Assembly: GCA_020846025.1 (NCBI GenBank) | Contig: JADLER010000117.1 | Coordinates: 1-47,047, forward strand | Reading direction: 5' to 3' | DNA length: 47,047 bases | Origin: Bacteroidia bacterium | GTDB lineage: Bacteria > Bacteroidota > Bacteroidia > B-17B0 > Aurantibacillaceae | Part shown: positions 1 through 47,047 of the stretch, in pieces | Layout: each line of letters opens with the position of its first letter | Position numbering within the stretch: position 1 is the first letter of the stretch | Notes under the pieces: model-generated | Database searches by the model: none | What the model was told of the DNA's origin: nothing | The model's input: the letters and a program-made list of their open reading frames with translations, nothing else | Program-made: the position numbers and the translations under genes

Positions 1-1017
1 ACCAGTTGCTACTGGGTCAAAATTAAACCCCCCTCCAGAAAATTCTCCACTTAAATAAACATTTTCGTTATTATCTACGTCAATAGTTTTAATATAATCC
101 TGAGCATGACTTCCTACTCTTTTCGCCCATATTGGTTGTAAAGTAGCGGCATTGTATTTCGCAACAAATCCGTCATCTCCGCCCTTACTAGTTATATTTA
201 CACCTATTGAAGAAATGCTAAATATCTCTGAAAACTGACCTGCCAAATATAAGTTATTGTTTTTTAATGTAATAGAATTGATCTCGCCATAAGGACTAGA
301 AAAATTATTTTGCAAGTTTATGTAATTAAATGATACATAATTACAAGCGGTATCATAGCTAACCATTATAGGATAGGCAACTCCGTTACTTCCCGAATTA
401 AATAAACCAGCACCCGAAGCATTTTTAATATCTGTATTAGTTCCTTTAAAAGCATAGCCACCAACAAACAATCTTTCAGAACCATTTACATCTCCCACTG
501 TAATTGTGTTGAGTTTAGCTGTGGTCTTGTATGCCCATAATGGATTTCCATTCGTACTAAGTTTAACCAAAAAATATGAGGCTGATGTAATGGTTAATGT
601 AATTGGATTTACTGTTCCAATACTAATATTTGCAGAAGTATATCCTAATGCGTAAATATTGTTATCACTATCAGTTGCTATATCTACAATTTTTGTTTCT
701 TGTGTATTTGCAAAGTTTAAATGAGCTTGGTAATTTTCATTTGAATCCATTATGCTAATTACTCCACTATAAAAACTACTCGCCCCTGTAACCACCACTG
801 TAGAATCGGGGTTTGGGTCAACATCAATATTATATCTGTAGTTAGTTACTGAAACAAGGTGCCCGTCTGGAGTTACTACAGAGGCAGCTTGTTCTGTTTG
901 ATAATTAGTTGCTGGAAATGCTTTTGTCCATTGATGCCCAAGTGTTAGAGGCATTTGTGCTTTAATTGCACCTGCAAACAAGAAAATGATTGATGCAGAT
1001 AGTAGTAATTTTTTCAT
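1..1017 (-). CDS. Secreted beta-propeller (SBBP-like) protein, C-terminus outside window
   Basis: An uninterrupted frame of 339 codons runs from an ATG at 1017 to the window edge, so the C-terminal part is missing. Residues 1-21 form a typical signal peptide (MKKLLLSASII... ending AGAIKAQ). The mature part has recurring blades of the form D-x-D-x-N-N-x-Y-x-x-G, for example DSDNNIYALG, LKNNNLYLAG and DNNENVYLSGEFSGG followed by FDP, which is the pattern of SBBP-type seven-bladed propellers. Such proteins in this phylum usually end in a T9SS sorting domain, but that end is not visible here. The gene is preceded by a promoter block that is duplicated in front of the WG-repeat gene at 2936. Function is unknown; it is probably an exported surface or secreted protein. 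Confidence 0.8.
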   Translation of the reverse strand, partial: MKKLLLSASIIFLFAGAIKAQMPLTLGHQWTKAFPATNYQTEQAASVVTPDGHLVSVTNYRYNIDVDPNPDSTVVVTGASSFYSGVISIMDSNENYQAHLNFANTQETKIVDIATDSDNNIYALGYTSANISIGTVNPITLTITSASYFLVKLSTNGNPLWAYKTTAKLNTITVGDVNGSERLFVGGYAFKGTNTDIKNASGAGLFNSGSNGVAYPIMVSYDTACNYVSFNYINLQNNFSSPYGEINSITLKNNNLYLAGQFSEIFSISSIGVNITSKGGDDGFVAKYNAATLQPIWAKRVGSHAQDYIKTIDVDNNENVYLSGEFSGGGFNFDPVATG

Positions 1018-1121
1018 ATTTATTTTTTTAATTAAAGTATATAAGTAGCGAAAATATGTTTTTAAAAACTCATATCAAGAGTTTCTTTCCCAATGACGGG
1101 TTTGAGTTTCCGAACGACGAT
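1015..1121 (-). repeat. Upstream direct repeat, copy A
   Basis: This block of about 107 bp, from the start codon of the propeller gene outward, is repeated upstream of the WG-repeat gene (copy B, 2934-3038) in the same orientation. The outer 70 bp or so are nearly identical, differing at three bases clustered at 1095-1100. The part next to the start codon differs by several substitutions and two bases in length. Similarity stops abruptly after GACGAT. The repeat carries a promoter and a possible operator. Confidence 0.85.
1049..1118 (-). promoter_or_regulatory. Promoter with 21-bp-spaced direct repeat (candidate LytTR operator), copy A
   Basis: On the minus strand a TTG (1076-1078) is separated by 19 bases from TATTTTCG (1049-1056). 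This matches the Bacteroidota housekeeping promoter TTG-N19-TAnnTTTG at all but one base. Directly upstream are two similar sites, GTCATTGGG (1089-1097) and GTCGTTCGG (1110-1118), whose starts are 21 bp apart; each is followed by GAAA. LytTR regulators bind 9-bp direct repeats about two helical turns apart beside the -35 region, and a LytTR gene lies directly upstream. The assignment to that regulator is inference. Confidence 0.5.
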
Positions 1122-1197
1122 TTTGACTGTAGTTACAAAAAACAAAAGTTCCCATTTTGCAATGAAAACCTTCGTTAATGAATTTAATTAAGTAAAT

Positions 1198-2016
1198 CTA
1201 AATGATAGTATTATTACCTAAAGCTTCTATTTTTTCTATACAATCTTTTCGATGATTACGCGATACTTCGGCGCACTTACCACTTTTAAAGCTAACTACG
1301 CCAGCTTCCCCTTTTTTAAGAAAGGAAGATATATGCAAAATATTTACAAAATAAGAGCGATGGACTTTTATAAAATGGTTGATGTGTTGCAATACTTCTT
1401 CAAAATATCCCATAGGTTTTGAAACCAGTTTTTCGCTTCCATCAATTAAGTGAATGATAGAATATGATCTGTGAGCTTCAATAAATTCTATATTATCAAT
1501 TACTATGTATTCATAGCCATAATTAAGAGGAATCGTTAAAACGCCAGTATTTTTCTGCTCCAGATTGCTCAATAAGGCTTTGAATTTTTCAGCGTTTTGT
1601 TTTAATTCTTTTGCTTCAATTGCCCTTGCCAGGGCTTGTAGCAATTCCTTTTCCTGTATCGGTTTCAATAAATAATCAATCGCAGATAATTTAAATGCCT
1701 GTATAGCATATTCGTTATATGCGGTTGTAAAAATAACTTCGCAACCAACCTGAGCCATGTCAAGCTCACCAAACAACTCCAGGCCAGATTTCCCTGGCAT
1801 ATTAATATCCAAGAAAACTATGTCTGGCTTTGTTTTATCAATCAGTTCTACAGCCTGCATCACATTCTCAGCTTCTCCTATAATGTTTACATGAGGCGCT
1901 AATTCGTTGAGCATCAATCGAAGCAATTCACGTGCAGATTCTGCATCGTCCACCAAAATTGCCGTGTAATGAGTTTGGCGGAAAGTGTTTTTATTTTCAG
2001 TATTTTTCAATCCCAT
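1198..2016 (-). CDS. LytTR-family response regulator
   Basis: This 272-residue protein has an N-terminal receiver domain and a C-terminal LytTR DNA-binding domain. The receiver shows the acidic pair D23-D24, the phospho-acceptor D70 (VFLDINMPG), T98 and K118 (YLLKPI). The LytTR domain spans about residues 160-265, with the typical FIEAHRSYSIIHL and FIKVHRSYFVN segments. It would be phosphorylated by a LytS-type histidine kinase; the obvious candidate is the kinase at 3200-6091, from which it is separated by one secreted-protein gene. No copy of the 21-bp-spaced repeat seen at the neighbouring genes was found before its own start. The start at 2016 gives a 17-residue leader before the receiver core; a slightly later start is possible. 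Confidence 0.93.
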   Translation of the reverse strand: MGLKNTENKNTFRQTHYTAILVDDAESARELLRLMLNELAPHVNIIGEAENVMQAVELIDKTKPDIVFLDINMPGKSGLELFGELDMAQVGCEVIFTTAYNEYAIQAFKLSAIDYLLKPIQEKELLQALARAIEAKELKQNAEKFKALLSNLEQKNTGVLTIPLNYGYEYIVIDNIEFIEAHRSYSIIHLIDGSEKLVSKPMGYFEEVLQHINHFIKVHRSYFVNILHISSFLKKGEAGVVSFKSGKCAEVSRNHRKDCIEKIEALGNNTII

Positions 2017-2072
2017 AAATTTACATTATAATTCTAAATTATGATAACTCTTTGATGGGTTCAGTGGTATAA

Positions 2073-2112
2073 ACAAATAAGTCTGTTCATAAAGGTGAAC
2101 AGGCTTATTTGT
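2073..2112 (-). terminator. Long hairpin downstream of the WG-repeat gene
   Basis: Two 17-base arms (2073-2089 and 2096-2112) pair completely apart from one G-U position around a 6-base loop. On the minus strand the hairpin is followed by TTTATACC, and on the plus strand by a short T-rich stretch. It lies between the WG-repeat gene and the response regulator, so it probably ends the upstream transcript. The T tract is short, so strength is uncertain. Confidence 0.6.
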
Positions 2113-2138
2113 GTGTTTTTATATTGATTTTTTAAAAT

Positions 2139-2936
2139 CTATTTTATTTTTACCCATGAGTGATACTGAGCATTTCCTTGTTTAGGATAGTTGGGGTTGC
2201 GTGCTGGGCAATTTTCATTAGTTATTCCTGTAGCATTTTCGTTACAATTGCCTTGAGCTGTTTTACCACAATTGTATTTGCACTTATAATTGCATTTTTC
2301 AGCTTTTTTGTCATCAGTGTTTGTATTACTGTTATCGTTGCTAGATGTACTTTCCGCCTCACCTATTTCTTGCCCATTGGCATCCAATTTCATCACTTTA
2401 TTGTCACTTTTACGAACGGCATTAAAAGTAATTGGATTTTTTGAGGCTTTTTGTAACACAAGGTATTCAGGTGCTGTAAGTATTTTTTCTTCGTTAGCCA
2501 ATGCAGAACTACCATTTTTATCTCTTGCGGCATAATAGCGATCTTCTCCTTCAACACCTAAATAACTAAAGTAATTAATAGCAGATTGCACTTCATTTCC
2601 TGTTTTGTCAATAAAAATCTTATTACCATTCAAGACAACTTGCATTAAGCCCCCAGTATACCAAGTATAAGAGTATTCAAAGACCATACCTTCGTATTGA
2701 TGTGGGATTACCAATTTTCCATCATTGTCATAAAAACCCCATTTCCCTTTAAGTTTTGCAGGTATCAAATTGGCTTTACTATTGTAATCCTCTATTCTAT
2801 CAAATTTTTCCTTTACAATTTTTTTACCGTCTTTTTCCAAATACAGACTAGAACCTTCTCCGCCTTTTTGGATGTTTTGAGCGTAAGTTGTAGTTGTTGC
2901 TAGAACAATCGCTGCTAAAAGCAAAATTTTTTTCAT
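2139..2936 (-). CDS. Secreted WG-repeat protein with Cys-rich tail
   Basis: The 265-residue product has a signal peptide (residues 1-20, ending TTTTYAQ). Residues 62-84 contain a WG-type repeat, GKWGFYDNDGKLVIPHQYEG, followed by a weaker unit around 100-116. A low-complexity Ser/Asn/Asp/Thr linker (about 195-210) leads to a short tail with five cysteines (C215, C219, C223, C231, C243). No T9SS sorting domain is visible. The gene lies between the LytTR regulator and its likely kinase but has its own promoter, which is a copy of the one before the propeller gene at 1017. Function is unknown. The extracytoplasmic location and the Cys tail suggest a disulfide-stabilised or metal-binding end, which is inference. 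Confidence 0.85.
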   Translation of the reverse strand: MKKILLLAAIVLATTTTYAQNIQKGGEGSSLYLEKDGKKIVKEKFDRIEDYNSKANLIPAKLKGKWGFYDNDGKLVIPHQYEGMVFEYSYTWYTGGLMQVVLNGNKIFIDKTGNEVQSAINYFSYLGVEGEDRYYAARDKNGSSALANEEKILTAPEYLVLQKASKNPITFNAVRKSDNKVMKLDANGQEIGEAESTSSNDNSNTNTDDKKAEKCNYKCKYNCGKTAQGNCNENATGITNENCPARNPNYPKQGNAQYHSWVKIK

Positions 2937-3038
2937 ATTTATTTTTTATTAAAGTTTATAAGCGGCGAAAATATGTTTTTAAAAACTCATATCAAGAGTT
3001 TCTTTCCCAATGGTGGATTTGAGTTTCCGAACGACGAT
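2934..3038 (-). repeat. Upstream direct repeat, copy B
   Basis: Second copy of the block at 1015-1121, again starting at the gene's start codon and ending after GACGAT. The promoter and distal half-site are identical to copy A. The proximal half-site reads ACCATTGGG instead of GTCATTGGG. The offset between copies is about 1.92 kb, and the whole response-regulator gene lies between them. Confidence 0.85.
2966..3035 (-). promoter_or_regulatory. Promoter with 21-bp-spaced direct repeat, copy B
   Basis: On the minus strand TTG (2993-2995), 19 bases, then TATTTTCG (2966-2973), as in copy A. The half-sites lie at 3006-3014 (proximal) and 3027-3035 (distal), with starts 21 bp apart, and the proximal one is next to the -33 element. 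Retention of this layout in both copies is the main argument that it is a functional operator. Confidence 0.5.
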
Positions 3039-3203
3039 AATTTACGCCTCAGTTCTTATAGCAAATGTAATTTTGATTTAGACCAAAGATGTTTAGTTAT
3101 TTTTTATCAAGGTGATGAAAAAAATCGTTGCATAGCTTTACCTACGGAACTATTTTTTAAAGAAGCATTGATGAAAAAGAGCAAGCAGATTGGGGTAAAT
3201 TAA
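2973..3203 (+). other. Possible small ORF or gene relic over the duplicated block
   Basis: A 76-codon frame begins inside the -10-like element of the minus-strand WG gene and overlaps the end of the kinase gene by 4 bp. Its first 22 codons lie in the duplicated block and are also open in copy A, where the frame continues to a stop at 1176-1178 (40 codons). The later part reads like ordinary protein (LVIFYQGDEKNRCIALPTEL). No ribosome-binding or promoter signal was found for it. It could be a relic of a gene whose 5' end was duplicated, a small gene, or chance. I do not recognise a family. Confidence 0.2.
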
Positions 3204-6091
3204 TTTATATTTGGTATTACTTTTAGCTTTACAGTTGTACCCAGAGCTTGCTTATTTTCATCGTATAAATCGTGAATCATAAAACTTACTGTTTGATGGT
3301 GTTTGTTCAATAATTCAATACGTTTTTGTATTGCACTTGTGGCAAAAGATTCGTGCTTGAGTTTTTCGGTTTCCTTTATTTGTTGAGCAGCAACTCTACC
3401 AATGCCATTATCAGTAATCTCAATCTCTATTGAATCAGAAGTTGAAGGTGAAAAAGAAATAATCAGTTGTTTGTTGCCTTGTTTATTGTGCAAGCCATGC
3501 TTAAAAGCATTTTCTATAAAAGGCTGCAAAATTAATGATGGCATATAGGTTTGTTCAATATCAAGATTATCATCAATATTAATCTGGAACGAAAAGTCAT
3601 CACCAAGCAACATAGCTTCCATGTCAATGTATAATTTCAGCATCCTAATTTCTTCACTTAATGAAATGAGTGGTTTGTTGCTCATCTGTAAAAACATTCT
3701 AATCAAATCAGAAAACTCGTTTAAGTAAGAAGTGGCTTTTTGCTTATCATTTTTGTAGATATATGCCTTAATGGAGTTTAAAACATTAAACACAAAATGT
3801 GGGTTCATTTGTGATTTAAGGGCAGTTTCTCTGCTTAATCGTAATTCGTTTTCAAGATTTATGCGTTCTATTTCTTTACGTTGCAATTGTTGCATTTTGC
3901 GAATGCGAATTGTATATATAATGTAGGAAAGAACTAAAATCAGTATTGCAATTAACACATTAAACCAAAGGCTTTTCCAAAAAGGAGGTTTTATGGTTCC
4001 GCTTAACACAATGGTGTTTTCCGAATCTAATCCCAAATGATTAATAACTTTTAATTGAATTTCAAAAAAGCCTGGCGGAATATTTTGTATATCAATTTGT
4101 TCGATGGACGAAGGTAGTTTTACCCAACTTGTATCTGTAGAATTTATGCGATACAGATATTGAAAATTGCCATTGCTATTGTAGGTACTTGCCTCTGGAA
4201 ACAGTACAAGGGATTCGCCATAGTTTAGTGTTAAATTAGTAGGATTATGAGTGAGTGTTTTTCCAGCAATTATTTTTTTTAGATAAACAATAGACGTTGA
4301 TTTGTCGTAAGTTTCGGTTAAAGGAATTTTTTGCACCCCTTTTCCAGTAGCAAGCCACACGTTCTCATTGGTAATAACAAGGCTTTGTATATTGTCTGAA
4401 GCAAGCCCCGAAAGTTTAGTTATTGTTTCCCATGTGTTTTTTTTGATAGAGTATTTCCAAAGGCCTTTGTTGGTTGCGACATATATAATTTCATTATGCT
4501 TCTTTATTTTTAAGGCTTGTGTTTTATCTAAAATTTCCGAAACAAATTTACTTTCACCATCTTGATTTACCGAGTATATCTTTCCATTAAATGTTAAAGC
4601 GTAAATCAGTTTTAATTCTTTATCAAAATTGATGGAAAGTATTTGTTCGCCTTTAAATAAAGTAGTTTGAGCACTCCATTCATTATTTTGATAAACAACT
4701 TTCATTAAGCCATCGCTGCTTGCTACCCACACTGTATGATTGCTCTCATCGTATTCTATCTCTCGTATCCAACGTGATTTTATAATTTTGTTATTTATAT
4801 ATAAGCCATGTGAGCTACCAATGAAACAATCGTTACCAATTTGTTTTATCGTTTTTATAGCCTTTACCCCAATATCTTGATGCGTAATTGTATTTTCTTT
4901 TAATGAAAATAAATTGTTGTTTGTATAAAAACGTAATGTTTTCGTATTTATATCATAATCAAAGCTTTGTATATCACCGTGATTACCTGTGTGAAACGTT
5001 GTAAGTTGATGTGTATTATGATTTAATTTCCCAATAGTTCCATCAATAGTTGCAAAATAGATATGGTCATCTCCATAAGTTATTTTTACAACCTTATCAT
5101 TATCTAGTAATTTATTATCTGTATTCCAAACTAATAGATGTATATTAGGAATTCTCAACAAGCCTGTTTGCAGAGTGCTGAACCAGTAATTTCCTTCACG
5201 ATCCATCGTACAATCCGAAAATGATATTTCTGGATAAAATAATTCTGCAACTTCTGAATCTGTGTTATATTTAATAATTCCTTTATATGTACAAATCCAT
5301 AAGTTTTCGTCAGGTAATGTTATTACATTAGTTATTTTACGATTAGCTAGTAAATTTAATAGATTAGAATTATTGAATGGCTCTATGTTGTTTTTTGAAT
5401 ACCTGTAAATGGTATTATTTTCTGTTGCAAATAGCCACAATTTTTGCTTGTAATATTCTGTAAAAAATAATCCAGGCGATTGTTTTTTAAAAATATCCGT
5501 TTTAAATAAGTCTTTTTTCCCTCTTATAAATTGGGCAATTCCATTTGATTCTAAAAAAAATACTGTATCATTTGGATGGTGCTTTGAATTTTTTGTTACA
5601 TAACTATTAGTTGTAATGGCCAATTCGTAATTATTGGTTCCAAATTTTGTCCAATTATTTTTTTGTTCGTTGTAAATATGAATTCCTCCCGAATGACTAA
5701 TAAAAACTTCTCCATTTTCATTACTAGTAATGCTGGTGATTTTACTAGGAAACAGATTGCTAATTTCAATAAGTGTATCGCCTTGTAGCATGAAAACTTG
5801 CGATTGAAAATTGAAACAATAAAGCTTGCCACTTGATGAAATAGTTAAGCCAGTAACTGATTTTGCTTTTTGTTTTGGCCCCTTGTAGAGCCTGCATCTA
5901 ATACCGTCATATTTATACAATCCTGCATCGCAACCAAACCACACAAAGCCTTTGTTATCTTGAACAAGGCTGTAAATTTCGTTACTTGGCAACCCACCTT
6001 CATCATTATAAGTAAAGCATTGAGGATATTGAGCAACTATTATTTTATGTAATAGCAGAGTAATAACGAATATGTATCTTTTAAAATTCAT
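3200..6091 (-). CDS. Propeller-type sensor histidine kinase (LytS-like)
   Basis: This is a 963-residue membrane sensor. A signal peptide (1-20) precedes a large periplasmic region with two-component-regulator propeller blades; the first reads GLPSNEIYSLVQDNKGFVWFG. A Y_Y_Y-type domain follows at about 640-705 (YLYRINSTDTSWVKL), then one membrane helix (about 712-735) and a coiled segment. The cytosolic kinase has the His_kinase family box QMNPHFVFN with His765, an N box FIENAFKHG with Asn861, and DNGIG at 894-898. The kinase core is of the LytS/YehU type, whose usual partners are LytTR regulators such as the one at 1198-2016. The periplasmic propeller suggests sensing of an extracytoplasmic ligand, as in hybrid two-component systems, but no ligand can be deduced. 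It is not a hybrid, since it has no receiver domain. Confidence 0.93.
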   Translation of the reverse strand: MNFKRYIFVITLLLHKIIVAQYPQCFTYNDEGGLPSNEIYSLVQDNKGFVWFGCDAGLYKYDGIRCRLYKGPKQKAKSVTGLTISSSGKLYCFNFQSQVFMLQGDTLIEISNLFPSKITSITSNENGEVFISHSGGIHIYNEQKNNWTKFGTNNYELAITTNSYVTKNSKHHPNDTVFFLESNGIAQFIRGKKDLFKTDIFKKQSPGLFFTEYYKQKLWLFATENNTIYRYSKNNIEPFNNSNLLNLLANRKITNVITLPDENLWICTYKGIIKYNTDSEVAELFYPEISFSDCTMDREGNYWFSTLQTGLLRIPNIHLLVWNTDNKLLDNDKVVKITYGDDHIYFATIDGTIGKLNHNTHQLTTFHTGNHGDIQSFDYDINTKTLRFYTNNNLFSLKENTITHQDIGVKAIKTIKQIGNDCFIGSSHGLYINNKIIKSRWIREIEYDESNHTVWVASSDGLMKVVYQNNEWSAQTTLFKGEQILSINFDKELKLIYALTFNGKIYSVNQDGESKFVSEILDKTQALKIKKHNEIIYVATNKGLWKYSIKKNTWETITKLSGLASDNIQSLVITNENVWLATGKGVQKIPLTETYDKSTSIVYLKKIIAGKTLTHNPTNLTLNYGESLVLFPEASTYNSNGNFQYLYRINSTDTSWVKLPSSIEQIDIQNIPPGFFEIQLKVINHLGLDSENTIVLSGTIKPPFWKSLWFNVLIAILILVLSYIIYTIRIRKMQQLQRKEIERINLENELRLSRETALKSQMNPHFVFNVLNSIKAYIYKNDKQKATSYLNEFSDLIRMFLQMSNKPLISLSEEIRMLKLYIDMEAMLLGDDFSFQINIDDNLDIEQTYMPSLILQPFIENAFKHGLHNKQGNKQLIISFSPSTSDSIEIEITDNGIGRVAAQQIKETEKLKHESFATSAIQKRIELLNKHHQTVSFMIHDLYDENKQALGTTVKLKVIPNIN

Positions 6092-6122
6092 TTTTTATTG
6101 AATTTTACAAAAGTAAATTTTC

Positions 6123-6839
6123 TTATTGAGTTTGAAATTGTTTTACAAGCTCGCACCACACTGTGTCATTCAAGTTAGGCAAACAGGTGAGTTTTATTTT
6201 CTCTTGTTTTACAGGGTGTATAAATTCAGTTTGAAACGAATGTAAGTGAATGAATGGAGTTGAGTTTGAGCGCTCAAAGCCATATTTTAAATCGCCTTTT
6301 ATTGAACAACCTATAGCAGCTAGTTGTGCTCTAATTTGATGATGACGTCCTGTATGAAGTTGAATTTCGAGCAAATGATAATTAGCAATAGAGGCTTTAA
6401 GCGTATAGCTTAATTCTGCCTTTAAAGCGCCTTGACGCTCAGTTAAAAAGGCTTTTGAGGTATTATTTTTTTCGTTTTTAATTAAGTAATGTATAAGTCT
6501 GTCTGATTGTTTGGGTGGTTTATTTTTCACAACAGCCCAGTAAGTTTTTTGAATGGTTTTCTCTCTAAATAGGTCATTCATACGTGATAAAGCCTTGCTG
6601 GTTTTGGCAAATATCACAATACCTGAAACGGGTCTATCTAATCTATGACATACACCACAAAACACATTTCCAGGTTTCTGATCTCTTACTTTTATGTAGT
6701 TTTTTACTTTTTCTGAAAGAGGAACATCGCCCGTTTTATCACCTTGAACAATTTCAGATGGCCTTTTATTAATTACAATTAAATGATTGTCCTCAAAAAT
6801 AATTTGATTGGCGTCAATAAGTTCAGGTGCTTGGGACAT
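6123..6839 (-). CDS. RluA-family pseudouridine synthase
   Basis: The 238-residue protein would convert uridine to pseudouridine in rRNA or tRNA. It carries the RluA catalytic motif HRLDRPVSG, with the catalytic Asp at residue 68, and the downstream RxHQIRxQLA segment (GRHHQIRAQLAAIG) near residues 165-178. There is no N-terminal S4 RNA-binding domain, so it is a compact form like RluA or TruC rather than RluC/RluD. The RNA target cannot be fixed from sequence. The gene is 31 bp from the kinase start and 7 bp from the OmpA-protein gene, all on the same strand. Confidence 0.88.
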   Translation of the reverse strand: MSQAPELIDANQIIFEDNHLIVINKRPSEIVQGDKTGDVPLSEKVKNYIKVRDQKPGNVFCGVCHRLDRPVSGIVIFAKTSKALSRMNDLFREKTIQKTYWAVVKNKPPKQSDRLIHYLIKNEKNNTSKAFLTERQGALKAELSYTLKASIANYHLLEIQLHTGRHHQIRAQLAAIGCSIKGDLKYGFERSNSTPFIHLHSFQTEFIHPVKQEKIKLTCLPNLNDTVWCELVKQFQTQ

Positions 6840-6846
6840 GTATAAA

Positions 6847-8805
6847 TTATTTAAAAATCAACTTAAACTCTAAGCGACGATTCATAGCGTGTTCATCATC
6901 ACTACATATTACATCATTCCCGCAGTTGTTGAGTAGTTTAGATTCGCCATACCCTTTGGCGATAATACGACTACCATCTATTCCTTTTGAGATAATGTAA
7001 TTTTTAGCTGAGTTTGCACGGCGCTCGCTAAGTATTAAGTTGTAAGAATCACTACCTTTACTATCGGAGTGTGCACTAAGTTCAATAGATAATTGTTCGT
7101 TATTTTTTAGTGCTAAAACTACTTTATCTAATGTAAGTTGAGATTGAGGTTGTAAATCTGCCTTATTAAATTCAAATAAAATGTTTTCCATAATTGTGGT
7201 ATTACTTTGTTTTGTAACATCCGTACCTGCTTTTTTCTCAACTAAAGAAAGCCATGGATCTTCAACATAAATATCGGCTAATTTGCTAAACTCTGTTTTT
7301 AAGGGTTTATATTGAAATTTTTTACCTTTTATAAGCGATACCAATTTTATTAAATTATCACTATTATCAAAAACCATTATATTATTAAAGGACTCAAGAA
7401 TACTGTTTTCATTGTTTATGGTTAACAAAACTTGTTTAGTATATGGTAGATGTTTAAAACTAAAATCACCTTCTTTGTTGGTAGTTGCCGAATCAATGGT
7501 TTGAAATTTATCATTGAGTAACAATACTTTCATATCAGCAAGTGGGTTATTTTTGTTATTGCCATAAAGCCGTCCTGTGAAATTCATTTTCAATTCGTTT
7601 TCATCTACTAATAACTCATTAAAGTTATCATCACTTATTGCTAAAAATTTATAGATGAATTTTTTATTAGCAACCGAATCTAGTCTTCTAATAAATTTAT
7701 CCTTTAGGCTATATAAATTCATAATAAAGTTTAACTCTGCATCGGCGCTATCGTAGGCAATACGATATTCGTAGCCAGGCACAATATTTTTAAAATAAAA
7801 TATTCCTAAGGAATTTGTTTTAGCTTTTTGAATTACGGTGTTTTTATTATTTAATAGATAGATGGTTTTATTTGCCCCTATCTTTTTTTCAGTTTCGTTA
7901 GTGGCAATTAATTTTGCTGAAATAAAATAACTGTATTCGTTATTTTCTAGTTTATCTGATAATTGGTTATTTATATTTTTAAAAATAAAATTAAAGTTAG
8001 GGTCAAATAAAACAGACTCAATAGTTTCACCATCTGCAGTTGATAACAAAATTTTTTGATTTGTTGGGTTTTCATTCTGCGGAACAATGACTTCAAGTGT
8101 TTCAAAATTATCAGAGGCTACATTTTTAAAAACAAACTTGCCCTGGTTACTTGTTTGAACTTTGGCAACTACCTCTCCTTTTTTATTTTTAATGACAACG
8201 GTTTTATTTCTAATTGGTGTTTTTTTATCATTATCTAGATGTAGCTTACCTGCTAATTGTAAGTATTCTTTAATTTTTTCGGTAGTTAATATTGGAACCG
8301 TTGTATCTTTTTTAGGCTCAGGTTTTTTGATATAAACTTTTTGTAAGAATGTATTCATGTAAACTGTGTCATCTACAAATTTTGAGTTTCCATCAAATCG
8401 AATTTGATGAAAAGGTTTAGTAAATTGAGTAGAATCTACCTTAGTTGCATCTAATGTAAAAAACGGAATATCTAGTGCGTAAGTAATTTTATAATGCCTT
8501 TTATTTTCAGGTATGTCATTGGCATGTATTCTAATAAACATTTTTTGAGTTCTTGCATTACTAAAATAAATGTCATAAGTTTTTCCGAAGGGTAATACGG
8601 TTTTAAAGCTACTTTCTTCCTTTGTATTAAATTCTTTTATGATTTTAGAGTTTGCAACAATTTTAATAGTGGTATTAGTTAATGGTTTTTGCTGATAATA
8701 GTTTTTACCTTCAAAAGTAAGATGCCCATCATAAACCTGTGCTATTAATTGTGTAATACAACTTATAAAAAAGATAATAAAAAAAAGTCGTTTTAAAACC
8801 ATCAT
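6847..8805 (-). CDS. OmpA-domain outer-membrane protein with repeated beta-sandwich modules
   Basis: The 652-residue protein begins with a signal peptide (MMVLKRLFFIIFFIS... ending TQLIAQ). Several modules in the middle share a pattern such as GKLHLDNDKKTPIRNKTVVIKN...GKFVFKNV, which resembles carboxypeptidase-regulatory or SdrD-B-like sandwich domains (about 185-260, 290-350, 410-480). The C-terminus (541-652) is an OmpA-like peptidoglycan-binding domain with NILFEFNKADL, LSAHSDSKGS, LSERRANSAKNYI and NRRLEFKL. No T9SS sorting domain is present. The likely role is anchoring the outer membrane or a surface structure to peptidoglycan. It is grouped with dNK and folK on the same strand, with a 11-bp gap. 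Confidence 0.85.
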   Translation of the reverse strand: MMVLKRLFFIIFFISCITQLIAQVYDGHLTFEGKNYYQQKPLTNTTIKIVANSKIIKEFNTKEESSFKTVLPFGKTYDIYFSNARTQKMFIRIHANDIPENKRHYKITYALDIPFFTLDATKVDSTQFTKPFHQIRFDGNSKFVDDTVYMNTFLQKVYIKKPEPKKDTTVPILTTEKIKEYLQLAGKLHLDNDKKTPIRNKTVVIKNKKGEVVAKVQTSNQGKFVFKNVASDNFETLEVIVPQNENPTNQKILLSTADGETIESVLFDPNFNFIFKNINNQLSDKLENNEYSYFISAKLIATNETEKKIGANKTIYLLNNKNTVIQKAKTNSLGIFYFKNIVPGYEYRIAYDSADAELNFIMNLYSLKDKFIRRLDSVANKKFIYKFLAISDDNFNELLVDENELKMNFTGRLYGNNKNNPLADMKVLLLNDKFQTIDSATTNKEGDFSFKHLPYTKQVLLTINNENSILESFNNIMVFDNSDNLIKLVSLIKGKKFQYKPLKTEFSKLADIYVEDPWLSLVEKKAGTDVTKQSNTTIMENILFEFNKADLQPQSQLTLDKVVLALKNNEQLSIELSAHSDSKGSDSYNLILSERRANSAKNYIISKGIDGSRIIAKGYGESKLLNNCGNDVICSDDEHAMNRRLEFKLIFK

Positions 8806-8816
8806 AGTAAATATAA

Positions 8817-9419
8817 TTATTTTTTTAATTTTTCTATTACTTGTTCAATTTCTTTGCAATAAGTTTTAAGAGTAGCCGAGTTATAAGTTTTTATTTTTAG
8901 TACTAATATAGTTGTTTTTAATCTATGTTTTTGAATATAATATTCATCAAGCACAAGATTTAACTTTTCGAGGTATGATATTGGCAAATCTTGTTCCATT
9001 TTTCGTCCTCTTTTAGCAATATTACATTTTAATAACTTGGTAGAAGTGGTTAAATAAATAACTAAATTAGGAGTAGGTAATGTATCTACAATAGATTTAA
9101 AGTGTTTCTTAAAAAAAGTGTAATCTTTTTTAGAAAGATTAGCTTTAGCAAAACAGATGCATTTATCGAAATGGTAATCGCTTATAATTAATTGCTTGTT
9201 TTTGTAGTTATTAAAAAAAGTAGTGAGTTGTTTGTGTCTATCTATTAAAAAGGAATATTCAGTTGGAAAAGCATATTTCTTTTGGTCTTTATAAAAAAGT
9301 GGCAATAAAGCATTTTCTTCAAATTGTTCGGGTAAAAATGTGGCTTTTAATTGTTTGGATAAAGCCTTAGCTAAGGTGGTTTTTCCTGAACCAATGTTGC
9401 CTTCTATACAAATAAACAT
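8817..9419 (-). CDS. Deoxynucleoside kinase family protein
   Basis: This 200-residue P-loop kinase has the Walker A motif GNIGSGKTT at residues 7-15. It also has SDYHFDKCICFAK, corresponding to the substrate-binding segment of dNK/dGK-dAK proteins, and an arginine-rich lid (AKRGRKMEQD) near residue 136. It would phosphorylate deoxynucleosides for salvage; base preference cannot be read from the sequence. The start is well fixed by the P-loop. It lies 1 bp downstream of folK, a pairing common in Bacteroidota, which supports cotranscription. Confidence 0.85.
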   Translation of the reverse strand: MFICIEGNIGSGKTTLAKALSKQLKATFLPEQFEENALLPLFYKDQKKYAFPTEYSFLIDRHKQLTTFFNNYKNKQLIISDYHFDKCICFAKANLSKKDYTFFKKHFKSIVDTLPTPNLVIYLTTSTKLLKCNIAKRGRKMEQDLPISYLEKLNLVLDEYYIQKHRLKTTILVLKIKTYNSATLKTYCKEIEQVIEKLKK

Positions 9420-9420
9420 A

Positions 9421-9912
9421 TTATGATGGATATAAATTTACCTTGAGATTATCATGACACTCTTGCAATAAAGTTATCATTTTTTTATTTAGAATAGGAT
9501 GTATATAATCTGAATTTACATCTTGCATAGGTATTAACACAAATTTACGAAGATGCATTCGCGGATGCGGAATGATTAACTCTGGTGTATTAATAACTGA
9601 TTGATTGTAAAATAAAATATCAATATCTATGGTTCGTGCCTCGTAGGCTTGGGTGTTGCTTCGAGTTCTACCTAATGTTATTTCAATTTGAAGTAATTTA
9701 GCTATTAATTCCTCTGGTTTTAAGAGGGTTTGTACTTCCACCACCATATTTAAGTATGGTTGTTGTTGAGCAACACCCCAAGCTTCCGTCTCATATATCT
9801 TCGATTTTTTTAACACATGCCCAATTTTATGTGTTATATGCTCTAAAGCCTGATTTAGATGTTTTATTCTATGGCCAATATTACCGCCCAAACATAAATA
9901 TATAACGTTCAT
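9421..9912 (-). CDS. folK: 2-amino-4-hydroxy-6-hydroxymethyldihydropteridine diphosphokinase
   Basis: FolK transfers pyrophosphate from ATP to hydroxymethyl-dihydropterin in folate synthesis. The 163-residue length is normal for the monofunctional enzyme. Diagnostic segments are LCLGGNIGHR at the N-terminus, YETEAWGVAQQQPYLNMVVEVQT, and the signature TRSNTQAYEARTIDIDILFY, with the two metal-binding aspartates in IDID. IIPHPRMHLRKFVLIPM closes the active site. The gene is divergent from sppA across a 107-bp gap and heads a folK-dNK transcription unit. Confidence 0.95.
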   Translation of the reverse strand: MNVIYLCLGGNIGHRIKHLNQALEHITHKIGHVLKKSKIYETEAWGVAQQQPYLNMVVEVQTLLKPEELIAKLLQIEITLGRTRSNTQAYEARTIDIDILFYNQSVINTPELIIPHPRMHLRKFVLIPMQDVNSDYIHPILNKKMITLLQECHDNLKVNLYPS

Positions 9913-9919
9913 ATAATTA

Positions 9920-9952
9920 TTGGTAAATGTAAGGTAAAGTAAACTAACTTTA
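9920..9952 (+). promoter_or_regulatory. Weak candidate promoter for sppA
   Basis: TTG (9920-9922) and TAACTTTA (9945-9952) resemble the Bacteroidota promoter but with a long 22-base spacer and A instead of the final G. It is the best match in the 107-bp folK-sppA divergent gap. Confidence 0.28.
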
Positions 9953-10019
9953 GGCTTAAAATTATTAATTTATTAATAAGGAATATTAAAAAGTATTTAT
10001 TTAAAATTTTAGTAAGTAT

Positions 10020-11795
10020 ATGAAACAGTTTTTTGGCGCATTTTTCGGTTCATGTTTAGGAATATTAATTACTGGTATTGTTATAACGGCAATTGTTATA
10101 GCTTCTGTTGCAAGTATGGTTACAGATGCAGTTAAATTTTCTGATGGTAAAGCTTATACCCCAAAAGAAAACTCAATCCTTAAATTAAGTTTAGACAATG
10201 AAATAAAGGAACGTGGTGTTAAAAATCCTTTTGGTGAGGTTGATTTAGGCCCATTTATGCCTAAACAAGCTATTGGTCTAGACCAACTTTTAACCGCTGT
10301 TAAAAAGGCTAAAGACGATAAAAATATAAAAGGTATTTACCTTGATATAAGTAATCCAGTTGCAGGTTTTGCTACACTTGAAGAAGTGCGAAATGCTCTG
10401 ATTGATTTTAAAAAATCTAAAAAATTTATTGTAGCCTATTCAGAGGTTTTATCGCAAAAGGCTTATTATGTAGCAAGTGTGTCCGACAAGATTTATTTAA
10501 ATCCTGAGGGTGGCATGGAACTAAAAGGCTTAAGCACTCAAATGATGTTTTTCAAGAATATGCTTGAAAAATTAGATATGGAAGTACAAATTTTTAGACA
10601 TGGTAAATTTAAAAGTGCCATTGAACCATTTATGCTTGATAAAATGAGTGAAGCCAATCGCTTACAAACTAAAACTTACTTAGGCTCGTTATGGAATCAC
10701 ATGACAGAAGGTATAAGTATTGCACGTAACTTAACACCAGAATATTTAAATAATATTGCAGACAGCTTGTTGTTAAGAACACCTAGTGATGCTTTAAAAT
10801 ATAAATTAATTGATGATGTTATGTATGAAGATGAAGTGTTTAGTAACATCAAAAAAACAATAAAGGTAAAAGAAACAGAAAAGGTTAATTTAGTTGCCTT
10901 ATCAGATTATGTGAAAAGTGTTACAAATACAAAAGTTACAAAAGATAAGATTGCAGTAATTTATGCGGTTGGTGAAATAGAAAGTGGAGAGGGCGATGAT
11001 GATAAAATTGGAAGTATTAGAATTGCAAAAGCAATTAAAGACGCTAGATTAGATGAAAATGTAAAGGCTATTGTATTACGCGTCAATTCTCCAGGTGGTA
11101 GTGCATTGGCAAGTGATGTGATTTGGAGAGAAACCGTTTTAGCAAAAAAAGTAAAACCATTTATCGTATCAATGGGAGACGTAGCAGCAAGTGGTGGATA
11201 TTATATTAGTTGTGCCGCCGATAGAATTTTTGCTCAACCTAATACTATTACAGGCTCAATAGGTGTATTTGGTTTAATTCCTAACGCACAAAAAGCATTA
11301 TCTGAAAAATTAGGTATTACAATAGATACTGTAAATACAAATAAACATAGCGACGTAGGCACCATTTTACGAAAAGCATCTACTGAGGAATATAATTACA
11401 TTCAACAAAGTGTAGAACACGTTTATGATGTATTTACTAAAAAAGTGGCAGAAGGCAGAAAAACAACACAATCTGCTGTAGATAGTGTTGGACAAGGCCG
11501 TGTATGGAGTGGTGCCGATGCTATTAAGATTAATTTGGTAGATGAATTAGGAGGAATTAATGAAGCTATTGCTTATGCAGCAAAACAAGCCAAGTTAAGT
11601 GAATATAAAATACAAAGTTTACCTAAACAAAAAGACCCGATTGAAGAATTATTAGGTAATACCAAAGAAGAAATAGGAGCCAGAGTGATGCAAGAAAACT
11701 TAGGAATTCAGTATCAATACTTAAAACAGATAAAAAATGTTTTAATGTTAAAAGGAGTACAAGCTCGATTGCCTTATGAAATGGTTATTGAATAG
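10020..11795 (+). CDS. sppA: Signal peptide peptidase SppA, 67-kDa type
   Basis: SppA is a membrane-bound serine protease that degrades cleaved signal peptides. The 591-residue protein has one N-terminal membrane helix (about 7-32) and two tandem S49 domains. The general-base Lys of the N-terminal domain is K147 (LSQKAYYVAS), and the nucleophile is S391 in GDVAASGGYY. NSPGG at 356-360 precedes it. This arrangement matches the E. coli 67-kDa enzyme, where Lys and Ser come from different domains. The length is normal. Divergent from folK, as in many Bacteroidota. Confidence 0.95.
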   Translation: MKQFFGAFFGSCLGILITGIVITAIVIASVASMVTDAVKFSDGKAYTPKENSILKLSLDNEIKERGVKNPFGEVDLGPFMPKQAIGLDQLLTAVKKAKDDKNIKGIYLDISNPVAGFATLEEVRNALIDFKKSKKFIVAYSEVLSQKAYYVASVSDKIYLNPEGGMELKGLSTQMMFFKNMLEKLDMEVQIFRHGKFKSAIEPFMLDKMSEANRLQTKTYLGSLWNHMTEGISIARNLTPEYLNNIADSLLLRTPSDALKYKLIDDVMYEDEVFSNIKKTIKVKETEKVNLVALSDYVKSVTNTKVTKDKIAVIYAVGEIESGEGDDDKIGSIRIAKAIKDARLDENVKAIVLRVNSPGGSALASDVIWRETVLAKKVKPFIVSMGDVAASGGYYISCAADRIFAQPNTITGSIGVFGLIPNAQKALSEKLGITIDTVNTNKHSDVGTILRKASTEEYNYIQQSVEHVYDVFTKKVAEGRKTTQSAVDSVGQGRVWSGADAIKINLVDELGGINEAIAYAAKQAKLSEYKIQSLPKQKDPIEELLGNTKEEIGARVMQENLGIQYQYLKQIKNVLMLKGVQARLPYEMVIE

Positions 11796-11820
11796 AAATA
11801 TCATTGAGTTGCTACTTTTG
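11788..11820 (+). promoter_or_regulatory. Candidate promoter for the M1 peptidase
   Basis: TACTTTTG (11813-11820) is an exact match to the TAnnTTTG -7 element, in the 93-bp gap after sppA. The nearest TTG upstream (11788-11790) gives a 22-base spacer, longer than usual, so only the -7 element is convincing. Confidence 0.38.
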
Positions 11821-11888
11821 TAAGATTACTGTATAAATCCATAAGAATTTCATTTTTAATCACTATCTTTAAGGGTTAAAATAGCCTT

Positions 11889-14800
11889 ATGAAGTATTTT
11901 TTATTTTTTATTTGTTTGATATTTTCTGTAGAGGCAATATACTCTCAGAATGAATATATAGATTACCGTTCTCAAACAAATCCATTATACTGGAAAAACA
12001 GAAAGCCTTTTGCTGATTACTGGCAACAAGATGTGCATTATAACATTAAAGCCAATTTAAACGACTCAACCGATATCATTACGGGTTACGAAGAACTAAC
12101 CTATTGGAATAATTCTCCTAAACCATTGTATTATGTGTATTTTCATTTATACAGCAATGCCCAAACTAAAGATTCTTATTTAGCAGATTTATATAAAAAC
12201 AATAACTATCATTTAAAATTTGGGAAATACCGACAACAAGGATATGGCACAAATGTTGAAAAAATAAAATCAGGGAATGAAGAACTAAAAACGGAATTAG
12301 ACAATACCATTTTAAAAGTGTATCTAACTAAGCCATTGATGCCTGGCGAATCGGTTACATTTCAAATAGATTTTAAAACCTATTTCGATAAAGAAGTAAT
12401 TAGGAACCGCATGAAATTGTTTGATGCCTTTGGTAACAAACACTATGATGTGGTGCATTGGTATCCGCGTATTTCAGTTTACGATCGAAAATTTGGTTGG
12501 AATACAGATCAACACATGGATCATGAATTTTATGGCGATTTTGGTTCATTCCATGTAGAGTTTACCTTGCCTAATCATTATATACTTGATGCAACAGGTG
12601 TTTTGCAAAACGAAAAAGAAGTTTTACCTGATACATTAAGAGCTAAATTAGATATAAAAAATTTTGCTAAAAAACCTTGGAACTCACCACCAAGTACTAT
12701 CATTAAAAAAGATGGGACAACTAAAACTTGGATTTTTTCGGCCATGAATGTGCACGATTTTGCACTTACTGCCGATCCTACTTATCGCATTGGAGAGTAC
12801 AAATGGAATGATGTACGATGTATTGCATTAGTTCAAGAACCGCATTGTATTGGTTGGCAAAATGCACCAATTTACATTGCCAAAGTATTAGAAGTAAATA
12901 GCTATAATATCGGCATGTACCATTACCCAAAAATGATTTGTGCCGATGCACAAGACGGCATGGAATATCCTATGCTTACTTTAGACGGTGGCTACGACCC
13001 TGAATACAGAAGTTTATTAATTCATGAAATGACGCATAATTGGTTTATGGGAATGGTTGGAAGTAATGAAAATTATAGAGCATTTTTAGATGAAGGATTT
13101 ACTCAGTTTTATACGGCAGATACTTATCAATTTATTGATGGACCTAATCTAATTTCTCAACCATCAAAAAGTAAATATGAACAACGCTTTACCGAACAAA
13201 ATAGAATATTAGACAATCAAGTATATAATGGTTATATGACTTCTACTATTGCTAGAGGCGAAGAAGTAACTTTAAATACACATAGCGATGATTTTAATGG
13301 AGCCATTCGTCATGGAGGTGGATATGGTGCTGTGTATTATAAAACAGCTACCATGCTCAAAAATTTAGAATATGTTTTGGGAAGAGCTTTGTTTGATAAA
13401 TGTATGCAACATTATTTTAATCAATGGAAATTTGCCCATCCTTATCCCGAAGATTTCAGAAACTCCATCATTCAGTATTCTGGTATTGATTTGAATTGGT
13501 TTTTTGATCAATGGCTCGAAACCACTAAAAAAATTGATTATAAAATTGGCAGAATTAAAAAAGGAAAACAAAAAGGCGAGTACTTTATTAAGTTTAAACG
13601 CAAAGGTGATATGCAAATGCCTATAGATTTTGCCGTGTTAGATAAAAATGATTCAGCTTATTTATATCATATTCCAAATACATGGTTTGAAAAACCAGTT
13701 CGTACTAATGTTTTACCTCGCTGGATTGGTTGGGGAAAAGTAAAACCAACATATGTAGCAAAAGTAAACTTAAATGCCAAACTTAGAAATGTCATAATCG
13801 ATCCATCACGTCGATTAGCGGATGTTGATATGACGAATAATATTAAGAGACATAAATTTAATATCACCTTCGACTCTAAAGTATATAATCCTTTGGATTG
13901 GAAAAAATATGAATTTAAAGCTCGACCTAGCTTGTGGTATAATGGTTATGATGGTATTAAAATTGGTGCCCATCTCAATGGTGGTTATATGAATACAAAA
14001 AATGTATTTGATTTAACAGCCTGGTTCAGTACTGGTTTTGGGCAAGCTTATTTAGATAGTACAGTGAGAAAAAACAGCTATAATATTTTCTCATTTATTT
14101 TAAACTATCGTACCTCAACCTCTAAGTTTATAAAAAAGTCCAATATCTATACAACCTTAAAATCAGTTGATGGCTTGGAAAGTGGATTGTTAGGATTTGA
14201 GAAAAAAAGCAATAATGATAAAAGTAGGATCTATATTCAATACAAAGCCATGTTAAGAGATTTACCAAATGATTTAAACTACTTAATAAACAAAAATGAA
14301 TGGCAAATACAAAAATTAAATAGCTACTTGAATGTAGGTATTGATCATACGTATAATTATAATAGAGGTATTGGGTTCATGAATTTAAATATGAGAGCAA
14401 GTGCATTTACGCAAGACTATGATTACTCGTCAATACAATACACAGCCGTTAATAAAAATAATCTTGGGTTAATAAACATTAACACCCGTGTTTTTGGTCA
14501 GTTAGGCTTTGGAACCAAGTTAGCTAATGAATCGATGTTGTATGCGGCCGGAGCAAATAACGAAGATTTAATGGATAATAAATACACACGTTCAATGGGC
14601 TTTATTCCTCCAAGCTGGGGAGGTTATGGCGCTAAAACAAATCATTTTACTGCTGGTGGTGGATTAAACTTAAGAGGTTATGCTGGATATTTATTGGCAT
14701 CAAAAGATGCAACAGGCTATACAAGTTATGATTACAAGGGAATGACTGGCGCATCGGCTAATGTTGAAATAGAATTTGGCAAATTGTTTAGTTTTATGAA

Positions 14801-15080
14801 TATCAAAAAATTAAACAATACCATCAAACTTAATCCTTATTTATTTGGAGACGCTGGTATAATTAATACAAATACACCTAACAACGCTTTAGCAATGTCT
14901 GATTTATTAGCTGATGCTGGTGCTGGTATCGAATTAAAAATTCACAAATGGGGGCCATTATATGGCGTAAACCCATTATCTATTCGTTTTGATATGCCCG
15001 TATTTATTAATCGTTTACCGTTTGCCGAAAAAGATTACTTCCAATTTAGATGGATGATTGGAATTAATAGAGCCTTTTAA
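11889..15080 (+). CDS. M1-family metallopeptidase with C-terminal outer-membrane barrel-like region
   Basis: The 1063-residue protein has a signal peptide (1-20, ending IYSQ). A gluzincin aminopeptidase domain follows, with DGMEYP (356-361, the GAMEN-equivalent exopeptidase loop) and the zinc site HEMTH at 379-383. The third ligand is Glu402 in LDEGF, exactly 18 residues after the second His. After about residue 670 the sequence changes to repeated amphipathic strands with aromatic ends. It includes GGGLNLRGYAGYL, FGDAG, DAGAGIELKI and a final FRWMIGINRAF, which resembles the end of BamA/surface-antigen barrels, including the terminal Phe. The protein is longer than ordinary M1 enzymes. The reading that it is a surface peptidase held by its own barrel is inference. 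Confidence 0.85.
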   Translation: MKYFLFFICLIFSVEAIYSQNEYIDYRSQTNPLYWKNRKPFADYWQQDVHYNIKANLNDSTDIITGYEELTYWNNSPKPLYYVYFHLYSNAQTKDSYLADLYKNNNYHLKFGKYRQQGYGTNVEKIKSGNEELKTELDNTILKVYLTKPLMPGESVTFQIDFKTYFDKEVIRNRMKLFDAFGNKHYDVVHWYPRISVYDRKFGWNTDQHMDHEFYGDFGSFHVEFTLPNHYILDATGVLQNEKEVLPDTLRAKLDIKNFAKKPWNSPPSTIIKKDGTTKTWIFSAMNVHDFALTADPTYRIGEYKWNDVRCIALVQEPHCIGWQNAPIYIAKVLEVNSYNIGMYHYPKMICADAQDGMEYPMLTLDGGYDPEYRSLLIHEMTHNWFMGMVGSNENYRAFLDEGFTQFYTADTYQFIDGPNLISQPSKSKYEQRFTEQNRILDNQVYNGYMTSTIARGEEVTLNTHSDDFNGAIRHGGGYGAVYYKTATMLKNLEYVLGRALFDKCMQHYFNQWKFAHPYPEDFRNSIIQYSGIDLNWFFDQWLETTKKIDYKIGRIKKGKQKGEYFIKFKRKGDMQMPIDFAVLDKNDSAYLYHIPNTWFEKPVRTNVLPRWIGWGKVKPTYVAKVNLNAKLRNVIIDPSRRLADVDMTNNIKRHKFNITFDSKVYNPLDWKKYEFKARPSLWYNGYDGIKIGAHLNGGYMNTKNVFDLTAWFSTGFGQAYLDSTVRKNSYNIFSFILNYRTSTSKFIKKSNIYTTLKSVDGLESGLLGFEKKSNNDKSRIYIQYKAMLRDLPNDLNYLINKNEWQIQKLNSYLNVGIDHTYNYNRGIGFMNLNMRASAFTQDYDYSSIQYTAVNKNNLGLININTRVFGQLGFGTKLANESMLYAAGANNEDLMDNKYTRSMGFIPPSWGGYGAKTNHFTAGGGLNLRGYAGYLLASKDATGYTSYDYKGMTGASANVEIEFGKLFSFMNIKKLNNTIKLNPYLFGDAGIINTNTPNNALAMSDLLADAGAGIELKIHKWGPLYGVNPLSIRFDMPVFINRLPFAEKDYFQFRWMIGINRAF

Positions 15081-15088
15081 GTTAGTTC

Positions 15089-16984
15089 ATGTATTCTCTC
15101 AAGCCAATTCTAAAAACTCTTATAAAGCAATTATTACTTGTTTTTTTATGCTATCAAATTAGTAGAGTATTATTTTTTGTATTTAATTACTATGCATTTT
15201 CTGATTTAAGCGTTTTTCAATTTTTACTACTTTGCTTTTATGGGCTTAGATTTGATGCCTTTAGTATTGCTGCTACTAATTTATTATACGCCCTCTTATT
15301 TATTCTGCCTTTTAAATTTCATTACAATAAAAATTATCAAAAAGGATTGCTTAGCCTGTTTATTTTTTCTAACGCTTTTGCCTTAGCACTTAATTTTATT
15401 GATATTGCTTATTTCCCTTATACACAAAAGCGTACAACTTATGACGTTGGCGGATTAATCTTTGGCGGTCAATCCGACTTTTTAAAATTAATTCCACACT
15501 TTATTACCGAATTTTGGTATCTTATATTATTGTATGCCTTAGTTGTTTTTGGAATTTATAAATATGCAGTATTTATAAATAAAAAAGAACGAGTTATCGT
15601 TTTAACTTCAAATGCTAAAAACATAGCAATCGCTATATTAGTATTTGTAATAATGGGTGCGCTTAGTGTTTTAGGCATACGTGGTGGTTTACAAAGAGCG
15701 CCTATTGTTTTGTTAGATGCAGCTGCTTACACCACGCCAAAATTTTTTCCACTTGTCATTAATACACCTTTTGCCTTTTTAAAATCTATTGAACTTACAG
15801 AAATACAACGTTTAAATTATTATGATGAGGCAACTTTAAAAAAAATCTATTCACCCATTCATTATCCTTCTGATACAGGAAATTTTAAAAACTTAAATGT
15901 GTGTGTTATTATTTTAGAAAGTTTTTCTAAAGAATACACTGGTCTTTCTAATCGAAAAAGTTACACGCCGTTTTTAGATAGTTTAATGTCTGTCTCTACA
16001 GTTTATACTAATGCTATTGCTAATGCTAAAACGTCTATTGATGGTGTACCGGCCATTCTATCAGGTTTACCATGTTTTTTAGATGATAAATATTTGAACT
16101 CTAGATACAGTAATAATGTGATAGAAAGTTTACCTAGTTTATTAAAAACGAAAGGCTATTACAGTGCGTTTTTTCATGGTGGTACTAATGGTACAATGAA
16201 TTTTAATTCTTATGCTCAATTAGCCGGTTTTGATTTATATTATGGGAGAACAGAATATCATAATGATGATGATTTTGACGGGCAGTGGGGCATTTTTGAT
16301 GAACCGTTTTTACAGCAAATGGTTAAGGAAGTCAATCGTTTTAAACAACCATTTTTTGTTTCGGTGTTTACATTAAGTTCTCACAATCCTTATGTTGTGC
16401 CAAAGCAATATGAAGGTAAATTCGATAAAGGCACGTTAGTAATTCATCCTACCATTGCTTATGCTGATTATGCTTTAAAACGTTTTTTTACCGAAGCCCA
16501 AAAACAAGCTTGGTTTAAAAACACCTTGTTTGTTATATCAGCCGACCACACAGGCATTTCCGAAGACCCATACTACGCAAGTAATATTGGGCAACATTCT
16601 ATTCCTATTGTGTTTTATCAACAAGGACAAACACCCAAAAAAATAGATTATACCGTACAACAAATAGATATTATGCCCACTATTTTAGAATATCTGCATT
16701 TTGATAAACCTTATTATGCTTTTGGGAAAAGTATGAGCCAGTATAGCACACAACCCATTATTTATTACACAAGTCCTAATTATAACATTGTAAAAGATAG
16801 TGTTATTTATGATGTTGTTAATAATCAATCAACATCCAAGTACAACTATCAAGCCGATAGTGCCCAACAACATAATACAATAGATAGGGATAAACCAAAT
16901 TCAAATCTTGAATTTTTTAAAGCATATTTACAAACCTATACCAACGATTTAATTGATAACAAAACACATTATCATGCAAAATAA
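15089..16984 (+). CDS. LtaS-like membrane sulfatase/phosphotransferase
   Basis: This 631-residue protein of the alkaline-phosphatase superfamily has about five N-terminal membrane helices (to about 205) and an extracytoplasmic sulfatase-type domain. Active-site elements follow LtaS-type enzymes: E277 in VIILESFSKEY, the nucleophile-position T315 in NAKTSIDG, FHGG near 365, and the metal-binding ADHTG near 505. Gram-negative members transfer phospho-groups such as phosphoethanolamine or glycerol-phosphate onto glycans or lipids. No lipoteichoic acid is expected here, so the substrate is unknown. It is 8 bp after the M1 gene and overlaps the next gene by 11 bp, so the three form an operon. Confidence 0.85.
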   Translation: MYSLKPILKTLIKQLLLVFLCYQISRVLFFVFNYYAFSDLSVFQFLLLCFYGLRFDAFSIAATNLLYALLFILPFKFHYNKNYQKGLLSLFIFSNAFALALNFIDIAYFPYTQKRTTYDVGGLIFGGQSDFLKLIPHFITEFWYLILLYALVVFGIYKYAVFINKKERVIVLTSNAKNIAIAILVFVIMGALSVLGIRGGLQRAPIVLLDAAAYTTPKFFPLVINTPFAFLKSIELTEIQRLNYYDEATLKKIYSPIHYPSDTGNFKNLNVCVIILESFSKEYTGLSNRKSYTPFLDSLMSVSTVYTNAIANAKTSIDGVPAILSGLPCFLDDKYLNSRYSNNVIESLPSLLKTKGYYSAFFHGGTNGTMNFNSYAQLAGFDLYYGRTEYHNDDDFDGQWGIFDEPFLQQMVKEVNRFKQPFFVSVFTLSSHNPYVVPKQYEGKFDKGTLVIHPTIAYADYALKRFFTEAQKQAWFKNTLFVISADHTGISEDPYYASNIGQHSIPIVFYQQGQTPKKIDYTVQQIDIMPTILEYLHFDKPYYAFGKSMSQYSTQPIIYYTSPNYNIVKDSVIYDVVNNQSTSKYNYQADSAQQHNTIDRDKPNSNLEFFKAYLQTYTNDLIDNKTHYHAK

Positions 16985-18464
16985 TAAACAAGAACACTAC
17001 GATTTAATTGTAATTGGCGGAGGTCCCAGTGGCTATGCAGCCGCTATGCGCGCTTTAGATTTTAATAAAAAAGTGTTGTTAATTGAAAAGAAACGAATTG
17101 GCGGAGCAGGCGTGTACGACGGTGTTTTAACTTCAAAAACATTGTGGGAATTATCGCAAAAAACATCGTCAATTCGTGAAATGATTCCTGAGTATAAAGT
17201 AAATTTTCAAGACATTACTAAAATACTTAATGAAGCGGTGTTTGAAAGAAAAACACAAATGACAGTGCATTTGAATTTATTGCAAAAACAACAACCCGAT
17301 AAGTATTATTACGAAAAAGGTGAAGCCAGTTTTATAGATAAACATACCGTTTTAATCAAAAAAGAAGACGCATCAGAGCGTGTTGTATCAGCCAATTTTA
17401 TTTTAATTGCTACTGGCAGTCGCCCACGTTATTTACCACACATCACTATCGATGAACAAATTATTTTAACTAGCGATGGTATTAAAAACTTAACAAGCTT
17501 ACCTAGCAGTTTAGTAGTGCTAGGTGCGGGGGTTATTGGTTGCGAATTTGCAACTATCTTTTCAAACTTTGGACAAACCAAAGTGTATTTAATTGATAAA
17601 GCAGACCGCATTTTACCTTTTGAAGATGAAGATGTAGCCGATATTGTAAGTGATAGTTTACAAAAACAAGGAGCAGTTATTCATCATTGCGCTTCTTTAA
17701 AACGCATGGAAATTAAAAATGGAAAGGTAGAATATGAATTAGAATATAAAGATGGTAAATCGGAAATTATTACCGTAGATAAAGCGCTTATATCGGTGGG
17801 TAGAGTGCCAAATATTGAAGGATTAAAATTAGAGAATGCTGGCGTAAAACTTAATGAGCGTGGCTCAATTTGGGATGATGATACGCAAACTAATATTTCA
17901 ACTATTTTTGTGGCGGGCGATGTTACTACCGAAATGGCACTTGTAAACGTAGGTGAAAGAGAGGCAAGACATGCCGTGGTAAGAATGTTTGGCCCTACGG
18001 TAAAACCTTTAACTTATCAAAATATTTCTACCATTATGTTTTTAAACCCCGAGGTGGCTAGTGTAGGCATGAGTGAGCAAGATTGTAAAAAGAAAGGCAT
18101 TGCTCACAAAGTGGTGAAATTAGATTATAGTACCAACTCGAGGGCAATTGCTATGCGGAAAACGAAAGGCTTTTTTAAAATTATAGTTACCAATGATAAC
18201 GGAATGCGCATTTTAGGTATGCGCGTAGTGGGCGAACACGCTAGTACTGCTATTCAAGCAGTGGCATATCTTATTCATACTAATCAAGGTATTAGGGAGT
18301 TAGCTGATATGATGCACCCACACCCAAGCATTATTGAGGGTATTCAAGAATGTTTACGCATGTTGTTAGGTAAATCAATTTATAAACCTTATGTTTTTAA
18401 AGATAAACTAAAGTGTTATATCTGCGAAAATGACGTTTGTACACCTATTGAATCGCTTGTGTAG
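16974..18464 (+). CDS. Dihydrolipoamide-dehydrogenase-like flavoprotein lacking the redox disulfide
   Basis: I chose the ATG at 16974 (496 residues), because it places the FAD-binding GGGPSG motif near the N-terminus; an upstream start at 16953 would add seven residues. FAD (LIVIGGGPSGYAA) and NAD(P) (VVLGAGVIGCEFA) Rossmann motifs, and the IFVAGDVT motif, are intact. In true Lpd the disulfide loop is GGTCLNVGCIPSK. Here it is GGAGVYDGVLTSK (43-55), so both cysteines are replaced (G46, V51). The interface His-Glu pair is kept (H450, E455). The C-terminus carries a C-x2-C-x4-C cluster (C481, C484, C489) not found in Lpd. It is therefore not a standard Lpd; it could be a transhydrogenase-like, quinone-linked or C-terminal-thiol enzyme. 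Overlaps the preceding gene by 11 bp. Confidence 0.85.
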   Translation: MQNNKQEHYDLIVIGGGPSGYAAAMRALDFNKKVLLIEKKRIGGAGVYDGVLTSKTLWELSQKTSSIREMIPEYKVNFQDITKILNEAVFERKTQMTVHLNLLQKQQPDKYYYEKGEASFIDKHTVLIKKEDASERVVSANFILIATGSRPRYLPHITIDEQIILTSDGIKNLTSLPSSLVVLGAGVIGCEFATIFSNFGQTKVYLIDKADRILPFEDEDVADIVSDSLQKQGAVIHHCASLKRMEIKNGKVEYELEYKDGKSEIITVDKALISVGRVPNIEGLKLENAGVKLNERGSIWDDDTQTNISTIFVAGDVTTEMALVNVGEREARHAVVRMFGPTVKPLTYQNISTIMFLNPEVASVGMSEQDCKKKGIAHKVVKLDYSTNSRAIAMRKTKGFFKIIVTNDNGMRILGMRVVGEHASTAIQAVAYLIHTNQGIRELADMMHPHPSIIEGIQECLRMLLGKSIYKPYVFKDKLKCYICENDVCTPIESLV

Positions 18465-18473
18465 TTTTTTCCG

Positions 18474-18481
18474 TATCTTTG
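18474..18481 (+). promoter_or_regulatory. -7-like element directly before rbfA
   Basis: TATCTTTG is an exact TAnnTTTG match that ends only 4 bases before the rbfA ATG. If used, the transcript would have almost no 5' leader. No TTG with a 19-base spacer was found (the nearest spacers are 14 and 23), so confidence is moderate to low. Confidence 0.35.
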
Positions 18482-18485
18482 CTGA

Positions 18486-18830
18486 ATGGAAAGTGTAAGA
18501 CAGAGTAAAGTAGCTAAATTATTGCAAAAAGAATTAGCCGAGCTCTTTAGAGCTAACTCAAAAACGTTATTTAATGGTGGTTTTATCACCGTTACCGTGG
18601 TGCGTATAAGCACCGATTTAAGTTCTGCTAAAGTGTATTTAAGCATCATGGCCACTCAAGATGTAAATGCTTTGTTTAATCATATTAACGAACAAAAAAC
18701 ACATATTCGTAAATTATTAGGAAATGCCATAGGCAAACAAGTACGCATCATTCCCGAATTACAATTTTACATTGATGATTCGTATGACTACGCTGAAAAA
18801 ATAAACGCTTTGTTTAATAAACCAATTTAA
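18486..18830 (+). CDS. rbfA: Ribosome-binding factor A
   Basis: RbfA assists late maturation of the 30S subunit. The 114-residue length fits, and the fold signature is clear: an N-terminal helix with RQSKVAKLLQKELAELF, a conserved VTVVRISTDLSSAKVYLSI strand region (the usual I-t-x-V-x-x-s-x-D-L-x-x-A-x-V-y), and the terminal ELQFYIDDSYDYAEKI (P-x-L-x-F-x-x-D-x-S). It lies 21 bp after the flavoprotein gene. Its stop codon overlaps the first two bases of the 170-bp repeat. Confidence 0.93.
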   Translation: MESVRQSKVAKLLQKELAELFRANSKTLFNGGFITVTVVRISTDLSSAKVYLSIMATQDVNALFNHINEQKTHIRKLLGNAIGKQVRIIPELQFYIDDSYDYAEKINALFNKPI

Positions 18831-18998
18831 CCCAGATTATGCATTAGCAATTCTATTACGAGCTAAAATCCCTTCAAAATATAAAGCTTCGCAACTTTTT
18901 CTCAATCACCGTAGCAGTGGCTACGCTTCATTCGTAAAAGTTCATATTTTATTGGGCTTTTAACTCTCATTACTAATTTCTAATGCACAATCTGGGTT
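18829..18998 (+). repeat. 170-bp palindromic repeat element, copy 1
   Basis: This element has imperfect inverted ends, AACCCAGATTATGCATTAG on the left and the complement of AACCCAGATTGTGCATTAG on the right. Its two halves are roughly complementary through ATATT and AACTTTT blocks to a perfect central hairpin, CGTAGC-AGTG-GCTACG (18910-18925). Copy 2 at 25842-26011 is the same length in reverse orientation, with 8 substitutions and no gaps by my alignment. There is no coding capacity. It sits immediately after rbfA, and behaves like a MITE or REP-like structure. Confidence 0.88.
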
Positions 18999-19021
18999 TA
19001 AGTTCAATAATTTCATGCATA

Positions 19022-19048
19022 AAAAAAGCCCGTTATTCGGGCTTTTTT
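19022..19048. terminator. Bidirectional terminator between rbfA and the small T9SS gene
   Basis: An 11-bp perfect stem, A6-GCCCG / CGGGC-T6, with loop TTATT. The A and T tracts on both sides make it work in both directions, which fits the convergent genes on either side. Confidence 0.88.
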
Positions 19049-19065
19049 ATTTAGTTAGTTTTAAT

Positions 19066-19764
19066 TTATTCCTTAATAAATTTTTTAGTAATTAATTTAT
19101 CTCCCTCATTTAATTGAATAAAATAAACACCTTTACTTAATGTGCTTATGTCAATTGTAGTTTGATTGGTGTAATTAACATGCTGAGATAAAACCGTTTT
19201 TCCAAGCGCATCTATAATTTGGATATTAGAAAAATGGTTAGCTGTTGCAATTGATAATTCATTGCTAGCTGGGTTTGGCGCAATAATTACCTGCGCTGAT
19301 TTGTTTACCGATGTAATACCAGTTGCAAGGTTAATTAATAAGCCCCAATTTAATGTTTGATTGGTAGGCCCCATACTGGTATTAATATCAAAATTAACAG
19401 CTACTGTGTAAATACCAGCTACCGTAGGTGTTCCACTAATATTTAAACAAGCACTCGCGCCTCCTGGGAAATTACCATTGGCAGGATTTGTCGAATAAGT
19501 TAATCCTGATGGTAAGCCATTTACTGCCGAAATGGTTGCATCAGTTAATGTAATTATTCCTCCCATTAAAGAAGTAGCAATGGTAAAGTTAATGTCGGTA
19601 CTATAAGCAGTACCAGCAGTACCATTTGGAAGCGCTGTGTTTTCAGATGGTACGGCGCAATAGCCTATTGTGCCTGTTGTACATGCTGGACCAATTACAC
19701 ATTGAGCCGATAATTGTTGAAAGCCACTTGCTAAAATGGCAACAGATAGTAATAGTTTTTTCAT
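19066..19764 (-). CDS. Small secreted T9SS cargo protein
   Basis: The 232-residue protein has a signal peptide (1-20, ending QLSAQ), a beta-rich middle resembling a putative Ig-type domain (GLPSGLTYS...CLNISGTPTVAGIYTVAV, about residues 75-135), and a type A T9SS C-terminal sorting domain from about 158. The sorting domain shows APNPASNELSI, IIDALGKTVL and STLSKGVYFIQL, ending in KKFIKE. It should cross the outer membrane by the Por system and be attached or released after cleavage of the tail. Function is unknown. It is convergent with rbfA and shares the bidirectional terminator. Confidence 0.87.
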   Translation of the reverse strand: MKKLLLSVAILASGFQQLSAQCVIGPACTTGTIGYCAVPSENTALPNGTAGTAYSTDINFTIATSLMGGIITLTDATISAVNGLPSGLTYSTNPANGNFPGGASACLNISGTPTVAGIYTVAVNFDINTSMGPTNQTLNWGLLINLATGITSVNKSAQVIIAPNPASNELSIATANHFSNIQIIDALGKTVLSQHVNYTNQTTIDISTLSKGVYFIQLNEGDKLITKKFIKE

Positions 19765-19906
19765 AGAATTTATTTTAAGATTTAGTTTATACTCTCAAAT
19801 TTTATACCATACTATTTCTTACTACTATTGAAGGAAAACACTAATTTGATTTAGCTACTTCAACACAGATTGTGCATTATCCAAAATATAACTATAATTT
19901 ATTTTC

Positions 19907-20266
19907 TTACTTTTTTCTGTTTACTAAATCAATCACTAATTCTGGTGGCCGACCCACTACAGCCTTGTATCCATCTATCACAATGGGGCGCTCTATCAAG
20001 GTTGGATTCTCTAATAATATCTGAATCCATTCTTCATTGGTAAATTTTTTGTCTTTAAACTTTTTTAAATACAATTCTTCTTTCTTACGAACGATTTCAA
20101 TTGCCTTTACACCTAACTTTGATAAAATATCTTTTAACTCTTTCTTCGTTAGACTTTCTTTAAGATATTCCTTAATTTCTATTTCGCAGCTCTCGCCTTC
20201 TAATAAGCTGAGAGCTTCTCTGCACTTGCTACAACGAGGGTTGTATAATATTTGTACTTTAGCCAT
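19907..20266 (-). CDS. ArsC/Spx-family thioredoxin-fold protein
   Basis: The 119-residue protein has the ArsC-family N-terminus LYNPRCSKCREAL. The catalytic-position Cys is C12, with a second Cys at C15, so the motif is CxxC as in Spx rather than the CSKSR of many ArsC homologues. The ERPIV segment near residue 91, which holds the conserved Arg, is present. It could be a glutaredoxin-coupled arsenate reductase or a stress regulator. There are no arsenic-resistance genes around it, so I would not name it arsC. It is 23 bp upstream of prfB's stop on the same strand. Confidence 0.85.
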   Translation of the reverse strand: MAKVQILYNPRCSKCREALSLLEGESCEIEIKEYLKESLTKKELKDILSKLGVKAIEIVRKKEELYLKKFKDKKFTNEEWIQILLENPTLIERPIVIDGYKAVVGRPPELVIDLVNRKK

Positions 20267-20289
20267 TTTAGTATAGTATTTTTATATTT

Positions 20290-21382
20290 CTATTTTCGTT
20301 TACCCCAATTCATTAAAAAGTTTTTAATTAACTCATCAATTTCGCCGTCTAATACACTTTCTGCATCTGTAATTTTTAACTCCGTGCGATGATCGTTTAC
20401 CATTTTATACGGATGCAATACGTAACTTCTAATTTGTGAACCCCACTCTATTTTCATTTTTCCGTCTTCTATGGCATCACGCGCTTCGTTTCGTTTACGT
20501 AATTCTAATTCATATAACTGCGAACGTAACATTTGCATCGCTCTTTCTCGGTTACCTAATTGCGAACGCTCTACTTGACACACTACCACAATACCAGTGG
20601 GTTTGTGAGTTAATTGCACTTTCGATTCTACTTTGTTTACATTTTGCCCGCCTGCACCACCACTTCGCGAGGTACTCATTTCTATATCGTTGGGATGAAT
20701 ATTAATTTCAATGGTATCATCTACCACCGGATATACATACACCGAAGCAAAAGAGGTGTGGCGCTTGGCATTACTATCAAACGGGCTAATACGCACCAAA
20801 CGATGTACACCATTTTCTCCTTTTAAATTTCCGTAGGCATACTCGCCATCTATTTGTATAGATACTGATTTAATGCCCGCCACATCGCCATCTTGACGAT
20901 CTAGTTCCATAAGCTTAAATCCTTTTTTCTCTGCCCACATCATATACATGCGCTCTAAAATACTTGCCCAATCACAACTCTCGGTTCCCCCTGCTCCAGC
21001 ATTTATTTGTAAAACACAACTCAAAGCATCGTCGGGCGAGTTAAGCATATTCTTAAACTCCACATCTTCTAGTACCTTTAAAGCGGCTTTGTACAATTCA
21101 TCTACATCTTGTTCGGTGGCTTCTTCGGCTTTGTAAAACTCGTACATCGTATCTAAATCATTAACCGCATTGGTTAATTCATCATAAGCTTGCACCCATG
21201 TTTTACGCGACTTTACTTCTTTTAAAACCGCTTCGGCTTTTTTGGAATCGTTCCAAAAGCTTGGATCAAGTGTTTTTTCTTCTAGTTCTTGTAACTCGTG
21301 TTTCTTCTTATCATAGTCAAAGAAACCCCTTCAGAGCAGCGTATCGCTCATGAAGGTCTTTATATTGTTCGCTTGTAAACAT
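20290..21382 (-). CDS. prfB: Peptide chain release factor 2 with programmed +1 frameshift
   Basis: RF2 terminates translation at UGA and UAA. Translation starts at the ATG at 21382 and runs 21 codons ([14 protein letters not shown]...) to CTT followed by an in-frame TGA at 21317-21319. The context is AAGGGG-TTT-CTT-TGA-C, the same layout as the classic site: an SD-like AGGGG three bases before the slippery CTT-TGA-C. Skipping T21319 gives CTT-GAC-TAT and joins the main frame, for a total of 363 residues (342 after the shift), close to E. coli RF2. The main frame has the RF2 SPF anticodon motif ([14 protein letters not shown]) and the GGQ motif ([14 protein letters not shown]). This is autoregulation, not a broken gene. 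Confidence 0.95.
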
Positions 21383-21386
21383 GTAG

Positions 21387-21415
21387 CGAAATTATCATTT
21401 AATTATGACATACAA
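21387..21415 (-). promoter_or_regulatory. Candidate prfB promoter
   Basis: On the minus strand TTG (21413-21415), 18 bases, then TAATTTCG (21387-21394), one base off TAnnTTTG. The -7 element ends four bases before the prfB ATG, so the transcript would start at or very near the start codon. Confidence 0.42.
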
Positions 21416-21434
21416 TAAAGAAATACTACAAAAA

Positions 21435-22268
21435 TTAAATTTTATTTGCATGATTAAGCGAATCCTCATCATACTTTAAAAAAAGAAAATAAGTAATGAG
21501 CATTAATATTCCAAAACTAAAAATACCCATAGCAAAAGCAATTAACAGATGTTGTGTAAAGCCAAAGGCTAAGATGTACAACTTTGTGCGTGGCAACCAA
21601 ACTAAAACAGGAAAGCATAATTGGTATATTATCGTTAAATAATTAATAATAACCCACAACACAAAAGGAATGGATACCAACAAAGCATTAGAGTATTCTG
21701 GAATTTGAATGGTATCATAAACCGCTGTTCCACTCAACCACGAGGCATCTAACAATTTATAAAGTCCTGCTAAAAAATACGCTAAGCACACTTGAATTTT
21801 AATAGCCACAAGCCCCGCATTGTGAAACACCGTTTTAAAAGTATGCCGCGTTTTTTTTGACGTTAAAAACACATTAAACAATAATAATTGATTTAATAAA
21901 TAATCGCCGCCCGTGAGTGTTGGATATAAAAAATAAGACACATTTAATACCACATACCAAAGCAAGGCATTTGTTACATAGTTAGACAAACGAAATAAAC
22001 CCAACAAACTTAATAAAGCCATAAGGGTAATACTTACGGCACCTAGCACTGGGGTGTAAAAATTATTTAACGCATACGAGGCATTTTGTAAAACATCAGT
22101 AAACTGAACGTGATGATATATAAACGACTCGTTTGAAAACAACTCATCGAAAAAATAAACGTAAGTAATTGCCTTGTAAATTAAAAATAAATACAAAGCC
22201 TTACGAAACCAATTCACCTCAACGATTTGGTTTTGCCTATTAAAAAAATATGTGGTTATTTTATTCAA
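21435..22268 (-). CDS. HTTM-like multi-pass membrane protein
   Basis: The 277-residue protein has about six to seven hydrophobic helices. The segment IQVCLAYFLAGLYKLLDASWLSGTAVYD (residues about 155-185; key residues Y-F-x-A-G-x-x-K-L and W-x-x-G) is characteristic of HTTM domain proteins, distantly related to vitamin-K-dependent gamma-carboxylases. A carboxylase activity should not be assumed. Its start codon overlaps the stop of the upstream gene by four bases, so it is translationally coupled and probably works with that protein. The exact function is unknown. Confidence 0.7.
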   Translation of the reverse strand: MNKITTYFFNRQNQIVEVNWFRKALYLFLIYKAITYVYFFDELFSNESFIYHHVQFTDVLQNASYALNNFYTPVLGAVSITLMALLSLLGLFRLSNYVTNALLWYVVLNVSYFLYPTLTGGDYLLNQLLLFNVFLTSKKTRHTFKTVFHNAGLVAIKIQVCLAYFLAGLYKLLDASWLSGTAVYDTIQIPEYSNALLVSIPFVLWVIINYLTIIYQLCFPVLVWLPRTKLYILAFGFTQHLLIAFAMGIFSFGILMLITYFLFLKYDEDSLNHANKI

Positions 22269-22807
22269 TAAATACTTAATTGTTTAAGATAGCAAGCGCT
22301 CTGTTCTGATTTATGGCGTTTCACAATCATAATTTCATAAGGTGTTTGAGGAGGTAAATGTTTATACATTTTTAGGTATTGCCTTACCGAATAATCAAGC
22401 ACCTTAAATGAGTTTTTATTTGGCAATGCCTCCAACACAACAGAAGAATCACTCATGTCGTACACTACCTGATGTAAGTTGCTAGAAAATAGCAACACCA
22501 AAGCATCTCTGCCAGAACACGGATTTTTTCGTCGCTTGATGTATTCTTGCTGAAGTATGTCTTCCCAAGCACTCCAGGTTTGCTGTTGTTTAAATCGCAC
22601 CAATAAACAATGCTCATTTTTTGGACCTGGTACAAATAAATTCCAATTTTGATGAAATATTGGAAATGTATAGCGTTGAGCAATTGTCATTATCTTTGTA
22701 GTATCATTTGATAAATAACGAGAACCATACAAGGCTATCCAAAAAAAATGCCCTACCAAACACACGAGAATTACAATGGTTAGATTTTTTTTGGTAGCCG
22801 TAGTCAT
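22265..22807 (-). CDS. Membrane-anchored protein paired with HTTM protein (DUF5819-like)
   Basis: This 180-residue protein has one N-terminal membrane helix (about 8-26) and an extracytoplasmic domain. The segment FPIFHQNWNLFVPGP (about 50-62) resembles the Q-x-W-x-L-F-A-P-x-P signature that I associate with DUF5819-type proteins commonly encoded next to HTTM proteins; this is recall, not a search. The two genes overlap by ATGA. An exact TATATTTG element lies 8 bases before the start. Function is unknown. Confidence 0.65.
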   Translation of the reverse strand: MTTATKKNLTIVILVCLVGHFFWIALYGSRYLSNDTTKIMTIAQRYTFPIFHQNWNLFVPGPKNEHCLLVRFKQQQTWSAWEDILQQEYIKRRKNPCSGRDALVLLFSSNLHQVVYDMSDSSVVLEALPNKNSFKVLDYSVRQYLKMYKHLPPQTPYEIMIVKRHKSEQSACYLKQLSIY

Positions 22808-22815
22808 AAGTAAAA

Positions 22816-22823
22816 CAAATATA
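22816..22823 (-). promoter_or_regulatory. -7 element of the HTTM gene pair
   Basis: TATATTTG on the minus strand is an exact TAnnTTTG match, 8 bases before the ATG at 22807. No TTG is found 19 bases upstream. The 126-bp gap is divergent with the lipoprotein gene. Confidence 0.4.
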
Positions 22824-22933
22824 GTAAATGAGTTTATATAAAATCATAAAATTAGGGTTACTTGTTATCGCATTTTGGTATTAATCCATACATTTACCTC
22901 ACTTTTTTAAAAACAAACAAACAACAACTATAC

Positions 22934-23794
22934 ATGAAAACAATTAAAATTTTTATTACAGCCGCATTTTTCGCTGCTATTTCTATGGTTTCACCATCTT
23001 GTGGTAGTTCCGAAAAAGAAGCCAATCCATTAGCCGATAGTTTATCGATGGTAAACGGCGAATTAAGCGGGCAATTAAGCGATAAAGAAAAAGCCTTACA
23101 AGAATTTGTAAACTCGTTTAACGAAATACAAGATAACCTAAATGCCATTAAAGAAAAAGAAAAAATTGTTACTGCTCAATCTCAAAGTGGCGATGTAAAA
23201 AGCAAAGAAGAAACCATTCAGGCTGATATTCAAGCTATTTACGATTTATTAGCAAAAAACAAAAACCGCATTGCTTCTTTAAGCAAAAAATTAAAGAAAG
23301 CTAACTCTAAAATTGATGGCCTAGAAGAAATGATTGCAAATTTACAAGCACAAATTGACTCGAAAGACAATGAAATTGCCGACCTAAAATCTCAATTAGA
23401 GGCTAAAAACATTGAGTTGAGTAATATTGTAATGAACCTAGAAACCATAGAAGCAGAAAGTGAAGCTAAAACTGAAAAAATGAACACCGTATATTATGCT
23501 TTTGGTACAGCTAAAGAACTAAAAGAAAAAAATGTGATAACCAAAGAAGGTGGTTTTATTGGCTTAGGTAAATCAACCAAAATGAAAGAAGATTTTAATA
23601 AAGATTATTTCACTAAAATAGATGCACAACAAGTAACCTCAATTAATATTGGAGCTAAAAAAGCCAAAGTAATTACGACTCATCCTAGTAGTTCTTATAA
23701 ATTAGTAGGCGATAAATCTGTTGAAAAAATTGAAATCTTAAACCCAGATGATTTCTGGTCGGCTTCAAAATATTTAGTAATTATTACTGAATAA
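22934..23794 (+). CDS. Coiled-coil lipoprotein (possibly Cbp1-like adhesin family)
   Basis: I chose the ATG at 22934 (286 residues) because it begins a lipoprotein signal (MKTIKIFITAAFFAAISM, then SPSCG with Cys23). An ATG at 22862 would place 24 unnecessary residues in front. Residues about 40-190 form a long charged coiled coil, with heptad-like runs such as LKKANSKIDGLEEMIANLQ. The C-terminal module (VYYAFGTAKELKEKNVI... and ending FWSASKYLVIIT) is one I associate with proteins labelled Cbp1 family collagen-binding adhesin in this phylum; binding of collagen is not implied. It probably sits in the periplasm or on the outer membrane. Confidence 0.7.
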   Translation: MKTIKIFITAAFFAAISMVSPSCGSSEKEANPLADSLSMVNGELSGQLSDKEKALQEFVNSFNEIQDNLNAIKEKEKIVTAQSQSGDVKSKEETIQADIQAIYDLLAKNKNRIASLSKKLKKANSKIDGLEEMIANLQAQIDSKDNEIADLKSQLEAKNIELSNIVMNLETIEAESEAKTEKMNTVYYAFGTAKELKEKNVITKEGGFIGLGKSTKMKEDFNKDYFTKIDAQQVTSINIGAKKAKVITTHPSSSYKLVGDKSVEKIEILNPDDFWSASKYLVIITE

Positions 23795-23814
23795 GCACCT
23801 AATTTAAAAATCCC

Positions 23815-23844
23815 AAAAAAAGCCCGAATAATCGGGCTTTTTTT
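23815..23844 (+). terminator. Rho-independent terminator of the lipoprotein gene
   Basis: A perfect 12-bp stem, A7-GCCCG / CGGGC-T7, with loop AATAAT, 20 bp after the stop codon. Same GCCCG core as the terminator at 19022-19048. Confidence 0.9.
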
Positions 23845-23949
23845 ATTAAAGGAATTATTATCTATTGTCATTTTGTCATTATTTTAGCATTGGTACAGCC
23901 TTTGCCTATAGGCACTAGAAATTAATTAACCATAAAAATAGATTGAATT

Positions 23950-25842
23950 ATGAGCACAGGAAAAATTAATGTACAAACCGAAAACATCTTCCCTATTATT
24001 AAAAAATTCTTATACAGCGACCACGAAATATTTTTGCGCGAGTTAGTAAGTAACGCTACCGATGCAACTCAAAAACTCAAAGCTCTAGCCTCTATGGGCG
24101 AAGTAAAGGGCGACCTTGGCGATTTAAAAATAGAAGTGGTATTAGATAAAGCCTCAAAAACCCTTACCATCAAAGATAAAGGAATTGGGATGACCGCCGA
24201 AGAAATTGAAAAATACATTACGCAAATTGCCTTTAGCGGTGCCGAAGAATTTGTACAACAATACAAAGACAAAGTTGATAAAAACGTGGTTATCGGTCAT
24301 TTTGGCTTAGGTTTTTACTCGGCATTTATGGTAGCCAAAAAAGTAGAAATTTATTCGCTTTCTCACAAAGCAGGTGCTAAAGCCGTGCGCTGGGAATGTG
24401 ATGGTAGCCCAGAATACACCATCGAAGAAATTAGCAATAAAACCGAGCGTGGAACCAATATTGTTTTACACATTGCCGACGACAGCGAGGAGTTTTTAGA
24501 AAAAGAAAGAATTTCAACTTTACTGAATAAATACTGTAAGTTTTTACCCGTTGAAATAAAATTTGGTACTAAAAAAGAATGGGTAGATACCGATGAAAAA
24601 GACGACAAAGGCGAACCAAAACGCAAAGAGATAGAAGTAGATAATATTATTAATAACCCTACACCAGCTTGGGTAAAAAAACCTAGCGACTTAAAAGAAG
24701 AAGACTACAAAGCTTTTTATCGCGAGTTGTACCCTATGCAATTTGAGGAACCGTTATTTCACATTCACCTCAATGTAGATTATCCTTTTAACTTAACAGG
24801 TATTTTATATTTCCCTAAAATTTCAAATAAGTTCGAAGCTCCAAAAGACCGTATTCAATTATACAGCAACCAAGTATTTGTAACCGATAACGTTGAAAAT
24901 ATAGTTCCCGATTTTTTAACCATGTTGCGTGGTGTTATTGATAGCCCTGATATTCCACTCAACGTAAGCCGTAGTTACTTACAAGCTGACGGGAATGTGA
25001 AAAAGATATCGGCACATATTACCAAAAAAGTAGCCGATAAACTCGAAGAAATATTTAAAAAAGAGCGCGAAGATTTTGAGAAAAAATGGGACGATATTAA
25101 AATATTTGTACAATACGGTATGATAAGCGACGAGAAGTTTTATGAAAAAGCCATAAAATTTGCTTTACTTAAAAACACCGATGGTAAAGCCTTTACCTTT
25201 GATGAATATGAAAATCATGTAAAAGCAAACCAAACTGATAAAGACAAAAAAGTAGTGTATTTATATGCTACTAATACCGATGAGCAATACACTTACATTG
25301 ATGCTGCCAAAAACAGAGGCTATGACGTATTATTGATGGACTCACCGCTAGATGCGCATTACATTAACCATTTAGAAAGTAAATTAAAAGACACTCAATT
25401 TGTGCGTGTAGATAGCGATACGGTTGAAAAACTCATTAAGAAAGAAGAAGCACAAGTGAGCAAACTTAGTGAAGACGAACAAAACAAACTAAAACCAATT
25501 GTAGAAGGCGTTGTTACCAAAGAAAAATACACCGTAGTATTTGAAAGCCTAAGCGAAAGCGATGCACCTATGTTAATTACACGTCCCGAGTTTATGCGCC
25601 GTATGAAAGACATGCAAGCCCTTGGCGGAGGCATGAGTTTTTATGGTTCAATGCCCGATATGTATAACTTAGTTGTAAACGCTAATCATCCTTTAATTAG
25701 CAAAATATTAAACGAGGCAGACACAACCAAACAAGGACAACTAGCTAAGCAAGCCGTAGATTTAGCCTTATTATCGCAAGGTTTACTAAAAGGCGAAGAA
25801 TTAACTAAGTTTGTTAAACGCAGTGTAGAAATGATTCATTAA
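23950..25842 (+). CDS. htpG: Molecular chaperone HtpG (Hsp90)
   Basis: HtpG is the bacterial Hsp90 ATP-dependent chaperone in the cytosol. The 630-residue protein has the GHKL ATP-binding signatures: FLRELVSNATDA (helix with the Mg-binding Asn), IKDKGIGMT, and GHFGLGFYSAFMV near residue 118. The middle domain contains PLNVSRSYLQ, with the Arg that contacts the ATP gamma-phosphate. As expected for bacteria there is no C-terminal MEEVD. Length and start are normal. A sigma-32 or CIRCE-like heat-shock signal was not found upstream; the only notable sequence is a tandem TGTCATTT just before the gene. Confidence 0.97.
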   Translation: MSTGKINVQTENIFPIIKKFLYSDHEIFLRELVSNATDATQKLKALASMGEVKGDLGDLKIEVVLDKASKTLTIKDKGIGMTAEEIEKYITQIAFSGAEEFVQQYKDKVDKNVVIGHFGLGFYSAFMVAKKVEIYSLSHKAGAKAVRWECDGSPEYTIEEISNKTERGTNIVLHIADDSEEFLEKERISTLLNKYCKFLPVEIKFGTKKEWVDTDEKDDKGEPKRKEIEVDNIINNPTPAWVKKPSDLKEEDYKAFYRELYPMQFEEPLFHIHLNVDYPFNLTGILYFPKISNKFEAPKDRIQLYSNQVFVTDNVENIVPDFLTMLRGVIDSPDIPLNVSRSYLQADGNVKKISAHITKKVADKLEEIFKKEREDFEKKWDDIKIFVQYGMISDEKFYEKAIKFALLKNTDGKAFTFDEYENHVKANQTDKDKKVVYLYATNTDEQYTYIDAAKNRGYDVLLMDSPLDAHYINHLESKLKDTQFVRVDSDTVEKLIKKEEAQVSKLSEDEQNKLKPIVEGVVTKEKYTVVFESLSESDAPMLITRPEFMRRMKDMQALGGGMSFYGSMPDMYNLVVNANHPLISKILNEADTTKQGQLAKQAVDLALLSQGLLKGEELTKFVKRSVEMIH

Positions 25843-26011
25843 ACCCAGATTGTACCTTAGAAATTAGTAATGAGAGTTAAAAGCCCAATAAAATATGAAC
25901 TTTTACGAATGAAGCGTAGCCACTGCTACGGTTATTGAGAAAAAGTTGCGAAGCTTCATATTTTGCCGGGATTTTAGCTCGTAATAGAATTGCTAATGCA
26001 TAATTCGGGTT
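25842..26011 (-). repeat. 170-bp palindromic repeat element, copy 2 (inverted)
   Basis: The reverse complement aligns end to end with copy 1 (18829-18998) without gaps and with about 8 differences. It starts at the last base of the htpG stop codon, just as copy 1 starts within the rbfA stop codon. The opposite orientation of the two copies makes the 6.8 kb between them a potential inversion unit. Confidence 0.88.
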
Positions 26012-26020
26012 AAAACTAAA

Positions 26021-26044
26021 ACATCAGGCTGTTTAGCCTGATGT
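26021..26044. terminator. Perfect hairpin between htpG and the DUF3467 gene
   Basis: ACATCAGGCT-GTTT-AGCCTGATGT is a perfect 10-bp stem with 4-base loop. On the plus strand it is not followed by a T tract. On the minus strand it is followed by a T-rich run, so it would suit transcripts coming from the right. It could instead be a 5' UTR structure or a dyad operator for the gene at 26081, whose TATCTTTA element lies at 26058-26065. Confidence 0.4.
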
Positions 26045-26080
26045 GATAGAAAAACTGTATCTTTACTAAAAAAATTACGA

Positions 26081-26392
26081 ATGGAAAATCAAAATCCCGA
26101 TAACCAATTAAATATTGAATTGAGCGAAGAAATTGCCGAAGGCATTTACTCGAACTTAGCTATTATTACCCACTCGCCTACTGAGTTTGTGGTGGACTTT
26201 ATACGCGTGATGCCAGGCGTACCAAAAGCTAAAGTAAAATCGAGGGTGTTACTAACACCACAACATGCCAAACGCTTAATGAAAGCCTTAGCCGATAATG
26301 TGCAACGCTACGAACAAATACATGGAAAAATAAAAGACAGCGAAGTAAACGCCTTACCGCTTAATTTTGGTGGCCCTACTGCGCAGGCTTAA
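26081..26392 (+). CDS. DUF3467 family protein
   Basis: The 103-residue protein matches the DUF3467 pattern: YSNLAIITHSPTEFVVDFIRVMPG followed by VLLTPQHAKRLMKALADNVQRYE. These small cytosolic proteins are widespread in Bacteroidota and have no known activity. A TATCTTTA element 15 bases upstream of the ATG could be its -7 box. Confidence 0.88.
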   Translation: MENQNPDNQLNIELSEEIAEGIYSNLAIITHSPTEFVVDFIRVMPGVPKAKVKSRVLLTPQHAKRLMKALADNVQRYEQIHGKIKDSEVNALPLNFGGPTAQA

Positions 26393-26496
26393 ATTTCTGT
26401 TTATGAACAGAATGTATGTTTGAAAAATAACGCTCTTTGCTTACATATTGTTAATTTAATTTATTTAATTTATACTGTAACAAATGAAACAATGGC

Positions 26497-27918
26497 ATGT
26501 TATTTAATTCTTTAAGCTTTTTAATTTTTTTTCCTGTTGTTACCATTTTATTTTTCTTGCTACCTTACAATAAGCGGTGGATGTTACTACTTGCTGCAAG
26601 TTGTTATTTCTATATGTACTTCAAACCGATTTACATATTAATTTTATTTTTCACTATTATTATTGATTATTATGCAGGTATATATCTCGAAAAAATAAAA
26701 GATGACAAAAAACGTAAATGGTTTCTCATTGCCAGTCTTATTGCAAATATTGGAGTATTAGCTATTTTTAAATATTACAATTTTTTAGAGGATAATATAA
26801 AAGGAATTGGCGAACTATTTGGTGCTGATATTTCATTCCCAGCATTAAATATTATCTTGCCAGTAGGTTTGTCATTTCACACTTTCCAAGCTATGAGTTA
26901 TACCTTTGAAGTGTATCGTGGAAATCAAAAAGCCGAAAAAAGGTTTGGAATTTATGCCCTATATGTGATGTTTTATCCTCAATTAGTTGCGGGACCAATT
27001 GAACGACCTCAAAACATCTTACATCAATTTTACAAAAAAACAGATTTTTCGTATGATAATGCCGTATCTGGTTTAAATTTAATTGCCTTTGGGCTCTTTA
27101 AAAAAATAATCATAGCCGATAGATTAGCAATATATGTAAACCAAGTATATGGAGATTTAGATAACGCATCAAGTATTTCCACTTTCTTAGCACTTATCTT
27201 TTTTTCATTTCAAATTTATTGCGATTTTTCGGGTTATTCAGATATTGCTCGAGGAACAGCCAGAGTGATGGGCTTTGAGTTAATGTTGAATTTTGATAGA
27301 CCTTACTTATCGCAATCCATCTCCGAATTTTGGAAAAGATGGCACATCTCCTTATCAACTTGGTTTCGAGATTACTTATACATTCCTTTAGGTGGAAATA
27401 GAGTTTCTAAAACACGGCTTTATTATAATCTTTTCTTGGTTTTTATGGTTAGCGGCTTGTGGCATGGTGCCAGTTGGACCTTTGTAATTTGGGGAGCCTT
27501 ACATGGTTTTTTTAATATATTTGGTACTATAACTAAACAAGCGCAACTAAAACTAGCAACTATATTACAACTAGTCAAATTTCCTCAACTACGTAAACTA
27601 TTAAATATTTTAACAGTTTTTTTCTTAGTAAGCTTTGCGTGGGTGTTTTTTAGGGCGCAAAATTTTGATCAAGCCATGCTATTTTATAAAAAACTTTGCT
27701 CATTTGATTTCACACTCAATTTAACACAAATTTGTGCGGAGAAAGGACCTCTAAATTTATTACTCAGCTTTGTGGCTTTAGGTTTTCTTTTTCTTTCTTA
27801 TTATTTACCTAAAGATTTAAAGATTAAACATAATGTGCTGTTTTTATTCACTATCTTTTTTTTAATTGTAATATTAGGCAAAAATGGGCATTCCGACTTC
27901 ATCTATTTCCAATTTTAA
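26497..27918 (+). CDS. MBOAT-family O-acyltransferase (AlgI/DltB-like)
   Basis: The 473-residue membrane protein has about ten helices. The MBOAT core has GLSFHTFQAMSYTFEVYRG near 125-143, FYPQLVAGPIERPQN near 162-176, the FWKRWHISLSTWFRDYLYIPLGG block near 275-300, and the catalytic His in SGLWHGASW followed by GALHG. Such proteins pass acyl groups, often acetyl, across the membrane to an extracytoplasmic SGNH partner that modifies a polysaccharide. The next gene overlaps it by 35 bp and encodes such a partner. Confidence 0.93.
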   Translation: MLFNSLSFLIFFPVVTILFFLLPYNKRWMLLLAASCYFYMYFKPIYILILFFTIIIDYYAGIYLEKIKDDKKRKWFLIASLIANIGVLAIFKYYNFLEDNIKGIGELFGADISFPALNIILPVGLSFHTFQAMSYTFEVYRGNQKAEKRFGIYALYVMFYPQLVAGPIERPQNILHQFYKKTDFSYDNAVSGLNLIAFGLFKKIIIADRLAIYVNQVYGDLDNASSISTFLALIFFSFQIYCDFSGYSDIARGTARVMGFELMLNFDRPYLSQSISEFWKRWHISLSTWFRDYLYIPLGGNRVSKTRLYYNLFLVFMVSGLWHGASWTFVIWGALHGFFNIFGTITKQAQLKLATILQLVKFPQLRKLLNILTVFFLVSFAWVFFRAQNFDQAMLFYKKLCSFDFTLNLTQICAEKGPLNLLLSFVALGFLFLSYYLPKDLKIKHNVLFLFTIFFLIVILGKNGHSDFIYFQF

Positions 27919-28822
27919 GAAGTTTTCTCTAAAAATACTTCGTCCATATACAGCGTGTGCTGTAGTGTTTGGACTTGCTTTTCAATATTTTTTTGAGAAA
28001 AAAATTATTTTAAATAGCCAAATTAATGGTAGTTATAAAGTAAACCGAATTATAAACTCAGAAAACACCAATGAAATTCCAATTTTTGGTTCTTCTAGGG
28101 CAGAAGGAAGCTTTGTACCCAGTGTGTTGGGTTCAAATTATTTTAATTACGGAATTAGTGGTACACAAGATAATGTGATGTTATTTTTTTTAAAAGAAGA
28201 ATGTAAAAAAAACAAAACAACACCTATTCTTTTAAATTTTGATATAGATGGCTTAAACTACGAACTTGGAGATATTGCCAACTACATTTATAATGCAAAT
28301 TATGCTCCAGTTAAACAACTCATAGGAGATAAAGATGAAGCAATTTTTAGAGTACCCTTTGTAAAATATTATGGTTATTACGAATACTATTTAAAAATGT
28401 ACTTGAATAACAAAATTAATCTCACTAAAAAAACAGATAACGGTGCTAGTTTAGAATTAAATAAATTGACAAAAAGTAAATTTAACGAACTGGTTAATCA
28501 AAGATTAGCCACAGCAGCAACATTTAAAAATAACCCCCATTTAGAAAGCGATTTTTTTAATTTGATAAAAAGCCATTCCAAAAGAACCTTTATAATTGTC
28601 ATTTCTCCTTACCATAAATCGTACTTTAATCAATTTAAAAATTACCCAGATGTAACAAATTTTATGACTAAAATAAAAACATTTGCCAATGCAAAAGTGT
28701 TTGATTTTTCACAGGTAAATTATCCTGATAGTTTGTTTATTAACACAACCCATCTAAACTATGCGGGAGCAAAGCAATTTTCGGAAGAACTAAAAGATAG
28801 TATAATGAAACTAAAGAACTAA
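27884..28822 (+). CDS. Membrane-anchored SGNH-like partner of the MBOAT protein
   Basis: The 312-residue protein has one N-terminal membrane helix (about 20-38) and an extracytoplasmic domain. The nucleophile block is IFGSSRAEGSF (GSSR-type as in DltD/AlgX-like partners), and the C-terminal block TTHLNYAGAKQF carries the conserved His of the D/N-x-x-H-L-n-x-x-G-a motif. The long 35-bp overlap with the MBOAT gene indicates coupled synthesis. The likely role is O-acylation of a surface polysaccharide; substrate unknown. The start inside the MBOAT gene is the only ATG before the helix. Confidence 0.8.
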   Translation: MGIPTSSISNFKKFSLKILRPYTACAVVFGLAFQYFFEKKIILNSQINGSYKVNRIINSENTNEIPIFGSSRAEGSFVPSVLGSNYFNYGISGTQDNVMLFFLKEECKKNKTTPILLNFDIDGLNYELGDIANYIYNANYAPVKQLIGDKDEAIFRVPFVKYYGYYEYYLKMYLNNKINLTKKTDNGASLELNKLTKSKFNELVNQRLATAATFKNNPHLESDFFNLIKSHSKRTFIIVISPYHKSYFNQFKNYPDVTNFMTKIKTFANAKVFDFSQVNYPDSLFINTTHLNYAGAKQFSEELKDSIMKLKN

Positions 28823-28834
28823 ACGGAATTTATT

Positions 28835-30865
28835 TTAATTCTTCACCACCTTGTTGTAAGTAGTTTTACCCGATTTTTCGGCTACTACTTTTAAAATATA
28901 CACCCCATTTTCGAGGCTGCTCATAGGTAAGGTTAATTTATTTTTACCTTCGGTAAGTTGGTAGGTGGTATCAAAGGCTGTTTTACCTGCATAATCTATT
29001 AAGCTTACTTGTATGTTACCTGCATGTTTTAGGTAATACTCAAAGTTTAAATCAGAGCTTGTGGGGTTAGGATATACACTTTGAAGATTATCAATGGAAT
29101 TAGCAATATTTACGCTAATTATATTGGTGTATTTTTCATTACCTTGCTGGTATATAATTTTTATACGGTAATAAGTGAGTTCGTAAGGCTTACCATCTGT
29201 GGCATAATAAGTGTTTTTTTCAGTAGTTATACCTTTAGATGCAAGCCAATCAAAATCCTCAAAATTTACGCCATCCTTAGATTTTTGAAGCACATATTGC
29301 TTCACTCCCTTCTCATTAGCTGTTACCCAAGTAATGTTATTTTTAAGATTTTCATTAGTGGCATTAAACAAGAGCATATCTACAGGCAAAACACCCGAGT
29401 ATGCCCAGCCTGTTACAGAAAAATTACATGGGGTTGAATTTGGATAATCCACCATCATATAGTAAGTTTTTCCAACAGTTAAACCACTCGCCTTTACGGT
29501 ATCTGTATTACCAGCCGCAATACTCCAAGTAAAAGCAGGAGTAGTACATGGATTACCGTCTAAATCACTATTAGGATCCGGTAAGGCTAATCCACTAATT
29601 TGCGTAAAGTTTAAACAGCAACCATGTATATTATGAGTAATTTCAAATAAATCCACATTAATATCACAAGATGATGCCGTAATAGGTATTGCAACTGTAG
29701 ATGTTGATGCTACAAAAGAATACCAAGCATTATAGATTGGTGAACTTATCATTGCGCATGTTTGGCTAGCAGAAAATAAATCCCCCGGAACATCTTGTGT
29801 ATAAGTCGGTGAACCCGCATATCCGTTGGCAACCATCGTATTAGTAGCTCCAGATGTAAAAATAGCATAAGGTTTTTCGCAATAATCATTACTACCTACA
29901 CTTAAATCATTACCACAAGGACCTAATGTAGTGGCACAGATGCTAAACGTTCCCACAGGGGTGCCGTTTTTATTCCATACCCTTACATAAACTGTGCTAG
30001 AAGGTGTGGCGCCTGTTACATATATTGACGGTTGAGTACTAGGCGTTCCTCCTTCAGGATTAGCTTCACTACAGCCAATTTCGGTTAATGATGAACATGG
30101 CGTACCAGTATAAGTAGCTATTCCTAAATTAGCTACTGTACCAATTTTAGTTTGTAAAAATAAATCACCACTGGCTGGTACTACCACCGAAAACCAAACA
30201 TCTACCGACGAAGCAACATAACTACCACAAGATGGATTGGAAATACCGCCACAAGTTGTTTGAGTAGCATTTTTTAAATTAGCACTCGTATAAACACAAG
30301 AAGAACTTGGAGCATCTATGATAGTAGGATCTGTAGGGTCGTCATTACTTTGAGGTGAATTTATACATGCATTCAAATTAATACCAGAATTATTAACATT
30401 AAATCCAAGAACTTGTATATAATATATATTATTAGTTATTAATGATGTTACCGTGCAGGTTTCAGTTTGATTGGCTGTCCCTCCTCCTATTACATTATTA
30501 ACACATGCTAATTCTGTTGTCGTCGTAACTGTATTGGACGTACAAGGAGCAGCATCGTACAAAATAAAAGCTATATCTCTAGTAAGACCACCAGAAGTAG
30601 AAGAAATACTAATTGTGGCTGTAGGATTAGTTGCTTTAAAAACAAACCAAGTATCTTTATAAGAACTATTTGTAGGGGTTAAACAAGAAATTGGAGGATT
30701 TTCCAAAGGAGTTGGAGTTTTTTGTAAAACACCAGTTTTACAAGAACCATTTACTGTAACAGAGTAGGCATTACTACAATTTACAACTGGCTGAGAAAAA
30801 TAAGCTAACGAGTAAAAAGTAAAACTGATTATCAGTATTAAATATTTATGCGAAAAAAATAGCAT
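28835..30865 (-). CDS. Large secreted T9SS cargo protein
   Basis: I start at the ATG at 30865 (676 residues); a TTG one codon earlier is less likely. After a signal peptide (ending about SLAYFSQ) there are three or four beta-rich modules with spaced cysteines and the recurrent phrase x-D-x-W-F-(S/K)-F/V (KDTWFVFKA, VDVWFSVVV, YNAWYSFVA). Each module begins with N-A/N-x-C or SNDYCEKPYAI. This looks like repeated lectin- or PPC-like beta-sandwich units. The C-terminus is a T9SS type A sorting domain with VYPNPTSSDLNF and SLENGVYILKV. It is 7 bp after the gene at 33356 and probably cotranscribed. Function is unknown. Confidence 0.82.
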   Translation of the reverse strand: MLFFSHKYLILIISFTFYSLAYFSQPVVNCSNAYSVTVNGSCKTGVLQKTPTPLENPPISCLTPTNSSYKDTWFVFKATNPTATISISSTSGGLTRDIAFILYDAAPCTSNTVTTTTELACVNNVIGGGTANQTETCTVTSLITNNIYYIQVLGFNVNNSGINLNACINSPQSNDDPTDPTIIDAPSSSCVYTSANLKNATQTTCGGISNPSCGSYVASSVDVWFSVVVPASGDLFLQTKIGTVANLGIATYTGTPCSSLTEIGCSEANPEGGTPSTQPSIYVTGATPSSTVYVRVWNKNGTPVGTFSICATTLGPCGNDLSVGSNDYCEKPYAIFTSGATNTMVANGYAGSPTYTQDVPGDLFSASQTCAMISSPIYNAWYSFVASTSTVAIPITASSCDINVDLFEITHNIHGCCLNFTQISGLALPDPNSDLDGNPCTTPAFTWSIAAGNTDTVKASGLTVGKTYYMMVDYPNSTPCNFSVTGWAYSGVLPVDMLLFNATNENLKNNITWVTANEKGVKQYVLQKSKDGVNFEDFDWLASKGITTEKNTYYATDGKPYELTYYRIKIIYQQGNEKYTNIISVNIANSIDNLQSVYPNPTSSDLNFEYYLKHAGNIQVSLIDYAGKTAFDTTYQLTEGKNKLTLPMSSLENGVYILKVVAEKSGKTTYNKVVKN

Positions 30866-30872
30866 CAATTTA

Positions 30873-33356
30873 TTACTTTATTATTTTATGGTTTTTAACC
30901 TGCATTTGCTCATTTATTGTATTTACAACATATATACCAGCTTGTAAAGATGAAATATTAATACAATAAGCATTTATATTATTTATTGCTACATTTGATA
31001 AAGCAAGAACCAATTTACCCGATAAATCGTAAATTTTCACTTCTTTTAAAACTTGATCATTAAAACTCGATTTTAAATTTAATGTATTTTCGGTTGTGTA
31101 AATTAACACATTATCATCAGCTTTAATTATAGGGTTTTGTGCACTTGATTTACTCATTCTAAGTACGTAATCTGAGTTTGTTTTCATTTCTTCGCCTTGT
31201 ATAGGCACTTGATTTAATATATCAAATTTATCGCCAGTTTTAGTATTTTCAATCCAAATTTGATTATATCCTTGATAATTTAATACTTCTACATCCACAT
31301 AGTACACTCCTGTTTTTGGAGTAAAAATTTCAAGAGGTATAGTTTGATTATCGGCATTAGAGTTCATATAATTTGTAATTATTCCTTTATTAGAAACAGC
31401 ATCTTTCATGTAAATAGCAGGAGCAACTGCTTTAGGAAATTTGCGATAAACGGCATCAATTCCCTCATCATATCCTGATAGCATATTATCTTTAAAAATA
31501 ATATGATTTTTATGAGCATAAGGCGTTAAAGCCGAGCTTAAATTAAGTCTTATATCGTACTTAGGCTTATTTTTATAAAAAGCGGTCATGTGGTCATCAA
31601 CTTTACTTGATTCATGAAAAGTGATTGATTTAGCACCAAAGCCACCACTACTGGCGACAATATAAAAACCTTGATAAGATGGAATTATGGTTCCAATATT
31701 AGCAAGATAATCACTATAATTCCCTTGGTCGGTATAATACACTTCATAATTCACATTCGCTCTTGTTAATAAGTCAAAATCAATTGCCGAAGCATACGGG
31801 TTTCCAACCAAATGCCATCCCCCTCCTGCAGAACCAGTATAAGATAACCCTGTTAATTTTACATCGCCATAATTAGGTGTACCACGGCTATCAATGGTTT
31901 TGTCGTTCCAAAAACTCATAGCTGCATCATCAGCCATTAATAATTGATAACCTTTGCCTACAGCTAATGCAGTATTTGTACCTGTAACAGGTGAAAAAGT
32001 ATTTGTCGTCTCATCATAGGTCTTCATTGTGCTAGAACTATCTGTCGTGTAGCCATCTACACCTGCTGGACCACCAATACCATCGTAATCACCAATACCT
32101 GAGATATACATCTCATTATCCCAATCCATTACATTAGTATTACTTACAGGAACTGATAAATCATAGTACATACCACCAGGGGCATCGTCAGCAAGATACA
32201 TGTCTTGAATATATTTTTGAATCACCATTGAGCCAGAAAAGGATACAGAGGCTGTATTAGTAATTTGAGCAATAGCAGCCGTTGCATTTTCATCGCTCAC
32301 TAAGGTAAGCTTACTAGTATTAGAATTACAATTACCATTCGTCATTATTAAATCGTTTATTACGAGTTGATTCGTTGTAAAACTAACAGAACCACCTGGA
32401 TTATCAATTTTTAAATTCCAAAATCTATTTACTTTAGTACCACTAACCGTTTGAGTATTTCCAATTCCGTTAAAAATCACAGTATCTCCGCTTGTTTCAG
32501 TATCAATTAAGCCTAAATTGTTAGTTAAATTTCCTCCTATAAATATATTGTTTCCATTGGAGTATAATCTATTAGATGCTATTCCTGTAATTGTTAAATT
32601 ATTTAATACATGTAAATCACTCGAAAGATTTTTTGAGGTATTTGAAGATAAATTCAAATTATAATATTCTGTATCAAAAATTTGATTAACGTTCATTGAA
32701 TAAGTCATTGTGTTTGAATTAGCAGAGCAATCTAAAGTTGGAGAAGTTGCACCTACCGTTGAAATATTTGCTGATAGGCATAAAGATGAACCTGAAGCAT
32801 TAGTCCATTTATTAGCACTCTTCATAAAATATAAAGTCCCTAACGTACTACCCAAATTTTTAAGCGTAACATCCCCTAAATTTACAACCTTTGCCGTATT
32901 AGTTTGGAATCTAATAGGTCCAACCTTATTAATAGTAGTTCCAGAAGCTATTGTTACTGTTATAGCACTTTGCAGCCAAAATGTACCTGTATTTGTATAA
33001 GTTGGAGTAGAACTAAATAAAGAATTTGATAAAAAATTTAAATCTATATTGGTAAGTATTTTCCCTTGGTTTGTAAAATTACCCTTTAAATATAATTTCT
33101 TAGAATTACCTACCAAAGTACCCGTTGCTGTATTGGTGAAATTTCTACATGAATTTGCGGCATTAGCTAAAGTTACAGTATGCGTAGTAATTATCACATC
33201 ATCACTAAAATCTGGGACACCATCAATATCCGAACCAGCAGTCATAGACCATGTTGAAGCTGCCATCCAACTACCATTAGCTATTGACTCAAATGTAGCC
33301 GATTTAAGCATTAAAGACAAAAACAAAAAAGACAAAAGTGTAAATAATTTTTTCAT
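30873..33356 (-). CDS. Large secreted T9SS cargo protein, parallel-beta-like
   Basis: The 827-residue protein has a signal peptide (1-20). Its N-terminal part begins with NGSWMAASTWS and DDVIITTHTVTLAN, a G8-like start seen in many large Bacteroidota adhesins, and continues with many short Asn-rich strands. The last 80 residues are a T9SS sorting domain: VKIYDLSGKLVLAL and ISSLQAGIYVVN, ending KNHKIIK. A TTG-N19-TACCTTTA promoter lies 22 bp before the start. Likely a cell-surface or biofilm structural protein; this is inference. Confidence 0.82.
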   Translation of the reverse strand: MKKLFTLLSFLFLSLMLKSATFESIANGSWMAASTWSMTAGSDIDGVPDFSDDVIITTHTVTLANAANSCRNFTNTATGTLVGNSKKLYLKGNFTNQGKILTNIDLNFLSNSLFSSTPTYTNTGTFWLQSAITVTIASGTTINKVGPIRFQTNTAKVVNLGDVTLKNLGSTLGTLYFMKSANKWTNASGSSLCLSANISTVGATSPTLDCSANSNTMTYSMNVNQIFDTEYYNLNLSSNTSKNLSSDLHVLNNLTITGIASNRLYSNGNNIFIGGNLTNNLGLIDTETSGDTVIFNGIGNTQTVSGTKVNRFWNLKIDNPGGSVSFTTNQLVINDLIMTNGNCNSNTSKLTLVSDENATAAIAQITNTASVSFSGSMVIQKYIQDMYLADDAPGGMYYDLSVPVSNTNVMDWDNEMYISGIGDYDGIGGPAGVDGYTTDSSSTMKTYDETTNTFSPVTGTNTALAVGKGYQLLMADDAAMSFWNDKTIDSRGTPNYGDVKLTGLSYTGSAGGGWHLVGNPYASAIDFDLLTRANVNYEVYYTDQGNYSDYLANIGTIIPSYQGFYIVASSGGFGAKSITFHESSKVDDHMTAFYKNKPKYDIRLNLSSALTPYAHKNHIIFKDNMLSGYDEGIDAVYRKFPKAVAPAIYMKDAVSNKGIITNYMNSNADNQTIPLEIFTPKTGVYYVDVEVLNYQGYNQIWIENTKTGDKFDILNQVPIQGEEMKTNSDYVLRMSKSSAQNPIIKADDNVLIYTTENTLNLKSSFNDQVLKEVKIYDLSGKLVLALSNVAINNINAYCINISSLQAGIYVVNTINEQMQVKNHKIIK

Positions 33357-33377
33357 AATGTTTTAATTTTCTAAGAG

Positions 33378-33407
33378 TAAAGGTAGGTTATTTATTATAA
33401 TTTACAA
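33378..33407 (-). promoter_or_regulatory. Promoter of the T9SS gene pair
   Basis: TTG (33405-33407), 19 bases, TACCTTTA (33378-33385) on the minus strand. Spacing equals that of the repeat-borne promoters at 1049 and 2966. The 254-bp gap 33357-33610 is divergent and otherwise shows only AT-rich sequence. Confidence 0.48.
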
Positions 33408-33610
33408 AATATAAGCAAAAAATGTTCCAAAATTTTATACAACTTTGTTAAAAAAATCATTTACCATTCATTTTTATAAGGAAATGATGTTTTTTATTAA
33501 CGTATATTCTTTGTGTAATTTGATGCTCCTACTTTGGAAAAAACACAATAAAACAGCTACATTTACAACGAAACAGCAGCGTATTTTATAACCTAAACAT
33601 ACATTAAGCA

Positions 33611-34537
33611 GTGAGAAAACAAAAAATAATTAAATGGGGAGTTATTAGTTTGGCTATTTTCATATTTATTGAGCTAGCGTTACGTTATTTTTATGGGTTT
33701 TGCGATGCTGTATTAATACGCGAAGACAGTGATTACGAATACATTGCTATAAAAAATCAGAAAAGAAAACGATTTGGTAAAACAATAATGTATAATAGTT
33801 TATCTATGCGTAGCAATGAACTAAATCCTCAATCTATTAAAGTACTTGGCTTTGGCGACTCGTTTATTAATGGAGGTACTTTAACAGAGCAAGACTCGTT
33901 AGCTACCAGTATATTAAGTGATAGTTTAAGTAAGTTATATAAAAAGGATATACAATTTTTAAATATATCGGCTGGAAGTTGGGGTCCCGATAATTGTTTT
34001 GCCTATTTAAAAAAACATGGAGATTTTCAATCAAAGTATTTTATTTTATTTGTCAGCTCACATGACGCTTATGACAATATGAATTTTGAGAAAATAGTAG
34101 GTGTAAACAAAAGTTTTCCATCCAAGCAATATTCACTTGCTATTTACGAGCTTATAGATAGATACCTTTTACCCAAAATTTCAAAAAACAACCAACATTA
34201 CCATACAGACCATTTAGGTATAAATAAGAAACAAATAGGAAGTGTTTTTAATACTGGCTTTGAATCATTTTATCAATACACCAAATTACACAACATCGAG
34301 TTAGTTATTTATTTACATGCTGATAAAAATGAGTTAAAATTAAAGCAGTACAACGAACAAGGGAAAGAAATTATAAAATTTTGCACCGACCGTCAAATTC
34401 CATTAATAAAGGATTTAGACTACCATATACAAGAAAATGAATATAGAGACAATATCCACGTCAATCAACTTGGGCAGAAAAAACTCTCTATTATTTTATT
34501 GAACTATATTATAAACAAAAACTTGCTACATGAGTAG
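33611..34537 (+). CDS. Membrane-anchored SGNH/GDSL-like protein
   Basis: The 308-residue product starts with GTG, followed closely by a membrane helix (about 8-27). The extracytoplasmic domain has block I VLGFGDSFINGG (nucleophile Ser in GDSF), a block like NISAGSWGPDN (Gly oxyanion region), and IHVNQLGQKKLS at the C-terminus (Asp/Asn-x-x-His replaced by N-I-H-V). This resembles SGNH esterase/acyltransferase partners of the AlgJ/AlgX or DltD type. It stands alone between the T9SS pair and the polysaccharide locus and could serve either. The GTG start is favoured because no in-frame ATG precedes the helix. Confidence 0.78.
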   Translation: MRKQKIIKWGVISLAIFIFIELALRYFYGFCDAVLIREDSDYEYIAIKNQKRKRFGKTIMYNSLSMRSNELNPQSIKVLGFGDSFINGGTLTEQDSLATSILSDSLSKLYKKDIQFLNISAGSWGPDNCFAYLKKHGDFQSKYFILFVSSHDAYDNMNFEKIVGVNKSFPSKQYSLAIYELIDRYLLPKISKNNQHYHTDHLGINKKQIGSVFNTGFESFYQYTKLHNIELVIYLHADKNELKLKQYNEQGKEIIKFCTDRQIPLIKDLDYHIQENEYRDNIHVNQLGQKKLSIILLNYIINKNLLHE

Positions 34538-34552
34538 CAAATTTGTTCATTT

Positions 34553-34589
34553 AACCCCGATATGCCTTAGAAATTCTATTACGAATTAA
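34553..34589 (+). repeat. Remnant end of the 170-bp repeat family
   Basis: AACCCCGATATGCCTTAG and then AATTCTATTACGA match the left end of copy 1 (AACCCAGATTATGCATTAG...AATTCTATTACGA) with a few changes. The rest of the element is missing. It lies between two convergent genes, 15 bp after the SGNH stop. Confidence 0.65.
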
Positions 34590-34590
34590 T

Positions 34591-35904
34591 TTAGTTGGGT
34601 TCTATCACAACAGACTCAGAAGATAGATTATTAGATTGTTTTTGGATAAATACAAATGTTAGAAAGAATAAAAGTTGTATTGTAAATGGATTAAGCGAAG
34701 CGGTTATCCAAGACTCAAAGTAATTAGAAAACAAAATAACGTATAAAACTGGGAGAGCCAATCTGTTGTATATAGAAGCATTAAAAAATGTAAAAAATAA
34801 TGCTACTAAAAAGAATATTAAACCTACCAAACCTAAATCTAACCAAATTGTTAAATAAGCATTGTGCGCATGGCCTTGATGTCCTAAAGCACTTAAATAA
34901 TCTTGATTAAGTGTAAAGATATATTCTGTATAAGAAAAACCTTTTCCAATAAAAAAATTCTCTTGGATTTGTTGCCAAGCAAATTCCCAAGCAATACCAC
35001 GTCCAGAAAGGTTTTCCAATGTTTCAATTCTTAAAAAGCTAGATAAGCCTAATTGAGTTACTATGAATAATAAGTTATTTGAAACCAGTTGATAAATCAA
35101 TAATCCAAGAATAAGTATAAAAAAACCAAGTAAAGGAGATATTTTATGAAATTTTCGAAAAAACAAAAACATAACAAAAGTTATTAATGAAGTTCTTGCC
35201 CCGCACATTAATAAAGAAATAATGATAAGTGTATAAACAAGTGATTTTTGTCGTAAGGAAAATACATCCATTTTCCAATCGATTATAAAAGTGAAAATAA
35301 TGGAGAATAAGAATGTAAATAAGCCTAAGCCATTCGGATTTCCTAACATGCCACGATATCGCCCAGCAAGATTAGTAAACTCTGGATTAAAAAAATTAAT
35401 AAATAATCCCAAAACTAGAATAGTGCTAGCAAGAAAAACGATGCCTTTCAGGAACTCATCACCATATTCATGATACACCCATTGCGCATAAATTGGAATA
35501 GAAATAAATAATAAGATATACGACAAGGTTTTTTGAAATGCCACGAAAGGAACAGGGCTATAAGCAATGCAAATTAATGATAAAATAAAAAAAGGTAAAA
35601 AATATTGGTAGAATTTGACAGGAATGTCAATGAACTTTTGAACTTTAAGAGCAAATAAAAAAAGTAGTACAATGTAAATATTCTTTACCTGAGCTGCAAA
35701 ATCGAACAAATGACTCCGGCTATCTGAGAGGGTTAATATTAAAAAAAAACCCAGCAATATTTCTAAATGCATGTCTTTTTTAAACATTAAAAAAAGCATA
35801 ACAGGCAACACAAAATATATAACTGGTCCCATAAATGCTCCTACCACAAACCAAATTAAGGCAATAATAACTAACTGTTTATATTCAATAAGATACTCTT
35901 TCAA
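34591..35904 (-). CDS. O-antigen ligase/polymerase-family membrane protein
   Basis: The 437-residue protein has about eleven membrane helices. The Wzy_C-type region (about 190-365) contains AGRYRGMLGNPNGLG, a large periplasmic loop with GRGIAWEFAWQQIQENFFIGKGFSYTEYIF and the conserved HNAYLTIWLDLGL. Such proteins either polymerise repeat units (Wzy) or ligate glycan to lipid A (WaaL); sequence alone does not decide. The start is a TTG at 35904 in the overlap TTGA with the upstream stop; the first ATG would remove 24 residues and part of the first helix. Last gene of the locus. Confidence 0.85.
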   Translation of the reverse strand: MKEYLIEYKQLVIIALIWFVVGAFMGPVIYFVLPVMLFLMFKKDMHLEILLGFFLILTLSDSRSHLFDFAAQVKNIYIVLLFLFALKVQKFIDIPVKFYQYFLPFFILSLICIAYSPVPFVAFQKTLSYILLFISIPIYAQWVYHEYGDEFLKGIVFLASTILVLGLFINFFNPEFTNLAGRYRGMLGNPNGLGLFTFLFSIIFTFIIDWKMDVFSLRQKSLVYTLIIISLLMCGARTSLITFVMFLFFRKFHKISPLLGFFILILGLLIYQLVSNNLLFIVTQLGLSSFLRIETLENLSGRGIAWEFAWQQIQENFFIGKGFSYTEYIFTLNQDYLSALGHQGHAHNAYLTIWLDLGLVGLIFFLVALFFTFFNASIYNRLALPVLYVILFSNYFESWITASLNPFTIQLLFFLTFVFIQKQSNNLSSESVVIEPN

Positions 35905-37040
35905 TTTAAAGAAGCGGGTTCAAGAATTTGATAATACTCTGATAAATACGTTTTTTTACTTACTTTATGTATAACATTGTGTTGGAGTTGGATTTTATCC
36001 TGAAAAGATACTTGTTTTAATTGCTGAGTTAAAATGTTTTGAAATAAAAACCCAGAATTGGTTTGTAATATAAAATCGGTATAATCACCTAGATGATTAG
36101 AAATAACAACCTTTAATCCGCAAGCTAAATATTCTGCTAGTTTTACAGGCGAAGCTACCCGATTGGTTACCGTTTCTTCTCGTATTAACAAGCCATAATC
36201 TCCTATGATTAAGTTCTCCGCAACTTTTTCAGAAGATAAATGCACCCATTTTACTTGCTCTGGAAATTGATGAATTAATTCCTCTATTTGTTTTGAGGCA
36301 TCGGAAAAAAAAATCATTTTAAATTGCTGACCTGAACTAAGAATAGGTTTAATAAAATTTAACAATAATGTAAAAGATTGCCAACCAGCCACCGAACCAG
36401 AATACACCATAACAACATCATCTGAATTTAAACCATATTCTGCTCTCTTTTGTTGAATGGATATTTCATCTAATTTGACGCTCTCAAATTGACTACTTAG
36501 CGTACAAGGAATGACCACATGTTTATTTGATTCATAATTGAAAACTTCTTTCCAATGTTTTATTAATTGCTGTGATACGGCTATGCGAAAATCGGCATTG
36601 AGTACACATTGTTTTTCTAATTCAAAAATTGAATTTAATAACATAGGATGATTAACAACCTGGTATTCGTGCCATTCTGCGGCTATGGCACCTCTTCCAT
36701 CATACACCATCTTAGTACTTTTATTTTTGACTTTCATAGCTAATTGAGTAGCTAATACACTGAGAGCAATTATGATTTTAGGTTTCCATAAAAAAAATAA
36801 AAGCCGTAAAACAACTTGATTCCATTGCCAGCGATGAACGCCAGGAAACATAGGCAATACCAATGCTTTAGGCAAAGCTTCTTTTATTTTATTACGATTA
36901 GAAAAAAAACCACGTACAGAAATAAAGGATACCAACCTTACATTGGCTTTACATTCTGCATTTAAAAATCGAACGACATCAATAACCTGACTTGAAAAAA
37001 TGCCTGATGGTGCATCGTTATACGTTAAGTAAACAATCAT
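35901..37040 (-). CDS. Glycosyltransferase, GT4-like
   Basis: The 379-residue protein has a two-domain GT-B shape. The N-terminal domain has VLPMFPGVHRW and WKPKIIIALSVLATQLA. The C-terminal half starts with VVMVYSGSVAGWQSF and contains GDYGLLIREETVTNRVASPVKLAEYLACGLKVVISN, where the E-x7-E motif of GT4 corresponds roughly to SPVKLAEYLA. It would add a sugar to a lipid-linked surface glycan. It is coupled to wecB and to the ligase gene by 4-bp overlaps on both sides. Donor and acceptor are unknown. Confidence 0.82.
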   Translation of the reverse strand: MIVYLTYNDAPSGIFSSQVIDVVRFLNAECKANVRLVSFISVRGFFSNRNKIKEALPKALVLPMFPGVHRWQWNQVVLRLLFFLWKPKIIIALSVLATQLAMKVKNKSTKMVYDGRGAIAAEWHEYQVVNHPMLLNSIFELEKQCVLNADFRIAVSQQLIKHWKEVFNYESNKHVVIPCTLSSQFESVKLDEISIQQKRAEYGLNSDDVVMVYSGSVAGWQSFTLLLNFIKPILSSGQQFKMIFFSDASKQIEELIHQFPEQVKWVHLSSEKVAENLIIGDYGLLIREETVTNRVASPVKLAEYLACGLKVVISNHLGDYTDFILQTNSGFLFQNILTQQLKQVSFQDKIQLQHNVIHKVSKKTYLSEYYQILEPASLN

Positions 37041-38140
37041 AGTAATGAGACAATAAAATCTAAGATACGTTCAGTAGATTTCCCATCCCAAGCTTTTGGA
37101 ATATTTCCTTTTTTATAGGTTCCTGTTTCTATTTGGGAGATATATTGCTTAATACTATTCAACTCAAAAGGCACTAAGGTATTTGTTCCTTCGGTAATGG
37201 TAACAGGGCGTTCGGTATTGGGGCGAAGGGTTAAACAAGGTTTCCCTACAAAGGTGGATTCTTCTTGAATACCACCACTATCCGTTAAAATAAATTGACA
37301 ATATTTAATTAATTTTTGAAACGAAAAATAGTCTAATGGTTCAGTTAAAATTAAATGTGAATTGGATAAAAATTTTTCTTTTAATCCAAACTCCTCTAAT
37401 CGTTTTAAGGTGCGTGGATGAATAGGAAAAATAATTTTATACGTTTTCGTTACTTCATTAATTAGTACCAATAATTTTTGTAAGCCATGCAAATCATCTA
37501 CCGTTGCCGGGCGATGCATGGTCATTAAGACAAAAGCTTGCTGTACTATTTTTAATGAAGATAAGATTGAAGAGTCTTCTATTTCTTTTTCAAACTTCAC
37601 TAAAGTATCAATCATGGTATTTCCTGAAAAAATAATACGATGTTCTTCAACTCCTTCTTTCTTTAAAATATCTAAACCACTTTGTTCGGTAACAAAAAAA
37701 TAATCGGCTAATTTATCAGTTAGCACTCTATTGTGTTCTTCGGGCATGGTATTATCAAAACTCCTTAAGCCTGCTTCAATATGCCCGAGCGGAATGCCCA
37801 TTTTATTGGCTACTAAAGCACCTGCCAAAGTTGAATTAACATCACCCGGCACTAATAATAAATTAGGTTTGCCTATTTCACTCATTAAGTCCTCCAATCG
37901 AATCATAATTTCGGCCATTTGTTTATTAGCAGAAACAGGCGGTATGTTTAAAAAATAATCGGGTTCTAACTGAAATTGACGAAAAAACACATCCGCCATT
38001 TTTTCATCATAATGTTGCCCAGTATGAATGATTTTAATTTCCATATTAGGAAATTTTTTAGCTACCTCTTTAAAACGTGTAACTTTAATAAAATTGGGGC
38101 GCGTGCCTATGAGGATGTATATTTTTCTTTCTTTTGGCAT
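37037..38140 (-). CDS. wecB: UDP-GlcNAc 2-epimerase (non-hydrolysing)
   Basis: The enzyme interconverts UDP-GlcNAc and UDP-ManNAc. The 367-residue length and motifs fit: GTRPNFIKV at the N-terminus, HTGQHYDEKMAD, VPGDVNSTLAG, HIEAGLRSFD, MPEEHNRVLTD, and the uridine-binding TDSGGIQEE and RPNTERPVT. The hydrolysing NeuC-type enzyme is less likely given the conserved PEEHNR block, but the two families are related. ManNAc could serve as a sugar unit or as the precursor of the nonulosonic acid made by the NeuB-like enzyme. Confidence 0.9.
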   Translation of the reverse strand: MPKERKIYILIGTRPNFIKVTRFKEVAKKFPNMEIKIIHTGQHYDEKMADVFFRQFQLEPDYFLNIPPVSANKQMAEIMIRLEDLMSEIGKPNLLLVPGDVNSTLAGALVANKMGIPLGHIEAGLRSFDNTMPEEHNRVLTDKLADYFFVTEQSGLDILKKEGVEEHRIIFSGNTMIDTLVKFEKEIEDSSILSSLKIVQQAFVLMTMHRPATVDDLHGLQKLLVLINEVTKTYKIIFPIHPRTLKRLEEFGLKEKFLSNSHLILTEPLDYFSFQKLIKYCQFILTDSGGIQEESTFVGKPCLTLRPNTERPVTITEGTNTLVPFELNSIKQYISQIETGTYKKGNIPKAWDGKSTERILDFIVSLL

Positions 38141-38222
38141 TTGTGATTTTACATTTTATCTTATATATTAGGAATCTATAAATATTAAATTTTAAATAAT
38201 ACCAGAACAACTATAATTTGGT

Positions 38223-39413
38223 TTAATTAAGAATTGTTACTAACAATTTTGAAATTATTTCTTTAAATCTTGAAGTTCTTAAATTAGGATTATTTAGCTT
38301 GATTATATTTTTTCTTCCATTTTTTCCTAATCGTTCTATTTCATTAGTATTCTTAATTAGATGAATGATTTTATCAGCCATTAATTCATAATTATATTCA
38401 GGAACCAAATAGCCAGTAATCCCTTCTAAAACGTGTTCTGGTATTCCATTATGTATAGTGGAAATCACAGGTAGTTCAAATAAGGCCGCTTCTGCAGGAC
38501 TTATGGCATAACCTTCTTGATCTCCATTGATTGCAGAAACACTATGCTGTGCGTAAATCCAATGTGATGCTAAAATAGGAAAACTCTGTTCTCGATTAAG
38601 ACTCCCTAACAATTTAACAGATGATGACAAACCCAATTTAGAGATTGTATCTTCTACTTCACTCCTTAAAGGTCCATCTCCTATTATTGTCATCAAAGCG
38701 TTTGGAAACATTTTTAAAACCAACCTAAACGCATAAAGCAATGCTATTGGATGTTTTTTTTGAGTCAACCTACCTAGAAAAATAATTGAAGGAGGCGACT
38801 TAAATTTCTCCAAGTGTGGTGTAGGTATTATCTTTTCAAAGTTTATTCCATATCTAACAACCTCAATTTTCTCGAGATTCGCTCCTAAAAGTACTAGTAG
38901 CCTTCGCATATAATCTGAAGCTGTTACAAAACAGCCTGCAAATAGAAACAAACGATTTAACTCATTTTTATAAACAGGATCGGCAATAGCGCTGGTTATA
39001 TCATATCCATGTACATGTACAATGAATGGAATGTTTCTTTTTATTAGATATTTATATACTAAAATAGCAGAAGTAGCGTAATCTATAATTGCAATTTCAG
39101 TCCCAGTCTTAATATTTCTTTTTAATTTATAATAGGCAATTGATTGTTGTACAATTAATTTTGCCTTATAAGCTTTGGGTTTATTAATTAACCGCAATAC
39201 ATTAAATACTAAATAAGATAATTTCTCGCCACACTGCGAATAGCCAGTATTTATTTGATGAAATTTTTTACTAGTTTTTACTTTATTTTTACATACTCCA
39301 CTATAAAAAGTAAGATCAATATTTGAATCCTCATTTAAGGCAACAACCGTATCGTAAATAAAAGTCTCTGAAATAGAAATATCAGAATGAGTTATATATG
39401 CTAATTTAATCAT
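38223..39413 (-). CDS. Glycosyltransferase, GT4 family
   Basis: The 396-residue GT-B protein has the GT4 C-terminal features: IIFLGRLTQKKHPIALL, TIIGDGPLRSEVE and EGYAISPAEAALFELPVIST (the E-x7-E motif). N-terminal HVHGYDIT fits the acceptor domain. It would transfer a nucleotide-activated hexose or hexosamine to a growing lipid-linked glycan. The specific sugar is unknown. It is 82 bp upstream of wecB. Confidence 0.88.
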   Translation of the reverse strand: MIKLAYITHSDISISETFIYDTVVALNEDSNIDLTFYSGVCKNKVKTSKKFHQINTGYSQCGEKLSYLVFNVLRLINKPKAYKAKLIVQQSIAYYKLKRNIKTGTEIAIIDYATSAILVYKYLIKRNIPFIVHVHGYDITSAIADPVYKNELNRLFLFAGCFVTASDYMRRLLVLLGANLEKIEVVRYGINFEKIIPTPHLEKFKSPPSIIFLGRLTQKKHPIALLYAFRLVLKMFPNALMTIIGDGPLRSEVEDTISKLGLSSSVKLLGSLNREQSFPILASHWIYAQHSVSAINGDQEGYAISPAEAALFELPVISTIHNGIPEHVLEGITGYLVPEYNYELMADKIIHLIKNTNEIERLGKNGRKNIIKLNNPNLRTSRFKEIISKLLVTILN

Positions 39414-39442
39414 TTAATAATCTAAAATTTTAATAGTATTAT

Positions 39443-40345
39443 TTATAATTTTATCCAATTATTTGGAGACAGATGTGGGTTATCAAATTTAGCATCCTTA
39501 TACCATTGCTTAGGATAAACAACTTGTTTGTTTTGATTTTCAGCCAACCAAGCACCCCACCACGCATACGTGCTATTTGAGATAATAAAATGCTGACAGC
39601 ACTGCATTAAATACAAATGCCCTTCGGAATTTTGGCCCGCAGTAGAATTATCCATATAATAGGTTTGTTCTTTTAAATGTATATTTTTTTTACACCATTC
39701 TATATCGTCTGAAAAGATAAAAAAAGTAGGATTCTCTACTTTAGCTCTTATAGCATTTATTACTTTAGTATAGTAATCTAACGTTAAAGCCCCAATACTC
39801 GAACTATATAGGGCACTTGTGATTAAATCACCTCGTCTAACATGCAAACAAACGGCATTACAATTTTTAATTAAACTTGCTACATCCTCAACATGAGTTG
39901 AAAAAGTTGAATTTATTTTAAAATCTTGGCGAATTTGCTCACTGACATCTTTAAAATAAAGTTCGCTCTGCCAACGTCCTACAAAACATGCATCATCCTT
40001 TATAAAAAGCACCCCTTTATTAAATTCATTATATTTTTGTATGATCAATTGTTTAGGTTTAACAAGGTTAAGGAATTTTCTTTTAATTTATTTCGTTATA
40101 CTCGCATTTGGATTACCATTGTAATTAAATATCTCATCCTCCGTTTCCCAACGATAAGTATGCTGAATATTAAACACATATAAATTAAAATCTCGATGTG
40201 TTACTAATTCGTGAGACTGAGATTTATCAATTAAAAGAGACTGATCGAAAACTAATTCGGCATTGTGAATTAAAGACATTCGCCTCTCAATAGTAAATTG
40301 GAACATTTGATTACCAAGTCCTCCCATTAATCGAATAAGAATCAT
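39443..40345 (-). pseudogene. Alpha-1,2-fucosyltransferase (GT11), interrupted by an in-frame stop
   Basis: The intact frame would encode about 300 residues. The N-terminus has the GT11 donor-site motif GGLGNQMFQF, and the later part has HVRRGD, YYMDNS and SNSTYAWWGAWL, all typical of the family. The stop TAA at 40088-40090 is codon 86. The frame after it continues unchanged (IKRKFLNLVKPKQL, then the rest of the protein), so this is a nonsense change and not a frameshift. The two halves cannot be active separately, because donor-site residues lie in both. A TTG at 40048 could in theory restart translation. A sequencing error is the main alternative. If real, fucosylation of the surface glycan is lost. 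Confidence 0.85.
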
Positions 40346-40356
40346 TTAAAGAATTT

Positions 40357-41565
40357 TTATAAAAGGTTTTTATATATTATTTGGGTTAAATTTTCAAATG
40401 AAAATTCCTTTGACAAATAAGGCTTTGGTTCAAAACAATTAAACGCATTATTCAAATCCCTTGTAATTTCTACAACATCTTGTACAGCATCAACATCAAT
40501 TACAAAACCAATTTTATGTTCTATTATATATTTAGAAACTTCTCCTAATCTTCCAACATATAAAATAAAGATTCCAGTATTAACTAACTCATAAAATTTT
40601 GTAGTTTTATACTCTTTATAAGCATCTGGTGCTAAATAAAGGGCAACCCCGAAGTTACGAGTCTTTTCAACAAGATCCTTTTGATTTATTGCACCTAAAC
40701 TGTGTAGATTTCTATTATTAAATACAGGATACTCAGTTTCAGGTTTAATAATAGTGTAAAAAAACAACTCAACTTCTATGTAGTTTAATATATTTTCTAG
40801 GAGGTGGTATTCTTTATCCATCTTAGGATATACAGTTCCTGCGTAGAACCACTTTTTAAAATCTCTCGAACTTGGCATATAATTAAAGATTTCTGAGTCG
40901 AAACCATGAGGAAGTAATTGTATTTTCTTTTGACACGAATTCCAAATATTAATTTGTTCCTTAATTAGATTCTGATCAGGAACGAAAATTATATCTGTTA
41001 ATTTCATCACAATGTCTTGTTTCTTTCTTTGCTTAGCCTGAAACTCATCAGAAATATTCCATTTTTCTGTCCATGGATCACGAAAATCAGCAATTAAATT
41101 CAAGCGATTACCTAACTCTTTTTTCAAAAGAGAAATCCTATACATTAAGTGAAATGGACCGCCTGTAACTATCACATTTGTTATATCATTATCAATGATT
41201 ATTCTCTTTGCCTTCTTATAAGCACTATCGGAAAAATATAAACTCCTATCATAAACACAATCTGATTTTAATATTCGAGCCTTCATCAAATCTAACCTAT
41301 ATTTAATTTTATCTATAAGGTTATCTGGTTTCATATTCAGTATATAAGTAGGCTGACTATGCTTCAGATAATAAATCTTATTTTCAAAACCTTCTATTGT
41401 ATTATACCATGGGCATTCATGTTTATTATCATAAACATAGTCCGAGGTAATCACATAAACATCTACTTTATTCTTATGAAGTTGTTTTGCATGATATGCC
41501 CATCTCCTACCCCCAATAGTTGAATTTGGAGGGAAAAAAAATGCAATAATTAATACTTTTTTCAT
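40357..41565 (-). CDS. Glycosyltransferase, GT4-like
   Basis: The 402-residue protein starts with VLIIAFFFPPNSTIGGRRW, the N-terminal acceptor-domain pattern of GT4 enzymes with the GG loop. It continues with NVIVTGGPFHLMYRI, and DFRDPWTEKW in the middle, as in many GT4 proteins of capsule loci. The C-terminal donor domain has KKWFYAGTVYPKMD and GVALYLAPDAYKEYKTTKFYELVNTGIFILY, where the E-x7-E motif is degenerate. It lies 11 bp from the GT11 gene. Sugar specificity is unknown. Confidence 0.82.
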   Translation of the reverse strand: MKKVLIIAFFFPPNSTIGGRRWAYHAKQLHKNKVDVYVITSDYVYDNKHECPWYNTIEGFENKIYYLKHSQPTYILNMKPDNLIDKIKYRLDLMKARILKSDCVYDRSLYFSDSAYKKAKRIIIDNDITNVIVTGGPFHLMYRISLLKKELGNRLNLIADFRDPWTEKWNISDEFQAKQRKKQDIVMKLTDIIFVPDQNLIKEQINIWNSCQKKIQLLPHGFDSEIFNYMPSSRDFKKWFYAGTVYPKMDKEYHLLENILNYIEVELFFYTIIKPETEYPVFNNRNLHSLGAINQKDLVEKTRNFGVALYLAPDAYKEYKTTKFYELVNTGIFILYVGRLGEVSKYIIEHKIGFVIDVDAVQDVVEITRDLNNAFNCFEPKPYLSKEFSFENLTQIIYKNLL

Positions 41566-41720
41566 GTTTTTATTAAAATGCGATTCTGTAAATCCTAGTA
41601 TTTATTCATGACCTACAATAAATTAGAAACTAGATGTTTTTAAAAAAATTATTTTGATACAAATTAACCTCAATAAATTAATCTACTTGTAACATGGAAG
41701 TAAAGATAATATGAAAAACA

Positions 41721-41825
41721 TTAAGACTTTGTTTTTAATTTGTTTTCATGAGGATTAAAAATTAAAGGTACATTCTTTCTCATTTCCAATCGACTGGCAT
41801 ATTCTAAATCAAAATTATTATAATT
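41721..41825 (-). pseudogene. Coding-like remnant in the glycosyltransferase gap
   Basis: The 298-bp gap 41566-41863 contains no complete gene. A frame of 34 codons ending in TAA (41721-41723) reads NYNNFDLEYASRLEMRKNV and then PLIFNPHENKLKTKS, with the amino-acid mixture of a real protein C-terminus, but it has no credible start and a stop just before it. It may be the tail of a deleted polysaccharide gene. I do not recognise the family. The rest of the gap is AT-rich with nothing evident. Confidence 0.3.
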
Positions 41826-41863
41826 TCAATGAAATAGTATTTTAAACATCTTGAAATCTTGTT

Positions 41864-43240
41864 TTAAATCCTTTCTGTTGATTTTTCTATATATTTCTTT
41901 ACCTGTTCGATAAATATTTCCTTACTGTCAGCATACTTAAAATAGACTTGATCTTCTTTGAGTTTTTTTTCAAACAAATTAGCTCCAATATCGCTAATTA
42001 TAATAGTGGGTTTGCCTATTAATCTTGCTTCATTTATAGAGCCAGAAAAAGCTGAAATATGGACTTTTGAATTAAACAAATTCTCCATAAGATTATTCTT
42101 ATTATCAATCTTTACTTTGGTTATTAAATTCAATTGTTTTAATCTTTCAATAATATCTTCCATTTCATTTTCCTTCATCATAGGATGAGTCTTTAATACC
42201 CAAGTGTATTGATCAGAAGTTGCTAACATTGAAGTATAAATAAATTCAGGAATTTTAACCCCAGTTTGAAGTGTGTAAAGTATATCTATTTGTTGAGATA
42301 TGCTTTTTGATGCAATATTTTTTTGATAATAGTTTACCCAAGGATTACCCTCCATGAGAATGCTTTCATTTTTAACTAATTTCGCATATTCTAAATCTAT
42401 TCTTGATTGAATGTCCCATACGGAGAAATGTGAAGGCAAAACTTGGTAACCTCCTTTAGGTAAATTACCAATAAAATTATAAGCACTATGTAATTTACCT
42501 TGTGCACCATGTTGCATATCCACGACTGGTATTTTTAACCTATTCGAAGCTAAACATAAGCCATACATGTTCGTTCCATAATAACACAATAACCTAACTT
42601 CATTAGGCTTAATACTTCTAAGGATTTTTTTCCAAAACCTAGCCCATTTTAATGTTATTTCTAAGTATCTATCCGCAAAATGATATTGTAAATTTAGTCC
42701 CATGCGTTGGTTGAATGTATCGATTATTTGTTTGTGTACAGTAGATTTGACAAAAACTGAAGTAGATTTAATAGCATTAAACCGTTCAAACATTGAAAAA
42801 ATTCTTTCTGCTTCAAAAGATTTCTTTGCATAATCAATATTTGGGTATAATATTCGAGAATATTCAAAATGAATTCTCGATTTATTATGATTAACGAAAT
42901 ACCTATTTAACCAAGTTTGATTAAAATAGATTCGATGTGCCCAAGCACCAGCTGTTAAATATTCCATTTTTCTCTTTGGAAAGTGAACCAAATAGGTATA
43001 TTGAAGAAAGGTTTGAACAAAATAAAGTATTCTAGTAATTAATGATTTTTTGGGAGGTAACTCAACTTTAGCAGTTACATTCTTAGATTGTTTTGTTTGG
43101 TAAGCAACAAAAAACAATCTAACTTTTAAAATTGGCCAATAGTGAACATCTTCATAGACTAATTCTTGAGTAGGAAATTTTTCTTGAATCTCTTGTAAGG
43201 TTTCAACTAAAAATTTTCTAAACTTATAGTCTTTTTGCAT
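41864..43240 (-). CDS. Predicted GT-B-like surface polysaccharide protein, unknown activity
   Basis: The 458-residue cytosolic protein does not match a family I can name firmly. Its middle has LCYYGTNMYGLCLASNRLKIPVVDMQHGAQGKLHSAYN; the M-Q-H-G element is typical of capsule-export-linked transferases (Kdo/CDP-glycerol-like GT-B folds). The later part has LKTHPMM and HISAFSGSINEARLIGKPTIII, like the donor-domain helices and S-G-S-x-x-E of those enzymes. Its location inside the locus supports a transferase role. It overlaps the upstream acyltransferase gene by 17 bp. Confidence 0.6.
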   Translation of the reverse strand: MQKDYKFRKFLVETLQEIQEKFPTQELVYEDVHYWPILKVRLFFVAYQTKQSKNVTAKVELPPKKSLITRILYFVQTFLQYTYLVHFPKRKMEYLTAGAWAHRIYFNQTWLNRYFVNHNKSRIHFEYSRILYPNIDYAKKSFEAERIFSMFERFNAIKSTSVFVKSTVHKQIIDTFNQRMGLNLQYHFADRYLEITLKWARFWKKILRSIKPNEVRLLCYYGTNMYGLCLASNRLKIPVVDMQHGAQGKLHSAYNFIGNLPKGGYQVLPSHFSVWDIQSRIDLEYAKLVKNESILMEGNPWVNYYQKNIASKSISQQIDILYTLQTGVKIPEFIYTSMLATSDQYTWVLKTHPMMKENEMEDIIERLKQLNLITKVKIDNKNNLMENLFNSKVHISAFSGSINEARLIGKPTIIISDIGANLFEKKLKEDQVYFKYADSKEIFIEQVKKYIEKSTERI

Positions 43241-44270
43241 CGTTAATTTTTAATAAATTCCCCCCAAGTTTCATACAATTTTTTTCAAAGTATCTATAAA
43301 CAAAATAGCTAACAACCAAAGTTAATAATAATGTAAAACTCAAGGTAGTAGGATTTATACCAAGAAATTGTTTAACTAATTTATACATTAAAGGATGAAT
43401 TAAATAAACAGAGTAACTTATTTCACCCAATAAAACAAATACTTTATGTACTATGTTTATTGATTTGTTAATATTTATTCTTAATTTATATAATGCAAAT
43501 ACAATTAATAAACAACTAAAAGTAAAAACAATCCTATTAATTCCAGTTACTAAATTGATTGGATTTCCTTCTGCTGGCCAAAAAACAAATGTTAGAAACC
43601 CAAATAACAATACTATTAATAGAACAATGATATTTAATTCTTTTTTAGAAAATAATAAACCAATAAGAAAACCACATAGGAAAAGAAAAACTTGATTTAA
43701 TGGATTTGAATAAATGCGAAATTGGTTTGCATATAATTCATTAGATTTCAATTCAAAAAAAGCAAAATAAATGTAAAATGAAAATAAAAGAACAAGTAAA
43801 AGATAGAGCAAAATTTTATTATATTTAGTTAGTAAAACAAAAAAAGGAAAGAACAAATAAAACACTAATTCATTACCTATAGACCAAACCCATGGTGAAA
43901 AAGTAACATTCCAACTTACTACACCAAACAATCCAGTTAAATTCAAAAATACATCAAAGAAATTTGGTGCTTTTTTCGATAAAATTATTGCAGTAATAGT
44001 TACTAACCATAACAATGGGAAAATTCTAAAAAATCGTTTAACGAAAAAGCATTTCACTTCTCTAAAGGTTGGTTTCATCTTATCGTAATATACATAATAT
44101 AAAGTTAATCCACTTAGTACATAAAAAATAGAAACACCATATACACCAACTCTCCCCATAAAATCATCGGCTTTAAAATGTTCAAAAGCCCAAGAGTAAT
44201 AATGATACAGCATAATACCTAGCGCTGCAATACCTCTCAAGTAATCCAAATTATAGAGTCTTGTCATCAT
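43224..44270 (-). CDS. Acyltransferase 3 family membrane protein
   Basis: The 348-residue protein has about ten helices and the acyltransferase-3 signature: LDYLRGIAALGIMLYHYYSWA with the conserved R and H near the N-terminus, FFVKRFFRIFPLLWL, and YSVYLIHPLMYKL near the end. Such OafA/WbbJ-like enzymes O-acetylate surface glycans. It is encoded 20 bp into the preceding CMP-sugar synthetase gene, so coupled. There is no fused SGNH domain. The acyl acceptor is unknown. Confidence 0.88.
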   Translation of the reverse strand: MMTRLYNLDYLRGIAALGIMLYHYYSWAFEHFKADDFMGRVGVYGVSIFYVLSGLTLYYVYYDKMKPTFREVKCFFVKRFFRIFPLLWLVTITAIILSKKAPNFFDVFLNLTGLFGVVSWNVTFSPWVWSIGNELVFYLFFPFFVLLTKYNKILLYLLLVLLFSFYIYFAFFELKSNELYANQFRIYSNPLNQVFLFLCGFLIGLLFSKKELNIIVLLIVLLFGFLTFVFWPAEGNPINLVTGINRIVFTFSCLLIVFALYKLRININKSINIVHKVFVLLGEISYSVYLIHPLMYKLVKQFLGINPTTLSFTLLLTLVVSYFVYRYFEKNCMKLGGNLLKINDAKRL

Positions 44271-44952
44271 TAATAATCTTCTTCTCTTTAATTAAATATT
44301 CTACGAATTCAAAATCTTCTAATGTATCAATATCTATAGATCTTATTCTATCCATTATATAAGCATAAGATTTATCTGAATAATAATCTCTCGTTTTTAA
44401 AACATTTCTTTTAAAAATAAAAATTGCACCATTTGGAAAATAACTAGGTTTTTCATCTTGCCTATTATTTAGATTTGTTTCAAAAATCTTTATAAAACTA
44501 GCATCTTCGGCGATGTATCTATGCCATTTTATGGGATGATGCTCTTTGCAAAAACTTATTACGGATTCCGCATTTTTTTCATAAAATAATTGAATTGCGT
44601 TATTAATATCTTCAACGTTTCTTAAAGGACTTGTAGGTTGTAGAACCATAAACTCTTCAATACGTCTATTCTCAATTTTCTCAAAAGTTTCGATAGTGTA
44701 TTTTAATACATCAATAGAAAGTGCAGTATCAGTAGCTAAATGTGGTGGTCTCATAAATGGATTCTCAGCACCATATTTTGTAGAGATATTGGCAATATTT
44801 ACATCATCGGTACTTACAATAACTCGTGATATAAATTCTGATTTTAAAGCTGCTTCAATGGTGTATGCGATTAAAGGTTTTCCACATAAATTTCTGATAT
44901 TCTTACCAGGCAGCCCTTTTGAACCTCCACGTGCTGGGATAATTGCTAACAT
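44251..44952 (-). CDS. CMP-nonulosonate cytidylyltransferase (NeuA/LegF/PseF type)
   Basis: The 233-residue enzyme activates a nonulosonic acid as its CMP-sugar. Motifs: IPARGGSKGLPGKNIRNLCGKPLI at the N-terminus (CTP site), STDDVNIA, MVLQPTSPLRN, and DRIRSIDIDTLEDF with the metal-binding aspartates near the end. The short length without a C-terminal phosphatase-like domain is normal for LegF/PseF-type proteins. Which acid (Neu5Ac, legionaminic, pseudaminic) cannot be fixed from this gene. It lies 3 bp from the CBS-nucleotidyltransferase gene. Confidence 0.88.
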   Translation of the reverse strand: MLAIIPARGGSKGLPGKNIRNLCGKPLIAYTIEAALKSEFISRVIVSTDDVNIANISTKYGAENPFMRPPHLATDTALSIDVLKYTIETFEKIENRRIEEFMVLQPTSPLRNVEDINNAIQLFYEKNAESVISFCKEHHPIKWHRYIAEDASFIKIFETNLNNRQDEKPSYFPNGAIFIFKRNVLKTRDYYSDKSYAYIMDRIRSIDIDTLEDFEFVEYLIKEKKIINDDKTL

Positions 44953-44955
44953 ATT

Positions 44956-45996
44956 TCAAAATTTCAAATGTTTAATGTCTTCTTGCGCTTTTTTATAATC
45001 TTCGTGTTTCCCAATATCTAACCAATAACCGTTAATTGGAAAGGTAATTAGTTTTTTGTCCATTGCTAAAATTTTATCCATTAAATCGGTAATATCAAAA
45101 AATGTATTTTGAGGAATTAAATCTAAAACATTTTTTTTGAGAAAATAAATGCCTGCGTTTGAGAAATAAGTATATCGAGGTTTTTCTTTTAAGGAACGTA
45201 CACGTTGTGTTTCATCAGCCTCCAAAATTGCATAAGGGATATCCACATTATAGCTTGTAGCAGCGACTGCCATGTCTGCATCAGAGCTTTTAAAAGTTTT
45301 GTAGAAGTCAACAAAATCAATGTTGGTAAGTAAATCGCTGTTCATTATTAACACATCTTCATGTTCCAATTTTTCAGCCAAAAGCACCGAACCTACGGTT
45401 CCCATTGGTTTTGTTTCCTTAATATATTTTATATTTAATTCTTTGGTGCTACCATCTCCAAAATAATTTTCAAGCTGTTCTCCTAAATAATTAATGCTTA
45501 AATGAATATTCTTAATTCCTACTTGCGCTAAGCGGTCGATATTATATTCAATAATAGGTTTGCTGCCTACTTTTAATAAAGGTTTTGGCGTGTTTTCTGT
45601 TAGTGGTCGTAATCGTTTGCCTTCGCCTCCAGCCATCAACACGGCATCTGCTGGAATAATTGTTGTACGAGTTCTAAAATTAATAACATCAACAATTTGA
45701 TTTTTGTTGTTGAGAATAGGAACTATTTTGAAATTTTTTTTGCGATAGATTTCTAATTTTTCTACGGAGTTCTCGTTTTCTCGAATAAAAGATGGGTTGG
45801 GTTGAATAAAGTCTAAAATCGAATTTTCAAATCCTAGTCCTCTGATAAACCCTCTTCTTAAGTCACCATCGGTAAGTGATCCTATTAATTGGTTATGTTC
45901 ATCAACAACAAAAAGTATAGCATCTAAACTTAGTACATTTAGTTTATTAAGGGCTTCCCTTACAGTTGCTTTTGTAGAAATTAAATGATTTTGCAT
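44956..45996 (-). CDS. CBS-domain nucleotidyltransferase (PtmE-like)
   Basis: The 346-residue protein has two N-terminal CBS motifs (about 1-115; VVDEHNQLIGSLTDGDLRR is the first) and a sugar-nucleotidyltransferase domain from about residue 118, with LMAGGEGKRLRPLTENTPKPLLKVGSKPI and NSDLLT for metal binding. This architecture is that of PtmE, which makes GDP-glucosamine for the GDP-linked legionaminic acid route in Campylobacter. The partners NeuB-like synthase and CMP-synthetase flank it here. The activated sugar and nucleotide are inferred, not shown. Confidence 0.85.
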   Translation of the reverse strand: MQNHLISTKATVREALNKLNVLSLDAILFVVDEHNQLIGSLTDGDLRRGFIRGLGFENSILDFIQPNPSFIRENENSVEKLEIYRKKNFKIVPILNNKNQIVDVINFRTRTTIIPADAVLMAGGEGKRLRPLTENTPKPLLKVGSKPIIEYNIDRLAQVGIKNIHLSINYLGEQLENYFGDGSTKELNIKYIKETKPMGTVGSVLLAEKLEHEDVLIMNSDLLTNIDFVDFYKTFKSSDADMAVAATSYNVDIPYAILEADETQRVRSLKEKPRYTYFSNAGIYFLKKNVLDLIPQNTFFDITDLMDKILAMDKKLITFPINGYWLDIGKHEDYKKAQEDIKHLKF

Positions 45997-46003
45997 TGAT
46001 TAA

Positions 46004-47047
46004 TTACTTTAAATCTTGCCAACTTAACAATGTATCACATTCTTTATCTATATTCAATATTCTTCCAACTACTGAAGCAATCAATTCTGGTGAAATTCCG
46101 GTACCAGGTCTCTTACTTGTTAAATCATCATAACTGAGTATATGATTAGCCTTTAAATTTTTATTTAAAACTAGGCTACGTCTAAATTTTGCTTTCTTTT
46201 CCTCCTCTGCTTTAGAAACTACCCTATTAAATACCCCAAGTGAGGTATTCACATTTCTTCCTTCTTTGCAGATAACTGAAAGTTCATAAGGATCTGCTGA
46301 AATTTCATGATCCCATCCTGGTAAATTTTTATCGGTTGTAAAATGTTTTTCTATTATACATGCACCAAGAGCTATACTTGCAAGTGGTATTGAAAAACCA
46401 ATCGAATGGTCAGAAAAACCAATTGGTAATCCAAAAGTTTTCTGCAACATGGTTATATTGTTTAAATTAATATCCTCATATTTTGGTGGGTAAATTGATA
46501 TACAATGTAAAAGAGAGATTTCTTTACATCCATTTTTAACTAAATGATTTACCGCTCTATCTATTTCTCCTATTGTTGCCATACCTGTAGATAAAATCAC
46601 GGGCTTAGCTTTATTTGCCACATAACTCAATAATTGTAAATTATTTATATCCATTGAAGCAATCTTAAAAAAAGGCACATCACATTTTTGCAACAAATCA
46701 ACTTCGTATTCAGAGAATGGTGTAGAACAAAAATCAATCTCTTTTGTATCACAATAATTCTTTAATTCAAAATGCTGTTCTTCTCTTAAATAATATTTAT
46801 CTACCATTTCTTTAAGCGACCCAAAGTGTTTCTTTGGAGAATCATCATATTTTTGATTCCTATCATATTCCTCCTTAGCAATTAGAGAAGTAGGTGTCCA
46901 GGACTGAAATTTAACACAGTCAGCACCACAATCTTTAGCTGAATCAATCATTTGTTTTGCTAATTGCATATCACCATTATGATTAGCTCCGATTTCTGCT
47001 ATTACATAGGGGGTCGAAAAATTTGAAATTTCTTTATTCTTAATTAT
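46004..47047 (-). CDS. NeuB/SpsE-family nonulosonate synthase, N-terminus outside window
   Basis: The frame runs open from the right window edge: codons 5' of the first internal ATG (46969) encode STPYVIAEIGANHNGDM, the conserved N-terminus of this family, so that ATG is not the true start and the gene is partial (347 residues visible). The enzyme condenses PEP with a ManNAc-like sugar. Further motifs are CVKFQSWTP, FSTPFSEYEV, LSTGMA, GFSDHSIG, IEKHFT and DHEISADP, and a C-terminal SAF (antifreeze-like) domain with DLTSKRPGTGISP. It is followed at 7 bp by the PtmE-like gene. Which nonulosonic acid is made is undetermined. Confidence 0.9.
   Translation of the reverse strand: MIKNKEISNFSTPYVIAEIGANHNGDMQLAKQMIDSAKDCGADCVKFQSWTPTSLIAKEEYDRNQKYDDSPKKHFGSLKEMVDKYYLREEQHFELKNYCDTKEIDFCSTPFSEYEVDLLQKCDVPFFKIASMDINNLQLLSYVANKAKPVILSTGMATIGEIDRAVNHLVKNGCKEISLLHCISIYPPKYEDINLNNITMLQKTFGLPIGFSDHSIGFSIPLASIALGACIIEKHFTTDKNLPGWDHEISADPYELSVICKEGRNVNTSLGVFNRVVSKAEEEKKAKFRRSLVLNKNLKANHILSYDDLTSKRPGTGISPELIASVVGRILNIDKECDTLLSWQDLK

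Follow-up and report, generated by a model that had tools for sequence, protein, structure and literature searches.

LytTR domains contact DNA by loops and not by a recognition helix. The response regulators AgrA, VirR and YpdB are alike in combining a receiver domain with a LytTR domain and in recognizing two 9-bp direct repeats, separated by a 12-bp spacer, upstream of the promoter. Published LytTR sites consist of 9-11 bp repeats that lie 11-13 bp apart and have no common consensus (PMC4847170), which, together with binding by loops, makes LytTR targets hard to predict. Specificity is said to be set by variable loop residues (PMC4847170), and the DNA-contacting residues of AgrA are His169, Asn201 and Arg233 (PMC11424843). 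Most LytTR regulators are activators bound upstream of the -35 element (PMC11347149), and for one class of LytTR operons the commonest distance of the repeat upstream of that element is 10 bp (PMC6193735). The LytTR Regulatory Systems (LRS) HdrRM and BrsRM of S. mutans have 9-12-9 repeats just upstream of -35 and are positively autoregulated, and direct repeats before LytTR operons have already been reported in Bacteroides (PMC6193735). LytTR regulators with 9-12-9 repeats are thus already known. In the limited open-access literature, we found no description of the Bacteroidota cassette geometry or of the link between regulator residue 183 and a half-site triplet that we report here, and we found no literature on LytTR regulators with propeller kinases or in Chitinophaga.

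The window, by which we mean the whole 47,047-nucleotide stretch of DNA that was analyzed, carries on its minus strand, in this order, a kinase gene, copy 2 of a promoter block, a WG-repeat gene, a hairpin, a LytTR regulator gene, block copy 1 and an SBBP gene. The 272-aa regulator (1198-2016) has the receiver domain (Pfam PF00072, 9.9e-25) and the LytTR domain (PF04397, 1.1e-12) of LytTR two-component response regulators. Near its gene is that of a LytS-type partner kinase (3200-6091), a sensor histidine kinase composed of a Reg_prop propeller, Y_Y_Y and His_kinase (PF06580, 2.2e-20). The predicted targets both have a signal-peptide-like start: a 265-aa WG-repeat protein (2139-2936), recognized by its ORF, a domain search and an orthologue in the related genome G008, and an SBBP beta-propeller protein (1-1017) truncated by the contig end. 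A 17-bp hairpin (2073-2112) lies between the WG-repeat gene and the regulator gene.

The earlier note had described a block of about 105 bp upstream of both secreted-protein genes that flank the regulator, and block comparison bears this out. Copy 1 (1015-1121) precedes the SBBP gene and copy 2 (2934-3038) the WG-repeat gene; both are on the minus strand, each ends at an ORF start, and 1007-1121 aligns in register with 2924-3038 at 88% identity over 115 nt and 93% over a 107-nt core. The promoter elements named in that note, TTG-N19-TATTTTCG, are present in both copies, and approximately 44 nt running through them are identical. These elements are a -33 TTG (1076-1078 in copy 1 and 2993-2995 in copy 2) and the -7 element TATTTTCG (1049-1056 and 2966-2973), an arrangement that agrees, with one mismatch in TTTG, with the Bacteroidota sigma-A promoter, in which TTG precedes TAnnTTTG by about 19-20 bp. 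A pattern scan locates the paired half-sites as GTCGTTCGG-N12-GTCATTGGG in copy 1 (1089-1118; distal half-site 1110-1118, proximal half-site 1089-1097) and as GTCGTTCGG-N12-ACCATTGGG in copy 2 (3006-3035; distal 3027-3035, proximal 3006-3014). Their starts are exactly 21 bp apart in both copies, as had been claimed, and from the start of the proximal half-site to that of the -7 element it is 41 bp. The proximal half-site had also been described as touching the -33 element, which is incorrect, as 10 bp (AAAGAAACTC) separate it from the TTG. The match to the published WMMGTTNRK consensus is indeed only partial, at 7/9 and 6/9 positions counted by eye.

A 9-12-9 pair located 10 bp from the TTG has the layout of a LytTR site, with a spacer within the 11-13 bp range and a position upstream of the promoter. 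In this it is like the sites of HdrRM and BrsRM. However, a membrane inhibitor gene is absent from the window system, whose regulator includes a receiver domain and is partnered by a kinase. Because the kinase and receiver domain are present, we rejected an assignment to the LRS, in which a LytTR regulator lacking both is encoded together with a membrane inhibitor. Compared with AgrA, VirR and YpdB, the window differs in that its half-sites carry NGG and match WMMGTTNRK partly, its promoter is of the Bacteroidota -33/-7 type, and its kinase has a large propeller sensor. Clusters of a propeller kinase, a LytTR regulator and secreted proteins in other Bacteroidota share both the neighbourhood and the box geometry of the window, but most of them have CAC, CAT or CGT, or GCT or CCT, with Gly or Glu in the loop, whereas the window has NGG and Arg. 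The YpdB repeat GGCATTTCAT resembles the RYCATTCAC half-site of the window's relatives (PMC4847170).

We consider it highly likely, from sequence comparison, that the blocks are sigma-A promoters with a LytTR box through which the adjacent kinase-regulator pair activates both secreted-protein genes. The box would comprise two half-sites, RYC[AG]TT-NGG-AA, 21 bp apart and spanning about -74 to -45. When the -7 box is set as -12 to -5 (PMC9723704), the half-sites fall at about -74/-66 and -53/-45, on one helix face and just upstream of -33. The propeller kinase would sense a signal and phosphorylate the regulator (1198-2016), a pair of regulator molecules would occupy the two half-sites on one helix face, and the bound regulator would recruit RNA polymerase, so that the WG-repeat and SBBP secreted proteins would be turned on together. 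We infer activation rather than repression from position alone: given the sites upstream of -33, the precedent of LytTR activators and a 10-bp gap equal to the commonest one in that class of LytTR operons, the adjacent regulator most likely activates both promoters. This proposal draws on features that are all read from sequence: the box and its geometry, its uniqueness in the genome, its conservation, and the way in which it covaries with the regulator.

The explanation that has to be weighed first is that the block is merely a recently duplicated promoter, whose half-sites bind nothing and whose 21-bp spacing is incidental. The copies do look like recent duplicates, being 88-93% identical even at positions without an expected function. 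Thus, they are not two independent occurrences, their similarity alone proves nothing about function, and other genomes must be compared. Within the window, the half-site pair has two matches against 0.05 expected by chance. Scanning the 3.24-Mb genome for the pair with up to three mismatches returned the window's two sites and one three-mismatch match, the latter no more than a reversed-pattern control gives, and no genome-wide pattern scan, including those with the -7 element added, found a pair above control level beyond the window's two sites. The earlier note had called for such a scan and had named random, promoter-unlinked occurrence as the refuting outcome; the opposite was found, with the pair confined to this locus. 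When 60 relatives were searched by BLAST with the whole block, the only matches beyond those in the window's genome were short, weak ones to AT-rich stretches. Two of the BLAST matches, C229 and C218, were set aside, as they carry no such box. Judged from these sequences, conservation of the block across relatives is visible only at the level of the motif.

At that level, the geometry recurs at unrelated loci that share the motif alone, which argues against a mere duplicate. We surveyed 61 non-redundant intergenic gaps after LytTR genes for direct repeats matching at 9 of 11 positions, without prescribing a motif and at all periods from 12 to 32. Such repeats have a period of 21 in 14 of the 61 gaps and of 20 in seven, and each other period occurs in zero to three. 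Nearby control gaps have a weaker 21-bp excess (36 of 447, versus 7-21 at other periods), and some of these may possibly be LytTR targets too. When aligned, the sites share RYC[AG]TT-NNN-[AG]A twice, often with ACTCAA in the spacer, and the -7 box is at 41 (42 where the frame shifts by one) for period 20 and period 21 alike. The window and many unrelated loci have TAnnTTTG at this distance of 41 bp from the proximal half-site. A geometry score of at least 19 is reached by 54 of 698 upstream regions with the true geometry, compared to 4, 2, 0 and 1 with wrong periods. Moving only the -7 box by five gives 17 and 12 regions, which exceed the wrong-period counts because the repeats themselves remain. 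As an individual case, the gap after the regulator in G015, which is 45% identical to that of the window, contains ACCATTCAC-N12-GTCATTCAC; there, as in the window, 41 bp lead from the start of the proximal half-site to that of TAGATTTG, and the gene that follows encodes a secreted LamG protein.

The duplicate explanation fares no better in G008, which has the closest regulator (66% identical, with the loop EAER). The contig carrying this regulator stops about 60 nt past the gene, and from the loop and this contig end an NGG box was predicted elsewhere in G008. On contig C11 of that genome, GTCACTCGGAA-N10-GCTATTCGGAA lies directly before an 883-aa SBBP orthologue (51% identical) of the gene at 1-1017. 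This orthologue has a T9SS sorting tail, and just upstream of the box is a WG orthologue (41%) with a hairpin and T-rich tail at its end. What is conserved of the block is the half-sites together with part of the spacer, and the remainder has diverged. Since the box is one of five pattern matches in G008 and the control count is six, its weight rests on its gene context. Given this box and the recurrence at unrelated loci, we regard a functionless duplicate as very unlikely.

The two genomes differ in gene order. The kinase and regulator genes of G008 overlap, with no gene between, so the WG unit of the window occupies a different place. Contig C11 (L326, WG-box-SBBP) starts near the start of its WG gene, and contig C83 (L054) ends about 60 nt past the regulator. 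A second box copy between C83 and C11 may have broken the assembly, in which case the order of the WG and regulator genes in G008 would be swapped relative to the window. The hairpin of the G008 WG gene has a GCCTGTTC stem similar to that of the window hairpin at 2073-2112, and the box may have moved together with the WG gene and the hairpin as a single unit.

Activation by the adjacent pair must also be set against the possibility that another LytTR regulator of the same genome binds the repeats. With the window regulator as query, we found at least three more LytTR-type regulators in the genome, and the sites of such regulators are similar in shape. Nevertheless, the box adjoins the regulator gene in several species, and the features of the regulators themselves point the same way. 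Residue 183, which precedes the equivalent of AgrA His169 by two residues, tracks the triplet that follows TT in the half-site: Arg occurs with NGG, Gly with CAC, CAT or CGT, and Glu with GCT, CCT or AAT. In the window regulator this residue is Arg183, in a predicted DNA-contacting L2 loop (EAHRSY; codon at 1468-1470 of the minus strand, computed from the ORF coordinates). When fixed patterns were applied to 196 regulators, 4 of the 22 with Arg and none of the 174 others had NGG pairs next to them, for a Fisher p-value of 1.2e-4 that ignores relatedness and includes near-duplicate rows in the Arg class. Adding L074 and G008 brings the Arg regulators with NGG sites to six; L074 had escaped the fixed pattern because one of its half-sites has AA instead of TT. 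The NGG idea was formed on part of these same data, and G008, L074, L226 and L264 were examined afterwards. For 18 of the 22 Arg regulators there is no NGG box in the searched flanks, and most of these are in other branches of the tree. NGG boxes were found beside Arg regulators only, and two regulators of the window's own genome that were examined (L187 and L205) lack Arg or Lys at the loop position, which leaves binding by another of its regulators highly improbable.

Position 183 is Gly or Glu in the 26 regulators whose sites are of another type, and only this column of 240 fully separates them from the six NGG regulators. In a maximum-likelihood tree, three changes on well-supported branches are the minimum needed for the NGG group: the window/G008 pair is sister to CAC-type regulators, L264 lies within a CAT-type clade, and an Aquimarina/Tenacibaculum clade stands beside GCT-type regulators. 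We lean towards the view that residue 183 is a natural specificity switch (Arg for NGG, Gly for CRY, Glu plus Lys220 for NNT) that has co-changed with its cis sites at least three times and separates paralogous cassettes within one genome. Arg183 itself probably reads the GG of each half-site. At the Aquimarina locus L067, an NGG box follows an Arg regulator, and about 1.5 kb from this regulator lies a Gly regulator with a CAT/CGC box before it; paralogous systems within this locus are apparently insulated from each other. The L067 boxes are at 1311-1341, 5909-5940 and 7201-7231, the one at 1311 being a further CAC box. Column 251 ranks next after 183, with Val in all six NGG regulators and mostly Leu or Ile elsewhere, and is a possible second determinant. 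Val251 of the regulator at 1198-2016 sits two residues before the equivalent of AgrA Arg233.

That the block is instead an RNA leader, or a mobile repeat that lies before both genes by chance, would fit a 105-bp repeat ending at start codons but is extremely improbable, as an Rfam search of the block gave no match, there are just two copies in the genome, and the expected transcript would not include the conserved half-sites, which precede the predicted -7 element. The earlier note's proposal that the adjacent kinase-regulator pair controls both genes is thus favoured by four lines of sequence evidence, namely the period enrichment, the 41-bp offset, the G008 box and the covariation of residue and triplet.

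Since regulators adjoin their sites in these loci, many regulator-site pairs can be read from genomes. The fixed promoter geometry offers a means of finding LytTR targets in Bacteroidota, and residue 183 provides a single testable residue-to-base link. At other loci, the products of the genes downstream of the box are LamG, NHL, Kelch, SBBP or cadherin proteins, which often carry a T9SS sorting tail, and the clusters suggest that a sensor kinase governs a small set of secreted proteins of its own, often ones exported by the T9SS.

Many relatives have a box before the regulator gene as well, which is reminiscent of the autoregulated HdrRM and BrsRM. Boxes before both the regulator gene and the next secreted-protein gene were seen at L038, L147, L162, L186, L214, L228, L231, L232, L238 and L242. 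The flanking of a LytTR gene by two boxes is thus a recurrent layout, which suggests that autoregulation through paired boxes is widespread among the relatives. Between copy 2 and the regulator gene of the window lie the WG-repeat gene and the hairpin, so that autoregulation from copy 2 is a possibility there. We also observed that ACTCAA occurs soon after the distal half-site, for example in the window spacer at 1098-1109, and is repeated in distant loci; the half-site spacer may also be read or bent.
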